Source: Deltaproteobacteria bacterium IMCC39524
GTDB taxonomy: Bacteria; Desulfobacterota; Desulfuromonadia; Desulfuromonadales; BM103
DNA: 64,000 nucleotides
Direction: 5' to 3'
Assembly: GCA_029667085.1 (NCBI GenBank)
Contig: JARUHJ010000009.1
Location: forward strand, 1 to 64,000
Under the pieces are notes generated by a model, which saw only the letters and a list, made by a program, of their open reading frames with translations, had not been told where the DNA came from and did not search any database. Position numbers and translations under genes: made by a program. Of this stretch, positions 1 to 64,000 are shown one piece after another. Each line of letters opens with the position of its first letter. Within the stretch, counting starts at the first letter, position 1.

Positions 1-317
1 TGTTCCCCAGCACCAAGATCCTGGACGATTTGAACTACAAGGCGATCATGATCGGTTTCCCGATGCTGACCCTAGGTATCATCACCGGCGCTGCCTGGGC
101 CAACTATGCCTGGGGCACTTACTGGAGTTGGGACCCGAAAGAGACCTGGAGCCTGATCGTCTGGTTTATCTATGCTGCCTTCCTGCACGCCCGCTTTACC
201 CGTGGCTGGGTAGGGCGTCGCGTGGCCTGGCTGTCGATCTTCGGCTTTGCCGCAACCATCTTCTGCTATCTTGGCGTGAACCTGGTGCTTTCTGGTTTGC
301 ATTCCTACGGGGGGTAG
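1..317 (+). CDS. ccsB: Cytochrome c biogenesis protein CcsB (ResC/CcsA type), C-terminal part
   Basis: This is the 3' end of a gene that starts before the window; the reading frame is open from base 3 to the TAG at 315-317. The visible 104 residues contain the tryptophan-rich haem-handling segment [15 protein letters not shown] of the ResC/CcsA family, followed by a membrane span, a short basic loop and a last span ending GLHSYGG. Proteins of this family pair with CcsA/ResB in System II cytochrome c maturation, carrying haem across the inner membrane and attaching it to CxxCH motifs. The thioredoxin-like and CcdA genes that follow supply the reducing power for the same pathway. The family assignment is firm; only the amino-terminal part is missing. 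Confidence 0.88.
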
Positions 318-487
318 TGGCATTGTTAAGGGATTGTCCCCGAGCGAGGCCTGCCCCTGGCCAGCACAAGGAACGTTCTCAGAATGAGGTTTGATGAAAA
401 AAGAAGTCATTTTACCGTTCGGAGTACGGGCTGTGCTTTTGAATACAGAGCCCCATATTGTTGCTGTCAGAACTGGAAGGATTCCTT

Positions 488-1021
488 ATGCGTAATTTGG
501 TCCTGGTCGTTGTTATCGTGTTGGTTGGTGCTTCTGTCTATCTTGTGTCTTCAAGCAGTTCACGGCCCCCCAGTGAATGGGTCAAATCGGTCGCTGTCGG
601 TGATCTTGCCCCTGATTTCCAGCTTGAAGATACAAAAGGTAACAAGGTCTCTTTATCGGATTTGCGAGGCAAGGTTGTCCTGGTCAATTTCTGGGCGACC
701 TGGTGTCCGCCATGCATAGAAGAGATGCCTTCAATGGAGAGACTCAACGAAGCCATTGCCGGCGATGATTTTGTCATGCTGGCGATCAATACAGAAGAAA
801 ATGGTCCTGGTATTGTTCCCGCTTTCCTGGAAAAGACCCCCTACAGCTTTCCCATCCTATATGACAACAAAGGTGTCGTGCAGAAACGTTATGGAGTGTT
901 CAAGTTTCCTGAGTCTTTTATTGTTAACAAAGATGGGACCGTTGCAGAGAAAATCATTGGTCCACTTGACTGGTCGAGTCTTAAAACGATCACCTACTTC
1001 AAAAGCCTTATCAAAGGATAA
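488..1021 (+). CDS. Membrane-anchored TlpA/ResA-type thioredoxin
   Basis: A 177-residue protein with one amino-terminal membrane anchor (about residues 3-20) and a periplasmic thioredoxin fold with active site C73-P-P-C76 inside VNFWATWCPPCIEEMP. Proteins of this type reduce apocytochrome c thiols before haem attachment, or other periplasmic disulfides. An upstream in-frame start exists, but GGAAGG at 475-480 lies correctly before the ATG at 488, which also puts the anchor at the extreme N terminus. It sits between the CcsB end and CcdA, which supports a role in System II cytochrome maturation. It ends 5 bases before the next start, so translation is probably coupled. Confidence 0.85.
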   Translation: MRNLVLVVVIVLVGASVYLVSSSSSRPPSEWVKSVAVGDLAPDFQLEDTKGNKVSLSDLRGKVVLVNFWATWCPPCIEEMPSMERLNEAIAGDDFVMLAINTEENGPGIVPAFLEKTPYSFPILYDNKGVVQKRYGVFKFPESFIVNKDGTVAEKIIGPLDWSSLKTITYFKSLIKG

Positions 1022-1026
1022 CAACA

Positions 1027-1776
1027 TTGCTACAGCAAACAGCTGATATCACCTATTGGATTGCGTTTACCGCCGGGATTTTATCGTTTGCCTCACCCTG
1101 CGTGTTGCCTTTGATCCCCTCGTACCTGACCTACATCACTGGGCTGTCTTTCAGCCAACTTGATGATGAACATCCGGATGCCAAGGTTCGCCTGACGGTT
1201 CTGCTGCACACCTTATGCTTCATCCTCGGTTTTTCCGCCGTATTTGTTCTGCTTGGCGCCATTGCCGGTATCGCTTCCAGTAGCATCCAGATCTACCTGC
1301 GCGAGGGACTGGGCTGGGTAGAAAAGATCGGTGGGATATTGATCTTCCTGTTTGGTGTGCATATGACCGGGCTGTTCCATTTTAGTGCCCTCCTCGGCGA
1401 AAAAAGGGTTCACTTGCATAAGAGACCGAGTGGTTTTGCCGGGACTTGCTTGGTTGGTGTTGCTTTTGCGGCTGGCTGGACGCCCTGCATCGGCCCGATT
1501 CTCGCGTCAATTCTGGTGGTGGCCGCATCTTCCGGTCAGGTCGGCGAAGGGGTCGGCTTGCTGGCGGTCTATTCTCTGGGGCTGGGTCTTCCTTTCTTGC
1601 TGTCGGGCCTTCTGTTTCACCAATTTCTGTCAGCTTTCAAGCGCTTCCGTAAGCACATTCGCCTCATTGAAATCGGTACCGGAGTTATGCTGATGGTGGT
1701 TGGTGTCATGCTCATGTTTAGTCTGCTCGGGCCGGTCACTATGTTTTTGTACCAGTGGGTTCCTGTCAGAGGATAA
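1027..1776 (+). CDS. ccdA: Thiol-disulfide electron carrier CcdA (short DsbD-like membrane protein)
   Basis: A 249-residue polytopic membrane protein with the two redox cysteines typical of CcdA: C25 in ASPCVLPLIPSYL at the first span and C154 in GWTPCIGPIL at the fourth. CcdA passes electrons from cytoplasmic thioredoxin to periplasmic thioredoxin-like proteins, here most likely the TlpA-type protein encoded just upstream. The start is a TTG at 1027 preceded by AAAGGA at 1013-1018, overlapping the end of the previous gene; no ATG fits as well. Length and motif order match the family. Confidence 0.9.
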   Translation: MLQQTADITYWIAFTAGILSFASPCVLPLIPSYLTYITGLSFSQLDDEHPDAKVRLTVLLHTLCFILGFSAVFVLLGAIAGIASSSIQIYLREGLGWVEKIGGILIFLFGVHMTGLFHFSALLGEKRVHLHKRPSGFAGTCLVGVAFAAGWTPCIGPILASILVVAASSGQVGEGVGLLAVYSLGLGLPFLLSGLLFHQFLSAFKRFRKHIRLIEIGTGVMLMVVGVMLMFSLLGPVTMFLYQWVPVRG

Positions 1777-1849
1777 TGTCCTTATGCTGCGTAGACCATT
1801 CCCCCGATCTTTATGTTTACTCTCTCCCTGATTTTGGAGGATTTTAAAT

Positions 1850-2290
1850 ATGTCTCAAATTGATCAAGCGGACAAGACGAACTGGACGCTGCTATTCCTG
1901 GGCTGGCTTTTAGTCAGTGTATCGACCACTATAAGTCTCTTTTTCAGCTCTGTTCTGGAGTATGAACCCTGTGTCCTGTGCTGGTATCAGCGGATATGCT
2001 TGTTTCCGATGATCTTCATTTTAGCGGCAGGTCTTTTTCCCACTTTTGATAAAAGCGTCATTAAATATGCGCTCCCTCTTTCGATAGCGGGTGGGCTGAC
2101 GGCCTTTTACCACACATTACTCTATGCCGGAATCATTCCGGAGAATATCCAGCCCTGCTCAAAGGGCGTTTCATGTACAGAAAAGTATATTGAGCTGTTT
2201 GGCTTTGTTTCAATTCCGATGCTCTCTTTCCTCGCATTTTCTACATTAGTCGCACTTTTGATTTTTCTTAAAAGGAGAACTTCCAAATGA
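1850..2290 (+). CDS. DsbB-like disulfide oxidase
   Basis: A 146-residue protein with four predicted membrane spans. It has the CxxC of the DsbB/BdbC family (C41-V-L-C44 in PCVLCWYQR) and a second periplasmic cysteine pair (C103 and C109). Such proteins reoxidise a DsbA-type thiol oxidase and pass the electrons to quinone. GGAGG lies at 1835-1839 before the ATG at 1850. The gene overlaps the next one by four bases (ATGA), and that gene encodes a DsbA-like protein, so the two form a natural oxidase pair. It lies downstream of a reducing system (CcdA/TlpA), so both arms of periplasmic thiol chemistry are encoded together. Confidence 0.87.
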   Translation: MSQIDQADKTNWTLLFLGWLLVSVSTTISLFFSSVLEYEPCVLCWYQRICLFPMIFILAAGLFPTFDKSVIKYALPLSIAGGLTAFYHTLLYAGIIPENIQPCSKGVSCTEKYIELFGFVSIPMLSFLAFSTLVALLIFLKRRTSK

Positions 2291-2946
2291 AATACGTGCT
2301 CGTTGGGCTTACCTGTGTCCTTTTGGTTTTAGCCTTTATTGGAGGCAGTTCCTATTATAAGGGCCAGCAGGCTGAAAAGTTTGGTTTTCTAGCCCAGAAA
2401 AACGCCGAACTTTTCGTCAGAGACCATTCCCCAACACTTGGCAGCGATGATGCAAAAGTCTTTATCGTTGAGTTTATGGACCCTGCCTGTGAAACCTGTG
2501 CTGCCTTTGAACCCTTTATTAAGCAGGCAATGGCTGCCAATCCCGGCAAAATCAAATTGGTGCTGCGCTACGCCCCATTCCATGATGGTGCCGATAATTT
2601 TGTCAAGATTCTTGAAGCCGCCAGATTGCAGGGGAAATACTGGGAAACCTTAGAGCTTATGTTTAAAACACAGCATATCTGGGCCAGCCACCATAACTAT
2701 CAGCCGGAAAGATTATGGGAAGTTCTTCCTCGAGCAGGCTTGGATATCGAACGGATCAAAAAAGATATGCATTCCCCAACTATTGCAAAAATCATTGAAC
2801 AGGATATGGCTGATGTGAAAACCTTGAATGTGCAAAAAACTCCGGGGTATTTTGTCAATGGCAGGCCTCTGCAGCAGTTTGGCTATAAACAGTTAGCACA
2901 ATTGATTCAATCGGAACTTGACGCACAATATCCGACCAAGCGTTGA
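2287..2946 (+). CDS. DsbA-like periplasmic thioredoxin-fold oxidase
   Basis: A 219-residue protein with an N-terminal signal anchor (about residues 3-20) and a DsbA-type fold with active site C68-E-T-C71 in FMDPACETCAAFEP. The C-terminal part carries KTPGYFVNGRPL, the cis-proline loop of this family. It starts in a four-base overlap with the DsbB-like gene, so partnership is likely: this protein would oxidise exported cysteines and be reoxidised by its neighbour. The CETC dipeptide differs from the CPHC of classical DsbA, so isomerase or specialised activity cannot be excluded. A strong terminator follows 80 bases downstream. Confidence 0.83.
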   Translation: MKYVLVGLTCVLLVLAFIGGSSYYKGQQAEKFGFLAQKNAELFVRDHSPTLGSDDAKVFIVEFMDPACETCAAFEPFIKQAMAANPGKIKLVLRYAPFHDGADNFVKILEAARLQGKYWETLELMFKTQHIWASHHNYQPERLWEVLPRAGLDIERIKKDMHSPTIAKIIEQDMADVKTLNVQKTPGYFVNGRPLQQFGYKQLAQLIQSELDAQYPTKR

Positions 2947-3026
2947 GCTAAGAACGTGGGGGGCGTTGTTGCTATGTTGACCAGCATCGACGTGAGTTCA
3001 AATACCCCTTGGGGCGCTAAGAGGTT

Positions 3027-3063
3027 AAAGGGTCATCTTCTGTTATGAGAAGGTGACCCTTTT
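3027..3063 (+). terminator. Rho-independent terminator after the thiol-redox operon
   Basis: A 12-bp stem (GGGTCATCTTCT at 3030-3041 against AGAAGGTGACCC at 3048-3059, one G-T pair) with a six-base loop is followed by TTTT and preceded by AAA. It closes the ccsB-to-DsbA transcription unit. Confidence 0.8.
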
Positions 3064-3228
3064 CAGTTTAATAGGTGTGATAATGTCATGAGGTCTGGAG
3101 TGCTACCGGAAATGTCCCACGAAATGTTCCCGCAAATAGAAAAAGTCTGCCTGTACAACTATGACACCGGTTTGAAGCCAAACGCACGTCGGCTGCAGAT
3201 AACACTGGCATGAAAAGTTAAAAAAACT

Positions 3229-3262
3229 GCCGTCAATGTCCTTCACTGACGGCGGTCTTTGT
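3229..3262 (+). terminator. Hairpin with T-rich tail
   Basis: GCCGTCA (3229-3235) pairs with TGACGGC (3247-3253) around an 11-base loop, followed by GGTCTTTGTTT. An A-run lies on the other side, so it may work in both directions. No convincing gene ends immediately before it; a 41-codon open frame at 3088-3213 lacks a good ribosome binding site. Confidence 0.45.
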
Positions 3263-3295
3263 TTGTCTCTTGAAAGGTAACGCGAATATAACTTT

Positions 3296-3324
3296 TTGAC
3301 GTCGTTTATTGATTGAGCTACATT
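3296..3324 (+). promoter_or_regulatory. Probable sigma-70 promoter
   Basis: TTGACG (3296-3301) and TACATT (3319-3324) are separated by exactly 17 bases. The promoter faces the small membrane ORF at 3429 and is the main support for that gene being expressed. Confidence 0.4.
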
Positions 3325-3428
3325 GCTTGAGACTTTATCAAAAGCACCCCCTCTGACTTGAACAATATGCTGACTCTTCTCCTGAAAAGGTGAGGAAAAG
3401 CCACAGAATATAGAATGGACCCTCAATC

Positions 3429-3653
3429 GTGTTACTCGTAATTTTCTCCGCACCTGTATGCTTGCTCAGCTTTTACCTGGCCTTTCTCTGCTACCGCAAG
3501 TCCCTTTATCCTCATACCATTGCTTTGACTATGCTTGCAGTCTTTATGCTGTTGCTTACCCTGGGGATACTTGCTGCAGGCTTCCTTGCCGGCAAAACAA
3601 TCAATGATGAAATTGCCTTCTATCATTCGTCCGTACTTTCCCGCGTTTCATGA
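3429..3653 (+). CDS. Possible small membrane protein, unknown function
   Basis: This 74-residue open frame starts with GTG and encodes two strongly hydrophobic stretches (about residues 3-21 and 31-53) separated by a short basic loop with YRKSLYP, then a polar tail. That pattern suggests a two-span inner-membrane protein. A promoter-like element lies 105 bases upstream. Against it, there is no clear Shine-Dalgarno sequence and the start codon is GTG. I do not recognise a family. It ends about 50 bases before the convergent Lrp gene. Confidence 0.35.
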   Translation: MLLVIFSAPVCLLSFYLAFLCYRKSLYPHTIALTMLAVFMLLLTLGILAAGFLAGKTINDEIAFYHSSVLSRVS

Positions 3654-3701
3654 CTCTTTAGAGGATCATGAACGTGATGATGAACTGAATAAATTCATCA
3701 A

Positions 3702-4178
3702 TTATCTCCTCACGTCCAAAGGCATCTCTGTTTTACCCAGAACCGTTCGTAAGGCAAACGACGATTGCACCCGCAGGACTCCAGGCAGGCTGGTCAGCTT
3801 GTTGTGGACACGTACGTAATCGGCATTATCCCTGGTAATAACACGCAGTAGATAGTCAAAGGCCCCTGACATCAGGTAGCATTCCATCACCTCTGCGACT
3901 TTGGAGACCTCCGCTTCAAAGGCTGCCAGCTTTTCGTTTTGTTGACCGTCCAGGCTGACCATGACAAAGACATTGTCCGGCTTGCCGATAGCGCTCTGGT
4001 TGATCAGCATGACGTAACGGTCGATGATCCCGCTCTCTTCGAGAATCTTGACGCGACGCAGGCATGCAGATTCAGACAACCCCACCTCTTCGGCAAGTTG
4101 TACGTTTGACAGTCTGCCATTCTTCTGTAACTTATTAAGAATAGAACAATCTATGGCGTCTAAATTTATGTTTGGCAC
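3702..4178 (-). CDS. Lrp/AsnC-family transcriptional regulator
   Basis: A 158-residue protein with an N-terminal helix-turn-helix (about residues 8-60, including NVQLAEEVGLSESACLRRV) and a C-terminal ligand-binding RAM/AsnC domain with the turn GAFDYLLRV. Lrp-family proteins form octamers or hexadecamers and sense amino acids. It is transcribed divergently from alanine dehydrogenase across a 145-bp gap that holds a good palindrome (4203-4219), so the straightforward inference is an alanine-responsive regulator of ald and of itself. Family assignment is firm; the effector is inferred. Confidence 0.9.
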   Translation of the reverse strand: MPNINLDAIDCSILNKLQKNGRLSNVQLAEEVGLSESACLRRVKILEESGIIDRYVMLINQSAIGKPDNVFVMVSLDGQQNEKLAAFEAEVSKVAEVMECYLMSGAFDYLLRVITRDNADYVRVHNKLTSLPGVLRVQSSFALRTVLGKTEMPLDVRR

Positions 4179-4202
4179 AATGTGCTCCCTTAATCTAAAT
4201 AT

Positions 4203-4219
4203 TTGAAATTATATTTCAA
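4203..4219. promoter_or_regulatory. Candidate Lrp operator
   Basis: TTGAAATTATATTTCAA is a 17-bp inverted repeat about its central base, 24 bases upstream of the Lrp start and in the shared control region with ald. Its AT-rich palindromic character fits Lrp/AsnC operators; binding is inferred from position. Confidence 0.5.
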
Positions 4220-4323
4220 TAAGTAGGTGTATTGTTGATAGTTTGCAAGAAAATTTACCGGCGTTGATGATAAACTTCAGCATATACAGACAAATCAACG
4301 AAGCGCTATGAAGGAGTGTCCTT

Positions 4324-5439
4324 ATGATTGTTGGTGTTCTTAAAGAGATCAAGGTGGCAGAAAACAGGGTGTGCATGACCCCTGCAGGTGTTGAAGTTTT
4401 GCGTGAACACGGCCATGAGGTCCTGGTAGAGACTCAAGCCGGAGTCTTCAGTGGTTTCAGCGATGCAGATTATGTTAATGCCGGAGCGGCGATCGCGGCG
4501 ACTGCTGAGGAGGTTTATCTTAGCGCAGAGATGGTGATGCATGTAAAAGAGCCACAGCCTTCAGAATACGCATTTATTCGTAAAGGTCAGATCGTTTTTA
4601 CTTATTTCCATTTTGCAGCATCCGAGGAGTTGACCCGGGCGATGATTGACAGCGGCGCGGTCTGTATTGCCTACGAGACAATCGTCGGCTCAGATGGCAG
4701 CTTACCTCTCTTGACACCTATGAGTGAGGTTGCTGGACGTATGGCCGCCCAGGAAGCGGCAAAGTATGCCGAACGTACCCAGGGAGGCCGTGGCATCCTG
4801 TTGGGTGGTGTCCCTGGTGTCCAACCGGCAACCGTTCTTGTTCTCGGTGGCGGTACGGTTGGTACCCATGCCGCCCAGATGGCTTGTGGCTTGGGTGCCA
4901 AGGTCTACCTGCTTGATACCAGCCTTGATCGTCTGCGCCATCTCTCTGAAGTGATGCCGAAAAACTGTTTCCCGATTATGTCTTCTCCGGCGACGGTTCG
5001 AGAGCTTGTTCAGGAAGCTGATGTGGTTATTGGCGCAGTCCTCTTGCATGGTGCCAAAGCTCCGAAGCTGGTGACCCGGGAAATGCTTAAAACCATGAAG
5101 CCCGGAGCGGTGCTGGTGGATGTGGCGATTGATCAGGGCGGATGCTTTGAAACTTCCAAGCCGACCACTCACAGCGAGCCGACCTTTGAAGTTGATGGTA
5201 TCGTTCATTACTGTGTCGCTAATATGCCCGGGGCCGTTCCCCTGACATCGACTGTGGCTCTGACCAATGCGACCCTTCCTTACGCCGTAAAGATCGCGAA
5301 CCAAGGTTGGCAGGAGGTGGCTCGCAACAATTCGGGCATCAGGGCCGGCCTGAATGTTGTTGCAGGGAAGGTGACCTATGCTGGTGTTGCGGAAGCTTTC
5401 CGTATTCAATATACGGACATTGAAGAACTTCTTAACTAA
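4324..5439 (+). CDS. ald: Alanine dehydrogenase
   Basis: A 371-residue enzyme that interconverts L-alanine and pyruvate plus ammonia with NAD. It shows the N-terminal family signature (MIVGVLKEIKVAENRV), the substrate region with HFAASEEL, and the Rossmann nucleotide-binding loop VLGGGTVGTHAA near residue 175. Length matches the family. AAGGAG precedes the ATG at 4324 by about eight bases. The divergent Lrp gene is its likely regulator. In an anaerobe it may either burn alanine as carbon source or assimilate ammonia. A terminator follows 25 bases after the stop. Confidence 0.95.
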   Translation: MIVGVLKEIKVAENRVCMTPAGVEVLREHGHEVLVETQAGVFSGFSDADYVNAGAAIAATAEEVYLSAEMVMHVKEPQPSEYAFIRKGQIVFTYFHFAASEELTRAMIDSGAVCIAYETIVGSDGSLPLLTPMSEVAGRMAAQEAAKYAERTQGGRGILLGGVPGVQPATVLVLGGGTVGTHAAQMACGLGAKVYLLDTSLDRLRHLSEVMPKNCFPIMSSPATVRELVQEADVVIGAVLLHGAKAPKLVTREMLKTMKPGAVLVDVAIDQGGCFETSKPTTHSEPTFEVDGIVHYCVANMPGAVPLTSTVALTNATLPYAVKIANQGWQEVARNNSGIRAGLNVVAGKVTYAGVAEAFRIQYTDIEELLN

Positions 5440-5463
5440 TCAATCAAAGAGCAGATGACATAG

Positions 5464-5494
5464 AGGCTGCTTCCAGTCGGAGGCAGCCTTTTTT
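5464..5494 (+). terminator. Rho-independent terminator of ald
   Basis: AGGCTGCTTCC (5464-5474) pairs with GGAGGCAGCCT (5479-5489) around a four-base loop, with one G-T pair, then TTTTT. Confidence 0.85.
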
Positions 5495-5539
5495 GTTTGG
5501 ATATAACCAAAACCAAAGCAAGGCAAATTCAGACTATAT

Positions 5540-5690
5540 TATTAACGCATAGACGTGGAGACGCAGAGAGCAAAGGTAAGAGTTGAGCCATTTAAAAGTT
5601 TTAAGGGCTTTTCCACTGCGCTTTCGTCCAAAGGCGCCTATTCCTGGTTGCGGCTCTGCGTTGAACAATGTTTTGTGTTATGGAAGCATT
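5540..5690. repeat. Interspersed palindromic repeat of the ACGCAGAG type, copy 1 (diverged)
   Basis: The gap between ald and the HD-GYP gene holds GACGCAGAGAGCAAAGG near 5557 and, about 90 bases on, GGCTCTGCGTTGAAC, which is roughly its inverse. The last block resembles the end of the copy at 18,235 (GCTCTGCGTTAAAA). No protein is encoded here. It belongs with the copies at 18,235, 53,338 and 58,990 in style, although the sequences are diverged. Confidence 0.45.
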
Positions 5691-5797
5691 TTTTCTCAGG
5701 TTGACGATCGAATCAGAGTTGCGCAAGAAATTCCATTGCAATCGGCTTTATGAAAGGTAGAATATAAGTAATTGCTAATTAAAGGCAGGGGATGTTA

Positions 5798-6934
5798 ATG
5801 TCCAATATCGTTTTCCGAGAAGACCCTTTGGCCGAATTGAAAACAGCTTCTACTTATCAGGAGAAGTTGGCCGTTGTTCACGAGGTCCTGAAAAAACGCT
5901 GCCCTGGCATCGACCGTATCAGTATTGCTCTCTATGACATCAAGACACAATCCTTAGCCACTTTTCTGGCTTCACCTTCCACAGGAAGCCCCCTCAGTAA
6001 TTACGAAGTCATTTTGAAGGAAGGCTCTACCCTACACAAGATTGCTTTGGACGCGACGCCGCGCATTGTCAGTGACTTGAGAGTCTATGAAGATCATGAT
6101 GCAGCCCATTCCCGCGCTATCGTGGGCCATGGGTTTGCTTCCAGCTATACTCATCCGATGTACCATAACAAGGAATTGGCCGGTTTTGTTTTCCTGAATT
6201 CCTTGCACAACGGCTATTTCCGGGAACGTGTCCTGGAGCAGGTTGAAATTGTCATTCACCTGATTTCAGAGATGATCCTTAATGATCTTGCCTCAGCCCG
6301 AGCTTTGACTGCTGCCATGAGGACATCTGTCAGTATGGTGCAAAAGCATGATCTTGAAACGGGGACCCATCTTGAGCGTATGTCTCGTTACTCCCGCCTC
6401 ATAGCACGTTCTTTGGTTAATCAGGGGACCGCGAACCTGGATGACGAGCAAATTGAGCAGATCGCGCTCTTTTCACCTCTGCATGATGTTGGCAAAATAA
6501 GTATTCCCGATAGTATCCTGCAAAAAAAGACCCGTCTGGATTCGGAGGAACGGGCAGTCATGAACAGGCACACCATGGTTGGCCGGCAGATCGTCGATGA
6601 CCTGATCAGAAATTTTGGTTTTGAAGAGCTGCCATATATCGATTATCTGAGAGAGATGACCGAGTTGCATCACGAAGCGATGGATGGTAGTGGTTATCCC
6701 CATGGCTTACGTGGTGAAGAAATTTCACTGGCGGCAAGAATCACCTCTGTCAGTGACATCTTTGACGCCCTGACGACACAACGACCCTATAAGCAGCCCT
6801 GGTCCAATGAACACGCTTTTGCAATGCTGCAGCTCCTGTCTATTGACAAATTGGATAAGGGCTGTGTCGACGCAATGATCGCAGTGTCCTCGGAAGTCAC
6901 CAAGGTGCAGCAGCAGTTTGCCGAGTTGCACTGA
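5798..6934 (+). CDS. GAF-HD-GYP cyclic dinucleotide phosphodiesterase
   Basis: A 378-residue cytoplasmic protein. Residues about 15-165 form a GAF-like sensor; residues about 175-365 form an HD-GYP domain with H229-D230 (HDVGKISIPD), MNRHTMVG, and HHEAMDGSGYP ending in G299-Y300-P301. All metal ligands and the GYP signature are present, so it should be active. HD-GYP enzymes degrade c-di-GMP, and some act on 3',3'-cGAMP, which matters because the window also has a Hypr-type cyclase. The ATG at 5798 is preferred to the one at 5792 because AGGGGA (5787-5792) needs spacing. A bidirectional terminator follows. Confidence 0.9.
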   Translation: MSNIVFREDPLAELKTASTYQEKLAVVHEVLKKRCPGIDRISIALYDIKTQSLATFLASPSTGSPLSNYEVILKEGSTLHKIALDATPRIVSDLRVYEDHDAAHSRAIVGHGFASSYTHPMYHNKELAGFVFLNSLHNGYFRERVLEQVEIVIHLISEMILNDLASARALTAAMRTSVSMVQKHDLETGTHLERMSRYSRLIARSLVNQGTANLDDEQIEQIALFSPLHDVGKISIPDSILQKKTRLDSEERAVMNRHTMVGRQIVDDLIRNFGFEELPYIDYLREMTELHHEAMDGSGYPHGLRGEEISLAARITSVSDIFDALTTQRPYKQPWSNEHAFAMLQLLSIDKLDKGCVDAMIAVSSEVTKVQQQFAELH

Positions 6935-7011
6935 TTGTTGCCGGCGGGTGAAGAGATAGATTCTAAAGATTGACAATTCTGCCATGAAATAGAATCTGGA
7001 CGTTTTGAGAC

Positions 7012-7050
7012 AAAAAAAGACCTGCTTCATTTCGAAGCAGGTCTTTTTTT
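7012..7050. terminator. Bidirectional terminator between convergent genes
   Basis: AGACCTGCTTC pairs with GAAGCAGGTCT around a short loop, flanked by a run of A on the left and a run of T on the right. It serves the HD-GYP gene (plus) and the PEGA lipoprotein gene (minus). Confidence 0.88.
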
Positions 7051-7073
7051 AATTGGATTGGGGTTGCTCCTGG

Positions 7074-7478
7074 TTACAGTTCTGGCTCTATTGTGATCTG
7101 CTCTGCTGACGCTGTCATCTGTGCCGGTTCAGCCAGCAATGCAAAATCGTAGATGTCTTTGAGCTTCTTGGTAAAGATGGTCCCCAGCCAGAGCGGGCTC
7201 CATACGGCGCCTGCAGCCACCCAACTGTTCCGTGCGTTTGTATCAACCTCGTCAGCAACCACGACAAACTCAACAGGATTGTAACCTTGCTTGTTGATCT
7301 TGACGTTATGACTCTCTGTTGTGCTCAACTTGTAATTGAAGGCGCAGGGAGTTACTCCAATTTCTTCACCATCGATAAACACCTGTGCTCCAGGAGGAGT
7401 AGAGACAAATGCAGCCTGTTGCGCACAGGCACTGGTGAAGAGAGCGAGCAAAACGATAATGATAAGTTTCTGGAGCAT
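7074..7478 (-). CDS. PEGA-domain lipoprotein
   Basis: A 134-residue lipoprotein with a signal peptide ending in the lipobox LFTSAC (C18). Residues about 24-70 form a PEGA domain (FVSTPPGAQVFIDGEEIGVTP), a beta-rich surface module of unknown function common in Desulfuromonadales. The remainder has a hydrophobic stretch around AAGAVWSPLWLGTIF. It is a single-gene unit convergent with the HD-GYP gene. Subcellular site (outer membrane or periplasm-facing lipoprotein) is inferred from the lipobox. Confidence 0.8.
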   Translation of the reverse strand: MLQKLIIIVLLALFTSACAQQAAFVSTPPGAQVFIDGEEIGVTPCAFNYKLSTTESHNVKINKQGYNPVEFVVVADEVDTNARNSWVAAGAVWSPLWLGTIFTKKLKDIYDFALLAEPAQMTASAEQITIEPEL

Positions 7479-7929
7479 CTATATCCCTTACGTTCTCCCC
7501 CGAGAATCATAAAAATGAACTAACTAAACAAAAAGCAAGTGATATGCCAATAATGGTTATATTTTGTCAATGTTGACTAGAATGATCTTTTTTTGTCAGA
7601 TAATGAAGCCGAACGGTAATGATTTCAACCTCTTGTCAGTGAGATTAGAAATGTAAAATCTCTTTGTTTTCATAGGCTTCCGGGGCTCCGGGATGATTTG
7701 CCATTGACTCCTGTAGTCATTAAACCATATCTGATGATGTATAATGCCCACAGCTGTCACAAGAGCTAAGCTATTCAAAATCATGTAATAATAACTGGGG
7801 CAGTCTTTTGGATGTCCGGTTGCTATGGCGATGAAGTTTTTGACGTGTTAACATGCCCGTCGTTTCAACGAAAATGCTAACAATGAATGATGTCCGCGGT
7901 TGATCCGATAACGATAAGGAGATTGAGTC
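7479..7929. other. Intergenic region, no gene supported
   Basis: This 451-base stretch separates two divergently transcribed genes and so holds both promoters. I see a weak hairpin (GAGATT at 7641 with AATCTC ending 7662, then a T-rich run). Short open frames on the minus strand lack ribosome binding sites and recognisable content. Confidence 0.5.
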
Positions 7930-8679
7930 ATGTCCTGGTTTGGCAAGATAATGGGAGGAAGTGTTGGCTTTATGATGGGTGGCCCTATCGGTGCGTTGAT
8001 AGGAGTATCGCTCGGGCATGCACTGATTGATGACAAGGCCCGTGCCGGTATCGTTGAGTCTGGTCGTATGACCGGAAAGGAGCAGCGTCAGGCTGTTTTC
8101 TTTACGGCGACATTTGCCATGCTAGGCAAGATGGCCAAAGCTGATGGTCGGGTCTGCGAAGATGAAATAAGTGCTGTGCGCAGTTTTATGTCCGATAAGC
8201 TTCGTCTCGATCAGGTTCATCAGCAATTTGCCATGGGCGTTTTTAACGAGGCGAAGGACAATGCGACCCCCTTTGAGGACTATGCCCGCCAATTCGGCCA
8301 GGTTTTTCAAGCCGAACCACAACTCCGGACAATGTTCTACGAAATGCTCTTTACCATAGCTCTGGCTGATGGCGTCCTTCATCCCGCTGAGGAGAAGTTT
8401 CTGCGTGCCGCTCCCCCTCTGATCGGTTTGCAAAGTGGTGCTTTCGAAACGGTGAAGCGTCAATTTGTCAGCAGTCTCTCACATCACTATGCTGTCCTTG
8501 GTCTGGAAGATGATGCCGATCTGAGTTCTGTTAAAAAGGCCTATCGCAAACTCGTCAGCGAATACCATCCAGACAAAATCGTTTCCAAAGGGCTTCCTGA
8601 AGATTTCACTAAGTTTGCGGAGGAAAAGTTCCGTGAAATCAACGAAGCCTATGAAGCGATTCAGAACGCTAAGAAGTGA
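7930..8679 (+). CDS. TerB-DnaJ protein (DjlA-like co-chaperone)
   Basis: A 249-residue protein. A glycine-rich amphipathic N-terminal segment (residues 6-36) may insert in the membrane; a TerB-like helical domain follows (about residues 50-165), and the C-terminal 65 residues are a J domain with H213-P-D215, which is essential for stimulating DnaK ATPase. This order is that of DjlA. AAGGAG before the ATG supports the start. It probably recruits DnaK to the membrane or to particular substrates. Confidence 0.85.
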   Translation: MSWFGKIMGGSVGFMMGGPIGALIGVSLGHALIDDKARAGIVESGRMTGKEQRQAVFFTATFAMLGKMAKADGRVCEDEISAVRSFMSDKLRLDQVHQQFAMGVFNEAKDNATPFEDYARQFGQVFQAEPQLRTMFYEMLFTIALADGVLHPAEEKFLRAAPPLIGLQSGAFETVKRQFVSSLSHHYAVLGLEDDADLSSVKKAYRKLVSEYHPDKIVSKGLPEDFTKFAEEKFREINEAYEAIQNAKK

Positions 8680-8689
8680 TTATAGGTAA

Positions 8690-8757
8690 AGGTTTAAGGG
8701 TTAAGGGTGCAGGGCTGAGGGCTATCCTTTTACCCTTAACCTTTATCCTTTAACCTG
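8690..8757. repeat. Imperfect inverted repeat built of TTAAGGGT units
   Basis: The left arm GGTTTAAGGGTTAAGGGT and the right arm ACCCTTAACCTTTATCC are near-inverses separated by a short G-rich centre. A related block occurs at 13,081-13,130 (GGTTAAAGGTGCAAGG with TTTAACCCTTAA). Both lie between closely spaced genes and encode nothing. Confidence 0.6.
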
Positions 8758-8772
8758 TTACATGGAGTATCT

Positions 8773-9339
8773 ATGAGCTACGGAATCACCCGCGAGGAAG
8801 CTTTTGAACTGGTCAAGCAGCATCTCAAAAGCCCAAATATGATCAACCACTGTCTGGCAGCAGAAGCCGTTATGAAGGCACTGGCGGAGCATGTCGGCGA
8901 AGACGAAGAAAAGTGGGGGCTGGCTGGTTTGCTTCACGACCTGGATGCCGAATCACATACGGATCTTGGTGTCCACACCCGCGAAACAGCACGTATCCTC
9001 GAAGAGAAAGGTGTCGACTTAGAGATCATCGAGGCGATCCGTCTGCACAATGAACAGGCTCATCCAGGGGAGCGGCGCAGTACACAATTTCAACATCTGC
9101 TGGCAGCAGGAGAGACAATCACCGGGTTGATCGTCGCTACAGCGCTCGTCTATCCTGATAAAAAGCTGGCCAGCGTTAAGCCGAAGTCGGTGCGCAAACG
9201 GATCAAGGAAAAGGCCTTTGCTGCCGGTGCAAATCGGGACATTATCCGCGAATGCGAGGTGGGCGGCGTCCCGCTTGCAGAATTCTGTGATCTCTCTTTG
9301 CTGGCGATGCAGGGGATAGACAGCGAGTTGGGCTTGTAA
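8773..9339 (+). CDS. HD-domain phosphohydrolase
   Basis: A 188-residue protein with the HDIG-type metal site: H27 region (INHCLAAEAVMKALAEH), H55-D56 in LLHDLDAE, and the following helix with HTRETARILEEKG. Such proteins hydrolyse phosphoesters or nucleotides; the substrate cannot be told from sequence. Conserved alone in many Desulfuromonadales genomes by my recollection. GGAGTATCT precedes the ATG at 8773. The stop codon overlaps the -35 region of the micro-gene that follows. Confidence 0.75.
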   Translation: MSYGITREEAFELVKQHLKSPNMINHCLAAEAVMKALAEHVGEDEEKWGLAGLLHDLDAESHTDLGVHTRETARILEEKGVDLEIIEAIRLHNEQAHPGERRSTQFQHLLAAGETITGLIVATALVYPDKKLASVKPKSVRKRIKEKAFAAGANRDIIRECEVGGVPLAEFCDLSLLAMQGIDSELGL

Positions 9340-9362
9340 GCTTTATGAGAGCAGGGTAGAAT
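9334..9362 (+). promoter_or_regulatory. Probable sigma-70 promoter of the micro-gene
   Basis: TTGTAA (9334-9339) and TAGAAT (9357-9362) are separated by 17 bases. Transcription would start near 9369 and stop at the terminator ending at 9490, giving an RNA of about 120 bases. Confidence 0.5.
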
Positions 9363-9402
9363 GACCTGTGTCCTGATTCAGAATTTTGACAAGGAGGAAC
9401 GA

Positions 9403-9459
9403 ATGAAGCGTTATCAGAAACCGAGAGTCGCCGGCAGCAGCAACGTTCATCCATGCTGA
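9403..9459 (+). CDS. Micro-gene encoding an 18-residue Cys-terminated peptide
   Basis: An AAGGAGG ribosome binding site (9391-9397) lies five bases before an ATG that opens MKRYQKPRVAGSSNVHPC, ended by TGA-TAA. A perfect terminator begins one base after the second stop and a promoter-like element lies 40 bases upstream, so this is a complete minimal transcription unit. The peptide has a basic N-terminal half, a small-residue centre and a C-terminal NVHPC with a single terminal cysteine. I do not recognise a family. It could be a modified peptide precursor, a metal- or redox-binding micropeptide, or a leader peptide for the Bax-inhibitor gene 130 bases further on. Confidence 0.6.
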   Translation: MKRYQKPRVAGSSNVHPC

Positions 9460-9460
9460 T

Positions 9461-9490
9461 AAAAAAGCCGGGTTCTTTCCCGGCTTTTTT
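9461..9490 (+). terminator. Terminator directly after the micro-gene
   Basis: GCCGGG and CCCGGC pair around TTCTTT, flanked by AAAAAA and TTTTTT, so it can act in both directions. It begins immediately after the stop codons of the 18-codon gene. Confidence 0.88.
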
Positions 9491-9588
9491 ATTCGAACAG
9501 ACAACCTCTTCGGGTGAAACAGCTAACGCGGCAGCGCCAATGACGTTAGTCAAATCACCTCCCAAATAACTTATAACGAGGAAGTAAA

Positions 9589-10317
9589 ATGCGCACGTCC
9601 AATCCAATGATGAAAGAAAGCGTTTTCAGCCAGGCGATTTCCGGAGCTGAAACCATGACTTTGCAGGGCGCGGTGAATAAAACCATTGCTCTGCTCGCAC
9701 TTGTTGTGATCGGTGCCAGTTATTCCTGGAACCTGTTCTACAATCAGGGCCCTGCAGCAGTACAACCCTGGATGATCGGTGGGCTCATCGGCAGCCTTGT
9801 GTTTGCCATGATCACCATCTTTAAAGCCACCTGGGCACCGAAAACTGCACCGATTTATGCTGTCTTGGAAGGCCTGGCCCTGGGGGGGATCTCTGCATTC
9901 TTTGAAGCCCGTTTCCCGGGTATTGTTATCCAGGCTGTTGGCCTGACTTTCGGTACACTCTTCGCTCTTTTATTAGCCTACAAAACCCGCCTGATCAGGG
10001 CGACGGAAAATTTCAAGCTTGGCGTGTTTGCCGCTACCGGCGGCATTGCCGTGGTTTACCTGATTAGTATGGTTGGTGGTATGTTTGGCTGGAATATGCC
10101 TGTGATCCATGAATCTGGCCCCATGGGGATTCTTTTCAGCCTTTTCGTGGTTGTTATTGCCGCATTGAACCTTGTTCTCGATTTTGATTTTATTGAACGA
10201 GGGCATGGTGTCGCGCCTCGATACATGGAGTGGTATGCGGCGTTTGGGCTGGTTGTTACCCTGGCCTGGCTCTATCTTGAACTCCTGCGGTTGTTGTCTA
10301 AGTTACGGGAAAGATAG
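9589..10317 (+). CDS. Bax inhibitor-1/YccA-type membrane protein
   Basis: A 242-residue protein with an N-terminal cytoplasmic tail (MRTSNPMMKESVFSQ) and seven predicted membrane spans, matching the bacterial Bax inhibitor-1 branch with the MRTSNP start. The conserved acidic pair in LVLDFDFIERG lies between the last spans. Family members are thought to be pH-sensitive leak channels or proteolysis modulators; the role in bacteria is unsettled. It stands alone, with a hairpin terminator about 100 bases downstream. Confidence 0.85.
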   Translation: MRTSNPMMKESVFSQAISGAETMTLQGAVNKTIALLALVVIGASYSWNLFYNQGPAAVQPWMIGGLIGSLVFAMITIFKATWAPKTAPIYAVLEGLALGGISAFFEARFPGIVIQAVGLTFGTLFALLLAYKTRLIRATENFKLGVFAATGGIAVVYLISMVGGMFGWNMPVIHESGPMGILFSLFVVVIAALNLVLDFDFIERGHGVAPRYMEWYAAFGLVVTLAWLYLELLRLLSKLRER

Positions 10318-10421
10318 GGACTTTGGCCATTTAACGTATGGCACGAGACGTACACAGCTCTTTGCCGTTAGTCTTGCCGCCAAATTCCCTGACCATTCGT
10401 CTCGATGTAAATTTTTTAATC

Positions 10422-10456
10422 CGCCCTGCAACTTATGTTGCGGGGCGTTGTTGTAT
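10422..10456 (+). terminator. Probable terminator
   Basis: CGCCCTGCAAC pairs with GTTGCGGGGCG around TTAT (one mismatched or wobble pair), followed by the T-rich TTGTTGTATTT. It lies between the Bax-inhibitor gene and the cytochrome gene. Confidence 0.6.
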
Positions 10457-10545
10457 TTACACACCTGTTTGGTAAAGTATCGGAACGGGTTTTGCTTTCA
10501 TAGTAGCTCACTAGATATCCCTTCCCATCCTAACAGGAGGACACC

Positions 10546-11592
10546 ATGAAGACCTTGCTGCAGTTTACTCTCGCTCTTGTCGTCTGTATCGGTTTGGCCG
10601 TTCCGGCCAGTGCAACCGATTACGTCGGTTCCGAAAAGTGTTTCAGCTGTCATGCTGATCAATTCAACTTATGGCAGGCCAGCGGCCATCCATGGAAGCT
10701 CCGTAAGGTTGAGAAAGCTCGTTACGCGAAGCTGCCGCTTCCTCCCGGATACAGTTGGGATGATGTCAGCTATGTGATCGGTGGCGCTAACAAAAAAGCA
10801 CGCTTTATCGATAATGAAGGCTACATCGTTACGACTGCCAAGGATGGCTCAGAGGCCAAGACCCAGTACAACTTAGAGGATGGCAGCTGGTCCTTTTACC
10901 ACAAGGGCGAGAAGAAGCCTTACAAATGCGGTCCCTGTCACATGACCGCTTACAGCGCAGAAGGGCATCAGGATGGCCTGGAAGGGATGATCGGAACCTG
11001 GGCAGAAGATGGCATTGGTTGTGAAGAGTGTCACGGCGCAGGTGGAGATCACATCAAGAAGCCGAGCAAGAAGACGATTGTTATCGATCGCACCGCTGAA
11101 GCCTGTGGCAAATGTCACCAGCGTGGCGGTATGGACCCACTACCTCCTGCGAGTGGCGGTTTCATCAAACACCATGAGCAGATCAACGAGCTGAAGGCCG
11201 GTGTTCATAAAGACCTGTCTTGTACCGAGTGCCACAATCCTCATGACCGGGCCATTAATGCCAAAAACAATTGTGCTGAATGCCATAGTGAAATTGCTAC
11301 TGGTTACGCCAAAAACATCCATGGAAAGCAGGGTACGCGTTGTGTTGAGTGCCACATGCCAAAAGCGAGTAAGTCTGCGATCAGCGTAGCGAGTTATATT
11401 GGTGATGTTCGTACACACATCTTCAAAATCAACTCCGACCCTAAAGCCGATATGTTTAAGACGATTGAAGAGAATGGCAAGAAGTCGACATTTGCCAAGA
11501 ACTTTGTCACTCTTGATTATGCCTGCCTGAGTTGTCATGCCAGCCGTGATAAGGATTGGGCAGCGAAAGGTGCCAAGGGCTTCCATAAGTAA
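10546..11592 (+). CDS. Periplasmic octahaem c-type cytochrome
   Basis: A 348-residue exported protein with a 24-residue signal peptide ending PASATD and eight CxxCH haem motifs: CFSCH (C32), CGPCH, CEECH, CGKCH, CTECH, CAECH, CVECH and CLSCH (C327). Extra histidines (HPWKLRK, KHHEQ, HPxxx) can serve as distal ligands. The haem spacing and the CEECHGAGGDH segment resemble the cytochrome c554 family of multihaem electron carriers. It would sit in the periplasmic electron transfer network, depending on the cytochrome maturation genes at the start of the window. It is transcribed alone between two terminators. CAGGAGG precedes the ATG. Confidence 0.92.
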   Translation: MKTLLQFTLALVVCIGLAVPASATDYVGSEKCFSCHADQFNLWQASGHPWKLRKVEKARYAKLPLPPGYSWDDVSYVIGGANKKARFIDNEGYIVTTAKDGSEAKTQYNLEDGSWSFYHKGEKKPYKCGPCHMTAYSAEGHQDGLEGMIGTWAEDGIGCEECHGAGGDHIKKPSKKTIVIDRTAEACGKCHQRGGMDPLPPASGGFIKHHEQINELKAGVHKDLSCTECHNPHDRAINAKNNCAECHSEIATGYAKNIHGKQGTRCVECHMPKASKSAISVASYIGDVRTHIFKINSDPKADMFKTIEENGKKSTFAKNFVTLDYACLSCHASRDKDWAAKGAKGFHK

Positions 11593-11611
11593 TCTAAGTT
11601 GGTTGTTACAC

Positions 11612-11644
11612 AAAAGGGCCGGAGTGAAAACTCCGGCCCTTTTG
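11612..11644 (+). terminator. Terminator of the cytochrome gene
   Basis: AAAAGGGCCGGAGT pairs with ACTCCGGCCCTTTT around a short A-rich loop, with T-rich continuation. Confidence 0.9.
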
Positions 11645-11702
11645 TGTTTATGATTTACCCAGAAGAGCGTCTGAATCGGAATGCTCGCTGGCTGACTTTG
11701 GC

Positions 11703-11933
11703 TTAATGGATAATTGCCATCATCGCTTCAACCTCACTTTCCAGGATGTAGCGTGTCTCAGCAGTAAAGGCTTCCCCCATCAAGATCATGAACTCACTTG
11801 ATTCGACAATGGCAAAGCGATGGACAAGGGGTATCTGAAGCCAGAGTTCCTGGTTTTCGAGTAAGGCGACAATCTGCCGGCGTTCAAAGATCAGGTCTTG
11901 CAGGTTCGAAATGTCGACAGGTCTCTTTTCCAT
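11703..11933 (-). CDS. Small conserved-looking protein, unknown function
   Basis: A 76-residue protein beginning MEKRPVDISNLQDL. The ATG at 11933 has an excellent AGGAGG five bases upstream, so the longer frame is rejected. The composition (few basic residues at the C terminus, alternating hydrophobic and acidic residues, ending ILESEVEAMMAIIH) suggests a compact, mostly helical soluble protein. I do not recognise a family. It is a single-gene unit on the minus strand between the cytochrome terminator and the sirtuin operon. Confidence 0.65.
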   Translation of the reverse strand: MEKRPVDISNLQDLIFERRQIVALLENQELWLQIPLVHRFAIVESSEFMILMGEAFTAETRYILESEVEAMMAIIH

Positions 11934-12237
11934 GACATCCTCCTGATTGAAAGCGACCATTCCCGTTCGGAGTCTCTAAAAAAGTTTGCCAATGATCTGT
12001 TAAAGAGCAAAAGCTGTTCCTTTTTTATTCGCTTTGTGTGGAAGAACGTATCAGGTTGGAGGGGAGTTGAAAAAAGACTAGAGTAATCAAATGTTTATGT
12101 TTGCACTCTGTGTGTTTGTGACCCTTTGTTTATTCCGGTGCTGATGGAAATTTAAATCATTTCGGGCCAGTTCATGCAAAATATGCACGGTTTTCAGTGC
12201 CTTTTTAAAATCAATCCAGCAACTTTTTCTTTACGCG

Positions 12238-13062
12238 TTAAAGAAACTCATCTATCCCCTCCAGTCCCTCTAACGCGCCGCATGGCAGGGAAGTATGGCC
12301 ACCTGCGATATGCGACTCCCTTGGGTTGATGCGAATGACCGTGGCAGCATTGCGCTGCCCGATGCGTTCGCTCATGTAACGGATGGTCGGGATAGAGGTC
12401 CCGGCACCCATCTCGATGACCACGATCGGTGCATGATGATGTTCGTTCAAGAAACTGTCGAAGCGCATCTCCTGACCACGGGTGCGGTCCGAGAGCCACG
12501 AATAATCACCGAACATGAGGATGTTCGGCCGGGCAGGGCGTGAGCAATGACGGCACTGTGGAACCTGCTGGGCGCGCATACTGTCAAAATCTACAGGGAT
12601 GACTTCGTTGTTGTCCCAGATATCATTGCAGCAGGGTGTGAGGCACTGCAGGTGGTTGATCGAGCCATGCACTTCGAGAATCTGATCTTCACGATAGCCG
12701 GCTTTCTGAAACTGGCCATCGACATTGGATGTGACAACGAAACTGTCCTGACCGTACTCCGCAGCCCAATCCTGCAGCATTTGAAAACCATGGTGAGGCT
12801 CTGTTTCACGATAGAGGTTGGTGCGATGACCGTAGAAACCCCAACCGAAAGCCGGGTCCCCTTCAAAGTTGCTTGGGTTTGCAGCGTCGATGAAGCTGAT
12901 GCCGAGATGCGCGTACATCGGATAGGCGTTCCAGAAGCCCTGGTCGCCACGGAAGTCGGGCAGGCCGGAATCAACCCCCATCCCTGCGCCAGAGGTCACG
13001 ATCATGGCTTTGGCAGATTTAATGGCCTCGGCGGCTTTCTCAAAACGTTCTGAAAGAGGCAT
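12238..13062 (-). CDS. Sirtuin (SIR2-family NAD-dependent deacylase)
   Basis: A 274-residue protein with the sirtuin signatures in order: NAD-binding GAGMGVDSGLPDFRG near residue 26, TSNVDGQFQKAG, the catalytic-His region EVHGS, a zinc-site cysteine set (CLTPCCND and CRHC), and the late MGAGTSIPTIR. The catalytic pattern TSNVDG replaces the usual TQNID, as in a bacterial subgroup. It removes acyl groups from protein lysines using NAD. It is the last gene of a minus-strand run with YbaK and rhomboid. RBS GGAGAG lies before the ATG at 13062. Confidence 0.88.
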   Translation of the reverse strand: MPLSERFEKAAEAIKSAKAMIVTSGAGMGVDSGLPDFRGDQGFWNAYPMYAHLGISFIDAANPSNFEGDPAFGWGFYGHRTNLYRETEPHHGFQMLQDWAAEYGQDSFVVTSNVDGQFQKAGYREDQILEVHGSINHLQCLTPCCNDIWDNNEVIPVDFDSMRAQQVPQCRHCSRPARPNILMFGDYSWLSDRTRGQEMRFDSFLNEHHHAPIVVIEMGAGTSIPTIRYMSERIGQRNAATVIRINPRESHIAGGHTSLPCGALEGLEGIDEFL

Positions 13063-13080
13063 GATTCTCTCCTTTTGGCT

Positions 13081-13130
13081 CAGGGTGCAAGGTTAAAGGT
13101 GCAAGGAAACACTTTAACCCTTAAGCGACT
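13081..13130. repeat. GGTTAAAGG-type intergenic repeat, second block
   Basis: GGGTGCAAGGTTAAAGGTGCAAGG is followed by CACTTTAACCCTTAAG, an inverse-like arm. It resembles the repeat at 8,690-8,757 and fills the gap between YbaK and the sirtuin, partly overlapping the end of the YbaK gene. Confidence 0.5.
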
Positions 13131-13614
13131 TCTTTATCCCGACCTCAACTAGGGTTGGTTGCAATAAATCAATTGCGCACTGTGGTGTCATACTCACCAA
13201 AAAACCACGCTTGCCACCATTGATGTAAATGCGGGGCAGAGTGGCAATCGTTTCTTCCATGTAAACAGGTATTGTCTTTCTGGTGGCAAAAGGGGACGTG
13301 CCGCCAACCTGGTAGCCGGTGTGCTTCAGTGCAATATCAGGATTGCAGGGAGTGATTGATTTAACATCGACACGTCTGGCGAGTTCCTTTGTGGAGACTT
13401 CCTGGTCTCCATGCATCAAGACAATGAGAGGTTTTCGTTGATCATCTTCCATGACCAGGGTTTTGATGATCTGGTGCTCGTCGACACCGAGTTCCCTGGC
13501 TGAGACGGTGGTGCCCCCTCGTTCCTCATAGTTGTAGAGGTGTGGAGTGAATTCCGCCTTGGACTGCTTGAGCAGGCGAATCGCTGCGGTAACGGGAGTT
13601 TTTTCTTTTGCCAT
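13114..13614 (-). CDS. ybaK: Cys-tRNA(Pro) deacylase, YbaK/EbsC family
   Basis: A 166-residue protein of the YbaK editing-domain family, with the expected TPVTAAIRLLKQ start, the central KTLVMEDDQRKPLIVLMHGDQEVSTKELAR-type strand-turn region and the conserved GYQVGGTSPF loop around the catalytic lysine site. These trans-editing enzymes hydrolyse cysteine mischarged on tRNA(Pro). Length is typical. It is followed by the sirtuin and preceded by rhomboid on the same strand. Confidence 0.92.
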   Translation of the reverse strand: MAKEKTPVTAAIRLLKQSKAEFTPHLYNYEERGGTTVSARELGVDEHQIIKTLVMEDDQRKPLIVLMHGDQEVSTKELARRVDVKSITPCNPDIALKHTGYQVGGTSPFATRKTIPVYMEETIATLPRIYINGGKRGFLVSMTPQCAIDLLQPTLVEVGIKKSLKG

Positions 13615-13644
13615 TGTCTTCCTCTTAAACGTATGTCAGCTTCT

Positions 13645-13676
13645 CAGCCCCCAGTCCCCAGTCCCCAGTCCCCAGT
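13645..13676. repeat. Short tandem repeat CCCCAGT
   Basis: Four consecutive units of CCCCAGT (or CCCAGTC) lie directly at the 3' end of the rhomboid gene, in the gap before YbaK. Copy number may vary between strains. Confidence 0.8.
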
Positions 13677-14492
13677 CTAAAATATCCAGCCGCTGATCAT
13701 TATCAGAATACTTGCCACCGTTGCAACGATGCAAATTATGCCCAGAACATTGAAAAATTGTCGGAGAGCTTGTCTTCCACGAACACCGATTGGCAGGACC
13801 AATCCGAACAGGGCTCCACCGACCGCACCACCAAGGTGGCCGGCGTTGTCGGCGCCCATCAGCAGTCCGAAGACAAAGGCAATGGCTGCCCAACGGAGCA
13901 TGTGATTACGGTAATTATGCGCCATGGGTCCGCCGACGCGGTGAAAGTAGGAGATGGCAAAACCGATCAGGCCGAAGAGCGACCCGGAGGCGCCGACCAC
14001 CGGAACCCATTGCTTGATGTAAATGATTTGCCAACCGAAGCCGGCGAAGGTCGCTGTTAAGGCGGTGAGAACGTAAAGGATGATAAAGCGGACAGTGCCG
14101 ATCTCCTCTTCGACCATCGGCCCAATCTGGTAGAGGACCATCATGTTGAAGCCAAGGTGGATCAGGCCGCCGTGGGCAAAGGCGTAAGTGATGCAGCGCC
14201 ACCACTCGCCCTCAGAAAGAACCAGGGGCCAGTACTGGGCGCCTGAATGGATCAGAAGATAACCGCCTGGGTTCATGATGGTACCAAGGCCCAGCCCCCC
14301 GCCGACTCCCTGTGCGACCATAAGCCCGTAGAGGAGGAGGTTGATGCCGATCAGGATTTTGGAAACCGACCAGGTGCCGCCTGACGTGTTGCCCTGCATG
14401 ATGCTGCGTAAATTACGCTCCCATTTCATCATGCGCCACTGCCAGCGGGTACCGTTCATGCCGAGGCGGTCAAAAAAACTTTTCCAGTCCAT
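13677..14492 (-). CDS. Rhomboid-family intramembrane serine protease
   Basis: A 271-residue polytopic membrane protein with the rhomboid catalytic serine in GASGSLFGLIGF (span 4), the catalytic histidine in DNAGHLGGAVGG (span 6) and the HGGLIHLGFNMM motif in span 2. It has an extra N-terminal cytoplasmic segment of about 40 residues. Rhomboids cleave substrate transmembrane helices; the substrate is unknown. It is the middle gene of a minus-strand run with TrmO upstream and YbaK downstream. Confidence 0.9.
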   Translation of the reverse strand: MDWKSFFDRLGMNGTRWQWRMMKWERNLRSIMQGNTSGGTWSVSKILIGINLLLYGLMVAQGVGGGLGLGTIMNPGGYLLIHSGAQYWPLVLSEGEWWRCITYAFAHGGLIHLGFNMMVLYQIGPMVEEEIGTVRFIILYVLTALTATFAGFGWQIIYIKQWVPVVGASGSLFGLIGFAISYFHRVGGPMAHNYRNHMLRWAAIAFVFGLLMGADNAGHLGGAVGGALFGLVLPIGVRGRQALRQFFNVLGIICIVATVASILIMISGWIF

Positions 14493-14520
14493 ATGAGTCT
14501 CAGTCCTGAGTCAGGTAAAT

Positions 14521-14919
14521 TTATTCACCTGACATAGCGGGTTTGATATCCAGCAATGGCGTACCGTTGAGGCAGTCGAGTCCGCGGACGGTAATAACGC
14601 CGTCAATTATTTGTTCGATCGGCAAGACTGCAACACCGATTGGGTTAGGGCGATTCGGTGTCCGCAGCGCAAAGACCCCAGCGAGTTCTCCGGTTCGACG
14701 TGAATTCTGGCGGATGGAAGATCGTTCCGCGTGTTCAAGCCAGTAGAGGATCAGAATGCGTTGCCCGGCTGCCAGGCCGAGCAGGCCATCGCGTAGCTCA
14801 TCCCTCAAAACCAACTCGCAGGGTGGCCCGTTCGGGTCGATGTTCCTGGGACAATCAGCGAGCGTCTTGTATGGTGTAACGATCTCGCCGATCGGCTTGA
14901 AAGTTGCTTGCAGAGTCAT
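14521..14919 (-). CDS. tsaA: TsaA/TrmO-type tRNA methyltransferase
   Basis: A 132-residue single-domain protein of the TsaA family (beta-barrel SAM-dependent methyltransferase, known as TrmO for N6-methylation of t6A37 in tRNA-Thr). Diagnostic features are the IGEIVTPYKT start and the conserved GVFALRTPNRPNPIGV segment. It lacks the C-terminal extension of the E. coli enzyme, as many short homologues do. It is separated by one base from the LysE gene upstream, so they are co-transcribed. Confidence 0.88.
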   Translation of the reverse strand: MTLQATFKPIGEIVTPYKTLADCPRNIDPNGPPCELVLRDELRDGLLGLAAGQRILILYWLEHAERSSIRQNSRRTGELAGVFALRTPNRPNPIGVAVLPIEQIIDGVITVRGLDCLNGTPLLDIKPAMSGE

Positions 14920-14920
14920 C

Positions 14921-15547
14921 TTATCTCTCCGCAGTAACCAGCTTTAAGGCGAGGCCGACAAAGATCGTTCCCGCAGTCCAGTTCATGACCCTTTGCGCAC
15001 GTTCGGAGCGGTTGAGCCACTCACCCAGAGCGCCACCAATCAGGGCCATTGCGCCGAACACCAAAATGGTTGCGGTAATGAATATCCCACCGAGGGCAAC
15101 CATCTGCAGACTGATTGGGCCTCGACCAGGGTCTGCAAATTGCGGTAGAAAAGCGAGGAAGAAGATCGACACTTTCGGATTGGTCACGTTCATGATGATG
15201 CCGCGGCGATAGAGTGTTCCCAGGCTCTTCTGCTGGCCGCATTGCATGCGGATCTGTTCCGGTGTAGCGCGAAAAATCAGCCAGGCCAGGTAAACCAGGT
15301 AGCCGGCGCCAATGATCTTTAAGAGTGCAAACGCGAGCGTTGATGCTTGAAAAATAACAGAGACGCCGAAAGCCACGGCTGCGGTGTGAACGAGAAGACC
15401 TGTGCACAAGCCGAAGACAACGACCAGCCCGGAACGTTTGCCATGCAGGGCAGATTGTGTAAGCACGAAAACGTTATCCGGTCCCGGTGCAATGGCGAGC
15501 AGGGTAGAGGCAAGAAAAAAAGCCGAAAAGGTTTCATTGGAGAGCAT
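14921..15547 (-). CDS. LysE/RhtB-family amino acid exporter, copy A
   Basis: A 208-residue inner-membrane protein with six predicted spans and the family signature LLAIAPGPDNVFVLTQS near the N terminus. LysE/RhtB proteins export amino acids or their derivatives. Adjacent to a second member of the same family upstream (15563-16192), but the two differ enough to be old paralogues rather than a recent duplication. Substrate not predictable. Confidence 0.9.
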   Translation of the reverse strand: MLSNETFSAFFLASTLLAIAPGPDNVFVLTQSALHGKRSGLVVVFGLCTGLLVHTAAVAFGVSVIFQASTLAFALLKIIGAGYLVYLAWLIFRATPEQIRMQCGQQKSLGTLYRRGIIMNVTNPKVSIFFLAFLPQFADPGRGPISLQMVALGGIFITATILVFGAMALIGGALGEWLNRSERAQRVMNWTAGTIFVGLALKLVTAER

Positions 15548-15562
15548 AACGACCTGTTTCAG

Positions 15563-16192
15563 TTATCTAATAGAGTTTATGACCTGTAGGCCCAAAGCCA
15601 GCATCACCACGCCAAAGGTGCGGTCTATCCAGTGGCCGAGCTTCACAACCCTCTGACGAATAGCAGTGTTGGTGAAAAAACAGGCCAGGGAGGCAAACCA
15701 GAGCATTTGCAACACCATGATCCAGACACCATAGATCGCCAGATTCAGTAAAGGAATTTCCGGTGAGAGTATCACAGTAAAGAGTGAGAGGAAATATACC
15801 GGTGCTTTGGGGTTAAGGGCATTACAGAAAAAACCTGTTGAAATCATGCGAAAAGCCGAGTTGTTCGTCGCTAGCGGAATTTCCTGGTTATTGTCAGCTG
15901 AGTGATGCTTGGCTCGTAACCCTTTAATCCCCAGATATATCAGGTAACTTCCACCCGCCAGTTTGACGACCACCATCCATTCGACTGAGTGTGAAACGAC
16001 GACTGCCAGGCCAGCGGCAGAATAAAAGATATGTATGGCAAGTCCGAGTGAAACACCCAGACTTGTAAGGACTCCAGCTGTCCGTCCATGGAGCAGGGAT
16101 TGTCTTGTCACCAGGGCAAAATCGGGCCCGGGAGACGCTGCGGCCAAAAGGTGGACAAATGTAACGATGGTAAAGCCTTGCCAGAAATTCAT
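15563..16192 (-). CDS. LysE/RhtB-family amino acid exporter, copy B
   Basis: A 209-residue six-span inner-membrane protein with the signature LAAASPGPDFALVTRQS. It is the first gene of the minus-strand run and reads into copy A 15 bases later. Two adjacent exporters of one family suggest either heteromeric or substrate-split export. Substrate not predictable. Confidence 0.9.
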   Translation of the reverse strand: MNFWQGFTIVTFVHLLAAASPGPDFALVTRQSLLHGRTAGVLTSLGVSLGLAIHIFYSAAGLAVVVSHSVEWMVVVKLAGGSYLIYLGIKGLRAKHHSADNNQEIPLATNNSAFRMISTGFFCNALNPKAPVYFLSLFTVILSPEIPLLNLAIYGVWIMVLQMLWFASLACFFTNTAIRQRVVKLGHWIDRTFGVVMLALGLQVINSIR

Positions 16193-16462
16193 ATGCTTTC
16201 GTCTGAAAAATGTCTTGGATGAATTTTTTCTTAGCGTAAATATCTATCAGGTTGCCATCATATCCTCGCCATAGGCTGGGTGCAAGTTGGCATCATCTTG
16301 GAGACTCGACTTCTTGTCAAAGATCTACGAGCAACATATTGAGAAGAAGGTATAATGAACTGGAAGGCAAGATTGTTTTCGCGATGCTTTTGTCAAAAGA
16401 TTTCTCTTGTCTATGCCTCGGGAGCATATTGAAGGGACGTTAAGGTGTCTGGGGGGCCACCA

Positions 16463-18175
16463 ATGTTAAAAATCCTGTTGTCGATGACTTTTGTTTTTCT
16501 CTGGGCGCTGCCGGCTGTTGCCGGTCAGGTGTCTGGCATTGATGCGCTTTTTGACAATGAGAACAGGGAACAGATACAAATCCTTCTGGAAAACAGGAAC
16601 TCTTCACCGACCTCGCTGGTCAATGTCTCACGGTTACTTTCCCACGATCAGATTGCCAAGCTTTATGAAAAAAGAGAATATCAGCCGGTCTGGTTTGATG
16701 GCTGGCGACTCAGGCCTGAAGCAGGGATTTTACTTGAATATCTACGCAATGCTGGCGTACTCGGCTTATGTGGCAATGAATACCTGCTGACTGAACTGGA
16801 GGGCTTGCTTCGTATTCAAACTGATTTTGCGCGGCACAGCCTGCCTCTAGCCCCTGCCAATCGCGCCGTTCTGGATCTTTTCCTCTCTCAAGCTTTTCTG
16901 ACTTACGCTACGCATATGGTTGAAGGGCAGGTCGATCCAGCCTTGGCCCATGTTGACTGGCGTGCCAGACGACGTAAGGCTGACCTGTTAAAGCTGCTTG
17001 ATTATGCGACCAGGAGCCATCGCATGGAGCAGGTTCTTGAAGGCTTGAGCCCTCCTCATGAAGGTTATCGCCTTCTGGTTGACACTCTTCAACAGTATCA
17101 GGAGCTCTCTGCTCTCGGCGGCTGGCCCGAGATTCCTTCCGGTGCATCAATTCGTCCTGGCGGTCACGATGAAAGGTTGCCTTTATTACGCACGCTCTTG
17201 TTGAAAACCGGAGATCTTGCCGAATCCGTGACCACGACGACTGATTACGATGCCGAAACGGAAGAGGCGGTACGCCTCTTTCAATTCAGGCATGGGCTGG
17301 TCGATGACGGAGTGGTCGGTCCTAAAACCTTGGAAACTCTGAATATTCCCGTTGAAGAACGGATTCGTCAGATTGAATTGAATCTTGAGCGATGGCGCTG
17401 GATGCCGAAAAGCTTTGGTAAGCGCCATATCAGGGTGAATGTTGCCGACTTTTCGCTTAAGGTCGTTGAGGATGACGAAATAGTGCTGCAGATGCCGGTG
17501 ATCGTCGGAACCCGGTACCGCAAGACCCCAGTCTTCTCTTCACGTATGACATATCTCGAGTTTGCTCCTTACTGGACTGTCCCTCCGACGATCCTCAGGG
17601 AAGACAAACTGCCAAAGATAAAGCGCAATCCTGCTTATCTCGAAGAAAAGCATTTTCGGATTCTTTCACGGCAGGAGAAGGGGGCGTTTGTCGATACAGA
17701 GGGGATCGATTGGGACACTGTTGAGGCGGAGACTTTCCCGGGCCTGTTGCGCATGGAGCCAGGACCGTGGAATCCTTTGGGGCGTGTGAAATTCATGTTT
17801 CCCAACAGGTTCAACGTTTATCTGCACGATACCAACGAGACCTATTTGTTCAGCAACAATGTCCGTTCCTTCAGCTCTGGCTGTATCCGGGTCGAAAGAC
17901 CACGAGAACTTGCTTATTACCTGCTGGAGAATGAACTTGGAGCAGAGCGTCTGCAAGAACTTTTCGAAGCGACGACCCCGGAACAGGTTCCGATCAAACC
18001 TTTGCCAGTACATATCCAGTACTGGACAGCCTGGGTTTCCCCGGAAGGGTTGACCCATTTCAGGCGTGATGTCTACTTTCGGGATCTTGATCTGGATGTG
18101 GCCCTCACCGAGCCTGCCTACCGTGTGATCGACCATTTGGAAGTGAATATCGGTATGCGCCTGGTGAAAAAATAG
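16463..18175 (+). CDS. L,D-transpeptidase with peptidoglycan-binding domain (YcbB-like)
   Basis: A 570-residue exported protein. After a signal peptide (MLKILLSMTF to PAVAG) comes the scaffold domain of the YcbB group, a peptidoglycan-binding_1 domain (AVRLFQFRHGLVDDGVVGPKT, about residues 255-290), and a YkuD catalytic domain with the nucleophile C474 in SSGCIRVERP and the HDTNETYLF loop. It forms 3-3 peptidoglycan cross-links or attaches proteins to peptidoglycan. The ATG at 16463 is chosen because it begins the signal peptide and follows a G-run; a GTG at 16445 is in frame. No C-terminal truncation. Confidence 0.88.
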   Translation: MLKILLSMTFVFLWALPAVAGQVSGIDALFDNENREQIQILLENRNSSPTSLVNVSRLLSHDQIAKLYEKREYQPVWFDGWRLRPEAGILLEYLRNAGVLGLCGNEYLLTELEGLLRIQTDFARHSLPLAPANRAVLDLFLSQAFLTYATHMVEGQVDPALAHVDWRARRRKADLLKLLDYATRSHRMEQVLEGLSPPHEGYRLLVDTLQQYQELSALGGWPEIPSGASIRPGGHDERLPLLRTLLLKTGDLAESVTTTTDYDAETEEAVRLFQFRHGLVDDGVVGPKTLETLNIPVEERIRQIELNLERWRWMPKSFGKRHIRVNVADFSLKVVEDDEIVLQMPVIVGTRYRKTPVFSSRMTYLEFAPYWTVPPTILREDKLPKIKRNPAYLEEKHFRILSRQEKGAFVDTEGIDWDTVEAETFPGLLRMEPGPWNPLGRVKFMFPNRFNVYLHDTNETYLFSNNVRSFSSGCIRVERPRELAYYLLENELGAERLQELFEATTPEQVPIKPLPVHIQYWTAWVSPEGLTHFRRDVYFRDLDLDVALTEPAYRVIDHLEVNIGMRLVKK

Positions 18176-18234
18176 ATTTTAAATCAAATGATTGGGCCTA
18201 ATTCCACGGAACTTGCTTCGTTAATAGTGTCTAT

Positions 18235-18385
18235 TTGCCACCCGTTCGATTCTCTCACTAGAGTCACAGAGGACACAGAGAAAGCATAGAGAGACTTTGT
18301 TTGTCTCTGTGTCCTCTGTGACTCTGTGGTGAAAGATGGTTGGGTCGTCCTGCTTTGTTGCTTTAGCTCTGCGTTAAAAAAAATT
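18235..18385. repeat. Interspersed palindromic repeat, copy 2
   Basis: CACAGAGGACACAGAGAAAG is mirrored by TCTCTGTGTCCTCTGTGACT about 45 bases later, forming a long hairpin with the spacer CATAGAGAGACTTTG. The same blocks (CCCGTTCG, CACAGAG, GAAAGCATAGAGAG, GGTGGAAAGATGGTTG-like) recur in the copy at 58,990-59,130. It lies between convergent genes and encodes nothing. Confidence 0.75.
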
Positions 18386-18420
18386 TGGCGGTAATTTCTA
18401 TCTGGTTTGTGTGTGCGATT

Positions 18421-19596
18421 TTAAAAAAGGTCTTTGAGCCAACCGAAGGCGACCATGGTGCCGATTGCGGAGCCGAGCGAAGAGAATAAAAAGACCAACA
18501 GAACTCTGGTCAGACGGTTCTTCCACCAACCACTGATAGCCGAGATGTCTTCGGCGACATGTTCCATATCTTTGACCTGCGGAGGGGCGATAAAGGCCTG
18601 CACCAGGCCGGTGACAAAACCGGCGCCGATGGTTGGGTTGAGCGAGGTGATCGGGGCGGCAATAAAGGCTGCCAGTATCGTCAGCGGGTGCCCCAAGGCA
18701 ATCAAGGCTCCCAGTGCAGAGAGCACCCCGTTGGCGAGAACCCATGCAATGGCTGCGTCAGCCAGTTGTTCGGTGTTGCCGGTCATGAAGCCTGCGACAA
18801 ACAGTGCGATGACGATCGCCGGGATCAACCAGGGTAGTACTTTCGAGAATGACGTCTTTGCCGGAACAACAGAAAGTTCATCGATCTCTTCAGTGGAAAA
18901 ATCCTGCCCCAGCTTCTTGAGAATTCCCGGCATATGAGCCGCACCGACGATCGCAACGACCTTTTCTCCCGGTGACTTGAAGATTTTGTGAGCCATGAAG
19001 GTGTCGCGTTCATCAACCAAGATCGTTTTAACGGTCGGCAACACGTCCGCCATTTCATCGAGCATGGCTGTAAGGGTATCCGTCTGACGCAGTTTGGTGA
19101 GTTCTTCTTCGTTGAGTTCCTGGGAGTCGAACATACTGGCGAGAAGAGTCGAGAGGAGAGTCATCTTTTTCCAGAGCCCTGCTTTGCGCCAGGCTCGCAA
19201 CAAGGTTGTGCGAATCTCTCGGTCGACCAGCTGCAGGTCTTTCCCCAACTCTTGCGCTGTTGCTGCCGCTGCCGCCAGTTCTGCGCCCGGTTTGACGCCC
19301 GTCTGCAGCCCCATACGTTTCTGAAATGAGGCCAGGGCGAGGTTTGCCAACAAGAAGGGCGCTTGCCCCTGCTTGAGCACCTGGACCAGGTTGAGTGATT
19401 CCCAATGGCGCGGGTTGCTCAAGGCCCTGTGGCGCTGCTCATCCAGCTCAACGCAAACTGTGTCCGGGTTCTCTTCCCGAATAACCACGTTGACCGTGTC
19501 AACGGACTCTTGGGAGATGTGCGCCGTGCCAACCAGGACAAATTCCCGGTTATCAATGGTCACGCGATGGATGTCGGCATTCTCAAGAGTCGTCAT
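18421..19596 (-). CDS. TraB/PrgY-family membrane protein
   Basis: A 391-residue protein. The N-terminal 230 residues form the TraB domain with VGTAHISQESV (about residues 22-32) and VAIVGAAHMPGI; the C-terminal 150 residues hold four or five predicted membrane spans. TraB/PrgY proteins are distantly related to EreA/ChaN-type enzymes and are suspected membrane proteases or peptide-binding proteins (PrgY limits pheromone activity in enterococci). Function here is unknown. A structured RNA with promoter and terminator lies just upstream on the same strand. GGAAGG precedes the ATG. Confidence 0.85.
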   Translation of the reverse strand: MTTLENADIHRVTIDNREFVLVGTAHISQESVDTVNVVIREENPDTVCVELDEQRHRALSNPRHWESLNLVQVLKQGQAPFLLANLALASFQKRMGLQTGVKPGAELAAAAATAQELGKDLQLVDREIRTTLLRAWRKAGLWKKMTLLSTLLASMFDSQELNEEELTKLRQTDTLTAMLDEMADVLPTVKTILVDERDTFMAHKIFKSPGEKVVAIVGAAHMPGILKKLGQDFSTEEIDELSVVPAKTSFSKVLPWLIPAIVIALFVAGFMTGNTEQLADAAIAWVLANGVLSALGALIALGHPLTILAAFIAAPITSLNPTIGAGFVTGLVQAFIAPPQVKDMEHVAEDISAISGWWKNRLTRVLLVFLFSSLGSAIGTMVAFGWLKDLF

Positions 19597-19680
19597 AAAA
19601 ACCTTCCGAAAGATCCAGGCAAGGATAGCATGGGGCAGATGTGTGGCGAAGGGGAATCAGTGCCCCCTTTTATGAAAGAA

Positions 19681-19909
19681 AAAGACGCCGGATTCCCGAC
19701 GTCTTTTCTTTTGCCCTCCACGCCTGCCGTGGGTTCGTGACCTCACGACGACGGTCAACTAGGTGGGGGGAACGGTGAACGCTTCAGGCGTCCTGCTTCG
19801 AGGCAGGCTGGCACACCACTTTCACAAGAACCTTCCCGATTGAAAAATATTCCGCGTGGGTATAGCAACCACACATACAGGGCAGAGAGCAGGATGAATA
19901 ACTCAATAC
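19681..19909 (-). ncRNA. Candidate structured RNA (6S-like, or leader of the TraB gene)
   Basis: On the minus strand a promoter (19916-19944) drives about 230 bases that encode no convincing protein and end in a strong terminator (AAAAGACGTCGGG pairing with CCGGCGTCTTTT, 19681-19712, T-rich tail). Inside are paired blocks: CTGCC near the 5' end with GGCAG near the 3' end, an apical CCTGC-loop-GCAGG hairpin, and 3'-side CACCTAGTTGACC that recalls the CACCTTGACC block of 6S RNA central bubbles. Size and rod-like pairing fit 6S RNA. Because the TraB gene starts 85 bases after the terminator, an attenuator or orphan riboswitch is the alternative. Confidence 0.45.
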
Positions 19910-19915
19910 GTTTTC

Positions 19916-19944
19916 AGTATAGGAAAAATGCTTGCGCAACTCAA
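19916..19944 (-). promoter_or_regulatory. Sigma-70 promoter of the structured RNA
   Basis: Reading the minus strand, TTGAGT and TATACT are separated by exactly 17 bases. The predicted start is about 19909. Confidence 0.6.
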
Positions 19945-20082
19945 GGATAAACCCGACGAGAACAAAAAGATTATGCTTAAAAAGCTGGCATGAAATGCTT
20001 CTAAAAAGTCAGGCTTTCCGGCCATCCCGAAACACCCTCTTTAAAGGACTTGATTTCATTGTGTTTTTTGCGGTGGCATAAA

Positions 20083-20098
20083 TGGCATGGCTTATGCG
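20083..20098 (+). promoter_or_regulatory. Candidate sigma-54 promoter
   Basis: TGGCAT-GGCTT-ATGCG has GG and GC ten bases apart as sigma-54 requires, and its form is close to the glnK promoter (TGGCAC-GGCAG-ATGCT). It overlaps the first possible start codon of the histidine kinase, so if real the kinase starts further downstream (20114 or later). Confidence 0.35.
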
Positions 20099-21700
20099 TT
20101 AATGATCTGTACGATGATGACTGCAAACTTGCCAAATGTCTCTGAGCAAAAATCAGGGCGGTTACTGAATGCGCTGATTGAAATTGGCCAGGAGCTCGCC
20201 TCGACGACCGATATAGAAGAATTGCTAGATTCTCTGTTAAGGGTCGCACGCGATGTGTTTCGCTTCGAGAATGCTATTATACGTCTGCTTGATGATGATG
20301 GCCTGCACCTTGTTGCTGCTGCGGCTTTTGGTTATACCGAAGAAGCGATGGGCCCGATCATGATTGGCCAAGGTGTTATGGGTCGTACCGCTGAAGTCCA
20401 AAAGCCCATCCTGGTTGAGGATGTCCGAAAACTCCCCGATTACGTTCCCGGTATTCCCGGCGCCCAGTGTGAACTGGCTGTTCCTCTGATCAGCAAAAAC
20501 AAGCTGGTTGGAGTGCTCAACGTTGAGAGCCCGCATCCGGGTGCGTTTTCCCACAGCGATATCGAACCGCTGATGATTCTGGGTCGGCAGGCAGCAATCG
20601 CCATAGAGAATGCCAAGCTCTATGATCGTCTCAGGAAAATGACAGATGGTTATCGCCAGTTACACGAATTCAACGACCGGATTCTGAAGAGCGTCAACCT
20701 TGGCGTCTACACTGTTGATGCAGAGTTGGTGATTACCTCGTGGAATCAGCGCATGGTTGAGATGAGCGGTGTCGATGCGGAAACAGCGGTAGGCTCAAAG
20801 CTCGTGGAGCTTTTCCCTAATTTGATAAAAGAAGGTGTTGTTGACAGGCTTAACCAGGTTCTGCAAAGCGGAACCAAGGCAAAGCTGCGTCTTCTGCATC
20901 GTCAACTGGATGGTACCAACCGTTTCCAGAAGCGCCGCTTGACCCCTCTTTACAATAGTGAAGAAGTCATCGGTGTAGTTGTCATTGTAGAGGATATTAC
21001 CGAGTTCAAGCGATTGTTGGATCAGACGATTCAGAGTGAGAAGCTTGCCGAGGTGGGACGTCTTACGACCGGGATCGCCCACGAAATCAACAATCCTCTC
21101 GCCATGGTGGCCTATGCCACCGAACTTTTGAAGCGAGAAAAACCCCTCTCGAGTTTTCAGGAGGAAATGCTTGAAAAGATCGAAATGGAAGTTGAACGGC
21201 TGAAGAATCTGACCGGAGGGCTGCTGTCTTTCTCCAGTAGCCGTGATACGCAGAATCGTATCGTCAATTTGAACGACCTGATCGTCGAAGTATTGAAGCT
21301 GCTTCGTTTTGAGTTGCAGCGTAAGTCGATTGAGTTCATCACGGAATTCGGCGAAGTCCCCGTGTTGACAGTTGACCCGAACAAAATCAAACAGGTGGTG
21401 ATCAACCTGGTGATGAATGCGGCCCATGCGATGCAGGGTCAGGGTAAAATTACTGTGACGACAGGCATTAATGCCACAGGAATGCTTGAGCTGCAGGTTA
21501 GGGACACTGGCCCCGGTATCTCACCTGAACTTCAGGAGGAGGTCTTTGCTCCTTTCTTTACCACGAAACCTGAGGGTGAAGGGACCGGTCTGGGGCTTTA
21601 CATCTGTCAGAATATCATTCGTGAACATGGTGGCACGATTGCCCTGGAGAGCCAGCTGGGAGAGGGTACCCTGTTTCGTATCAGTTTTCCCGTGGAGTGA
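20087..21700 (+). CDS. Cytoplasmic GAF-PAS sensor histidine kinase
   Basis: A protein of up to 537 residues without membrane spans: GAF domain (about 30-180), PAS domain (about 195-310), HisKA with phospho-acceptor H332 in GIAHEINNPLAM, and HATPase with N-box NLVMNAAHAM, G1 DTGPGIS and GEGTGLGLYI. The layout is like NtrB-type soluble kinases. No response regulator lies beside it. Its position directly upstream of glnK-amtB, and a shared style of sigma-54-like promoter, suggest a role in nitrogen control, but this is inference. The start is uncertain: no good ribosome binding site is visible before 20087, 20114 or 20117. Confidence 0.85.
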   Translation: MAYALMICTMMTANLPNVSEQKSGRLLNALIEIGQELASTTDIEELLDSLLRVARDVFRFENAIIRLLDDDGLHLVAAAAFGYTEEAMGPIMIGQGVMGRTAEVQKPILVEDVRKLPDYVPGIPGAQCELAVPLISKNKLVGVLNVESPHPGAFSHSDIEPLMILGRQAAIAIENAKLYDRLRKMTDGYRQLHEFNDRILKSVNLGVYTVDAELVITSWNQRMVEMSGVDAETAVGSKLVELFPNLIKEGVVDRLNQVLQSGTKAKLRLLHRQLDGTNRFQKRRLTPLYNSEEVIGVVVIVEDITEFKRLLDQTIQSEKLAEVGRLTTGIAHEINNPLAMVAYATELLKREKPLSSFQEEMLEKIEMEVERLKNLTGGLLSFSSSRDTQNRIVNLNDLIVEVLKLLRFELQRKSIEFITEFGEVPVLTVDPNKIKQVVINLVMNAAHAMQGQGKITVTTGINATGMLELQVRDTGPGISPELQEEVFAPFFTTKPEGEGTGLGLYICQNIIREHGGTIALESQLGEGTLFRISFPVE

Positions 21701-21798
21701 GCTTTTAATCTGTGCAAGTCTGTTTAATTATTGAGCATAATAAGGGTATTTTCCTCGATCCTTGTTTCTAAGTTGCTGAAATAAAAGATAAAATAATT

Positions 21799-21816
21799 TT
21801 GGCACGGCAGATGCTA
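21799..21816 (+). promoter_or_regulatory. Sigma-54 promoter of glnK-amtB
   Basis: TTGGCACGGCAGATGCTA matches the sigma-54 consensus TGGCAC-N5-TTGC with GG (21801) and GC (21813) separated by ten bases. Transcription should start near 21826. This is the expected promoter class for nitrogen genes. Confidence 0.7.
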
Positions 21817-21885
21817 TAGAAGATAGCAGACACGGAACACGGTAAAGCGCAACAAGTGATCCGGTAAAATAATCAGCACAAACGA

Positions 21886-21929
21886 CGAGACAAAGACGTC
21901 TCGATACGAGTTGCTAGGCAATGGCGCCT
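21886..21929 (+). promoter_or_regulatory. ANTAR-type two-hairpin antiterminator RNA
   Basis: Hairpin P1: CGAGAC, loop AAAGAC, GTCTCG (21886-21903). Hairpin P2: AGGC, loop AATGGC, GCCT (21916-21929). Both are hexaloops with A at position 1 and G at position 4, and the linker is 12 bases, which is the known recognition pattern of ANTAR-domain antiterminators (as for AmiR, NasR, EutV). P2 overlaps the 5' arm of the terminator that begins at 21924, so binding of an ANTAR protein would prevent termination. The regulator is not in this window. Confidence 0.65.
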
Positions 21930-21966
21930 TAAACTTCCATCTTCGGAAGCTTAAGGCGCTTTTTTA
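21924..21966 (+). terminator. Conditional terminator in the glnK leader
   Basis: GCGCCTTAAACTTCC (21924-21938) pairs with GGAAGCTTAAGGCGC (21945-21959) with one mismatch, followed by TTTTTT. It lies upstream of glnK, so it must be bypassed for expression. Confidence 0.85.
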
Positions 21967-21973
21967 TTTTTAA

Positions 21974-22336
<363 letters not shown>

Positions 22337-22363
22337 TAAAAAAAGATATAAGGAGAAATTATC

Positions 22364-23749
22364 ATGAAGAAGTCACTTATTGCTCTCATTACCGGTATGA
22401 TGCTCATGCTACCGGCACTCGCCCTGGCCGAAGATGCTCCAGTCTCGGAGATGACATTTATCCTGAACACCTTTTCTTTCCTGGTTATGGGTATTCTGGT
22501 TATGTGGATGGCTGCAGGTTTCGGCATGCTCGAGGCGGGCCTGGTTCGTTCCAAGAACGTTGCAACTATTTGCTTGAAGAACATCTCACTCTTCGGTATC
22601 GCTGGAATCCTCTTCTACCTCTGCGGTTACAACCTGATGTACGCTGGTGTTGATGGTGGCTTTATCGGTTCTTTTGGTCTCTGGGCCGCTGACGATGCTG
22701 CTGCTTTGGCCGGTGACTACTCTGCCGGTTACTCTGCCTCCTCTGACTGGTTCTTCCAGATGGTTTTCTGTGGCGCAGCCTGCTCGATCGTTTCCGGTTG
22801 TGTGGCAGAACGCATCAAACTCTGGTCTTTCCTGCTTTTCTGCGCCATCCTCTGCGGAATCATCTATCCGATCCAGGGCTCCTGGGGTTGGGGTGGCGGT
22901 TGGCTCTCAGAGATGGGTTTTGCTGATTACGCTGGTTCCACAATCGTTCACTCTGTCGGTGGCTGGGCTGCTCTAACCGGTGCCATTATCCTCGGTGCCC
23001 GTAAAGGCAAGTACGGTAAAGACGGTCGCGTTAATCCGATGCCTGGTTCCAACATTCCTATGGCGACTCTCGGTACCTTCATCCTCTGGATGGGTTGGTA
23101 CGGTTTCAACGGCGGTTCGGTGCTTGCTCTCGGTGATGCTGCTTCCGCTATCGAGATGGGTAACGTTATGGTTAACACCAACCTGGCTGCTTGTGGCGGC
23201 ATGATTGCTGCCATGGCCATGGTGCAAATCCTTTACAAGAAAGTTGATGTTACAATGGGGCTTAACGGCGCTCTTGCCGGCCTGGTTTCCATTACTGCCG
23301 GTCCTGCGACCCCATCTCTTGGGGCGGCCGTCCTGATTGGTGCTGTCGGTGGCGTTCTGGTTGTGCTCGCTGTTCCTTTCTTCGACAAACTTAAAATTGA
23401 CGATGTCGTCGGTGCTCTCTCGGTTCACCTGGTCTGCGGTATCTGGGGCACCATGGCGGTTCCTTTCACCGACGGAGAAGCCAGCTTCCTGACCCAGTTC
23501 ATCGGTGTTGCAGCAACCGGTGCCTTCGTCCTGGTTGCGTCCTCGGTCGTCTGGTTGCTCATCAAGTACACCATCGGTATCCGCTGTAGTGAAGAAGATG
23601 AGTATCGCGGCCTTGATGTCTCTGAAATCGGCATGGAAGCCTATCCTGATTTCCAAACGGTGCACCTCGGTGGCATGGGCACCCCTGCTCCTGGCTTAGG
23701 TGATTCGCCTGCAATGCGTGCAGCGACCAAGCCGGTTCGTCAGAACTAA
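22364..23749 (+). CDS. amtB: Ammonium transporter AmtB
   Basis: A 461-residue protein with a cleavable signal peptide (MKKSLIALITG to LALAE) and eleven membrane spans. The twin-histidine pore residues are seen in STIVHSVGGW and ALSVHLVCGIWG. A cytoplasmic C-terminal tail (RCSEEDEYRGLDVSEIGMEAY) contains the conserved region that contacts PII proteins. Together with glnK it forms the classic ammonium sensing and uptake pair. AAGGAGA lies before the ATG. A terminator separates it from the porin gene. Confidence 0.95.
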   Translation: MKKSLIALITGMMLMLPALALAEDAPVSEMTFILNTFSFLVMGILVMWMAAGFGMLEAGLVRSKNVATICLKNISLFGIAGILFYLCGYNLMYAGVDGGFIGSFGLWAADDAAALAGDYSAGYSASSDWFFQMVFCGAACSIVSGCVAERIKLWSFLLFCAILCGIIYPIQGSWGWGGGWLSEMGFADYAGSTIVHSVGGWAALTGAIILGARKGKYGKDGRVNPMPGSNIPMATLGTFILWMGWYGFNGGSVLALGDAASAIEMGNVMVNTNLAACGGMIAAMAMVQILYKKVDVTMGLNGALAGLVSITAGPATPSLGAAVLIGAVGGVLVVLAVPFFDKLKIDDVVGALSVHLVCGIWGTMAVPFTDGEASFLTQFIGVAATGAFVLVASSVVWLLIKYTIGIRCSEEDEYRGLDVSEIGMEAYPDFQTVHLGGMGTPAPGLGDSPAMRAATKPVRQN

Positions 23750-23763
23750 AATAGTCCGTTCTT

Positions 23764-23796
23764 CCCGCGGGGGAATCGACCTCGCGGGATTTTTTT
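23764..23796 (+). terminator. Terminator between amtB and the porin gene
   Basis: CCCGCG (23764-23769) pairs with CGCGGG (23783-23788), followed by A and seven T. Confidence 0.75.
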
Positions 23797-23829
23797 GGCA
23801 ATTTTCAATATTACCCTAAGGAGAAAAAA

Positions 23830-24564
23830 ATGAAGAAAATGGTATCTGTTCTAATTGTTATCGTCCTTGCTGCCCTTGTGGTCAGCTCCCCTGTTATGGC
23901 TGCTGTCGAAGTCGAAGGCGATGTTTATGCCGGTGTCTATGACAAATACCTGTGGCGTGGTTTTGACCTCAGTGGTAGCGAACCGGTTGCCCAGGGTGGT
24001 GTTGACCTGACCTCTGGTGCTTTCACCTTGAGCTACTGGACCAACATTCAACTGAGCAGTGACAGCGGTGAGGGCTACAAGAGCGGTGAAGCGACAGAGA
24101 ATGATCTCATCATCGACTACTCGCGTGATATCACGGACCTCGTTTCGATCAGCGTTGGTAATATTTACTACATGCTCGACGGTCTTGACGATACCAACGA
24201 GCTTTACCTGACTGTGGGCCTGTCGACTATCCTCGAACCTTCACTGACCGTTTACTATGACTGGGATGAGGCCCAGGAAAATGGCTTGTACTATACGGCT
24301 TCGATCGGTCATTCTTTCGACCTGATGGAGAATCTGAGCATGAGTCTGGGCGCCCTGGTCGGCTACAATGAAGAGAGCGATTATGCCGTCGGTGATTATT
24401 CTGATTGGCACAATTACGAGCTGAGCGCCAGTGCTGAATACGCGATCACAGACCAACTCTCTGTCTCTCCTTCTTTCCTTTATTCATCGGGGATCAGTGA
24501 TGACGCCAAAATGGCAATTGACAGTGAAATGGTTGGCGGCCTAACCGCGACGTTTACCTTCTAA
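23830..24564 (+). CDS. Outer-membrane porin-like beta-barrel (TorF/Gcw_chp type)
   Basis: A 244-residue exported protein with a signal peptide ending VMAAVEV and a body of alternating aromatic and polar residues ending in a terminal phenylalanine (TATFTF), the mark of outer-membrane barrels. The YLWRGFDLSGSEPVAQGGVDL-like segment near residue 38 places it in the Gcw_chp/TorF putative porin family. It follows amtB closely, so it may provide outer-membrane passage for ammonium or another nitrogen compound; that is inference. RBS AAGGAG precedes the ATG. Confidence 0.8.
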   Translation: MKKMVSVLIVIVLAALVVSSPVMAAVEVEGDVYAGVYDKYLWRGFDLSGSEPVAQGGVDLTSGAFTLSYWTNIQLSSDSGEGYKSGEATENDLIIDYSRDITDLVSISVGNIYYMLDGLDDTNELYLTVGLSTILEPSLTVYYDWDEAQENGLYYTASIGHSFDLMENLSMSLGALVGYNEESDYAVGDYSDWHNYELSASAEYAITDQLSVSPSFLYSSGISDDAKMAIDSEMVGGLTATFTF

Positions 24565-24608
24565 AAAACAAGACAAATAAGTTCAAAAGTCAGGTTGCCT
24601 CCTGGCAC

Positions 24609-24644
24609 AAAGGCCGCCACGCAATTTGCGCGTGGCGGCCTTTG
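24609..24644 (+). terminator. Strong terminator of the nitrogen cluster
   Basis: AAAGGCCGCCACGC pairs perfectly with GCGTGGCGGCCTTT around a seven-base loop. Confidence 0.9.
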
Positions 24645-24691
24645 TAATGTTTCGGATTCACTAACAAAAAGAGATTTAAGATTTCGTATGG

Positions 24692-25228
24692 CTAAGCCTT
24701 GGAAAACTTAAGCGACACAGAATTGATGCAGTAGCGTAGCCCGGTCGGTTTCGGGCCGTCTTCAAAGACATGGCCCAGGTGGCTCTCACAGCGACTGCAG
24801 TGAACTTCATTGCGCACCATCAGCCACTTGCGGTCTTTTGATATGCCGATGTTCTCTATTGCGATTGGTTTGTAGTAGCTGGGCCAACCTGTTTTGGAGT
24901 CGAATTTATGCTCCGAGTGAAAGAGGTCCTGGCCACAGCAGACACACTGGTAAATACCCGCTTCATAAAACTTGTCGTATTCTCCGGTAAAAGCACGCTC
25001 TGTACCATGCTTCCTGGTCACGTCAAATTGCACGGGAGTTAAAATTTCTTTCCATTCCTGCTCTGTTTTATTTATTTTTCTGACCATAATGAATGTTCCT
25101 TTAGCGGCGGACCAGACCTTGATCTGACCTGCATCTTGTGCAAACAGGTTGCCAACCGTTCCAAGGCCACCGCACATGGAGATAAAGGCACCCGTTGATA
25201 AGGTTTTTATAAATGTTCGGCGAAGCAT
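24692..25228 (-). CDS. msrB: Exported peptide-methionine (R)-S-oxide reductase
   Basis: A 178-residue MsrB with zinc-binding CVCCGQ and CSRCESHLGH motifs, GWPSYY, and the catalytic cysteine in RYCINSVSL. It is preceded by about 30 residues that begin MLRRTFIKTLSTGAF, a twin-arginine-type export signal (RRTFIK) with a hydrophobic stretch and an Ala-Gln cleavage region. It should therefore repair methionine-R-sulfoxide in periplasmic proteins. The ATG at 25228 is chosen because GGAGGAG lies just upstream; longer frames ignore it. It needs a periplasmic electron donor, perhaps the CcdA/TlpA system. Confidence 0.88.
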   Translation of the reverse strand: MLRRTFIKTLSTGAFISMCGGLGTVGNLFAQDAGQIKVWSAAKGTFIMVRKINKTEQEWKEILTPVQFDVTRKHGTERAFTGEYDKFYEAGIYQCVCCGQDLFHSEHKFDSKTGWPSYYKPIAIENIGISKDRKWLMVRNEVHCSRCESHLGHVFEDGPKPTGLRYCINSVSLKFSKA

Positions 25229-25362
25229 AGGCTCCTCCATCGCAAGCAGGCTTTCTTGTAAAATCAACGAAACAAATGTGCGCTTCGAACCATGATTTTA
25301 TCCTAACATACCTCGTTATTTGTTGCAGAAGGGGGCGCTGGGAAAAGTGGCGAGAATGATGG

Positions 25363-25394
25363 CGCCACCGGGGTTTTGCCCCGGTGGCGTTTTT
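25363..25394 (+). terminator. GC-rich hairpin with T-tail
   Basis: CGCCACCGGGG pairs with CCCCGGTGGCG around TTTTG, followed by TTTTTG on the plus strand. Both neighbouring genes are on the minus strand, so it may mainly insulate them. Confidence 0.65.
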
Positions 25395-25405
25395 GCGGCA
25401 AACTT

Positions 25406-25915
25406 TTAGACTACGCCTTTAATCCAGGCAATGTCACACTGGAAGGGGCCTTCCTGTCGATCGGAGATAAACAGGCCGAAACTTGTTACCTTGGCGGCGT
25501 CCATAGGGGGAACTGTCGAAAGCTTGATGCCGTGATGGGTCGGGGTAAGATCTGCAAAGGGCAGGGTGATCTCTTGCCAGGTGTCTTTTCCTGTGGTGAA
25601 GGTGGCCTGGTAGCTGACGCCGTCGAAAAAGTGATCTGTACGCAAACTGAGCTTGTAGCTTTTGCCGTCGCCGCGCAGGCGGAGAGTGAGGCCGGAGTAA
25701 GTAGACAGATCATATTGCTCTGTGTTTGATCGGATCGAGGCAAAGCCGCCATTGTTTTCGAAGGAGACATCACCGGAAAAACGTAAGCCAACGCCGTCGA
25801 TATACTGTGGCTGACTCAGGGACCTTCCGCCCATGATGCGGTCGTCAACAGCGTCCCATGAGCATGTCGATGGTGCAGTGAAATCCAGAATCATGTTGTT
25901 GGATGAATGGCTCAT
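25406..25915 (-). CDS. CIA30-family protein
   Basis: A 169-residue soluble protein of the CIA30 (complex I intermediate-associated protein 30) family, a jelly-roll galactose-binding-like fold. Recognisable features are WDAVDDRIMGGRSLSQ at the start, FENNGGFASIRS, GLTLRLRGDGKSY and ISDRQEGPFQCDIAWI at the end. Mitochondrial relatives assist complex I assembly, but the bacterial proteins are of unknown role and can bind sugars or other proteins. It has no signal peptide. It stands between MsrB and ChrA on the minus strand. Confidence 0.85.
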   Translation of the reverse strand: MSHSSNNMILDFTAPSTCSWDAVDDRIMGGRSLSQPQYIDGVGLRFSGDVSFENNGGFASIRSNTEQYDLSTYSGLTLRLRGDGKSYKLSLRTDHFFDGVSYQATFTTGKDTWQEITLPFADLTPTHHGIKLSTVPPMDAAKVTSFGLFISDRQEGPFQCDIAWIKGVV

Positions 25916-26048
25916 TCTTTTTCTCCGTGGATTATATTTGCTGCATAAAATTGTTGCCTACAGGCAAGGCTTTTACCGCGACTCACGGGCCAATGTCAAT
26001 CCTGGAGACGCTCCTGCTTCGGGTGTAATAAATCAGTTCTCCGATAAC

Positions 26049-27236
26049 TCACAAATAAGAAATGATGGCGCCACCCACACCGGTTGCAGCCACCACGATC
26101 CATGGTGGTGTTTTCCAATAAACCAGCAGCCCGAAAGCCAGCAAGGCGAGAACAAAGTCCGAGACAGAGAGAATCCCGCTGGTCCAGACAGGGTCGTAGA
26201 AGGCTGATAGCAAGAGCCCGACGACTGCTGCATTGACGCCGACCAGCGCCTTCCTGACGCGGGGATTCTTACGCAGGTCCTCCCAGAAAGGGAGAATCCC
26301 AGTGACCAGAAGGAATGATGGTAGAAAAATTGCCAGCAAGCATAAGAGCCCGCCGAACCAACCGCTTGGCGCCGTGTTCATTGCTGCTCCGAGGTAGGCG
26401 GCAAAGGTGAAAAGGGGGCCTGGCACGGCCTGGGCGGCTCCGTATCCTGCCAAAAACATATCCTGATTGATCCAGTCTGGATTAACAACCTCTGCTTTCA
26501 GTAAGGGCAGAACAACATGCCCGCCGCCGAAGACCAAGGCCCCGGAACGGTAGAAGCTGTCAACCAGAGCAAGAGCTTGCGAACCTTGTTGAGCAAGGAT
26601 AGGCAGAGACAGCAGCAGGGCAAAGAAGAGGACGAGGCTGATCACTGAGATTTTTTTGCTTAAGGTGAAGAGATGGGGGGGATGATCGTTTGATGCTTCA
26701 TAACTGAGAAAGAATAAACCCAGGATCATACCGCAGCCGATCGCCGTCATCTGGCCAAGGATGCCAGGAAGGATAAGGGTGAGGAGGGCTGCGAATATCG
26801 CAACGCTTCTCCTCGGCCAATCGGGGCACAACATTCTGCTCATACCCAGTATGGCCTGTGCGACTACGGCAACGGCTGCGACTTTCAAGCCGTGCAGCCA
26901 ACCTGTTTGAACCACCGATTCATCGAGTGCGGCGATTCCATAAGCAAAAAGAATCAAGACGATGGCTGAGGGCAGGGTGAAACCAAACCAGGCGGCGATG
27001 CCACCACGCAGGCCCGCCTGGGTGATGCCGATGCCGATGCCGATCTGACTGCTGGCTGGTCCGGGAAGAAATTGACAGAGGGAAACGAGATCGGCGTAGG
27101 CTGCGTCCTGCATGATGCGCCTTCTTTCGACGAACTCATTACGGAAATAACCAAGATGTGCAACCGGTCCGCCGAAAGACGTCAGGCCAAGCTTCAGAAA
27201 GGCTAGGAAAACTTGCGTGGCTGTAAGCTTCTGCAT
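26049..27236 (-). CDS. chrA: Chromate transporter family protein (ChrA, two-domain form)
   Basis: A 395-residue polytopic protein with two homologous CHR halves. The first contains FGGPVAHLGYFRNEFVERR and QFLPGPASSQIGIGIG; the second contains FGGGHVVLPLLKAEVV and AAQAVPGPLFTFAAYLG. The long (fused) form pumps chromate or related oxyanions outward. Chromate reduction is common in metal-reducing Desulfuromonadales, so detoxification is plausible. Transcribed alone. Confidence 0.92.
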   Translation of the reverse strand: MQKLTATQVFLAFLKLGLTSFGGPVAHLGYFRNEFVERRRIMQDAAYADLVSLCQFLPGPASSQIGIGIGITQAGLRGGIAAWFGFTLPSAIVLILFAYGIAALDESVVQTGWLHGLKVAAVAVVAQAILGMSRMLCPDWPRRSVAIFAALLTLILPGILGQMTAIGCGMILGLFFLSYEASNDHPPHLFTLSKKISVISLVLFFALLLSLPILAQQGSQALALVDSFYRSGALVFGGGHVVLPLLKAEVVNPDWINQDMFLAGYGAAQAVPGPLFTFAAYLGAAMNTAPSGWFGGLLCLLAIFLPSFLLVTGILPFWEDLRKNPRVRKALVGVNAAVVGLLLSAFYDPVWTSGILSVSDFVLALLAFGLLVYWKTPPWIVVAATGVGGAIISYL

Positions 27237-27311
27237 GTCTCAATTTTACCTGTTGCGTATGCTTTACTTCGTATCTTTACCTTAGAGTTGCAATACGCTG
27301 ATGAGTTTTTC

Positions 27312-27347
27312 AAAAAAAGCCCTGCCAGCAGGGGGGGGCGGCAGGGC
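27312..27347 (-). terminator. Terminator after the hydrolase-OsmC gene
   Basis: GCCCTGCC (27319-27326) pairs with GGCAGGGC (27340-27347). The A-run to the left becomes a T-run on the minus strand. Confidence 0.75.
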
Positions 27348-27531
27348 AAAGTCTCTGCGCCTAAAAAAGGAGGGACCTACAAAAGGCAGCAGAGTGATGA
27401 TATTTAACTCATAACACCTGTCAGGGAAATGTCCATAGGACAGAGGCGTAAATATTTTCCCTGGTTTGTTTTTCTAGAGATAAAATGGATTCAATTCGCA
27501 TCCATTTCTTTAGAATGGCTTGATTCTCCCG

Positions 27532-28752
27532 TCAGTTCTTCAACTTTGAAATAATGTCGACTTCGCTATGCAAAGTCTTGTGTACAGGACAACGTTCGGC
27601 GATTTCAAGCAGGCGTTGTCGCTGTTCGTCATTCAGCTCACCCAATAGTTCTATCTCACGTTCCACGCGATCGATTTTCCCCTCCGAACTTTCACAGTGG
27701 TCGCAGTCCTTCGCGTGAACTTTCTCATGTGTCATGCGGACCACAGCTTTTTCTAATGGCAGGTTTTTTCTTCGAGCATACATTTGCAAAGTCATGCTGG
27801 TGCAAGCGCCAAGTCCTGCCAACAAATAGTCGTAAGGCGTTGGCCCGCGATCTGTGCCGCCATATTTGACAGGCTCATCCGCAATCATGGCATGACCGTT
27901 TGCAAAGACTTCTGTAAAAAAATCTTCGTTACCCGTGCTCGTAGTCACCCGGTTATCAATATCGATTTTTTCATTTTCTCCTAGCCCAGGGATGTCAATA
28001 TATCGATGGCTCCATGCCGCTATCATCATGCCGACATATAAAGAATCCTCCTCTTTCAGAAGGAGATGATCGGCATCATCAAGGCTGATAAAACTTTTGG
28101 GGTGCTTTGCCGCTTTGTAGATGTTCGCGGCATTTTCTATGCCGACCGTTTTGTCCCTTGCTGAGTGCATCACCATCAATGCGGTTTTAAGAGATTTGAT
28201 GTGCGTGTCGAGCTTTTGCATCTCAAGGTCTTCCAGAAATTGTCTTTTGATGGTGAATTTACGACCGGCAAGATCAACTTCTGCAGAACCGTGCTCTTCA
28301 ATCTGCTGTCGCATATTTTCAAAATGATGGGCGATATGTCCGGGGTCATGCGGGGCGGCTATCGTGACAACAGCACGCAACGAAGGGATTTTCTCTGCCG
28401 CTTGAATGACTGCTGCTCCTCCGAGAGAATGACCGATGATAATTTGTGGCGGCTGAAATTCACTGGACAGGTATTCTGCAGCTAAAATCAGGTCTGCAAC
28501 GTTGGTTGAGAAATTGGTGTCAGCAAAGGTTCCTTCGCTTTGGCCAAGGCCCGTGAAATCAAATCGCAGTACGGCAATCTTTTCGCGATTGAGCGCTGCT
28601 GCAATATTGACGGCTGCTTTGATGCTTTTAGTACAGGTAAAGCAATGGGCAAACAGGGCGTAACTTATTGGTGATTCGTCTTCGGGGAGATCCAGTGTGG
28701 CCGAAAGTCTCTCGCCACGATGGTTTGAAAAATGAATATTCTTTGACTTCAT
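27532..28752 (-). CDS. Alpha/beta hydrolase fused to OsmC domain
   Basis: A 406-residue two-domain protein. Residues about 1-255 are an alpha/beta hydrolase with nucleophile elbow GHSLGGAAV; residues about 275-405 are an OsmC domain with the redox cysteines in [15 protein letters not shown] and [10 protein letters not shown]. OsmC proteins reduce organic hydroperoxides with thiols, so the pair may handle lipid peroxides or acyl esters. This fusion is a known family architecture. It is a single minus-strand gene with its own terminator. GAGGCATCTC precedes the ATG. Confidence 0.9.
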
Positions 28753-28811
28753 GAGATGCCTCCTGTTTCTCTAGGAATCCTCAGCTAATAGATGCACCCA
28801 ACTGCCATGGT

Positions 28812-28825
28812 CATGTCTTGACATG
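28812..28825. promoter_or_regulatory. Palindromic site in the divergent control region
   Basis: CATGTCTTGACATG is a palindrome except for its central two bases and lies 60 bases upstream of the hydrolase-OsmC gene. It looks like an operator for a dimeric regulator, perhaps linked to oxidative stress; no regulator gene is adjacent. Confidence 0.35.
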
Positions 28826-28997
28826 TTACCATTATGCTCAACTATGCTGTCTATTATTAAGGGGATGTAAACATTATGCCTGAAAGGGAGGTTGGTGACT
28901 GGTTCAACGTGCCGGTTTTCTCTTGTGCTGGTAGTGAAAACCTTGTCGTGTTAAGTTATCATGCCTTTTTATTCTATGGAGATGTCGTTCACTTACC

Positions 28998-30194
28998 ATG
29001 CAATTATTGAGAGCTCTTCTACTCCTGATTGTCCCCGGGGCACTATTCTCTGCAGCAGTTTATCTGCAGATCAAGGCCTCGGTTCCCTCTACATGGCTCC
29101 CTCTGCTTGAGATGTTTCCTTATCTGGCAGTGGTTGCCGGGCTCTTCCTTGGTTGGCGTTTCAACCGCACCCGTGTGCTCTGGGCAATTGCACTCCTGAT
29201 TCTCGTTGAACGCGCTTTAGCTCTGACAGCGCCTTTTGCGCGCGAATACGTTCTGCTGGTTGCTCCGGTTCTGGTGCCGTTGAACCTGGCGCTCTTTAGC
29301 TGGTGGTCGGAGCGTGGCCTGTTTACAATACATGGTCTGTTGCGGTTGGTTGCCATTTTGCTGCAACTCGGTTGCGTTTTGTGGCTCTATTTCACTCGGG
29401 CCGGAGAGATAATGGCCTGGTTGGGCCTTCATCTCATTGAGAGTTCTTTTCTGAACCAGCTTCCTCTCTCTCAGATATCTCTGTTTATTGCCCTGTTGAG
29501 TCTCCTCGCGTTACTGGTTCGCTTCTGCAAGAAAATCGAGGCCCTCGAATCCAGTTTCTGCTGGGCTCTGGCTGCGACGATTGCCGGATTCTGTTGGCCG
29601 CAGGATTTTTCTTTCTGGGGTGGCGTTGCGATCTTCCTGCTGACGATTGCCTTGATCGAGAGCAGCTTCAAGATGGCCTTCAACGATGAATTGACCGGCC
29701 TCCCTGCACGTCGGGCGATGAAGGAGTTCCTGCTCAAGGTGGGGCGTCGTTATACCCTGGCCATGGTCGATGTGGACCACTTCAAGAAGGTGAATGATAA
29801 CCATGGTCATGACGTGGGTGATCAGGTCCTGCGGATGGTAGCAACTTGCCTGCGGCGGGTCTCTGGAGGTGGAAGGGCGTATCGTTATGGTGGCGAGGAG
29901 TTTGCTGTGATCTTCCCGAACAAGGATCTGGAGCGTGCCTTGCCGCACCTCGAAGAACTGCGTGAGACAATCTCCAGGGCTGGCTTTGTGTTGAGAGGTC
30001 GTAAAAGGCCAAAGAAAAGACCTGAAGGCCAAAAGACTAAAGATTCAGGAAAAGGCAAGTTGCAGGTGACCGTGAGTATTGGAGTGGCGACACGTGATGA
30101 TAAAAACACGACTCCCGAGCAGCTGATTAAGGCCGCTGACCAGGCTCTCTATAAAGCCAAAAAAGGCGGTCGTAACCAGGTCCGTAAGGCGTGA
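28998..30194 (+). CDS. Membrane-bound diguanylate cyclase
   Basis: A 398-residue protein with about seven membrane spans (residues 1-225) and a C-terminal GGDEF domain with active site GGEEF (298-302). It retains the guanine-recognising Asp (D275, in GHDVGDQVL), so it should make c-di-GMP and not cGAMP. The inhibitory RxxD site is absent: the expected positions read S and G. It therefore probably lacks product inhibition. A Lys/Arg-rich insertion (RKRPKKRPEGQKTK) interrupts the C-terminal part. It is followed 40 bases later by a GEMM-I riboswitch, which would sense its product. Confidence 0.9.
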   Translation: MQLLRALLLLIVPGALFSAAVYLQIKASVPSTWLPLLEMFPYLAVVAGLFLGWRFNRTRVLWAIALLILVERALALTAPFAREYVLLVAPVLVPLNLALFSWWSERGLFTIHGLLRLVAILLQLGCVLWLYFTRAGEIMAWLGLHLIESSFLNQLPLSQISLFIALLSLLALLVRFCKKIEALESSFCWALAATIAGFCWPQDFSFWGGVAIFLLTIALIESSFKMAFNDELTGLPARRAMKEFLLKVGRRYTLAMVDVDHFKKVNDNHGHDVGDQVLRMVATCLRRVSGGGRAYRYGGEEFAVIFPNKDLERALPHLEELRETISRAGFVLRGRKRPKKRPEGQKTKDSGKGKLQVTVSIGVATRDDKNTTPEQLIKAADQALYKAKKGGRNQVRKA

Positions 30195-30206
30195 CTAATA
30201 GATGAC

Positions 30207-30234
30207 TTGACAAGTTATCTATTGGCGCTAGAAT
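30207..30234 (+). promoter_or_regulatory. Sigma-70 promoter of the riboswitch transcript
   Basis: A consensus TTGACA (30207-30212) and TAGAAT (30229-30234) are 16 bases apart, just 12 bases after the cyclase stop. Start of transcription near 30241. Confidence 0.75.
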
Positions 30235-30235
30235 G

Positions 30236-30337
30236 GTTGTCCAAGTCATCGAGAAAGCCAAACCAGTCGTAAGACAGGGGCGGAAAGCCACGGGTCTTCT
30301 CTTCAATCACTTAATAAAGATAGCCGAGCTACCGAAA
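30236..30337 (+). promoter_or_regulatory. GEMM-I (c-di-GMP-I) riboswitch
   Basis: The conserved core is present in order: GAAAGCCAAACC (30252-30263), GTAA tetraloop hairpin (AGTC/GACA arms), GGGGCGGAAAGCCACGGGT (30277-30294), a variable arm, and TAGCCGAGCTACCG (30321-30334). The base equivalent to G20 of the Vibrio Vc2 riboswitch is G (30257), while cGAMP-selective GEMM-Ib members have A there, so c-di-GMP is the predicted ligand. CC at 30258-30259 can pair with GG at 30282-30283, a compensated change. It controls the DsrE-like gene. Confidence 0.85.
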
Positions 30338-30368
30338 GACAAATACTTTCGGTGAGTTCGGCTTTTTT
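30322..30368 (+). terminator. Riboswitch expression-platform terminator
   Basis: GCCGAGCTACCGAAAG pairs with CTTTCGGTGAGTTCGGC, followed by TTTTTT. Its 5' arm is the last conserved arm of the riboswitch, so ligand-bound aptamer and terminator are mutually exclusive: ligand should switch the gene on. Confidence 0.85.
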
Positions 30369-30443
30369 GTTGGCAATCTCGATAGGACTCAGAGTTCGAT
30401 TGCGCAAAACAAAGGCTTGTCACAGTTAATAAGGAGATACGTT

Positions 30444-30962
30444 ATGAGCACTAGAAACTACAACATAATCCAGCTAATTACATGTTTGTTTTTTACGGTC
30501 GTTTTCGTCACAACCTTGTCGACATCTGCCTTAGCGGGGGGGTATGACAACGCGTTGAAGGGCGTCAAGGACTACGACGCGGTTTTCGAAGTGAGCCAGG
30601 GAAACCCCAAGATTGCCAATCTCGTTTTTTGGGCCGTGAAAAATGCCTACGAGGCGGATGAAGTCAAGGCGCTTTCCGGAACACCCAATGTTGTCATCGT
30701 CTTTCATGGGCCCGTGGTGAAGCTGCTTTCATCTGATCGGTCACCCTTCAACAGCGCCGAGTGGGCCGAGGTGGAAAAATTCCAGGCAACACTCCGGCAG
30801 ATGAAGGAAGATGGCGTAACTTTGGAGGTCTGCCTTTATGCAGCCAAGGTTTTGGGTGTAGACAAGGCCACGATCATGCCGGAGATCGATCGCGTGGATA
30901 ACGGTTTCGTTTCGGTGGTCGGTTACCAGATGCAGGATTATGCCGTGGTCCGCATCCCTTAA
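30444..30962 (+). CDS. Exported DsrE-like protein under riboswitch control
   Basis: A 172-residue protein with an N-terminal signal peptide (about residues 10-31, ending STSALAGG) and a DsrE/DsrF-like domain: VVIVFHGPVVKLLSSDRS and LEVCLYAAKVLGVD with the single conserved cysteine. Cytoplasmic DsrE relatives carry sulfur; exported ones are less understood and may bind sulfur or thiols in the periplasm. The ATG at 30444 follows AAGGAGATA at the right distance. Regulation by c-di-GMP is predicted from the leader. Confidence 0.82.
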   Translation: MSTRNYNIIQLITCLFFTVVFVTTLSTSALAGGYDNALKGVKDYDAVFEVSQGNPKIANLVFWAVKNAYEADEVKALSGTPNVVIVFHGPVVKLLSSDRSPFNSAEWAEVEKFQATLRQMKEDGVTLEVCLYAAKVLGVDKATIMPEIDRVDNGFVSVVGYQMQDYAVVRIP

Positions 30963-30988
30963 GTCATTCCATTAAGACATCCCTTTTT

Positions 30989-31016
30989 TTGACCTCAACA
31001 TATTGACGAGTATACT
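30989..31016 (+). promoter_or_regulatory. Promoter of the AspT/YidE-type transporter
   Basis: TTGACC (30989-30994) and TATACT (31011-31016) are 16 bases apart. A long untranslated leader of about 110 bases follows; I see no known riboswitch in it. Confidence 0.55.
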
Positions 31017-31135
31017 TAGCTGTGTCTTGGTATGTGCAGGTTCGTGCGTATTTATAGAGAGAGCGGTTTTTTGGGAAAAGGACTGTGGTTGTAAGTACTT
31101 GACCACAAAATTACCCAGCGCTGGAGCAGACTTTC

Positions 31136-32815
31136 ATGGAATTAGATCTATTCGACCTTGCACATAAGAATGTCACATTGCTGTTATTCCTGGTTATTGG
31201 CATCGGCTACCTGATTGGCAATCTAAAAATTGGTGGTATTTCCGCTGGCAATACTACTGGAGTCCTTCTCGCCGGCATGTTGTTTGGTCACTTTGGTTTT
31301 CCTGATGTCTCGGGCGCTGCGACGTTTGGTTTCTCACTATTTATCTTTTCGGTCGGTTTGCAGGCCGGCCCGCGTTTTTTCAGCGCTTTCCTTCAGGACG
31401 GCCCGAAATACATCGCTCTTTCGGTTTTTGTTGCCGTTTTTAGCGTTGCCCTCGCACTGTCTTTTTCGAGTTGGCTCAACTTCGATTATGGCATGACTGC
31501 CGGTATGTTGGCCGGCAGTCTCACCAGTACACCAACTCTTGCCGGTGCTCAGGATGCTATCGTTAGTGGCCTGGTTAATCTCCCGGAAGGAATGACTGCA
31601 GAAACAGCAGCCAGCAATATCAGTATCGCCTATGCCATTACCTATATCTTCGGCACGGTAGGCATGATTGTTTTCATTCGCTATTTTCCGCAGTTGATCA
31701 GACTTGACCTCCCCCAATCGGCCAAAGATCTTGCTAAGGAGAGAGGGTTGGCTTCTGGCAACGGCAGGAAAAAAAGCCGCATAGACACACTTCCGATTAT
31801 CCGTGCTTACCAAGCCAAGAGCAGCGTCGTTGGTAAAACCATTGCCCAGTTAAAGCAGGATGCTCTGATCTCCGGGAAAATTTTGCAGATCCGGCGTGGC
31901 AAAAAGCTCTTTGAACCGACACCTGACTTTGTGGTCGAGGAAGGGGATATCGCATCCATTATCGCCAGTTTGGAAGATCATCAGAGGCTCCAGACTGAGC
32001 GCAAACATCGCGAGGTTCTTGATGCCGAACTTCTTGATTACAACATTAAAACTTACGAGCTGGTTGCCATTAATCCAGCCGTAGTCGGTAAGCCTTTCGG
32101 ACAGTTGGAGATCACTGATCGCTATGGCTGCTTCATTTCTGGAATAACCAGGGCGGCAATTGATTTGCCTTATGACGACAATCTACTGATCAATAAGGGC
32201 GATCGGCTGCATGTCACCGGCGAAGAGGACCGCATCCGCATTCTGGCTGGCCAGGTTGGCCATATCGATGCTGAGGTCGAAGAGACCGATCTGATGACTT
32301 TCTCTTTTGGGATTGTCCTTGGTATTGTCCTCGGCGTGATCCTGGTCAAGGTTGGAAACCTGTCAATTGGCTTAGGTGGTGCGGGAGGCTTGTTACTGGC
32401 CGGAATACTGATTGGTTATTTACGATCTGTCCATCCAACATTTGGCCGACTCCCTGCTGCGGCGCGCTACCTGTTGATGGAGCTGGGCTTGATGATGTTC
32501 ATGGCCAGTGTTGGACTTAAAGCTGGAGGAGGAATGGGAGAGGCTTTAACATCCGTTGGACCGAGCTTGTTCCTCTGTGGTGTGGTTCTAACCTTGTCAC
32601 CGGTCATGGCCGGCTACCTGTTTGGCCGCAAGGTTCTAAAAATGAATCCGGCCCTCCTGCTTGGCAGCATCACTGGAGCTATGACCAGTACTCCATCTCT
32701 CAGCGTAGTCAATGAGGCCGCCAAAAGTCAGCTCCCGGGTCTCGGCTACGCCGGAACCTATACGTTTGCCAACGTATTGCTGACGTTTGCTGGAACTTTT
32801 TTGATGACACTTTAA
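31136..32815 (+). CDS. AspT/YidE-type transporter with two TrkA-C domains
   Basis: A 559-residue protein with two membrane halves of about five spans each (residues 10-195 and 385-559) separated by two TrkA-C regulatory domains. Each half has the family repeat GSLTSTPTLAGA or GAMTSTPSLSVV. Relatives include the aspartate:alanine exchanger AspT and the E. coli YidE/YbjL proteins of unknown substrate. The substrate here is not predictable. Transcribed alone from the promoter above. Confidence 0.88.
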   Translation: MELDLFDLAHKNVTLLLFLVIGIGYLIGNLKIGGISAGNTTGVLLAGMLFGHFGFPDVSGAATFGFSLFIFSVGLQAGPRFFSAFLQDGPKYIALSVFVAVFSVALALSFSSWLNFDYGMTAGMLAGSLTSTPTLAGAQDAIVSGLVNLPEGMTAETAASNISIAYAITYIFGTVGMIVFIRYFPQLIRLDLPQSAKDLAKERGLASGNGRKKSRIDTLPIIRAYQAKSSVVGKTIAQLKQDALISGKILQIRRGKKLFEPTPDFVVEEGDIASIIASLEDHQRLQTERKHREVLDAELLDYNIKTYELVAINPAVVGKPFGQLEITDRYGCFISGITRAAIDLPYDDNLLINKGDRLHVTGEEDRIRILAGQVGHIDAEVEETDLMTFSFGIVLGIVLGVILVKVGNLSIGLGGAGGLLLAGILIGYLRSVHPTFGRLPAAARYLLMELGLMMFMASVGLKAGGGMGEALTSVGPSLFLCGVVLTLSPVMAGYLFGRKVLKMNPALLLGSITGAMTSTPSLSVVNEAAKSQLPGLGYAGTYTFANVLLTFAGTFLMTL

Positions 32816-32935
32816 AATCGAAGTATAGAATGCTCGGCGCATTAAATGTTATAATTCCAAGTACTTAACGAATGTTACGATATTATTCCATAACCCTATG
32901 TAATACAAAGAGCTCTTAAGGAGGCGGAAACCATC

Positions 32936-33787
32936 ATGAGATGTATTCTTATCATTGCTTTAATCATTGCTTCTTTCTCTCATCCTCTCTCCGCGCACGA
33001 GTTAACAGGAACCCTCCAACAGATTGAAAAATCCGGGGAAATAAGAATTGGGTATCGACAGACGATGCCGCCCATGTCTTTTCTTGGCAAGGACGGCTTA
33101 CCCATCGGTTACTCGATCGACCTCTGTGCTGAAGTTGTCCGCGAGGTAGAAAAAATTCTCGGTGTCGCGGTGAAAAGCCACTACGTGCCGGTGACATCGG
33201 AAGATCGTTTTACTGCCCTGGCAGACAACAAGATTGACCTCCTATGCGGAGCGACGACGAAAACCATTTCCCGTGGAGAGATTGTTGATTTTACTCAACT
33301 GACCTTCGTGACGGGAGCGTCCTTCATGGCCTTGAAGGAAACGAAAATCAGGAATAATTTTGAAGGCAAGAAAATAGGTGTCTCCAAAGGCACAACCACT
33401 GCGAAAGCTTTGAAAAAACTCCTCACCGATGCAGAGGTGAAAGCAGATATTGTCTTCGTCAAATCCAAGGAAGACGCTCTCAAGGCCCTCGATAAAGGTG
33501 ACATTGATGCCTTTGCTGCTGATCAAGTTGTGCTCATCGGCATGGCCTTGATCTCAGGACATCCAAAAAGTTATTCGATTCTGCCCGACCTTTTTTCGTA
33601 TGAACCTTTAGCCCTGGCTTTAAGAAGAAATGATGCGGATTTCAGACTTGCCGCCGATCGCGTGATTTCTGACCTGTACCGCTCCAAAAAAATCCTGAAA
33701 ATTTATGATGATTGGTTCGGTCAATTCGCCAAGCAACGGTCCTCTGCCTTTGATGCCTTGATCCAGCTTAACGCCATACCTGAATAG
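32936..33787 (+). CDS. Periplasmic amino-acid-type binding protein
   Basis: A 283-residue exported protein with signal peptide ending HPLSAHELT and a type II periplasmic binding fold (SBP_bac_3): GEIRIGYRQTMPPMSFLG, GYSIDLCAEV, DLLCGATTKT, and KIGVSKGTTTAKAL. It resembles the solute receptor of polar amino acid ABC importers. No permease or ATPase gene is adjacent, so it is either an orphan receptor or works with a transporter elsewhere. AAGGAGG precedes the ATG. Confidence 0.85.
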   Translation: MRCILIIALIIASFSHPLSAHELTGTLQQIEKSGEIRIGYRQTMPPMSFLGKDGLPIGYSIDLCAEVVREVEKILGVAVKSHYVPVTSEDRFTALADNKIDLLCGATTKTISRGEIVDFTQLTFVTGASFMALKETKIRNNFEGKKIGVSKGTTTAKALKKLLTDAEVKADIVFVKSKEDALKALDKGDIDAFAADQVVLIGMALISGHPKSYSILPDLFSYEPLALALRRNDADFRLAADRVISDLYRSKKILKIYDDWFGQFAKQRSSAFDALIQLNAIPE

Positions 33788-33834
33788 GTTCTCAGAATCC
33801 AGGTTCTCTTTTCAGTAAGGTTGGCAGGACTATT

Positions 33835-34533
33835 ATGCAACATGAGGCCTTTTCGATGACGATAAAGTTTGGAAAAACAACGATAACAGAGGTTCTACAA
33901 ATTCTGGGCCTGATCTGTACTGTTTTTATACTGTTTGCATGCTCCAGAACCGATATCACCGGTTCCTGGACAAATCCTGATTTCAAGGGTGAGGTCAAGA
34001 AAATCTACCTGGTCGGTATTGCCAAGGACGAGATGAACCGGAGGGTTTTCGAAGACTCTTTTAGTAACCATCTTTTCAGTATGGGTGTGTCAACAGAGTC
34101 AAGCTATAGAGATATTATGACCAGTTCGGAAGTCGATAAAGAGACCCTTGCACAAAAAATGGCAGAAAAGGGTTGTGACTCAGTCCTGTTGACAAGGCTG
34201 ATCGGTCAACGCAAGGAAACCGTGATCACACATGGCGGATATTCCGGATATGTTCCGGGGCCATACTACGGAGGCCGAGGACGTTACGCCCGCCCTCCCT
34301 ATTACAACAGCTGGGGGAGTTATTATGGTCGCAGGCATGATGTCTTTTATACGCCTCCATCAGAAAACGAATTCATTATCCTCACCGTAGAGTCTGTTAT
34401 GTACGACTTGATAACCGAAGAGTTGATCTGGTCGGCGCAACTTGAAACTGCCATGGAAGGAAGCATTGATGCAATGATGCAGAGTTATGTGGAGCAGGTG
34501 GCGAAAGATTTAAAGAAAAAAGGTCTTATCTGA
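33835..34533 (+). CDS. Lipoprotein of unknown function (DUF4136-like)
   Basis: A 232-residue probable lipoprotein. A hydrophobic segment ends in a lipobox-like ILFACS around residue 38. The body (about residues 45-232) resembles DUF4136-like lipoproteins in its TGSWTNPDFKG start and the late ELIWSAQLET strand; a Gly/Tyr-rich loop (GGYSGYVPGPYYGGRGRY) sits in the middle. AGGA five bases before the ATG at 33835 supports that start; an in-frame ATG at 33856 would give a more usual short signal. Function unknown. Confidence 0.65.
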   Translation: MQHEAFSMTIKFGKTTITEVLQILGLICTVFILFACSRTDITGSWTNPDFKGEVKKIYLVGIAKDEMNRRVFEDSFSNHLFSMGVSTESSYRDIMTSSEVDKETLAQKMAEKGCDSVLLTRLIGQRKETVITHGGYSGYVPGPYYGGRGRYARPPYYNSWGSYYGRRHDVFYTPPSENEFIILTVESVMYDLITEELIWSAQLETAMEGSIDAMMQSYVEQVAKDLKKKGLI

Positions 34534-34762
34534 CCCCTTTACTTGGCAACAAAAGCTTAGCCTGGCAGGCAAGGTGCGGATTTCCTGGTATGGTTTTGAA
34601 TTAACTCAGTTCTCAGCCGAACTGAAATGAAACAGGACGTTCAAGGCCGCTTTCGGTGGTGACCAGCCTGAGGTTGTGGCGCCGGATCGGTGCACGGACG
34701 GTGTCCTGATCTTAATGTAAGTCATAAATGGCCAAGCAGACACATATTGAAAGGAGATAACA

Positions 34763-35266
34763 ATGATTATGAAACAGATCGCTGTCTATGCTGTTGCGAC
34801 ACTTCTGCTCCTGTCTGGTTCAGCTCTGGCTCAGGAGATGGTTATCTACCCCAGCCAGGGACAGAGTAATGAGCAGATGGAACAGGACAAATTTCAGTGC
34901 TACAGCTGGTCGAAAAATCAAAGTGGTTTTGATCCGATGGCTTTACCGACAACATCTGAGCCTCCGCCACCCAAAGAAGCGCCGAAGGGCGGAGTTGCAT
35001 CGGGTGCTGTGCGTGGGACGCTGCTTGGGGGAGCTGTTGGCGCGATAGCCGGTAATTCGAAAAGTGACACAAGAAAGGGACTTAAGGCTGGTGCAGCTAC
35101 GGGTGCCCTGGTTGGCGGCATGCGACGCAACGATCAGGTGAGGCAAGAGGAACAACAACGTAAAAACTGGGAGCAGCAGCAGGTCAACCAGTACGCACAG
35201 GGGCGTACCAGTTACAATAGGGCTTATGCGGCATGTATGGAAGGCCGTGGCTATTCTGTCAGATAA
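34763..35266 (+). CDS. Exported glycine-zipper protein
   Basis: A 167-residue protein with signal peptide ending GSALAQEM, a Pro/Lys hinge (PPPPKEAPKGG) and a glycine-zipper hydrophobic region (GAVRGTLLGGAVGAIAGNS and GAATGALVGGM) near residues 77-118, then a Gln-rich C terminus with two cysteines in the mature part. Glycine zippers insert in membranes or oligomerise; relatives are envelope stress proteins. It is co-oriented and 18 bases from the next gene. AAGGAGA precedes the ATG. Confidence 0.75.
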   Translation: MIMKQIAVYAVATLLLLSGSALAQEMVIYPSQGQSNEQMEQDKFQCYSWSKNQSGFDPMALPTTSEPPPPKEAPKGGVASGAVRGTLLGGAVGAIAGNSKSDTRKGLKAGAATGALVGGMRRNDQVRQEEQQRKNWEQQQVNQYAQGRTSYNRAYAACMEGRGYSVR

Positions 35267-35284
35267 CCTAAGGAGAGAAATACG

Positions 35285-35719
35285 ATGAAAACCCTCAAGT
35301 TGTTTACTTTGATGATCTGTTCATTTTCGCTCCTGGCCTCCTACGCGTTTGCCTCAAGCCTGGATGGTTCTGAACCCCTCTTGTGCTCTATTATCGATGT
35401 CATCGAGTGTAGTTCTGATGGTGAGTGCATCAACGGCGAAGCGTCCAGTGTCAACCTGCCTTATTTTGTCAAAGTTAATGTTGCAGATAAAACGATCCGT
35501 GTTCCTCAAGCAGAAGATGACTCACGCGTGACAAAGATTCAGATGGTGACTCATATTGATGGCAAACTTCTTCTGCAGGGGGCGGAACATGGCTTTGAAG
35601 GGGAGGACGATGCGGTTGGCTGGACCATGTCGATCGATGAGGATGATGGCCGGATGATTTTCTCGGCATCCCGAGAGAAGGCTGGTTTTCTCATTTTTGG
35701 GGCATGTACCCAGCCTTGA
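35285..35719 (+). CDS. Exported small protein, unknown function
   Basis: A 144-residue protein with signal peptide ending SYAFASS and four cysteines in the mature part (CSIIDVIECSSDGEC and the terminal GACTQP), likely forming disulfides. The VDMVTHIDGKLLLQGAEHG-like central region is beta-rich and acidic. I do not recognise a family. It is co-transcribed with the glycine-zipper gene and has its own AGGAGAG. A terminator follows. Confidence 0.65.
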   Translation: MKTLKLFTLMICSFSLLASYAFASSLDGSEPLLCSIIDVIECSSDGECINGEASSVNLPYFVKVNVADKTIRVPQAEDDSRVTKIQMVTHIDGKLLLQGAEHGFEGEDDAVGWTMSIDEDDGRMIFSASREKAGFLIFGACTQP

Positions 35720-35780
35720 TGCGACGATGTTTATTTAGGGGAGAAATACACGCTCCCACACAGGTGTTGCTAGCCCCTTA

Positions 35781-35816
35781 AAAAAAACGGCCACCGGGAT
35801 TTCCCGGTGGCCGTTT
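35781..35816. terminator. Bidirectional terminator between convergent genes
   Basis: AAACGGCCACCGGGA pairs with TCCCGGTGGCCGTTT, flanked by A-run and T-run. It serves the small exported protein gene and the second ammonium transporter. Confidence 0.9.
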
Positions 35817-35838
35817 GTAACTCAAAGCTTTAAAAATA

Positions 35839-37053
35839 TTATCTGACGCTGTCTTCAGGATAGGCACCGATCTTGTGGATAGAGATGTCGGAGCCATTGA
35901 ACTCCTGCTCTTCATCAAGACGGAAGCCGAAGACTTTCACAATGACGCCATAGACGACAAAGCCTGTGACCAGCGCATATGCGATGGCTAGCAGACTTCC
36001 GGCCAGCTGCGACATGAAAGAGACCCCACCGAGGCCGCCGAGGCTTGTGTAGCCAAAGATGCCGGCAGCGACTCCGCCCCAGGTGCCGACGATGCCATGC
36101 AACGGCCAGACGCCCAGGACATCATCAATTTTAAGTTTTTCCTGTTCCCAGACGAAGCCGTAGACAAAAATCAGGGCAGCGATACCACCGATCAGGAAAG
36201 CCGCGAAAGGGTGGACCAGGTCAGATCCTGCGCAGATGGCGATCAGGCCGGCGAGGGCGCCGTTGTGAGCGAAGCCGGGGTCACACTTGGTGGCGACGAC
36301 GGCGAAGATGACACCACCGACCATTGCCATCAGCGAGTTGACCGCGACCAGGCCGGAAATGCCGTTCAGACTCTGGGCGCTCATAACATTAAATCCGAAC
36401 CAGCCGATGGCCAGGATCCAGCTGCCTAGTGCGAGAAAAGGAATGTTGCTGACCGGAATCGCATGACTCTTGCCGCGAACCCAGCGACCCATCCGGGGGC
36501 CAAGCAGCAGGACGGCAGGGAGAGCCAGCCAGCCGCCCATGGAATGCACCACAACACTGCCGGCAAAGTCGTGGAAAGGGGCACCGAAAGTCCCTTCAAA
36601 CCAGGCTTGCAGGCCGGAGCTGTTTTGACCCCAGATCAACGATTCAAAGAAAGGGTAGGTGAGCCCCGCAAAGACAGCTCCGGCAAGAACCTGGGGCCAG
36701 AAACGTGCTCTCTCGGCTATGCCCCCGGAGATGATTGCCGGAATGCAGGCTGCAAAACAGAGCAGAAAGAAGAAGCGGACCAGTTCGTAGCCCTGGTTGG
36801 CGCCGAGCAAGCTCTCTGCTGACATGAAGAAGTGAATACCGTAAGCGATCGGGTAGCCGATCAGGAAGTAGACGACGGTGGAGACAGACCAGTCAGTAAG
36901 GATCTTCACCAGAGCGTTGGTCTGGCTTTTCTTCCGGACAGTACCGACTTCGAGAAAGGCAAAGCCGGCATGCATGGCGAAAACCATGACAGCGCCGAGC
37001 ATTAAAAATAGAACATCGCCGGAATTGGTAAGAGATTGGACTGCTGAATCCAT
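35839..37053 (-). CDS. Second ammonium transporter (Amt family)
   Basis: A 404-residue Amt protein without an obvious cleaved signal peptide, with MHAGFAFLEVGTVRKKSQ at the start, pore histidines in SVVVHSMGGW and WPLHGIVGTWGG, and a C-terminal tail RLDEEQEFNGSDISIHKIGAYPEDS. It differs clearly from AmtB at 22364 in length, signal and tail, so it is an old paralogue, not a recent copy. No PII gene accompanies it. It may work at a different ammonium range. GAGGAGG precedes the ATG. Confidence 0.93.
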   Translation of the reverse strand: MDSAVQSLTNSGDVLFLMLGAVMVFAMHAGFAFLEVGTVRKKSQTNALVKILTDWSVSTVVYFLIGYPIAYGIHFFMSAESLLGANQGYELVRFFFLLCFAACIPAIISGGIAERARFWPQVLAGAVFAGLTYPFFESLIWGQNSSGLQAWFEGTFGAPFHDFAGSVVVHSMGGWLALPAVLLLGPRMGRWVRGKSHAIPVSNIPFLALGSWILAIGWFGFNVMSAQSLNGISGLVAVNSLMAMVGGVIFAVVATKCDPGFAHNGALAGLIAICAGSDLVHPFAAFLIGGIAALIFVYGFVWEQEKLKIDDVLGVWPLHGIVGTWGGVAAGIFGYTSLGGLGGVSFMSQLAGSLLAIAYALVTGFVVYGVIVKVFGFRLDEEQEFNGSDISIHKIGAYPEDSVR

Positions 37054-37123
37054 GAAAGAAGACCTCCTCGTCTTGTGCTACCAGCTACAGACACCATTGT
37101 CCAAGCTGTGCTGCACTGCATAA

Positions 37124-37140
37124 TTCAATACCTGTGCCGT
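37124..37140 (-). promoter_or_regulatory. Weak sigma-54-like element upstream of the second amt
   Basis: On the minus strand CGGCAC-AGGTA-TTGA has GG at -24 with correct spacing, but the -12 reads GA in place of GC. The link to nitrogen makes it worth recording. Confidence 0.25.
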
Positions 37141-37353
37141 TCTTGAATTGTGTAAAAACAGGTAGTTATGATTTTGTTTCTAAGCGTGCTATACATTTGT
37201 GCCTAATTGAAAGGCAAGAGCGGCCTTTTAAATAGGCAGCTTGAGTTGATTCATGAGAGAGAGGTTGTTTTAAATCTCTTGCGGTCGTTGGCCGAGAGTG
37301 GGCAGATGTGATATTTTGGAGCTTATATATTTGGTTTTGTTCAAGGAGAGATT

Positions 37354-38172
37354 ATGACTGTGCAGACAAGAAGAAGCTTTGTTGTTAACTTTACCCGGGG
37401 GTTCTTTGCGCCCTTTCGCAGCGTCAAAATCTTGCGCAGTAATCCCCGACTGATTCAATATATTCTGATCCCATTCCTGATCAACGCCATCGTTTTCTCG
37501 GCAGCGGTCTATATGGGCCTTGATTTTTTCGGTTCGACGGTAGTGGAGTATATCCCCCAGGGTGAAGCCTGGTACTGGTCTGTCCTTTACTGGTTCCTCT
37601 GGGTGGTTGCTGTTTTGTTGACGGCCGTGCTGGTTTTTTTCAGCTTTACGGTGGTCGGCAACCTGCTAGCTTCGCCCTTTAACGACCTGCTTTCGGAACG
37701 AACCGAAGAGGTCTTGAGCGGCAATCTCAACGACGAGCCTTTTGCTCTCGGACGCTTCTTTCGAGATGCTCTGAGTACGATCCTGCTGGAAGCAAAAAAG
37801 ATGTGGATCTTCGTGGTCGTCATGGTTTTGATCCTGCCTCTGAACTTGCTCCCCGGTGTGGGCAATACAATCTATACTGTGCTGGCAATCAGCCTGACCC
37901 TGTTTTTCCTCAGTTTCGAATATCTGGGCTTTGTGCTGGTGCGTAAACGCCAGTTCTTCCGGGAACAGAAAAGTTACATTTTTGCGCGTAAATTTCTCAT
38001 GCTCGGGTTCTCCTGCGGGGTGATGGCGATTCTGGCCATTCCCTTTTTCCAGTTGCTCTGCATTCCTCTTGCCGTGATCGGGGTGACCCGGCTCTGGTGT
38101 GAGGAGGAAGGCTTGATCAGTTACGATTCTGACCCCTCACAGATGCTGAGTTCAGAGCAAGGAAACAATTGA
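37354..38172 (+). CDS. EI24/CysZ-type membrane protein
   Basis: A 272-residue protein with a basic N-terminal tail (TVQTRRSFVVNFTRGFFAPF) and four to six membrane spans, of the EI24 (CysZ-like) superfamily. Diagnostic is FTVVGNLLASPFNDLLSERTEEVL between spans 2 and 3 and the long amphipathic helices. CysZ carries sulfate, but the EI24 branch includes proteins of unknown role, so the substrate is open. The stop codon overlaps the next start by one base (TGATG), so it forms an operon with the phosphatase. Confidence 0.82.
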   Translation: MTVQTRRSFVVNFTRGFFAPFRSVKILRSNPRLIQYILIPFLINAIVFSAAVYMGLDFFGSTVVEYIPQGEAWYWSVLYWFLWVVAVLLTAVLVFFSFTVVGNLLASPFNDLLSERTEEVLSGNLNDEPFALGRFFRDALSTILLEAKKMWIFVVVMVLILPLNLLPGVGNTIYTVLAISLTLFFLSFEYLGFVLVRKRQFFREQKSYIFARKFLMLGFSCGVMAILAIPFFQLLCIPLAVIGVTRLWCEEEGLISYDSDPSQMLSSEQGNN

Positions 38173-38945
38173 TGAAAACTCTGATCATAAAAGCCGCATT
38201 TGAAGCAGGCAAACTCCTCATGGACAAATTCGAGAGCGGTCTCCGGGTTGAATTCAAGGGCAAGTATGATCTGGTCACCGAGGCTGATCGGCAGGCAGAA
38301 GCCCTTATTATTAAGCTGATAGGTGAGCGATATCCTGATCACGATTTCCTCGCCGAGGAGGGTGACTACACCGAGACCGGTTCTGATTATCGCTGGATTA
38401 TCGATCCTCTCGATGGTACCACCAACTATGCTCACGGTTTTCCATGGTTTGCCGTATCGATTGCCCTGGAAGTTAAAGGCCGTCTCGAACTCGGAGTGGT
38501 TTATAACCCTTATGTCGGTGATTTCTATGTTGCAGAGCGCGGCAGTGGTTCGTTCCTGAATGAGCGTCGTCTGAAGGTCTCAACGATCGACACTCTTGAA
38601 CGTTCTCTGCTGGCAACCGGGTTTGCATACGATCATAAGAAGTGCAAGGCAAATAATTACGATTACTTTACCCGCTTCCAGAAAGAGGCCCAGGCGTGTC
38701 GCCGTCCGGGCGCGGCCAGCCTTGATCTGGCCAGCGTTGCCGCCGGCCGGTTCGATGGTTTTTGGGAGTTGAAGCTTAAACCCTGGGACCTTGCTGCCGG
38801 GATTCTGCTGATCGAAGAGGCTGGTGGTTTGGTCAGCAATTTCGATGGCCTTCCCATGACTCTCGAATCACAGGAATGCATGGCCAGCAACCGATTGATC
38901 CACGGGGAAATGCAGGCAATTCTCCAGAAGGGATGTCGCCCCTGA
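38172..38945 (+). CDS. Inositol monophosphatase-family phosphatase
   Basis: A 257-residue enzyme with the family metal motifs: FLAEEGDY, DPLDGTTNYAHGFPW, and WDLAAGILLIEEAGG. It dephosphorylates inositol phosphates, 3'-phosphoadenosine nucleotides or similar small molecules; the substrate cannot be assigned. The ATG at 38172 overlaps the previous stop (TGATG). Its own stop overlaps the next start in the same way. Confidence 0.93.
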   Translation: MKTLIIKAAFEAGKLLMDKFESGLRVEFKGKYDLVTEADRQAEALIIKLIGERYPDHDFLAEEGDYTETGSDYRWIIDPLDGTTNYAHGFPWFAVSIALEVKGRLELGVVYNPYVGDFYVAERGSGSFLNERRLKVSTIDTLERSLLATGFAYDHKKCKANNYDYFTRFQKEAQACRRPGAASLDLASVAAGRFDGFWELKLKPWDLAAGILLIEEAGGLVSNFDGLPMTLESQECMASNRLIHGEMQAILQKGCRP

Positions 38946-40237
38946 TGCTCGGTTTATCTTTAACTTGTTCCCCGTGCCTTTCGGCTATGTTGTGCTTGCG
39001 AAAGTTTTTCTCAATTCTTGTTCTTCTTCTGCTTGTCTTCTTCTCTATCCCTTTGTTGAGTTCTGCTTCAACCGATGACCACGTCCAGCAGGTTGTCAAA
39101 CTTCTCGATGCTCAGAATTACCTGGAGGCGATTGAGCTTCTGCATGATCTACAGGGACGCGTCGCTAATCCAGGGCAACTTGACAAGCTCCTTGCCGTTG
39201 CCTACCTGGGACGCGGGTATCAATTGCTGGCCTCTGCCGACTTGACGGCGTCCGGCGAATCGTTCCAGGAAGGACGTCGCTATAATGACGAGGATATTCG
39301 TCTCTGGCAGGGCGAGGCGATGGTGCGTTTAAAGCAAGGCCGTTACGCGGAAGCGGTTTCTCTTCTTGATCAGGCTGTCGGTGTTAATTCTCAGGACGCA
39401 AGCCTTTATAATCTACTTGGTCAGGCCTATTACGCTGACGGCCGTATGGCAGAGGCGGTGGATGCCCTGACGGAGGCGGCTTCGCTCGGTGGCGGTGATG
39501 AGGTTGATAAACTTCTGCACAAGGTGCAACGTGAGTGGCAGGTTGAGCAGGAGATGGGGCAGGAGAGTCGTGGTCATTTCCAGCTCTCTTTTGTTGACGG
39601 TAAGCAAGTCGCAGAGCTCGCTCCCAGAATTCTGGAGACCCTTGAAGATGCCTATACTGAACTGGGTTCTGAATTGGCTTATTTCCCCGACATCAAGGTG
39701 CCGGTTCTGCTCTACCTGAAAAGAGATTTTTCTGCCGTGACAAACTCTCCCGATTGGGCCGGTGGCGTCTATGACGGCAAAATTCGTTTACCTCTCGGCG
39801 GTATGCACCGGATGTCTGATCAACTCGCAGCCGTTCTTTATCATGAGTATATGCACGTGCTTGTGCACTTTATGGCAGGTCGCCGTGCGCCCGTCTGGCT
39901 CAATGAGGGCCTTGCCGAAATAGCCGGCCGGAGACTCTATTCGCCGCCCGCACATCATTTGAAAATGGCCTTGCAAAGCGATAATATCATTGGCTGGGAT
40001 GCCCTGGCCAAACCTTTCTCCAGTCTTCCTACTGACAAAGTCCTGCTCGCCTACGAACAATCCTATTCTCTGGTCAGCTTTATGGTTGATCGCTACGGTT
40101 GGCACAAGATCCCTGAATTGCTCGAAAGTATCGGTAGGCGGAAACCCTGGCAGGATGCTATTGCTGATGTTTATCAGGACTATGGATTGGATTGGCCCGC
40201 CATCCTGAAAGAATGGCAGGCCAGTATGTCGTTTTAA
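38945..40237 (+). CDS. TPR-containing metallopeptidase-like protein (peptidase MA family)
   Basis: A 430-residue protein with an N-terminal hydrophobic signal, four to five TPR-like repeats (about residues 65-190) and a C-terminal gluzincin domain with YHEYMHVLVH (HExxH) and the downstream glutamate in WLNEGLAEIAG, the complete zinc site of the MA clan. It is most likely an exported peptidase acting on proteins bound by its TPRs. The start is uncertain: ATG at 38945 is chosen because it is coupled (TGATG) to the phosphatase gene; the ATG at 38987 would begin right at the signal peptide. Confidence 0.82.
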   Translation: MLGLSLTCSPCLSAMLCLRKFFSILVLLLLVFFSIPLLSSASTDDHVQQVVKLLDAQNYLEAIELLHDLQGRVANPGQLDKLLAVAYLGRGYQLLASADLTASGESFQEGRRYNDEDIRLWQGEAMVRLKQGRYAEAVSLLDQAVGVNSQDASLYNLLGQAYYADGRMAEAVDALTEAASLGGGDEVDKLLHKVQREWQVEQEMGQESRGHFQLSFVDGKQVAELAPRILETLEDAYTELGSELAYFPDIKVPVLLYLKRDFSAVTNSPDWAGGVYDGKIRLPLGGMHRMSDQLAAVLYHEYMHVLVHFMAGRRAPVWLNEGLAEIAGRRLYSPPAHHLKMALQSDNIIGWDALAKPFSSLPTDKVLLAYEQSYSLVSFMVDRYGWHKIPELLESIGRRKPWQDAIADVYQDYGLDWPAILKEWQASMSF

Positions 40238-40257
40238 ATTTTTTTTACATCCGATGT

Positions 40258-40665
40258 TTATTTTCTCACGACGTCTTTAATCGCCTGATTACATCGATCA
40301 GACACATCTTTTTCATTCTTTTCAAGACATTCCAGGACTTTCCCTTCACCGACACGAACGCCTTTGCAAACTTTCATGATGTCGTCAGAACACTCGTTGG
40401 CAACATATGTCAGGGCTGCAACCGCGCGCTCCAATTGTGCGGCGACATCGTAAAGTGCATATTCGCATTGTCCGGAGAGTTTGTCCTGATGTGCATAGAG
40501 ACAAGCCAGTATGCGTCCTTCTCCCGGTGTGACGTCTTTACAGAACCCTTGTAACTCTTTTTCGCAACCTGTGGCGATAGTCTTTGCCAACCCCGAAGCG
40601 AGAGCCGAGCCAGTTGTTGCCATGAAAAGTATGAGTAGAGCGAAGAGTATTGATTTTTTATTCAT
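40258..40665 (-). CDS. Exported cysteine-rich repeat protein (GLG1/Cys-rich FGFR-repeat type)
   Basis: A 135-residue protein with signal peptide ending SALASG and two tandem repeats of about 55 residues, each with four cysteines in the same order: CEKELQGFCKDVTPGEGRIL followed by C and C, then CSDDIMKVCKGVRVGEGKVL followed by C and C. The pattern is that of the cysteine-rich repeat found in Golgi glycoprotein 1. In bacteria such proteins are exported and of unknown role. The Dsb proteins at the start of the window would form their disulfides. RBS AGGAGG precedes the ATG. Confidence 0.8.
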   Translation of the reverse strand: MNKKSILFALLILFMATTGSALASGLAKTIATGCEKELQGFCKDVTPGEGRILACLYAHQDKLSGQCEYALYDVAAQLERAVAALTYVANECSDDIMKVCKGVRVGEGKVLECLEKNEKDVSDRCNQAIKDVVRK

Positions 40666-40802
40666 GTAGACCTCCTGATTGTTTGGTTGAATTTGCGTGG
40701 TTTAGTTGATTATTAAGCTGTTGCTAAAATGTACAACATGTTCCTCTTTTCACAAGGCCTAGGGAACGTATGGCGATGGGAAGAGTCTCGAAACACGCAA
40801 GA

Positions 40803-40840
40803 CAAAAAAAGCCTCACAGTCAGGAGGGTACTGTGAGGCT
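40803..40840 (-). terminator. Minus-strand terminator hairpin
   Basis: AGCCTCACAGT pairs with ACTGTGAGGCT; the run of seven A to the left forms the U-tract on the minus strand. It is the second stop signal after the coiled-coil gene at 41129. Confidence 0.7.
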
Positions 40841-40994
40841 AAGGGTTTTGGTTTGTTTCTAGGAGGTAAAAATGAAGAAATATGCTCTGTTTGAATAAAT
40901 ATTACCGTTATTGTCAGGTATGTCAAGAAGAAATGGTTTGTTGCCTATGAATAGTCTATAATGTCTTAATGTCAAAAAAGAAATTAAAGTGAAA

Positions 40995-41028
40995 CACAAG
41001 TCCCCTTCATCGATGAAGGGGACTTGTG
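40995..41028 (-). terminator. Long perfect palindrome, probable terminator
   Basis: CACAAGTCCCCTTCATC and its exact inverse form a 17-bp stem with almost no loop. Minus-strand sequence beyond it is T-rich (TTTCACTTTAATTTC). It may also bind a protein, as the perfect palindrome suggests. Confidence 0.55.
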
Positions 41029-41128
41029 CGGGTAATATGGCACCGGCAACACTTTAAGCAAAAGGCTTGCATTAAAGACCATAGGCACTTGTTTTTAAAT
41101 ATTTGTGCCTTGAAACTGCAGAACGAGT

Positions 41129-41551
41129 CTATTCTGTTTTTTCTTCTGAGTTATGTTCTTCCTGGGGCGCTTCTTCGGTTCTGATCTTTTCGACCTCTTC
41201 TTCAAGAGATGCGGCTTCAGCTTTCAACTCATCAATCCTTTCCAGGATCTCCTTGACGGCCGCCTGATTCATAATATTCTTCTGGCCCTCTTCGCGCAGG
41301 TCGTCGATGATCTTGCCGAGTTCACCATGAGCTGCATTAATCTTCTTGTGTATGGCTGACAGGTCAATCTTCTTCTGCACCAGCTTTTTGTACTGATTCG
41401 CTTTGAATGTTGCCGTCGACCATGCATGTTTAGTGCTGCCCCAAATCTTTTCGGTGGTTTCTTTCAGGGTTTCAGTCTGGTCTTCCTGCGGCTCCGATTG
41501 TTGTTCGGTGTCAGGGGCTTGTTCCTCGAGTTTTTTTTCCTGATCGTCCAT
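41129..41551 (-). CDS. Acidic coiled-coil protein
   Basis: A 140-residue strongly acidic cytoplasmic protein with no signal peptide. An N-terminal Gln/Glu-rich part (EEQAPDTEQQSEPQEDQ) is followed by a helical coiled-coil region (KINAAHGELGKIIDDLREEG and AAVKEILERIDELKAEAA) and a Glu-rich tail. The ATG at 41551 has GGAGG five bases upstream; the longer GTG start overlaps that site and is rejected. I do not recognise a family; it resembles stress-type or scaffold proteins only in composition. Confidence 0.7.
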   Translation of the reverse strand: MDDQEKKLEEQAPDTEQQSEPQEDQTETLKETTEKIWGSTKHAWSTATFKANQYKKLVQKKIDLSAIHKKINAAHGELGKIIDDLREEGQKNIMNQAAVKEILERIDELKAEAASLEEEVEKIRTEEAPQEEHNSEEKTE

Positions 41552-41691
41552 GTCATCCTCCACATTTATTTTTCAAAGAGTTTATCATCGTCTAACAGGG
41601 GGTCAAGGTTGCCACTTTTTAATATGATTCCTTGCTCATGGCAATGCTATCGTCTAAACTGTGCAAGTTTATAATTTCAAGGAGGGTAATT

Positions 41692-42642
41692 ATGGCTTCA
41701 GCTGAAAGAGGACAGACCAGGTACCAGATCAATTTGCGGCGCTATTTGCGAGAAACTGGTGTTGATCGCGATCTGACCCGAATTATTTGTGAAATAGCCA
41801 ATGCTTCAAAATATATCATCAATGCAATCCGTACTGGTGATCTCGGTGTTGCGGGAACGTCCAACCTTTATGGTGAAGAACAACTGGAACTTGATGTTCT
41901 GTCTGATCGCATTATTCAGAAGCGGCTGATGTATTCTGGTGTTATTGCCAAGATGGCATCGGAAGAGGTGGATGAAGTTGTAGAAGTAACAGTGCCGAAC
42001 AATGGCCGTTATTCTATTGCCTTTGATCCTCTCGATGGCTCTTCACTGGTTGATGTTAATCTTGCTGTCGGAACGATTGTTTCGATTTACGAGGGTGATA
42101 ATCTTTTACGGCCTGGCCGTAATCAGGTTGCCGCCCTTTATGTGCTTTATGGCCCACGTACAACCATGGTGGTCTCAACCGGCAAGGGTGTGCATGAGTT
42201 TGCCATGAACCAACTGATGGAATTCGATCTGGTTCAGGAAAATATCCAGTTGGAAGGCCCGGCCAAGATCTATGCGCCAGGTGGCTTACGCAGCAAATAC
42301 ACCAAGGGGACGTTGGAGTTTGTTCGCTCTCTCGAAGCCAATAGTACGAAGCTACGGTATTCCGGTGGCTTTGTGCCAGATATCAACCAGGTTCTTATAA
42401 AGGGTGGTGGAATCTTCTTGTATCCGCATCTGACCGATAATCCGCAAGGTAAGTTACGTCTCCTTTATGAGTTGAACCCCATGGCTTTTCTGGTTGAACA
42501 GGCCGGTGGCGCTGCTTCGAATGGTAGACAGAGAATCCTGGACATTAATCCTGAGAACCTTGATCAGTGTGCACCGGTATTTATCGGTACCAAGGATGCT
42601 GTGGCGCAGGCTGAGCAGTTTATTCGTGAGGAAGAGGGCTGA
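41692..42642 (+). CDS. fbp: Fructose-1,6-bisphosphatase, class I
   Basis: A 316-residue class I FBPase with the metal and substrate signature DPLDGSSLVDVNLAVGTI, the GVHEFAMNQ region, and KGGGIFLYPHLTDNPQGKL-type substrate loop. It hydrolyses fructose-1,6-bisphosphate in gluconeogenesis, which is required in a bacterium growing on acetate. The start is the ATG at 41692 with AGGAGG upstream; a longer TTG frame is not needed. A strong terminator follows. Confidence 0.95.
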   Translation: MASAERGQTRYQINLRRYLRETGVDRDLTRIICEIANASKYIINAIRTGDLGVAGTSNLYGEEQLELDVLSDRIIQKRLMYSGVIAKMASEEVDEVVEVTVPNNGRYSIAFDPLDGSSLVDVNLAVGTIVSIYEGDNLLRPGRNQVAALYVLYGPRTTMVVSTGKGVHEFAMNQLMEFDLVQENIQLEGPAKIYAPGGLRSKYTKGTLEFVRSLEANSTKLRYSGGFVPDINQVLIKGGGIFLYPHLTDNPQGKLRLLYELNPMAFLVEQAGGAASNGRQRILDINPENLDQCAPVFIGTKDAVAQAEQFIREEEG

Positions 42643-42666
42643 GGGACGATGGTTTCTACTTAAAGC

Positions 42667-42703
42667 AAAAGGGGGATACGTATCAAGTACGTGCCCCCCT
42701 TTT
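42667..42703 (+). terminator. Terminator of fbp
   Basis: AAAAGGGGGATACGTA pairs with TACGTGCCCCCCTTTT with small internal mismatch; T-rich tail. Confidence 0.85.
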
Positions 42704-42762
42704 TATTAAAGCCTTTTATTATGGGGTCATTTACTTGTTACATGTCCCCATAATCGTTCAAT

Positions 42763-42796
42763 AAAAAGGCCCGGCAGAATAATCTGCCGGGCCTTA
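42763..42796 (-). terminator. Terminator of the kor operon
   Basis: AAGGCCCGGCAGA pairs with TCTGCCGGGCCTT around AATAA. On the minus strand the A-run becomes a T-run, so it ends the korDABC transcript at 42819. Confidence 0.85.
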
Positions 42797-42818
42797 GTGT
42801 TACAGCGAGTACTGGCAA

Positions 42819-43367
42819 TTACTCAGCCAGTTCCTTACCTTTTTCGTAGCCCATGCTGTAGGCCTTTTTGTTCAGGTCTTTAAAGGCCGCAGGGACCTTA
42901 CGCAGGACGGCTTCCTCGCCGGATTCTCTGGCAACCACACCGGTCAAGCCGATGACAGCACCAAGAGCAACCACGTTGGCGACGATCTCACGACCGATAT
43001 CTTCTTTGGCCATGCGCATGATCGGCAGGCGAAGGACCTTGAAGTCGCCTTCTGGAGCAGTATGCACGAAGTCTGCGTCGATCAGAAGCAGGCCGCCTTT
43101 TTTGATGCCGTTTGCGTACTTGTCTGCTGCTTCCTGGGTCATTGCCAGGCATGCATCAACAATCGTTGCTTTTGGGTAGTCGATAGGTGCATCAGAGATG
43201 ATGACCTCCGACTTGGAAGCGCCACCGCGGGCTTCAGGACCGTAACTTTGAGATTGTACGGCACTTTTGCCTTCGATGATGGACGCTGCTTCCGCGAGGA
43301 TAATTCCGGCGGTGATCAGGCCTTGACCACCCGCACCGGAAAAGCGAAGCTCATAACGTTCAGCCAT
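42819..43367 (-). CDS. korC: 2-oxoglutarate:ferredoxin oxidoreductase, gamma subunit
   Basis: A 182-residue subunit with the Rossmann-like GAGGQGLITAGIILAEAA start and QSYGPEARGGASKSEVIIS, the family signature of the gamma part of 2-oxoacid:acceptor oxidoreductases. Last gene of korDABC. It completes a four-subunit enzyme that oxidises 2-oxoglutarate to succinyl-CoA with ferredoxin, or runs in reverse in the reductive TCA cycle. Confidence 0.9.
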   Translation of the reverse strand: MAERYELRFSGAGGQGLITAGIILAEAASIIEGKSAVQSQSYGPEARGGASKSEVIISDAPIDYPKATIVDACLAMTQEAADKYANGIKKGGLLLIDADFVHTAPEGDFKVLRLPIMRMAKEDIGREIVANVVALGAVIGLTGVVARESGEEAVLRKVPAAFKDLNKKAYSMGYEKGKELAE

Positions 43368-43391
43368 GGTTCTTTCTCCTTTTCGTGGTGA

Positions 43392-44210
43392 TCAGGCGCA
43401 TTGCGCCTTTTTGATTACGTCAGCGTACTGAGCAGTATACTCAGGCTTCTCAGTGTCTTCAAACAACACGCCAGTCAGGAACTTGCCTTCAAGTTGCTCG
43501 GCGGTCATCTTGGCTGCTGCCTTGACAGGAACGGCCTCAGCTTTGAGGCGTTTCATCATGTCGATGACTGAGCGGAACTTGTTGCGGCGACCGTATGTGG
43601 TCGGGCAGTCATCGATGACTTCGATAATCGCCATGCCTTTATGCTGAATACCCTTAACGATCAACTTGTCGATCTCACGAGGATGAGCTGCAGTGGTCCT
43701 CGCTACAAAAGTAGCGCCAGCACCAATAGCCAACTTGGAGATGTCGAAGATTGGGTCGGGGTTGCCATAAGGAGTGGTCGAAGCCAGATCACCGGTCGGT
43801 GTACAAGGCGAGAACTGACCACCGGTCATGCCGTAGATGTAGTTGTTCATCAGTACGTAGGTCATGTCGATGTTACGACGACAGGCGTGAATGAAGTGGT
43901 TGCCGCCGATTGCAGTACCGTCACCGTCACCGCCACAGCAGATGACGTTCATTTCCGGTTTGGCCATCTTAACGCCAGTTGCGAAAGCAGCTGCACGACC
44001 GTGAGCGGTATGCAGGGTGCACGCATCCAGGTACCCAGGCAGGCGGCTTGCGCAACCGATACCGGAGACAATTGCCGTGTTTTTGCGATCAAGCTCGCAA
44101 GTGTCCATGGCCCGGATCAGGCCCTTCATAACAATGCCGTGGCCACAACCGGGGCACCAGATGTGTGGTAGCTTGCCGGGGCGGATCGACTTTTCATAAT
44201 CGTAAGCCAT
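43392..44210 (-). CDS. korB: 2-oxoglutarate:ferredoxin oxidoreductase, beta subunit (TPP-binding)
   Basis: A 272-residue subunit with the TPP-binding core: WCPGCGHGIV near the start, IGCASRLPGY, and GGDGDGTAIGGNHFIHACRRN with the NNYIYGMTGGQFSPCTPTG segment. It binds thiamine diphosphate, Mg and probably a 4Fe-4S cluster. Directly adjacent to korA (end at 44211). Confidence 0.92.
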   Translation of the reverse strand: MAYDYEKSIRPGKLPHIWCPGCGHGIVMKGLIRAMDTCELDRKNTAIVSGIGCASRLPGYLDACTLHTAHGRAAAFATGVKMAKPEMNVICCGGDGDGTAIGGNHFIHACRRNIDMTYVLMNNYIYGMTGGQFSPCTPTGDLASTTPYGNPDPIFDISKLAIGAGATFVARTTAAHPREIDKLIVKGIQHKGMAIIEVIDDCPTTYGRRNKFRSVIDMMKRLKAEAVPVKAAAKMTAEQLEGKFLTGVLFEDTEKPEYTAQYADVIKKAQCA

Positions 44211-45350
44211 TTAGAGTACCTCCTTAACCTTGTCCATGATCTGACCAGGATTGATCGGATCTCCGTCAACCCTGCCCTCATGGGCCACAACGCAGTTCCC
44301 TTTGGCAACGCGCTCAACTTCGAGGACCATCTGGCCGAGGTTCATTTCGGCGACGACGATCGCTTTCGCTTGCTCTGCCAATTCAGCCGTGCGTTTCGCC
44401 GGGAAAGGCCAGAGAGTGATCGGGCGGAACATGCCAGCTTTGACGCCTTCTTTACGTAATTCATTGACTGCGTAACGGGCCGAGCGAGAGGTTGATCCAT
44501 AAGCCCAGATAACGACATCAGCATCTTCAGTCAAGTACTCCTCGGATGACTCGATATCAGCGATGTTATCCATGACCTTGTCGATCTGACGACGCTCTTC
44601 AGCATCAACAAGGCTTGCTTTTGTAGTCGGGAAACCGTCATCAGCCTTGTTCAGGCCGGTGACGTGATACTTGTATTCAGAGCCGAAGTCTGCCAGAGGC
44701 GGAACCTGCCCTTTAGTGGAATCGTAAGGCTTGTAGTCTTCAGGACCAACGCTTGGCGCTTCGCGATCAATAACTTCAAGCTCGCCAGGTTCGGGGAACT
44801 CGATGCGCTCGCGCATGTGACCGACGATCTCGTCAAAGAGGACCTGTACCGGCATACGGTATTTTTCGGCCAGGTTAAAGGCGCGAACCGTCTCGGTGAA
44901 GATTTCCTGGCAAGAATCAGGAACCAATGCAATAGCCGCATGGTCACCATGTGTCCCCCACATGGCCTGCATGACATCTGATTGACCAGGGCCAGTCGGC
45001 ATGCCGGTTGAAGGGCCACCGCGCATAACGTTTATGATAACGCAGGGAACTTCGGCGATGCAGGCATAACCGATCAACTCCTGCTTGAGGGAGACGCCAG
45101 GACCGGAAGTCGCGGTGATTGATTTAGCACCGGTTAGTGATGCGCCGATAACCGAAGCCATCGCAGCGATTTCATCTTCCATCTGGATAAATTTTCCACC
45201 GACCTTGGGAAGTTCGACTGACAAAACTTCAGCGACCTCGGTCGAGGGGGTGATAGGGTAACCACCGAAGAACTTGGCACCGGCGTAAACTGCACCTTGA
45301 GCACAAGCTTCGTTCCCCTGTAACAGAGCAACTTTTTTAGCCACGTTCAC
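44211..45350 (-). CDS. korA: 2-oxoglutarate:ferredoxin oxidoreductase, alpha subunit
   Basis: A 379-residue subunit with GNEACAQGAVYAGAKFFGGYPITPSTEV near the start, the pyruvate-ferredoxin-oxidoreductase alpha fold. It precedes korB by zero bases. Together with korD, korB and korC it forms the usual KorABCD enzyme of the TCA cycle. Confidence 0.92.
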   Translation of the reverse strand: MNVAKKVALLQGNEACAQGAVYAGAKFFGGYPITPSTEVAEVLSVELPKVGGKFIQMEDEIAAMASVIGASLTGAKSITATSGPGVSLKQELIGYACIAEVPCVIINVMRGGPSTGMPTGPGQSDVMQAMWGTHGDHAAIALVPDSCQEIFTETVRAFNLAEKYRMPVQVLFDEIVGHMRERIEFPEPGELEVIDREAPSVGPEDYKPYDSTKGQVPPLADFGSEYKYHVTGLNKADDGFPTTKASLVDAEERRQIDKVMDNIADIESSEEYLTEDADVVIWAYGSTSRSARYAVNELRKEGVKAGMFRPITLWPFPAKRTAELAEQAKAIVVAEMNLGQMVLEVERVAKGNCVVAHEGRVDGDPINPGQIMDKVKEVL

Positions 45351-45374
45351 TCTCCTCTTATTGAAATAGATTGA

Positions 45375-45566
45375 TTATTCGTCGTGGACTTTGATGGCAA
45401 AGTCAGGGCAAAGCAGTTCGCACTGCATGCACTTGATGCAGTCTTCAGGTCGTGGGGCAGTGACCAAAAAGACATCCATCTCCAGGACATTCTTCGGGCA
45501 GAATTCGACGCAGATACTGCAACCTTTGCAGTTACGCTCGATGATTTCGAGTCTGGCACCACTCAT
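45375..45566 (-). CDS. korD: 4Fe-4S ferredoxin subunit of 2-oxoglutarate oxidoreductase
   Basis: A 63-residue small subunit with two 4Fe-4S motifs: CKGCSICVEFCPKNV and CIKCMQCELLCPDFA. It carries electrons from the kor enzyme to ferredoxin. It is the first gene of the operon; its upstream region (45567-45804) holds the candidate operator shared with icd and a hairpin terminator after mdh. Confidence 0.9.
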   Translation of the reverse strand: MSGARLEIIERNCKGCSICVEFCPKNVLEMDVFLVTAPRPEDCIKCMQCELLCPDFAIKVHDE

Positions 45567-45663
45567 TCTGGTTCGTCTCCTTTGTACTAGATTTTTAGCG
45601 TAAAATTACCGAAATTTGCGGCGCAAGATAGCATGATTGCTTGTCTCGTTCCACTACTAATTT

Positions 45664-45678
45664 GGTATACGCTATACT
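45664..45678 (-). promoter_or_regulatory. Palindromic operator-like site upstream of korD
   Basis: GGTATACGCTATACT reads as two inverted TATAC halves about a central G. It matches 11 of 15 positions of the site over the icd promoter (TGTATACAGTATACA), suggesting a common repressor. Confidence 0.45.
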
Positions 45679-45748
45679 TTTTTCCGCATATTTAATGTGG
45701 CTTAAAAAAAGGTCTGAAAATAGCTTAAATTTATAGTCACGATAAGAA

Positions 45749-45782
45749 GAAGGGCAATGTTGCCATTGCCCTTCTTTTTGGG
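45749..45782 (-). terminator. Terminator of mdh
   Basis: AGAAGGGCAATG pairs with CATTGCCCTTCT around TTGC, with A-rich sequence on one side and TTTTTG on the other. It lies just left of the mdh stop, so on the minus strand it stops mdh before korD. Confidence 0.75.
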
Positions 45783-45804
45783 TTTGGCTATCAACTTTTG
45801 GAGT

Positions 45805-46785
<981 letters not shown>

Positions 46786-46809
46786 TTATAAAAGTTTGTA
46801 TAAAGAATA

Positions 46810-46832
46810 GGGACGGAGCAAACTCCGTCCCA
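46810..46832 (-). terminator. Weak terminator after icd
   Basis: GGGACGGAG pairs with CTCCGTCCC around CAAA; minus-strand downstream sequence is only moderately T-rich, so read-through into mdh is likely. Confidence 0.5.
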
Positions 46833-46843
46833 TTCGTGTTGAA

Positions 46844-49066
46844 TTACATGTTGTCGATAATTGCGTTCAGCGTTGCGCTTGGGCGCATGGCTGCAGCGGC
46901 CTTGGTCGGATCGAACTTGAAGTAACCACCAACGTCAACCGGGGAACCCTGGCAATCGGTGAACTCAGCGTCGATTTTGTCTACGTTCTTCTCGATTTCA
47001 GCAGCAACTTCGGCAAAACGTGCCTTCAATGCAGCATCCTTGTCCTGAGCGGCCAGAGCCTGTGCCCAGTAGAAGCCTAAGTAGAAACTACCACCGCGGT
47101 TGTCAATCTCTTTGACCTTACGGGAGGGCAGTTTCTGGTTCTCGAGGTACTGACCGATAGCAACGTCGAGAGTCTCGGCGAGGATCGCAGCCTTCGGGTT
47201 ATTGTCAGCCTTTGCAGCTTGTTCTAGAGACGGAACCAAGGCACAAAACTCACCGAGGGAATCCCAACGGATGTGACCTTCTTTGAGGAACTGCTCTACG
47301 TGCTTCGGAGCGGAACCACCTGCACCGGTCTCGAACAGGCCGCCACCGTTGATCAAAGGAACGATGGAGAGCATGCGAGCCGAGGTGCCGAGCTCAAGGA
47401 TTGGGAATAGGTCGGTCAGGTAATCCCGCAGAACGTTACCGGTCACGGCGATGGCATTCTTGCCTTGGCGAACCAGCTTGAGAGAGAAGGTCATCGCTTC
47501 GCGCGGCGGCATGATTTGAATATCAAGACCTGCGGTATCATGATTCGGAAGGTACTTGTTGACTTTGGCGATGATCTGCTGATCATGACCACGCTTTTCG
47601 TCGAGCCAGAAAACACATGGCTCGCCAGATGCCTTGGCACGATTAACTGCCAGCTTGACCCAGTCCTGAATCGGAATGTCTTTGGTCTGGCTCGAACGAT
47701 AGATGTCGTCCTTGCTGACCGGCTGCTCCATCAGAACAGTACCGTTGGAAGCAACAACCTGGAACTTGCCGTTGGCAGGAGCTTCGAAGGTCTTGTCGTG
47801 GGAACCGTACTCTTCAGCTTTCTGAGCCATCAGGCCAACGTTGGCAACACTACCCATGGTGGACGGATCGAACTGGCCGTTCTTGTTGGCGTCGTCAACG
47901 ATCTCAGCGTACATGGTGGCGTAGCAGCGATCAGGGACCATAGCGATGGTGGTCTGCAGTTCGTCAGCCAGGTTCCACATGCAACCACCGTCACGCACAA
48001 CGTTCGGCATCGAAGCATCAACGATGACATCGTTAGGAACGTGCAGGTTGGTGATGTTTTTGCGGGAGTCAACCATAGCCAGAGCGGCCTGGCCCTCGTA
48101 ACAAGCGTTGATGTCAGCTTCGATTTCAGCTTTCTTCTCAGCAGGCAGCTTGTCGAGCTTGTTGAGGATGTCGCCCATACCGAAGTTCGGGTTGGCGCCG
48201 ATCGCAGCCAGGGTGTCAGCATGCTTCTCAAGAGCAGCCTTGAAGTAAACTTTGACGCAGTGACCGAACATGATCGGATCGGAGATCTTCATCATGGTTG
48301 CTTTGAGGTGCAGGGAGAGCAGCACGCCCTTCTCTTTTGCCTCTTCAGCAGTTTTAGCGTAGAACTTCTGCAGCTCAGCAACCTTCATGACCGAGCTGTC
48401 GAACACTTCCCCAGCCTGCAGTGCAACTTCTTTTTTGACTTCTACATTGCCAGCTTCGTCAACGAACTGAATCTTGACGGTGTCAGCAGCATCCATGGTG
48501 ACCGATTTTTCGGTCTCGTAGAAGTCACCGCCGTCCATGTGAGCAACGCGGCACTTGGAGGTCCCCGGTGCAGGCCACGGCTTCATCATCCGGTGCGGGT
48601 TCTTCTGGGCAAACTTCTTGACCGAAGCAGCGGCGCGGCGATCAGAGTTGCCTTCACGCAGAACCGGGTTAACTGCAGAACCGAGAACCTTGGAGAAACG
48701 AGCTTGAAGCTCTTTTTCTTCCGGAGTATTGGCTTCTTCGGGATAGCTCGGGATGTCGTAGCCTTTTTCCTGAAGCTCCTTGATGCAGTCTTGCAGCTGA
48801 GGAATCGAAGCGCTGATGTTCGGCAGCTTGATAATGTTAGCTTCAGGCTTAAGAACCAGCTCGCCGAGCTCCGACAGGTAGTCGGCAACCTTCTGCTCTT
48901 CAGTCAAGTTCTCAGGGAAGTTTGCAATCACGCGACCGGACAGTGAAATGTCCTTGGTTTCAACATCGACTCCAGTGCCTTTGCAGAATGCTTGGACAAT
49001 TGGAAGGAATGCGTAGGTTGCCAACGCGGGTGCTTCGTCAATTTCTGACCAGATAATCTTTGCCAT
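46844..49066 (-). CDS. icd: Isocitrate dehydrogenase, monomeric NADP-dependent
   Basis: A 740-residue enzyme of the monomeric IDH family, recognised by its large size and motifs such as HPHRMMKPWPAPGTSKCRVAH, GHCVKVYFKAALEKHADTL, and FETGAGGSAPKHVEQFLKEGH. It turns isocitrate into 2-oxoglutarate with NADP. This monomeric type is characteristic of Geobacter and relatives. It is first in the TCA block and has a strong promoter (49161-49188) overlapped by a palindrome. Confidence 0.95.
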   Translation of the reverse strand: MAKIIWSEIDEAPALATYAFLPIVQAFCKGTGVDVETKDISLSGRVIANFPENLTEEQKVADYLSELGELVLKPEANIIKLPNISASIPQLQDCIKELQEKGYDIPSYPEEANTPEEKELQARFSKVLGSAVNPVLREGNSDRRAAASVKKFAQKNPHRMMKPWPAPGTSKCRVAHMDGGDFYETEKSVTMDAADTVKIQFVDEAGNVEVKKEVALQAGEVFDSSVMKVAELQKFYAKTAEEAKEKGVLLSLHLKATMMKISDPIMFGHCVKVYFKAALEKHADTLAAIGANPNFGMGDILNKLDKLPAEKKAEIEADINACYEGQAALAMVDSRKNITNLHVPNDVIVDASMPNVVRDGGCMWNLADELQTTIAMVPDRCYATMYAEIVDDANKNGQFDPSTMGSVANVGLMAQKAEEYGSHDKTFEAPANGKFQVVASNGTVLMEQPVSKDDIYRSSQTKDIPIQDWVKLAVNRAKASGEPCVFWLDEKRGHDQQIIAKVNKYLPNHDTAGLDIQIMPPREAMTFSLKLVRQGKNAIAVTGNVLRDYLTDLFPILELGTSARMLSIVPLINGGGLFETGAGGSAPKHVEQFLKEGHIRWDSLGEFCALVPSLEQAAKADNNPKAAILAETLDVAIGQYLENQKLPSRKVKEIDNRGGSFYLGFYWAQALAAQDKDAALKARFAEVAAEIEKNVDKIDAEFTDCQGSPVDVGGYFKFDPTKAAAAMRPSATLNAIIDNM

Positions 49067-49153
49067 TTGTTCTCTCTCCTTGAAGTTTTTATACAGAATT
49101 GCCAGAGGCTTAAACTACAAATAAAAAATGCGCAAGGAAGCCTTGCGGAAAGG

Positions 49154-49188
49154 TGTATACAGTATACAAACGGCTTTATTACTGTCAA
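49154..49188 (-). promoter_or_regulatory. icd promoter with overlapping palindromic operator
   Basis: On the minus strand TTGACA (49183-49188) and TATACT (49161-49166) are 16 bases apart, and TGTATACAGTATACA (49154-49168), a perfect palindrome, covers the -10 box. A repressor bound there would block RNA polymerase. A near copy lies upstream of korD. Confidence 0.7.
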
Positions 49189-49416
49189 GGAAAAAGTAAG
49201 GCCGATTCAGAGCGGAAAGCAAGGGCTGATTTTAATCAAAAGATAACGAATTTATAAGTGCACTAATGACCCTTTGTGGCGAGGGGGAAGATGGAGTTTA
49301 AGTGCCCGTTCCTTGCACCTCAGAACGGTCTGATCGCCTCCGTCCAGTGCTAGCTTGACAGGGGATATTTGAACAATCTCAGTGGCTTGTCGTTGCAGGG
49401 GGATGGAAACGGTTTT
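49189..49416. other. Upstream region of icd
   Basis: This stretch runs from the icd promoter to the 3' end of the LysM lipoprotein gene. I see no further gene and no terminator for the LysM gene other than a few T-rich patches. Confidence 0.4.
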
Positions 49417-50130
49417 TTACTGTTCAGTTTCGGTGCTCGGAGGGACAGGAAAGATGTCAGATTCGCGGGCTCTCTGACGAGCGTCTTCAAGGTCAGCTTC
49501 TGTCATGTCACGGCGGATGCTGAGGGACTGCCCGGGGAAGATCTGGCGTGGGTCCTTGATCTGGTCGCGATTGGCCTGGTAAAGCAATGGCCATAATAAA
49601 CCCTCGCCGTAGACCTCAGGTTGCGCAGAGATCGTCCAGAGGTTTTCACCGTCACCAACGGTGTAGTCACTTGCCGGCACGACTTTTGGTTTGGTTTTAA
49701 CGACCTTTTTCGGCAAAGGGGTAGGTTTCTTCGTCTCTGTTGACTGTGCTTTTTGCTTTCGTTCCTCAAGGGCTTTCAGGCGAGCTTCTTCTTCGGTTCT
49801 GACCTGTTCTTTTTCTTCTTTCAGGCGTCTGGCCTGAGTCTCTTCAGCGAGGACAACGGCACGACGAGCGTGCTGCAAGGAAAAATCGAGAGAGTCACGC
49901 GCATCGCCGTAGTCGGAGTCTTGCATGGCGGCGCGCGCATCATTAAGGGCGGTTCTGGCGGCTTGGTATTCAGCGGGAGCGAATTCAGCCGCCTGCTTGG
50001 CGTAAGCCCTTCCTACCATATACTCAGCAGCATCCAGTTCCTGCAGGGGAGGCTTGGCGCATGAGTTTAGAAGGAGCGCGGTTATTATAAAAAACAGGCA
50101 ACGCAACATAACGCGTTTATTCCATTTCAA
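49417..50130 (-). CDS. LysM-domain lipoprotein
   Basis: A 237-residue lipoprotein with signal peptide ending ALLLNSC (lipobox), a helical DUF4398-like part with repeated Ala/Arg-rich heptads (about residues 30-120, EYQAARTALNDARAAMQDSD), a Lys/Pro linker, and a C-terminal LysM domain (SDYTVGDGENLWTISAQ, about residues 155-205). The LysM should bind peptidoglycan. It is immediately downstream of aspS. Role: envelope scaffold, inferred. Confidence 0.82.
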   Translation of the reverse strand: MKWNKRVMLRCLFFIITALLLNSCAKPPLQELDAAEYMVGRAYAKQAAEFAPAEYQAARTALNDARAAMQDSDYGDARDSLDFSLQHARRAVVLAEETQARRLKEEKEQVRTEEEARLKALEERKQKAQSTETKKPTPLPKKVVKTKPKVVPASDYTVGDGENLWTISAQPEVYGEGLLWPLLYQANRDQIKDPRQIFPGQSLSIRRDMTEADLEDARQRARESDIFPVPPSTETEQ

Positions 50131-50142
50131 CGGGTCACTGGT

Positions 50143-51945
50143 TTATGACGATTTCTGTTGAGAACTTGCAGCCAGTCGGATACCGAGCTCACGTAGTTGC
50201 TTTTCGTCGACGACTCCCGGGGCCTCGGACATCAGACAGGTTGCCTTCTGGGTCTTCGGGAAAGCGATGACGTCACGAATCGATCCGGCACCGGTAAGAA
50301 TCATCATGACCCGGTCCAGGCCAAAGGCGATGCCGCCATGAGGTGGTGCACCAAATTCAAGGGCGTCGAGCAGGAAGCCAAACTTTTCACGGGCTTCTTC
50401 CTCTCCGATGCCGAGAAGCTTGAACATCTGGCTCTGCACGTCCTGGTTATGAATACGGATGCTGCCTCCGCCGATCTCTGAGCCGTTCAGGACCAGGTCG
50501 TAAGCTTTGGCCCTTACTTTGCCGGGTTCCGTTTCAAGGAGGGGGATGTCTTCATCCATAGGGGCTGTGAAGGGATGATGGACTGCAACATGACGCCGCT
50601 CTTCGCCGTCCCACTCGAGTAAGGGAAAGTCTGTGATCCAGACAAATTTATAGTCGTTCGGGTCTGCCAGCTCCAGCTTGTTTCCGAGATGACCACGCAG
50701 TCGGCCTAGCGCCTCATTGGTGATTGCGGGTGTGTCTGCACCGAAGAGGAGCAGATCGCCCGGTTGAGCGTTGAGTGCGGCTCCGATATCGGCCAACTCC
50801 TGTTCGGTAAAGAACTTGGCGATCGGTGATTGCCAGGTGCCGTCCTCCTGGATCTTGACCCAGGCCATTCCTTTCGCGCCGTAGATGGCAACAAAGTCAG
50901 TGAGATCGTCGAGTTCCCGACGCGAGAAGGTCGCGCAGCCCTTGGCGTTGATGGCCTTGACCAGACCGCCACTCTCCGCGACGCTGGCGAAGACCTTGAA
51001 ACCACAACCTTTGACAAGCTCTGTAATGTTGATCAACTCCATGTCAAAGCGCAGATCCGGGTTGTCGATACCGTAACGTTCGAGCGCTTCGGCGTAGGTC
51101 ATGCGAGGCACCGGCACGGTGATCTCAGCATTGATGGTTTTCTTGAAAACTGTTGCAATCATGCCTTCCATGATCGACATGATGTCGTCACGGTCAACAA
51201 AGGAAAGCTCGCAGTCAATCTGTGTGAACTCGGGTTGGCGGTCAGCGCGAAGGTCCTCATCACGGAAGCACCTGACGATCTGGAAGTAACGATCAAACCC
51301 GGAGACCATGAGCAACTGTTTGAAGATCTGCGGAGACTGGGGAAGAGCATAGAAGTTGCCGAGGTTGACGCGACTCGGTACCAGATAGTCACGGGCACCT
51401 TCAGGAGTACTCTTGGTCAGCATCGGTGTCTCGATTTCCAGGAAGTCCTTCTCGGTCAGGTAATTGCGAACCGTCTGAGCCACTTTGTGGCGCATGATCA
51501 GGTTCTTCTGGATACCTTCGCGGCGAAGGTCGAGATAACGATACTTGAGACGCAGGTTCTCAGCGACTTCGGTGAACTCGTCAAGCATGAAGGGCGGTGT
51601 CTTGGCCGGGTTGAGAATGCGGATCTCACTGATCTCAACTTCGACTTCACCGGTCGCCATCTTAGAGTTGACGGTGCCTTCAGGACGCGGAGAGACTTTG
51701 CCGATCGCGGCCACCACAAACTCGTTGCGAACCGCTTCTGCCTTGGCGTGTGCTTCTGGATCACGATCGGGGTCGAGGGCCAACTGACCGATGCCGGTAC
51801 GGTCACGAAGATCGATAAAGATCAGACCGCCATGGTCACGCCGACGGTGAACCCAACCCATCATGCAGACTTCTTTGCCAATATCTTCTTTGCGCAATTC
51901 GCCGCAGTAATGAGTTCTTTTCCAATCTCCAAGTATGTCGCTCAA
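50143..51945 (-). CDS. aspS: Aspartyl-tRNA synthetase
   Basis: A 600-residue class II synthetase with an N-terminal OB anticodon-binding domain ([20 protein letters not shown]), the catalytic [20 protein letters not shown] motif 2, the bacterial GAD insertion and the final [14 protein letters not shown] motif 3. Length is standard for the bacterial type. In deltaproteobacteria this type is often non-discriminating and also charges tRNA-Asn; that cannot be settled here. Followed by the LysM gene. Confidence 0.95.
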
Positions 51946-52042
51946 GGGGCTAACTCCTTAAAATAAATGTGGTATTTCGTATGCCGCGCCTGCATCAACA
52001 GATGAAGGCAAGCGAGCATTATATCGATGCTCTTGTAGAGCG

Positions 52043-53302
52043 TCAAGCGTCATGAATTTCATGGATCAGGCGACTCTCCAGCCCGTCCAGATCAACCTCT
52101 TCCTGGCTGCTCTCATCCATGTTGCGCAGTTGCGCAACCCCACGTTCGAGCTCGTCTTCTCCGAGGATGAGGACCCGGCGGGTTTTCATCTTGTCGGCGC
52201 GGCGTAGCTGGGCTTTCAGGCTCTTTCCGGTATATTCCATCTCAACCAGCACACCTTCGCGCTGCAGACGGGTCAGCATGGCAAAGCCGGCCCTGGTCGC
52301 CATCTCGCCGAGGGTCGCAATAAAGAGCTCAGGCCGGGGCGGTTCGATGCTTTGCTCACCAAGCATCAGGGCCAGCCGTTCCAGACCAATGGCGAAGCCG
52401 ATACCCGGTAACTCCGGGCCGCCAAGGTCTTTGATCAAGCCATCGTAGCGGCCGCCGGCGGCAACAGCATTCTGTGAACCGAGACTGCCGGTCACCATCT
52501 CAAAGGTGGTTTTGGTGTAGTAGTCAAGACCGCGTACCATGCGTGGGTTCACCGTGTAGTTGACTGACAGGGCATCGAGGTGCTCTTTAACCTGACCGAA
52601 GTGAGTCTCGCAACCGATGCAGAGGTTGTCAAGCATGGCCGGTGCGTCAACAGTTGCTTCCTTGCATCCGGGCACTTTGCAGTCAAGAACGCGCAGCGGG
52701 TTCGTGGTGTAGCGTCGCTGGCAGTCGGCGCAGAGTGATTCAATGTGCTGCTCCAGGAAGCTGATCAGAGCATCGCGGTAGCTTGGACGGCATTCCGGAC
52801 AGCCAAGGGAGTTGATCTGCAGGACCACATCGGGAATTTTCGTGGTCTGAAAGTAGTGGCTGAGCATGGCCAGGACCTGGGCGTCGATCTTGGGATCGTC
52901 GACACCGATGACTTCTGCCCCGATCTGATGAAATTGCCGGTAACGGCCTTTCTGAGGACGCTCGTGGCGGAACATAGGGCCTATATAGTAGAGTTTCGAG
53001 ACCGGATCCTGGGCATACATCTTGTGTTGAATGAAGGAGCGCATCACAGGAGCTGTTCCTTCCGGACGCAGGGTCATCGAGGTGCCGCCCTTGTCGCTGA
53101 AAGTGTACATCTCCTTTTCAACGATGTCGGTCGTCTCGCCGATAGAACGGCAGAAGAGCTCGGTTTTTTCGACGACCGGAACGCGGATTTCACGGTAACC
53201 GAAGGCTCCGAAAACCTTGCGGGCCTGCTCTTCGAGGTGCTGCCAGGTTTCAACGTCGCCGGGAAGAATGTCGTTCATACCTTTAATGCCTGTAATACTC
53301 AT
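52043..53302 (-). CDS. hisS: Histidyl-tRNA synthetase
   Basis: A 419-residue class II enzyme with MNDILPGD at the start, motif 2 region MFRHERPQKGRYRQFHQIG, the histidine loops (RGLDYYTKTTFE) and GFAIGLERLALML near the end. It lies next to the pseudogene and Hypr-type GGDEF gene, an order that I recall from Geobacter genomes. Confidence 0.95.
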   Translation of the reverse strand: MSITGIKGMNDILPGDVETWQHLEEQARKVFGAFGYREIRVPVVEKTELFCRSIGETTDIVEKEMYTFSDKGGTSMTLRPEGTAPVMRSFIQHKMYAQDPVSKLYYIGPMFRHERPQKGRYRQFHQIGAEVIGVDDPKIDAQVLAMLSHYFQTTKIPDVVLQINSLGCPECRPSYRDALISFLEQHIESLCADCQRRYTTNPLRVLDCKVPGCKEATVDAPAMLDNLCIGCETHFGQVKEHLDALSVNYTVNPRMVRGLDYYTKTTFEMVTGSLGSQNAVAAGGRYDGLIKDLGGPELPGIGFAIGLERLALMLGEQSIEPPRPELFIATLGEMATRAGFAMLTRLQREGVLVEMEYTGKSLKAQLRRADKMKTRRVLILGEDELERGVAQLRNMDESSQEEVDLDGLESRLIHEIHDA

Positions 53303-53337
53303 GGATAAATGCTCCGATAGCTAATTTGAACAGGTAT

Positions 53338-53452
53338 ATAGCGTAATGCAAAGGCGCAAAGAATACATAGAAAGCCGCAAGGTTGAATAACAAAGAAAAA
53401 GGTTTCCTTCGCGTCTTGTTTATTACTTTGCGTCTTTGCGTTAAATGCCATT
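53338..53452. repeat. Interspersed palindromic repeat of the GCGCAAAG type, copy 3
   Basis: AATGCAAAGGCGCAAAGAA (53344-53362) is mirrored near 53430 by ACTTTGCGTCTTTGCGTTAA, forming a long stem over about 100 bases. Similar in style to copies at 5,540, 18,235 and 58,990 though with different wording of the units. Confidence 0.7.
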
Positions 53453-53541
53453 TTTTAAGTCAGGCAATTTTACGCGTAGGTTTTTTTACTCGTTCTCACG
53501 CAGTCCGTCAAGCCGGTTAACCTCGAACACGGTGTTTTTCC

Positions 53542-53893
53542 CTATTGATCTGTGAACGGTTCGAGTTGTGTCACATGGACCGCACTGGCAACGATCCGGT
53601 CGCTGTTCTCAGAAAGCAGGACCTCGCCCGGTTGGGTAATGTCCTGCATGCGGCGGCAATATTGACCTCGTCAGCAAACACCGTATTGTCTATTTTGGTT
53701 GACGAACCGATGTTGTCGGCGATGACGGGACCTGCATTAATCCCTAGGCCCATCGGCAGGGTCTTTTGGTGCGTTCGATGATCTCTAGGGAAACAGTTTA
53801 GGATTGACTGGCTTCGTTGGTCTGGAAGCAGTCCGGCAGGATGATGAAGAGTAAGCCGCCCAGGGCCAAGGCAACCAGGGTGCAAGAGATCAT
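53542..53893 (-). pseudogene. Decayed membrane-type class III nucleotide cyclase
   Basis: In three frames on the minus strand the remains of one gene are readable. It begins with ATG overlapping the stop of the upstream GGDEF gene (ATGA) and a membrane span (LVALALGGLLFIILPD), then a stop. Next come LEIIERTKR, then the cyclase segment MGLGINAGPVIADNIGSSTK with TVFADEVNIAA, and after another frameshift MQDITQPGEVLLSENSDR to a TAG. The segments match the C-terminal half of adenylate/guanylate cyclases (GIGINTGPVxxGNIGS, GDxVNxAARLQ). The N-terminal half of the cyclase domain is missing. Confidence 0.75.
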
Positions 53894-55263
53894 GTCTTGC
53901 CAAGCTCCGAAGCGTTCCGGACTATGTTACGGTCGTTTTTGCCGAGATACATCGCTTTGTCGGCCAGATCGATCATCTCTTCCAAAACCGTTGCGTGAAT
54001 TGGGTAAGTTGCATGACCTACGGTTGCCGTCAGGCGACCGGTATTGTCATGGCCGGTTGAAAAATTGAACTCGGCAATGGTGGACCGGATTCGTTCTGCA
54101 ACGATTTTGGCGCCACGTGTGTCAGTCTCTACAAGGAGTGCGGTGAATTCATCACCACCGTATCGAAAGAGCATGTCGGCATCACGGACACATTCACGTA
54201 ACAATTCACCGACCTGGCGCAACACGCCGCTGCCGACCATGTGGCCATGTTCGTCGTTGATACTCTTGAACAGGTCAAGATCGATAAAAGCCAGTGAAAA
54301 TTCCAGGCCGTAACGTTCTGAACGGCGGATTTCCTGTTCGAGAGCTATATGCAGGTAGCGGTGGTTGTATAGTCCGGTCAGATCGTCGGTGTAAATCAGC
54401 TCCCGGGCGCCTTGATATTGGCAGGCGTTGCTAAAGCCAAGGGAGACCTGTTCGGCGAGAAAGTTCAGATTCTGCTGCGAGTCTGATTTCGGAAGGTCGG
54501 AGTCGTTCGGGTTGCAAAGGACCACAGCGCCATGTTCCTGGTTCTCTGCCGTCATGGGGAAGATCCAGAAAGACTTCAAGGCCTCGTCGCTCCCGGCGAC
54601 CTCGGGGATGTCTTCTCTCTGCAGGAGGGTGGGTGCTTCCATCGCCCTGGTTTTCTCGAGCAGTTGTTCCGCCAGCTTCTTTGCTTCGTCCTCGTCGAAC
54701 CCTTTCGCTTTAAGATGGCTGATGCCGCTCTGGGTGGCAAGGTAGGCCAGGCCCAGGCCCTGTCCTGTTTCATTCAGCAGGGTGCTCAGCGATTCTTGAA
54801 AGAGATTGTCGATATTCAGGAGGCCGGAGAGATGTTGGCCTTTTTGGTAGAGACGGATCTGGCTATGCAGCAGGCTGTTCTCTGCAATCAGACGACGCTG
54901 CTCAAAGCAGATTTTGACGGTGTGACGCAGTTGTTCAGGATTGCATGGCTTGATGAGATAATCTCGAGCCCCGCCTTTCAACGCCTGAATCGCGGTTTCT
55001 ACTGTGGCATTTCCAGTGGCTAGGATGATATCCGGGGCTGGATCGAAAGAGCGTGTGCGGCGGATCAATTCCAGACCGCAAATTTCGGGCATGACCATGT
55101 CGGTCAGGATGATATCGACTTTTGTCCGTGACAGATAGTCGAGAGCTTCTTTGCCGGAGCCAACAGACTCGATACTGTAAAGGTCGCCCTCCGAGAGGAT
55201 CTCGGTGAAGAGGCGACGGAAAAAAACTTCATCATCTACAATCAGAATCTTTGGCTTTGGCAT
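53890..55263 (-). CDS. gacA: REC-GAF-GGDEF protein, Hypr-type (predicted cGAMP synthase)
   Basis: A 457-residue response regulator: REC domain (1-120, phospho-acceptor D55 in LTDMVMPE), GAF-like middle (140-285) and GGDEF (290-450) with GGDEF at 369-373 and an intact inhibitory RxxD (R360-D363). In the guanine-recognition loop GHMVGSGVL it has S345 where canonical enzymes have Asp (PleD D344); this Asp-to-Ser change is the known mark of Hypr cyclases that make 3',3'-cGAMP, such as Geobacter GacA. Neighbouring hisS fits that family. The symbol rests on motif and context, not on a database match. Confidence 0.82.
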   Translation of the reverse strand: MPKPKILIVDDEVFFRRLFTEILSEGDLYSIESVGSGKEALDYLSRTKVDIILTDMVMPEICGLELIRRTRSFDPAPDIILATGNATVETAIQALKGGARDYLIKPCNPEQLRHTVKICFEQRRLIAENSLLHSQIRLYQKGQHLSGLLNIDNLFQESLSTLLNETGQGLGLAYLATQSGISHLKAKGFDEDEAKKLAEQLLEKTRAMEAPTLLQREDIPEVAGSDEALKSFWIFPMTAENQEHGAVVLCNPNDSDLPKSDSQQNLNFLAEQVSLGFSNACQYQGARELIYTDDLTGLYNHRYLHIALEQEIRRSERYGLEFSLAFIDLDLFKSINDEHGHMVGSGVLRQVGELLRECVRDADMLFRYGGDEFTALLVETDTRGAKIVAERIRSTIAEFNFSTGHDNTGRLTATVGHATYPIHATVLEEMIDLADKAMYLGKNDRNIVRNASELGKT

Positions 55264-55316
55264 GCTTTAGTCCTTCTTCGATTAGCTTTTCAAACTAGCA
55301 AACTCCTTGAAATGAG

Positions 55317-57692
55317 TCAATTATTATCCCTGCCCCGATCATCCTCTTTTACAGTTGTGCCGTGCCAGCGATCATTGACAACCCTGAATTGCAGCATCCC
55401 CTGTGTGTCAGTTCTGAAGACATCAACCTGCTGGCTGTCGCAGGCCTCCAGTGTCTGTTGATGCGGGAAACCATAAGGGTTGCCGCGTCCGGCCGAGACA
55501 AAAACCGCTGTAGGCTTTAACCACTCCAGGTAGCGTAATGGTTCTGCGTGACGGCTGCCGTGGTGCGACATTTTCAAAAGAGTGACTTGGCCAGGCAGTC
55601 CAGCTTCAACAAGTTGTGAAAGGCCTGCGCCGAAGAGGTCTGCAGTCAGTAAGGCTCCTAGACCATGGCTGCCTGCGAAAACGGCAATAGAGCGTTCGTT
55701 TTTGTCACGTGACCTCTGTGCCGGGGCAAAGAGGCTGAACCCCCTATGCCCGTCATTAATCAGGTGAGTCCATCCTTTGTGGATACGTTCTATCGGCACC
55801 TCTTTTTCGTGAAGCGCCTGTTGCAATTCCGGCTCAAGGTCTTCGACCTTTGCGGCCAGATAAAATTTTGCGACCGGGAAACGTCGGATGATGTAGATCA
55901 GCCCCGAGGTGTGGTCTGGATGATTATGCGTAAGAATGACCCCAGCCAATTGCCTGACGCCCATTCGGCCAAGGGCAGGGCCGACCAGCTGCTCTCCGGG
56001 GTCGATTGACGACCCAGGCAGACCGCCACCGTCCACCAGGTAGTGAGAACCTGCGAGCGAGACAAGGGTCGCGTCACCCTGGCCGACACTGATCGCAGTG
56101 ACCTGCAACCCGGCAATCTGTGGTTGTGTTATCCAGGCTGTTGACACGGTTGCCAGGAGAAGAGTGCTGCGGGCCAGCCAGTGTCCTCTTTGTCTTCCGA
56201 AGGGCAGGCAGATCATCAATAGGCCGACCAGCATAATCAGGCTGGAGAAGGTTAGGTAGCAGGGCTTTGCCGATAACCCGGGCCATTGGCTGATGGTGGT
56301 GACGATCTTTATCGCCAACGTTACCAGCTTGGATGCTACCAACAGGCCGGCGTCAGCGAGAAAGTTTGAGAAGGGCAAAGTCGCCAGACTGAGCAAGCCC
56401 AGTGGTACGGCTCCCCAGGCAATTAACGGAATGGCGAAGAGGTTGGTCAATAACCCGGCAGGGCTGAACTGATGGAAATGCCACAAGCTTGCGGGGGCGG
56501 TCGCAAGGGTCGCAGCGATCGTTGTCATGACCAGCGTTAATGGCCAGCGCAGCCGCTTGGCATAATCTTCTGTTTTTCTCTGCCAGTGGGGCAGCCAGAT
56601 GAGGATTCCCGCGACCCCTGAAAATGAGAGTTGAAAGCCTGGTTGAAAGAGCGCCAGGGGGTTGCATAGCAGCAAGCAGAAGGCCACTGTTGCCAGAAGG
56701 ATACAGGGACTTGTGCGCCGACCCCTGGCAAAGAGCAAGGCGACTATGGTTGCCATCAGAAAAGCGCGTTGAGTCGCCCAGGCGTTGCCTGTCAGAAGCA
56801 GGTAGACGGCAAGAGGAACGATCAGCAAAACCGGAACAATTTTCTGGGGTGGGCACCAGAGCACCAGACGTTGACTGCGTGTGTAAAGCCATTTGCCAAG
56901 TTGGTATAAGAGCAGGGCCAGAAGACCGAAGTGGAGTCCGGAAATTGCGAACAGATGCGCGACACCGCTACTGGAGAGGAGTTGGCGCTGTTCGACGCTG
57001 ATTCCTCCCCGCCAGCCAAGCAGGAGCGACTGCAGCAACCCTGCAGCGTCGTTCGGCACGACCTCTTCGATATGCATTGCAAGGCTATGGCGCCAGTTCT
57101 CCAGAAAAGAGTCCTCTGCTGCGGGATGATTGACCAGAACCGTCAGATCCTCAGCACGATTAAGAAAGGAGGTGACGTAGATACCGCGCGCTGCAAGATA
57201 GAGAGGATAGTTGAACTCTCCCGGGTTGCCGAAACGCGATGGTTGCCGCAATGTCGATCGCCATCGAATAATCTGTCCGGGGCGGGCCTGCAATTCGCCG
57301 CCTTTAATGTAGAGAAGGAGCTTGCCGGTCACCCTGGCTGCCGTTCTGCCCTTCATAACCTGCTGGACGTCTGTCAACAGGCGATATCCTCCGTTAGCCC
57401 TTTTCTCAGAAGTGAGAACCTTGCCTTCTATGATTGCCGCAGGTTTTTCGGCAAATTGGCTGATATGGTTGTGGACGACAGGAGCTTTAAGGGCCAGAGA
57501 GGCCTGTATGAATCCGCCAAGGCAGAGCAGGATCGTAACGGGGAGCCAACCCCATCTTGAACGACGGAGAGGCGCCCATGCCAGGAACAAGAGTCCTGAA
57601 GCAAAGGCGCAACCGGTTGAGTCCCAAGGTGCAATGATGCACGTCAAGGCGATGCCGGTCGCATATGCGGCCAGCAACACTACGACAGTCAA
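55317..57692 (-). CDS. comEC: DNA uptake channel ComEC/Rec2
   Basis: A 791-residue protein with an N-terminal OB-like DUF4131 region, the central multi-span Competence domain (QRQLLSSSGVAHLFAISGLHFGLLAL) and a C-terminal metallo-beta-lactamase-like domain with VDGGGLPGS and LTHNHPDHTSGL, carrying the metal-site histidines. ComEC brings single-stranded DNA through the inner membrane in natural transformation. Full length, so potentially functional. Other competence genes are not in the window. Confidence 0.92.
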   Translation of the reverse strand: MTVVVLLAAYATGIALTCIIAPWDSTGCAFASGLLFLAWAPLRRSRWGWLPVTILLCLGGFIQASLALKAPVVHNHISQFAEKPAAIIEGKVLTSEKRANGGYRLLTDVQQVMKGRTAARVTGKLLLYIKGGELQARPGQIIRWRSTLRQPSRFGNPGEFNYPLYLAARGIYVTSFLNRAEDLTVLVNHPAAEDSFLENWRHSLAMHIEEVVPNDAAGLLQSLLLGWRGGISVEQRQLLSSSGVAHLFAISGLHFGLLALLLYQLGKWLYTRSQRLVLWCPPQKIVPVLLIVPLAVYLLLTGNAWATQRAFLMATIVALLFARGRRTSPCILLATVAFCLLLCNPLALFQPGFQLSFSGVAGILIWLPHWQRKTEDYAKRLRWPLTLVMTTIAATLATAPASLWHFHQFSPAGLLTNLFAIPLIAWGAVPLGLLSLATLPFSNFLADAGLLVASKLVTLAIKIVTTISQWPGLSAKPCYLTFSSLIMLVGLLMICLPFGRQRGHWLARSTLLLATVSTAWITQPQIAGLQVTAISVGQGDATLVSLAGSHYLVDGGGLPGSSIDPGEQLVGPALGRMGVRQLAGVILTHNHPDHTSGLIYIIRRFPVAKFYLAAKVEDLEPELQQALHEKEVPIERIHKGWTHLINDGHRGFSLFAPAQRSRDKNERSIAVFAGSHGLGALLTADLFGAGLSQLVEAGLPGQVTLLKMSHHGSRHAEPLRYLEWLKPTAVFVSAGRGNPYGFPHQQTLEACDSQQVDVFRTDTQGMLQFRVVNDRWHGTTVKEDDRGRDNN

Positions 57693-57695
57693 GAC

Positions 57696-58841
57696 TTAAC
57701 GCTCGACGCCGAATGCTGCCAGAAGTGTCGCGAGGAAGTCGAGATCCCTTGCCTCGGGTTTTTCTTTCTGCTCAAAATCGAAAAGGGTGTTGGCACGAGT
57801 GGCGTCGATTTGACGGCCCGTCAGGCGGAGTTGATCAACACCTCCGCCGGGGGGGAGCTGTAAAATGATCTGGCTCTCGCCGGCGAAGAGGAAGAGCGAT
57901 TTGAAGGTGACGTTGTCCAGATAGGGTTTTGCTTCGAGGAGCAGCTTCTGATGGTCGCCGATTGAGATATGGATCGGACTCCCCGTGGCGCGCAGGGAGA
58001 GGTCGAAGAAACCACTCTCCTTGAGGCTTGTCGGGAAACGGACCTCAGCTGGAAGAGGCCCGGCTCTCAGCCACTTGCCACCACTTGGCTGGCCGAGATG
58101 AGGGATGCTGACGACCTTGACATCATTTTGTTGCAGATCTTCTGCCTCGATAACCAGAGGGGCGGGGTCTTCTGGAAAAAGGTCTGCAAGTTGCCAGACC
58201 TGTAAGAGTGTGGTTTGCAGCACCTGCCAGCTCAAAGGTTCGTCAGGTTGCCAGCCACCATCAGGGGTGATGGCCCCCAGATTCGGCGCATTCAGGGAGA
58301 TATAGTCGATAGAGCCATTTGCAGGTAAGGTGACAAGGATCTCCTGTGCCCCGCTTTGCAACTCAAAGCGACCCACAGTCACTTCTGTAAATGTGTTCTC
58401 AGCATCAGCAGGGACCTGCTCTTCCGCAATGACAAAGAGGTGGCCTTCCTGGCGAAGGTGAGCTTTTACCAGGTACTCGCCGCTGATAGGCAGGGTGAAT
58501 CTCAAGTGTACTAAGGTCGGCTCTTGTGCGCCATTAAGCCAACCCTTGCCACTGAAAGCACCGAAGTTTTGAAACGACATGATTGAGACATTGTCTTCGT
58601 CTTTTGAGAAGATGTCTTCTGCTTCAAAGCGAAGCTCTCTGTTGCCGGTCAGAATGTTGATGTAGTCGGGGTCCTGCGGTTCGTCCGGAAGGCCATATGA
58701 CCATCCTGAAGCATCGACCAGGGTGATCATCCAGTCTCGCTGGGTCAGCTCCTGGGCGTATCCGGGCAAGGCCGTAAAGATCAGGAAAAGAATGAAAAAG
58801 AAGTGGCGTGCTAAAGCTCTCATAGCTCCGTATCGTTGCAT
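57696..58841 (-). CDS. Exported protein with two CBM6/35-like domains
   Basis: A 381-residue exported protein (signal peptide ending LPGYAQELT). Two homologous beta-sandwich modules can be seen: ELRFEAEDIF followed by FGAFSGKGWLNG, and PLVIEAEDLQ followed by LGQPSGGKWLRAG. The EAE motif and the Gly-Lys-Trp segment are the marks of CBM6/CBM35-type carbohydrate-binding modules. No catalytic domain is visible. It lies 3 bases from comEC on the same strand. The ATG at 58841 follows GGAGGG by ten bases; a longer TTG frame is rejected. Confidence 0.7.
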   Translation of the reverse strand: MQRYGAMRALARHFFFILFLIFTALPGYAQELTQRDWMITLVDASGWSYGLPDEPQDPDYINILTGNRELRFEAEDIFSKDEDNVSIMSFQNFGAFSGKGWLNGAQEPTLVHLRFTLPISGEYLVKAHLRQEGHLFVIAEEQVPADAENTFTEVTVGRFELQSGAQEILVTLPANGSIDYISLNAPNLGAITPDGGWQPDEPLSWQVLQTTLLQVWQLADLFPEDPAPLVIEAEDLQQNDVKVVSIPHLGQPSGGKWLRAGPLPAEVRFPTSLKESGFFDLSLRATGSPIHISIGDHQKLLLEAKPYLDNVTFKSLFLFAGESQIILQLPPGGGVDQLRLTGRQIDATRANTLFDFEQKEKPEARDLDFLATLLAAFGVER

Positions 58842-58989
58842 GATGAGTGGTCCCTCCAAGTTAAAATTACATTAAATTTCGATAACAGTTTTCAACTTAT
58901 CACAGCATGTCAAACTTGGAAAGTCTCTCTGGTTTGATGTCTTGTAATAAGGTCAAATTGCTCCGCGAAGCTGGCTTTGTAAATAGTGT

Positions 58990-59130
58990 CTCTCTTTAAC
59001 GACCCGTTCGCTTCTCTCGCTCAAGTCACAGAGTGCACGGGGAAAGCATAGAGAGTCTTTGTTCGCCTTCGCGCTCTCTGTGTCTTTGTGGTGGAAGATG
59101 GTTGAGTGGTCTCGCTTTTTTGCTTACTGA
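58990..59130. repeat. Interspersed palindromic repeat, copy 4
   Basis: GACCCGTTCGCTTCTCTCG, CAAGTCACAGAGTG, GGAAAGCATAGAGAGTC and GGTGGAAGATGGTTGAGTGG repeat the blocks of the copy at 18,235 in the same order with about 75-80 percent visible identity. The middle can fold as a hairpin (AAGTCACAGAG with CTCTGTGTCTT). It fills most of the 550-base gap between the CBM-like gene and cheY. Confidence 0.75.
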
Positions 59131-59395
59131 TAACTCCTACGTTTGCCGCCAGGGGATTCATTGTTGTTGTGGTGGACGAGATGGTGCCAGAGAGAGTCTG
59201 GGGCGTCAGGGAGCTCGCGCCGGGTTCCCTCTCGTTTTTTTTCACTGTCGTAAAGTTTGATTAGAGTGATGGTCTCCCAAGAGTTTTAATCAGTTAATAT
59301 TGTCTTATCTCCTCCAGGTGTTGTAGTATATTCAACCTTTGTTGCTCTCCCGGTGAGTGCCGCAGGAATTGAAATCGTACAATTAAGGAGCCGTG

Positions 59396-59764
59396 ATGGC
59401 AAAATGTATTCTGATTGTAGATGACTCTGAAACCGTTCGTCAGGTACTGAAACTGGCGCTGGGAAATGCCGGCTACCAGGTTGTTGAGGCAGAGGATGGT
59501 TTTGATGCCCTGACCAAGCTTTCCGGTGCCCAGATCGACATGCTGATCACGGACCTGAATATGCCCAACATGGATGGCCTTGAATTGATCAAGAAGGTTC
59601 GTGAAGAGGGCAAGCACCGATTCACGCCGATCGTTATGCTGACCACCGAATCATCTGAAGAAAAAAAGAAGGCCGGTCGTGAAGCTGGAGCCTCTGGCTG
59701 GATAGTTAAACCGTTCAAGCCGGAACAATTGCTGAAAGTTGTCAAAATGGTGCTTGGCGAGTAG
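59396..59764 (+). CDS. CheY-type single-domain response regulator
   Basis: A 122-residue receiver domain with the acidic pair DD (LIVDDSE), the phospho-acceptor in LITDLNMPNMDGLEL and the lysine in IVKPFKPEQ. It has no output domain, as in CheY. Adjacent to a cheR gene, so a chemotaxis-like or other sensory module is likely. ATG at 59396 is five bases after AAGGAG; a GTG one codon earlier is possible. Confidence 0.9.
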   Translation: MAKCILIVDDSETVRQVLKLALGNAGYQVVEAEDGFDALTKLSGAQIDMLITDLNMPNMDGLELIKKVREEGKHRFTPIVMLTTESSEEKKKAGREAGASGWIVKPFKPEQLLKVVKMVLGE

Positions 59765-59796
59765 CTCTTTCCTCCTACAACGTGTAGTTGGGGCTT

Positions 59797-60705
59797 ATGT
59801 CAGAAGTAGATAAGACTGGAATTAAGAAAAATGAAGGGGTGTCGACCGTTGCACCGGCTCTGAAAAGATTCGATGCGCGCCTGACGGATCGTGATTTCGA
59901 GCGCTTCAGTAAACTTGTCTACGATCATTGTGGTATCAAGCTCCCTTCTCATAAGCGCAGTATGCTGGAAGCCCGCCTGCGCAAACGCCTGCGTGCACAT
60001 ACCCTTGCTTCCTTTGAAGAGTATGCTGAATTGATTTTTTCCAAGGATGAACCAACGGAAGAGCTCATCAAGCTAATCGACGTTGTGACCACCAACAAAA
60101 CAGATTTTTTCCGTGAACCTGCCCATTTTGATTACCTGATCCAATCAGCGTTGCCATTCCTGATCGAAACTTTTGGTGCTGGCATCAATAAGCCTTTAAG
60201 CCTCTGGAGTGCCGGTTGCTCCACCGGCAAGGAGCCTTACACCCTTGCCATGGTCCTCAAGGAATTCCAGCTTGAACGGCCGGACTTCCGCTTTGATATC
60301 CTCGGCACCGATATCTGCACAGAGGTCCTCGAAAAATCCGTACAGGGGATTTACGCTGAGGTCAAGGCTGCCCCCATCCCTGAAAAGCTGAAGAAAAAAT
60401 ATCTGCTCAGATCCAAGGACCCCGAAAACCGCATGGTCCGCATTGTCCCGGAATTACGTTCCCTTGCGCGTTTTCGTCGACTGAATTTTATGGATGATGA
60501 TTTTGGCTTCCGTGAGCCGTTTGATATCATTTTTTGCAGGAACGTCATTATTTACTTCGATCGGCCTACCCAGGAAAGGTTGTTGTCAAAGCTGGTCGAT
60601 AACCTGGAGTCAGGACGATACATCTTTCTTGGTCATTCTGAGACTTTGCTGGGCCTGAACCTGCCGCTTAAGCAGATGGCTCCTTCGGTCTACAGGAAGA
60701 TCTGA
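59797..60705 (+). CDS. cheR: CheR-type methyltransferase
   Basis: A 302-residue protein with the CheR N-terminal helical domain (about residues 20-80) and the SAM-binding domain with LWSAGCSTGKEPYTLAM, DIICRNV-like FDIIFCRNVIIYF and SGRYIFLGHSETL. It methylates glutamates of chemoreceptors. A weak ribosome binding site precedes the ATG. No chemoreceptor, CheA or CheB is in the window. CheY upstream and the extracellular sensory genes downstream suggest a shared pathway. Confidence 0.92.
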   Translation: MSEVDKTGIKKNEGVSTVAPALKRFDARLTDRDFERFSKLVYDHCGIKLPSHKRSMLEARLRKRLRAHTLASFEEYAELIFSKDEPTEELIKLIDVVTTNKTDFFREPAHFDYLIQSALPFLIETFGAGINKPLSLWSAGCSTGKEPYTLAMVLKEFQLERPDFRFDILGTDICTEVLEKSVQGIYAEVKAAPIPEKLKKKYLLRSKDPENRMVRIVPELRSLARFRRLNFMDDDFGFREPFDIIFCRNVIIYFDRPTQERLLSKLVDNLESGRYIFLGHSETLLGLNLPLKQMAPSVYRKI

Positions 60706-60819
60706 GTTTTCCAACACCCCGTCCCTAAAGAGAGCGGGTTATGCTTTTTCTTAAATGAACGGCCTACGAAACTGGTGTTCTTTACGGTAAGTCACTTTCT
60801 GAATGGGGAAAACTGTGCA

Positions 60820-61959
60820 ATGGCTGACAGAATAATTTCACACTTAAGACGCTTACCTGTGGCAGCGCTTCTCCTCTGCGTCAGTCTGCCCCTCGTCTCA
60901 TGTACTGAAGAAGCTCCTCTCAAAATCGGCTTTGTCGCCGGCTTGACAGGGCGTGTCGCTGATCTGGGCGTTGCCGGACGTGATGCCGTAGCCCTCGCTG
61001 TAGAAGAACAAAACCAGAAGGGAGGAATCTCAGGCCGTAAACTTGAGCTGGTGACGAGAGATGATCAACAAAATGTCGAAGCTCTCAAACGGGCGGTTAA
61101 TGAACTGATTGATCAACAGGTCGTCGCCATTATCGGACCTTTGACCAGCTCGATGGCGGTTGAAGCACAGCCGCTGGTTAACGCCCGCAAGGTTGTCATG
61201 ATCAGCCCGACGGCAAAAACCGATCAATTGTCCGGCCTTGATGATTATTTTTTGCGAGTCACGGCTCCTATCAGTAAGAACGCTCAGCAGCTGGCGTCTT
61301 ATGTCACACACGATATGAACCTTAAACGATTCGCAATCGTTTATGACCTCTCAAATCGGGCCTTTACTGAAATCTGGTTGAACAGTTTCACAGAAGCTTT
61401 CGAAGCGCATGGCGGCCAGGTCGTTGCTGTGGAGGCGTTCACCTCAAAACCTGAGACCCACTTTCTACCAATTGCCAAACAGCTTCTTCAAACAAATCCG
61501 GATGGTGTCCTGTTGCTCAGCAGCGCCATCGATACTGCCCTTTTAGCTCAGCAGATCCGTAAGCTTGAAAGTCCGGTCGCGCTCTTTTCTGCGGAATGGG
61601 CTTCGACCACAGATCTGTTGAGTTTCGGGGGACGAGCCGTTAATGGCATGCAATCTTTCCACAGCTTTAACCCCAACAGCCAGGAACCCCGTTACCTGGC
61701 ATTCAAAGAAAAATTTACCAGGCGTTTCGGTTATGCACCTTCTTTTGCGACTGTTCTCTCATACGACGCGATTTCCTACCTTTTTGCGGGCTTGTCAAAA
61801 AGCACAGATGAAACCAGCCTGAAGAAAGCTCTCCTTGATGTGCGTCGATTCCCCGGCCTGCAATCGGAAATGACCCTCGATAACTATGGAGATGTTGAAA
61901 GAAAACTCTTCCTGACCGTTATCGAAGAGGGTCAGTTCAAGGTCGTCGATTTATTATGA
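60820..61959 (+). CDS. Branched-chain-amino-acid-type binding lipoprotein
   Basis: A 379-residue lipoprotein with a signal peptide ending LPLVSC and a type I periplasmic binding fold (Peripla_BP_6), with APLKIGFVAGLTG, GRDAVALAVEEQNQKGGISGRK and GPLTSSMAVEAQPL. It overlaps the next gene by four bases (ATGA), so it probably acts as the ligand receptor of that PAS kinase instead of serving a transporter. The ATG at 60820 starts the signal; the longer frame with GTG is rejected. Confidence 0.85.
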   Translation: MADRIISHLRRLPVAALLLCVSLPLVSCTEEAPLKIGFVAGLTGRVADLGVAGRDAVALAVEEQNQKGGISGRKLELVTRDDQQNVEALKRAVNELIDQQVVAIIGPLTSSMAVEAQPLVNARKVVMISPTAKTDQLSGLDDYFLRVTAPISKNAQQLASYVTHDMNLKRFAIVYDLSNRAFTEIWLNSFTEAFEAHGGQVVAVEAFTSKPETHFLPIAKQLLQTNPDGVLLLSSAIDTALLAQQIRKLESPVALFSAEWASTTDLLSFGGRAVNGMQSFHSFNPNSQEPRYLAFKEKFTRRFGYAPSFATVLSYDAISYLFAGLSKSTDETSLKKALLDVRRFPGLQSEMTLDNYGDVERKLFLTVIEEGQFKVVDLL

Positions 61960-64000
61960 AATTCCCGGCATCACTCAGGCGGTCCCTGTCGTTAAGTTTT
62001 GTTGTGGTGGCGGCCCTGCCAATTCTTATCATGGGGATTTTTACTGTCCAGTACTTTGAGAAAAAACATCTGGAGACGGTTTCTGAACTTATCAATATTC
62101 ACGCTGTAAATGTCAGTAATGAAGCGTCTGAATTTCTGCGCGATACCCACAAAAATCTTGCTCTTATTGAAAAAACCCTGAATTCAAACCTTCTGCATAG
62201 TGATGCGGAGATCAACCGGTTTCTACAAATCTCTGTTGACGAATCGATCAGCTTTGAATCGATTTACCTGCTCAACGAGGACTACAGGGTGACTCACCTT
62301 GCGCTCTCTTCCGGTTCTCAGAAAAGGCAGGAAGATTTTTTTGGCATCGATCTCTCGACTCACGTTGTTTTTTCCCAACCTCAACAGGAGCCTGGGGTTT
62401 TCTGGTCGGATACGTTTCTCTCAACAGCAACCGCCGAGCCGTCGGTGACCCTGGCTATTTCTCTGGAAAAGGGAACCTTGCTCGGCACTGTCAGTCTGAA
62501 AAGAATATCAAGCGAACTTCTCTCCCGGCTTAATAAGGCGGGTTTGGATATCAGGTTTTCCCTTCTTGATCACTACGGTATTCTGGTCGCCGATTCCCAG
62601 CCTGAGCTGGTTTCGCAAAGGCTTAACCTGCGCACTCATCCTGAAGTTCGCAATGCTCTCGATCGGCAAATAGAAGTTCACAGCCAATACCACGAAGACC
62701 AATCCCTGCTTGAAAGTGTCCTCCTGGTCAAGGAGACAGGCTGGGCGGCTTATGTCAGTCTGCCTGTTGAAAATGCGATGCAGGCTCTTGGCGCCGTGCG
62801 CTTCTTTTTACTCAGTTCTCTTTCTGCTGCTGCTCTGTTCGGGCTTTGTCTCGCAGTCTGGTTGTCGCGACGGATGCTGAAGCCGATTCTTCTGTTGCGC
62901 GATGCGGTCAGTGAGGCGGCCCAGGGTCACTACAACCTGGTCCTGCCGCCAGCTCACTATAAAGAGCTGGAAGACTTAAGCGGCAGTTTCCGGGAGATGA
63001 TGACTGCTGTTAATGAAAGAGAGCTGTCGCTCAGTGATAACCGTGCCCGTTACCGTGATCTTGTCAACTCGATAGACGGTATTGTCTGGGAGCTTGAAGT
63101 GGGCAAAGTCCACTATACCTTTGTCAGCGATCAGGTCGAATCGATCCTTGGTTACTCCGCGCAGCAGTGGCTTGAACAAGAGGACTTCTGGCTGCAGCAT
63201 GTTCATGATGAGGATCGAGAGTGGGTCCTGTCTTTCTGTGCGATTGAGACCGAAGCCAAGCGCGACCACGATTTCGAGTACCGAATGATTGCCAGTGACG
63301 GTCGCTCCGTGTGGCTGAAAGATATTGTCTCTGTCATTGTCGAAGATGACAAACCTGTACGTCTGCGTGGGGTCATGCTTGATATAACAGAGCGTAAATT
63401 GGCGGAACTGGATTTTCAGGAAACCTCAATGCGTTTGCAACTGTTGGTCAATCGTATGCCATTCGGCTGCATCATGTGGGATGCCGAATACAAAGTTGAA
63501 CTCTGGAACCCGGAAGCGGAGAAGATATTCGGCTTCAGCGCTGCTGAAGTCGCCGGCTTGCACCCTCATGATTTTCTGATCCCACCCCAGGCCAAGGAGC
63601 AGGTTGAGGAAATCTTCACGAGACTGGATGCGGGTGATGCTCTGGCCCACAGTGTGAATTCAAACCTGACCAAAGATGGAAGAGAAGTGACCTGTGAGTG
63701 GCATAACACCCCGGTGCAGAACAGCGAGGGAGTGGTGATAGGAACGATTTCCATGGTCCAGGATATCTCTCAGCGGGTTTCACAGGAGCTCGCGTTGATA
63801 GAGAGTGAGTCACGGTTTCGGACCGTATTCCAGACCAACCCTGATGTTGTCCTGATTACCCGGTTTGATGATGGATCGATTGTTAATGTCAACGAGTATT
63901 GCCTGAAAGCTACGGGTTATTCACGTGATGAAATCATCGGCAGGACGTCCCTTGAGCTTGGTTTTTGGGTCAACGTTGAAGATCGAGCGGATTTTATCGG
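61956..64000 (+). CDS. Membrane sensor with extracellular domain, HAMP and multiple PAS domains (3' end beyond window)
   Basis: The frame stays open for 681 codons to the window edge. It begins with ATGA overlap to the binding-protein gene. Order: membrane span (residues 13-29), a periplasmic sensing region of about 240 residues with Cache-like features (GILVADSQPELV), second span (about 276-300), a HAMP-like segment (RMLKPILLLRDAVSEAAQGHY), and at least three PAS domains (starting near residues 365, 495 and 615). The missing C terminus likely holds a histidine kinase or GGDEF domain. Confidence 0.85.
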   Translation, partial: MKFPASLRRSLSLSFVVVAALPILIMGIFTVQYFEKKHLETVSELINIHAVNVSNEASEFLRDTHKNLALIEKTLNSNLLHSDAEINRFLQISVDESISFESIYLLNEDYRVTHLALSSGSQKRQEDFFGIDLSTHVVFSQPQQEPGVFWSDTFLSTATAEPSVTLAISLEKGTLLGTVSLKRISSELLSRLNKAGLDIRFSLLDHYGILVADSQPELVSQRLNLRTHPEVRNALDRQIEVHSQYHEDQSLLESVLLVKETGWAAYVSLPVENAMQALGAVRFFLLSSLSAAALFGLCLAVWLSRRMLKPILLLRDAVSEAAQGHYNLVLPPAHYKELEDLSGSFREMMTAVNERELSLSDNRARYRDLVNSIDGIVWELEVGKVHYTFVSDQVESILGYSAQQWLEQEDFWLQHVHDEDREWVLSFCAIETEAKRDHDFEYRMIASDGRSVWLKDIVSVIVEDDKPVRLRGVMLDITERKLAELDFQETSMRLQLLVNRMPFGCIMWDAEYKVELWNPEAEKIFGFSAAEVAGLHPHDFLIPPQAKEQVEEIFTRLDAGDALAHSVNSNLTKDGREVTCEWHNTPVQNSEGVVIGTISMVQDISQRVSQELALIESESRFRTVFQTNPDVVLITRFDDGSIVNVNEYCLKATGYSRDEIIGRTSLELGFWVNVEDRADFI

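Follow-up and report, generated by a model that had tools for sequence, protein, structure and literature searches.

A predicted 3',3'-cGAMP synthase of the GacA type in Deltaproteobacteria bacterium IMCC39524, a genome with A20-type GEMM-I riboswitches

The stretch of DNA analysed here, referred to as the window, comprises 64,000 nucleotides of Deltaproteobacteria bacterium IMCC39524, and one of its genes (53890-55263, minus strand) is, by sequence, an orthologue of GacA, an enzyme type that has already been described. The encoded protein is most probably (with a probability of roughly 0.83) a response-regulator-gated Hypr GGDEF enzyme, predicted to join GTP and ATP into 3',3'-cGAMP together with some c-di-GMP. 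Synthesis of cGAMP by this enzyme is a strong prediction and is considered likely, in agreement with the A20-type GEMM-I riboswitches of the genome, and we infer its product, activation and regulon from those of GacA. GacA-type enzymes have previously been reported as conserved across Geobacter, myxobacteria and others (PMC6456294; articles designated by PMC number are cited here and below from excerpts), so the window gene adds a member to a known kind of enzyme, in this case in an uncultured relative of Geobacter. Far beyond Geobacter, almost the entire class shares the full Hypr signature without variation, i.e., the Ser, the GGDE and a partner residue other than Arg, and genomes with this fixed signature also carry cGAMP-type riboswitches.

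According to the mechanism proposed for the window protein, presumed phosphorylation of the REC domain would bring two GGDEF domains together, whereupon Ser345 and Asn336 would hydrogen-bond either guanine or adenine, and His301, in place of the canonical Arg, would reach over the base held by the partner without favouring guanine. The Asp of GGDE would hold Mg at the distance required by the Ser, the Glu of GGDE would act as general base, and the resulting cGAMP would turn the A20-type GEMM-I riboswitches located around the genome.

Domain build and active site of the window protein

The features of the gene are as follows.

53890-55263, minus strand: gacA orthologue of 457 residues (REC, GAF-like linker, Hypr GGDEF), a real open reading frame with an ATG start
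54916-55248, minus strand: REC domain, residues 6-116 (Pfam PF00072, Response_reg, 96.7 bits)
55099-55101, minus strand: Asp55, candidate phosphorylation site (84 of the 89 distinct orthologues also have Asp, and 2 have a gap)
54439-54813, minus strand: GAF-like linker, residues 151-275 (PF13185, GAF_2, 21.0 bits with a cut-off of 28.6)
53932-54393, minus strand: GGDEF domain, residues 291-444 (PF00990, 140.8 bits)
54361-54363, minus strand: His301 (CAC), cross-dimer column, which holds Tyr304 in the GacA of G. metallireducens and an Arg in canonical enzymes
54256-54258, minus strand: Asn336, base-binding (aligned with 6d9m; kept in 89 of 89 orthologues)
54229-54231, minus strand: Ser345 (AGC), Hypr signature residue (from aligned columns; kept in 89 of 89 orthologues)
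54175-54186, minus strand: RxxD inhibitory site, R360 to D363 (both ends kept in 89 of 89 orthologues)
54145-54159, minus strand: GGDEF motif, residues 369-373 (GGDE in 89 of 89 orthologues; last residue Phe in 61, Tyr in 28)

Asp55 is taken by us as the likely phosphorylation site on account of its position in the REC domain. An AlphaFold2 model of the protein, for which the input alignment consisted of 35 orthologues, has a mean pLDDT of 88 and a pTM of 0.48, leaves the relative arrangement of the domains uncertain and exhibits alpha/beta elements in the linker. Foldseek searches with this model returned PleD structures as the top PDB matches, with 6d9m at rank 20.

At the level of sequence, the best solved match is 6d9m, i.e., the GGDEF domain of G. 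metallireducens GacA, with 167.6 bits as compared to 125.7 for the next (phmmer; 106 distinct PDB sequences at E <= 1e-10). In this alignment S345 lies opposite the Hypr Ser and N336 opposite the base-binding Asn of 6d9m, while in the phmmer alignments with two canonical enzymes, 3bre, a P. aeruginosa response regulator which we take to be WspR, and 6zxm (DgcR), S345 lies opposite an Asp. A sequence-only reading of this DNA had placed the Ser of the loop GHMVGSGVL on the column of PleD D344. The loop and its AGC codon were read correctly, and the placement agrees with the Ser of 6d9m and the Asp of 3bre and 6zxm; correspondence to the PleD column itself would follow by way of these three alignments, PleD having been matched over the same stretch.

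Conservation was assessed among 89 distinct orthologues (those left of 100 loci once the window gene itself and ten exact duplicates had been set aside), two of which are partial, i.e., L051, located at a contig edge, and L053, which is interrupted. All 89 retain S345, N336, R360, D363 and the four residues of GGDE, which rules out chance or decay as the origin of Ser345 and bears out the earlier view that the intact Asn336, GGDEF and RxxD sites argue against decay. Position 301 is occupied by Tyr in 46 orthologues, His in 36, Gln in 4, and Val, Leu and Phe in one each, with Arg in none of the 89, and His is present in 17 of the 18 nearest orthologues listed. The window protein accordingly carries all three Hypr determinants, namely Ser345, a GGDE[F/Y] rather than a GGEE motif and a non-Arg residue at the column of GacA residue 304; the third of these, His301, was absent from the earlier reading and is consistent with the Hypr type.

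Comparison with known systems places the protein closest to GacA (GSU1658 of G. sulfurreducens; Gmet_1914 of G. metallireducens, 6d9m), with which it has in common the Hypr Ser, the base-binding Asn, GGDE and RxxD as well as a REC domain N-terminal to the GGDEF domain, 6d9m being named 'response receiver ... GAF domain-containing'. It differs from GacA, of which the GGDEF domain only was aligned, in having His where GacA has Tyr in the cross-dimer position and in belonging to another lineage. PleD and WspR also exhibit a REC and GGDEF architecture, yet they possess an Asp at the signature column and make c-di-GMP only, as is established for PleD (see also PMC9140294). Bd0367 of Bdellovibrio bacteriovorus, compared by its description in PMC9140294, is likewise a Hypr GGDEF protein with Ser, although with Met rather than His at the cross-dimer column; it makes mainly cGAMP and controls gliding and prey exit, riboswitches not being mentioned in the excerpts of that article.

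Orthology and gene order

A GacA orthologue was identified in 174 of the 194 genomes of the class, its own included (E <= 1e-50, the best eight candidates per genome being scored), and relatives of the window gene were found in 54 of 58 near genomes, again including its own (E <= 1e-60). Ten further genomes lacking a match at 1e-50 among the eight best candidates scored were not used as losses. The gene is flanked by two conserved neighbours.

52043-53302, minus strand: hisS, downstream neighbour (within 1 kb and on the same strand at 73 of 85 loci)
55317-57692, minus strand: comEC-like gene, upstream neighbour (on the same strand at 82 of 86 loci; named from a reading of its sequence)

The order comEC-gacA-hisS is thus conserved among loci with enough flanking sequence; these loci derive from MAGs and other assemblies, the Geobacter type strains not being singled out by name. 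The ten nearest named contigs are labelled Desulfuromonadales, Geobacteraceae or Deltaproteobacteria, and the copy of IMCC39146 is 93% identical. Orthology to Geobacter GacA, for which the sequence-only reading had invoked the adjacent hisS, is supported by the best match to 6d9m, the REC-GGDEF build, the invariant Ser and GGDE, the lack of Arg at the 304 column and this conserved gene order.

In two relatives the reading frame of gacA is disturbed, with error and decay both possible: that of G007 (probably the same as the interrupted L053) is split in two with an in-frame TAG, and that of G047 carries one TGA. Between gacA and hisS, at 53545-53759 (minus strand), the window contains two out-of-frame peptide pieces that resemble a decayed class III nucleotidyl cyclase, and similar short pieces occur at the same place only in the nearest relatives (L044, L045, L051 and L053). 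A dispersed intergenic repeat resembling AACGCAAAGACGCAAAG, which is also present in other genomes of the class, is located at 53426-53442 (minus strand).

GEMM-I riboswitches and the product of the enzyme

The genome contains 38 matches to the GEMM-I family (RF01051), of which 36 are above and two below the Rfam cut-off, and position 20 is A in 16, G in 21 and unreadable in one; 17 GEMM-I riboswitches have been reported for G. sulfurreducens (PMC6456294). Position 20 is equivalent to A14 in the Geobacter cGAMP aptamer of known structure, where the listed contacts include A11, A12, U13, A14 and C15, and the substitution G20A allows a c-di-GMP riboswitch to bind cGAMP (PMC6274999, PMC7288161). 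One article (PMC9262584) regards this position as contributing to selectivity and not as an absolute filter. A20 is used here as a proxy mark of putative cGAMP aptamers of the GEMM-Ib-like kind. One switch of the genome (L035) reads GACAATACC over the aptamer contact stretch, and another (L019) also has AATACC. At the base of P2 the switches exhibit two builds, G21-C46 and C21-G46, with the partners swapped (e.g., L020, L022, L032 and L035), and each build occurs in A20 and G20 versions in this genome.

To place these counts in a wider setting, ten GacA-bearing genomes, hand-chosen to represent ten genera of the order, were compared with the GacA-less family f18 of that order, in whose ten genomes no GacA match was obtained at E <= 1e-50 (best eight candidates per genome scored). 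The GacA-bearing genomes yielded 97 Rfam matches, two of them under the cut-off; 89 were called by machine as 39 A20, 46 G20 and 4 C20, and the remaining eight consist of one masked match and, as read by eye, two A20 and five G20. The f18 genomes, five of which have none, yielded nine matches, all of them G20. Fisher's test on A20 in the two sets gives a p of about 0.01, on which we do not lean because f18 is a single clade and the GacA-bearing genomes were hand-picked. The f18 pattern, resting as it does on one clade, fits a role for GacA in feeding A20 switches. A search of the 194 genomes with A20/G20 DNA patterns was dropped in favour of Rfam matches, since the wide-gap pair of patterns caught many AACGCAAAGACGCAAAG-like repeats.

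One GEMM-I riboswitch (RF01051, 64 bits; G20, C21) lies in the window itself, at 30247-30336 (plus strand) behind a GGDEF gene at 29679-30179 (plus strand), and is followed by a short secreted-looking open reading frame.

The published determinants of Hypr activity (PMC6456294) bear on the product of the window enzyme in both directions. Ser348 of GacA touches the base; at the signature column, Ser or Thr is found only alongside GGDE[F/Y], the combination of Ser with GGEEF being inactive. Tyr304 of GacA faces the base of the other monomer and replaces the Arg of 94% of predicted diguanylate cyclases, while two Hypr enzymes with Arg at this column yield more c-di-GMP. The Ser is insufficient by itself, because, of five canonical enzymes given it in place of Asp, four became inactive and the fifth, with a GGDEF motif, remained a c-di-GMP maker. 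That the window protein, in spite of its Ser signature, is in practice a diguanylate cyclase that makes mostly c-di-GMP in the cell could be argued from these last two observations, from the promiscuity of Hypr enzymes, including that of GacA itself in vitro, and from the G20 identity of 21 of 37 readable GEMM-I switches, which indicates that c-di-GMP is sensed as well; it is nevertheless quite improbable in view of the His at position 301, a column from which Arg is absent in the orthologues, the invariance of the rest of the Hypr site and the existence of A20 switches in the genome. Residues reported as tested at the 304 column are Tyr, Ser, Ala, Gln and Arg (PMC6456294), and His is absent among the tested residues given in the excerpts of PMC6456294 and PMC9140294. 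A degenerate GGDEF domain that binds nucleotide without catalysis is an extremely improbable reading: GGDE, Asn336 and RxxD are kept throughout the orthologues, and the GacA domain of G. metallireducens binds guanosine in the crystal while GacA of G. sulfurreducens is active (PMC6456294). A REC-gated Hypr enzyme making cGAMP with some c-di-GMP is consequently the reading that we prefer.

Genes behind the A20 switches and other Ser-type GGDEF proteins

The first genes behind the A20 switches, chosen by a length-and-distance rule that may err in places, include those for a dCache histidine kinase, a sugar transferase, an NHL-repeat protein, a methyltransferase, a MopE-type metal-binding protein, a lectin/Ig-like surface protein, a DUF11 protein and a beta-helix protein, and eight of the 16 lack a Pfam match at 0.001. 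The sequence-only reading had pointed to the control of metal respiration by GacA in Geobacter. This role was not carried over to the window enzyme, because none of the 16 A20 switches of its genome precedes an open reading frame with at least two CxxCH motifs within the short reach of about 1.4 kb. That cGAMP made by the enzyme controls metal respiration, in the manner of GacA in G. sulfurreducens, would be in keeping with the orthology to GacA and with the MopE-type and NHL-repeat proteins behind two A20/C21 switches; it is rather unlikely given that, over the same distance, three of the 20 G20 switches scanned (the tandem partner L018 being left out) do precede small open reading frames with three CxxCH motifs, a contrast to be read with the reach of about 1.4 kb in mind and with the possibility that some G20 switches also sense cGAMP.

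Ser is present at the signature column in three of the 13 GGDEF domains of the genome, i.e., those of the window gene and of two proteins encoded outside the window, L008 and L013. L008 (G000:C4:481370-482422) is a GAF-GGDEF protein of 351 residues, in the near relatives of which RxxC replaces the RxxD site. Relatives of L008 (E <= 1e-60) are present in 70 of the 194 genomes of the class, counting its own; every one of the ten f18 genomes has such a relative, two of them as a partial match. Among 30 aligned members of the family, L008 included, the Ser is kept in all, and the 304 column is occupied by Gly in 12, Ala in 14 and Ser in 4; of 20 further stretches, 17 matched the motif and all 17 have the Ser. 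Hypr enzymes with Ala or Ser at 304 are among those tested by Hallberg 2016 (cited via PMC6456294). In the f18 genomes the Ser was read in nine of ten, the relative in the tenth (G197) ending before this column. Since f18 keeps these Ser-type proteins, the link 'no GacA, no cGAMP' is weakened, and on the basis of this residue f18 may still make cGAMP. No description of an L008-type GAF-GGDEF family was found in the literature searched, although Hallberg 2016 may cover such enzymes.

A tentative possibility is that two conserved cGAMP synthases of different build exist across the class: the REC-gated GacA, which would feed the A20 switches, and the Ser-type GAF-GGDEF protein, whose residue at 304 is Gly, Ala or Ser and which would persist without GacA and A20 and signal via another receptor, while the GacA/A20 regulon of the present genome would control surface and secreted proteins as well as polysaccharide, and not metal respiration. 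Family f18, which is devoid of GacA and has no A20 among its nine switches yet keeps the Ser-type GGDEF protein, offers a direct test of riboswitch-independent cGAMP action.

The third Ser-type protein, L013 (G000:C1:1058804-1059097, minus strand), is a membrane protein with a GGDDF motif. It resembles, as far as the description in excerpts of PMC8835794 permits comparison, GSU1937, the second Hypr protein of G. sulfurreducens, in its membrane segments, GGDDF and Ser. GSU1937 has Ser at the signature column, as does the window protein, from which it differs in being a membrane/HAMP protein with GGDDF.
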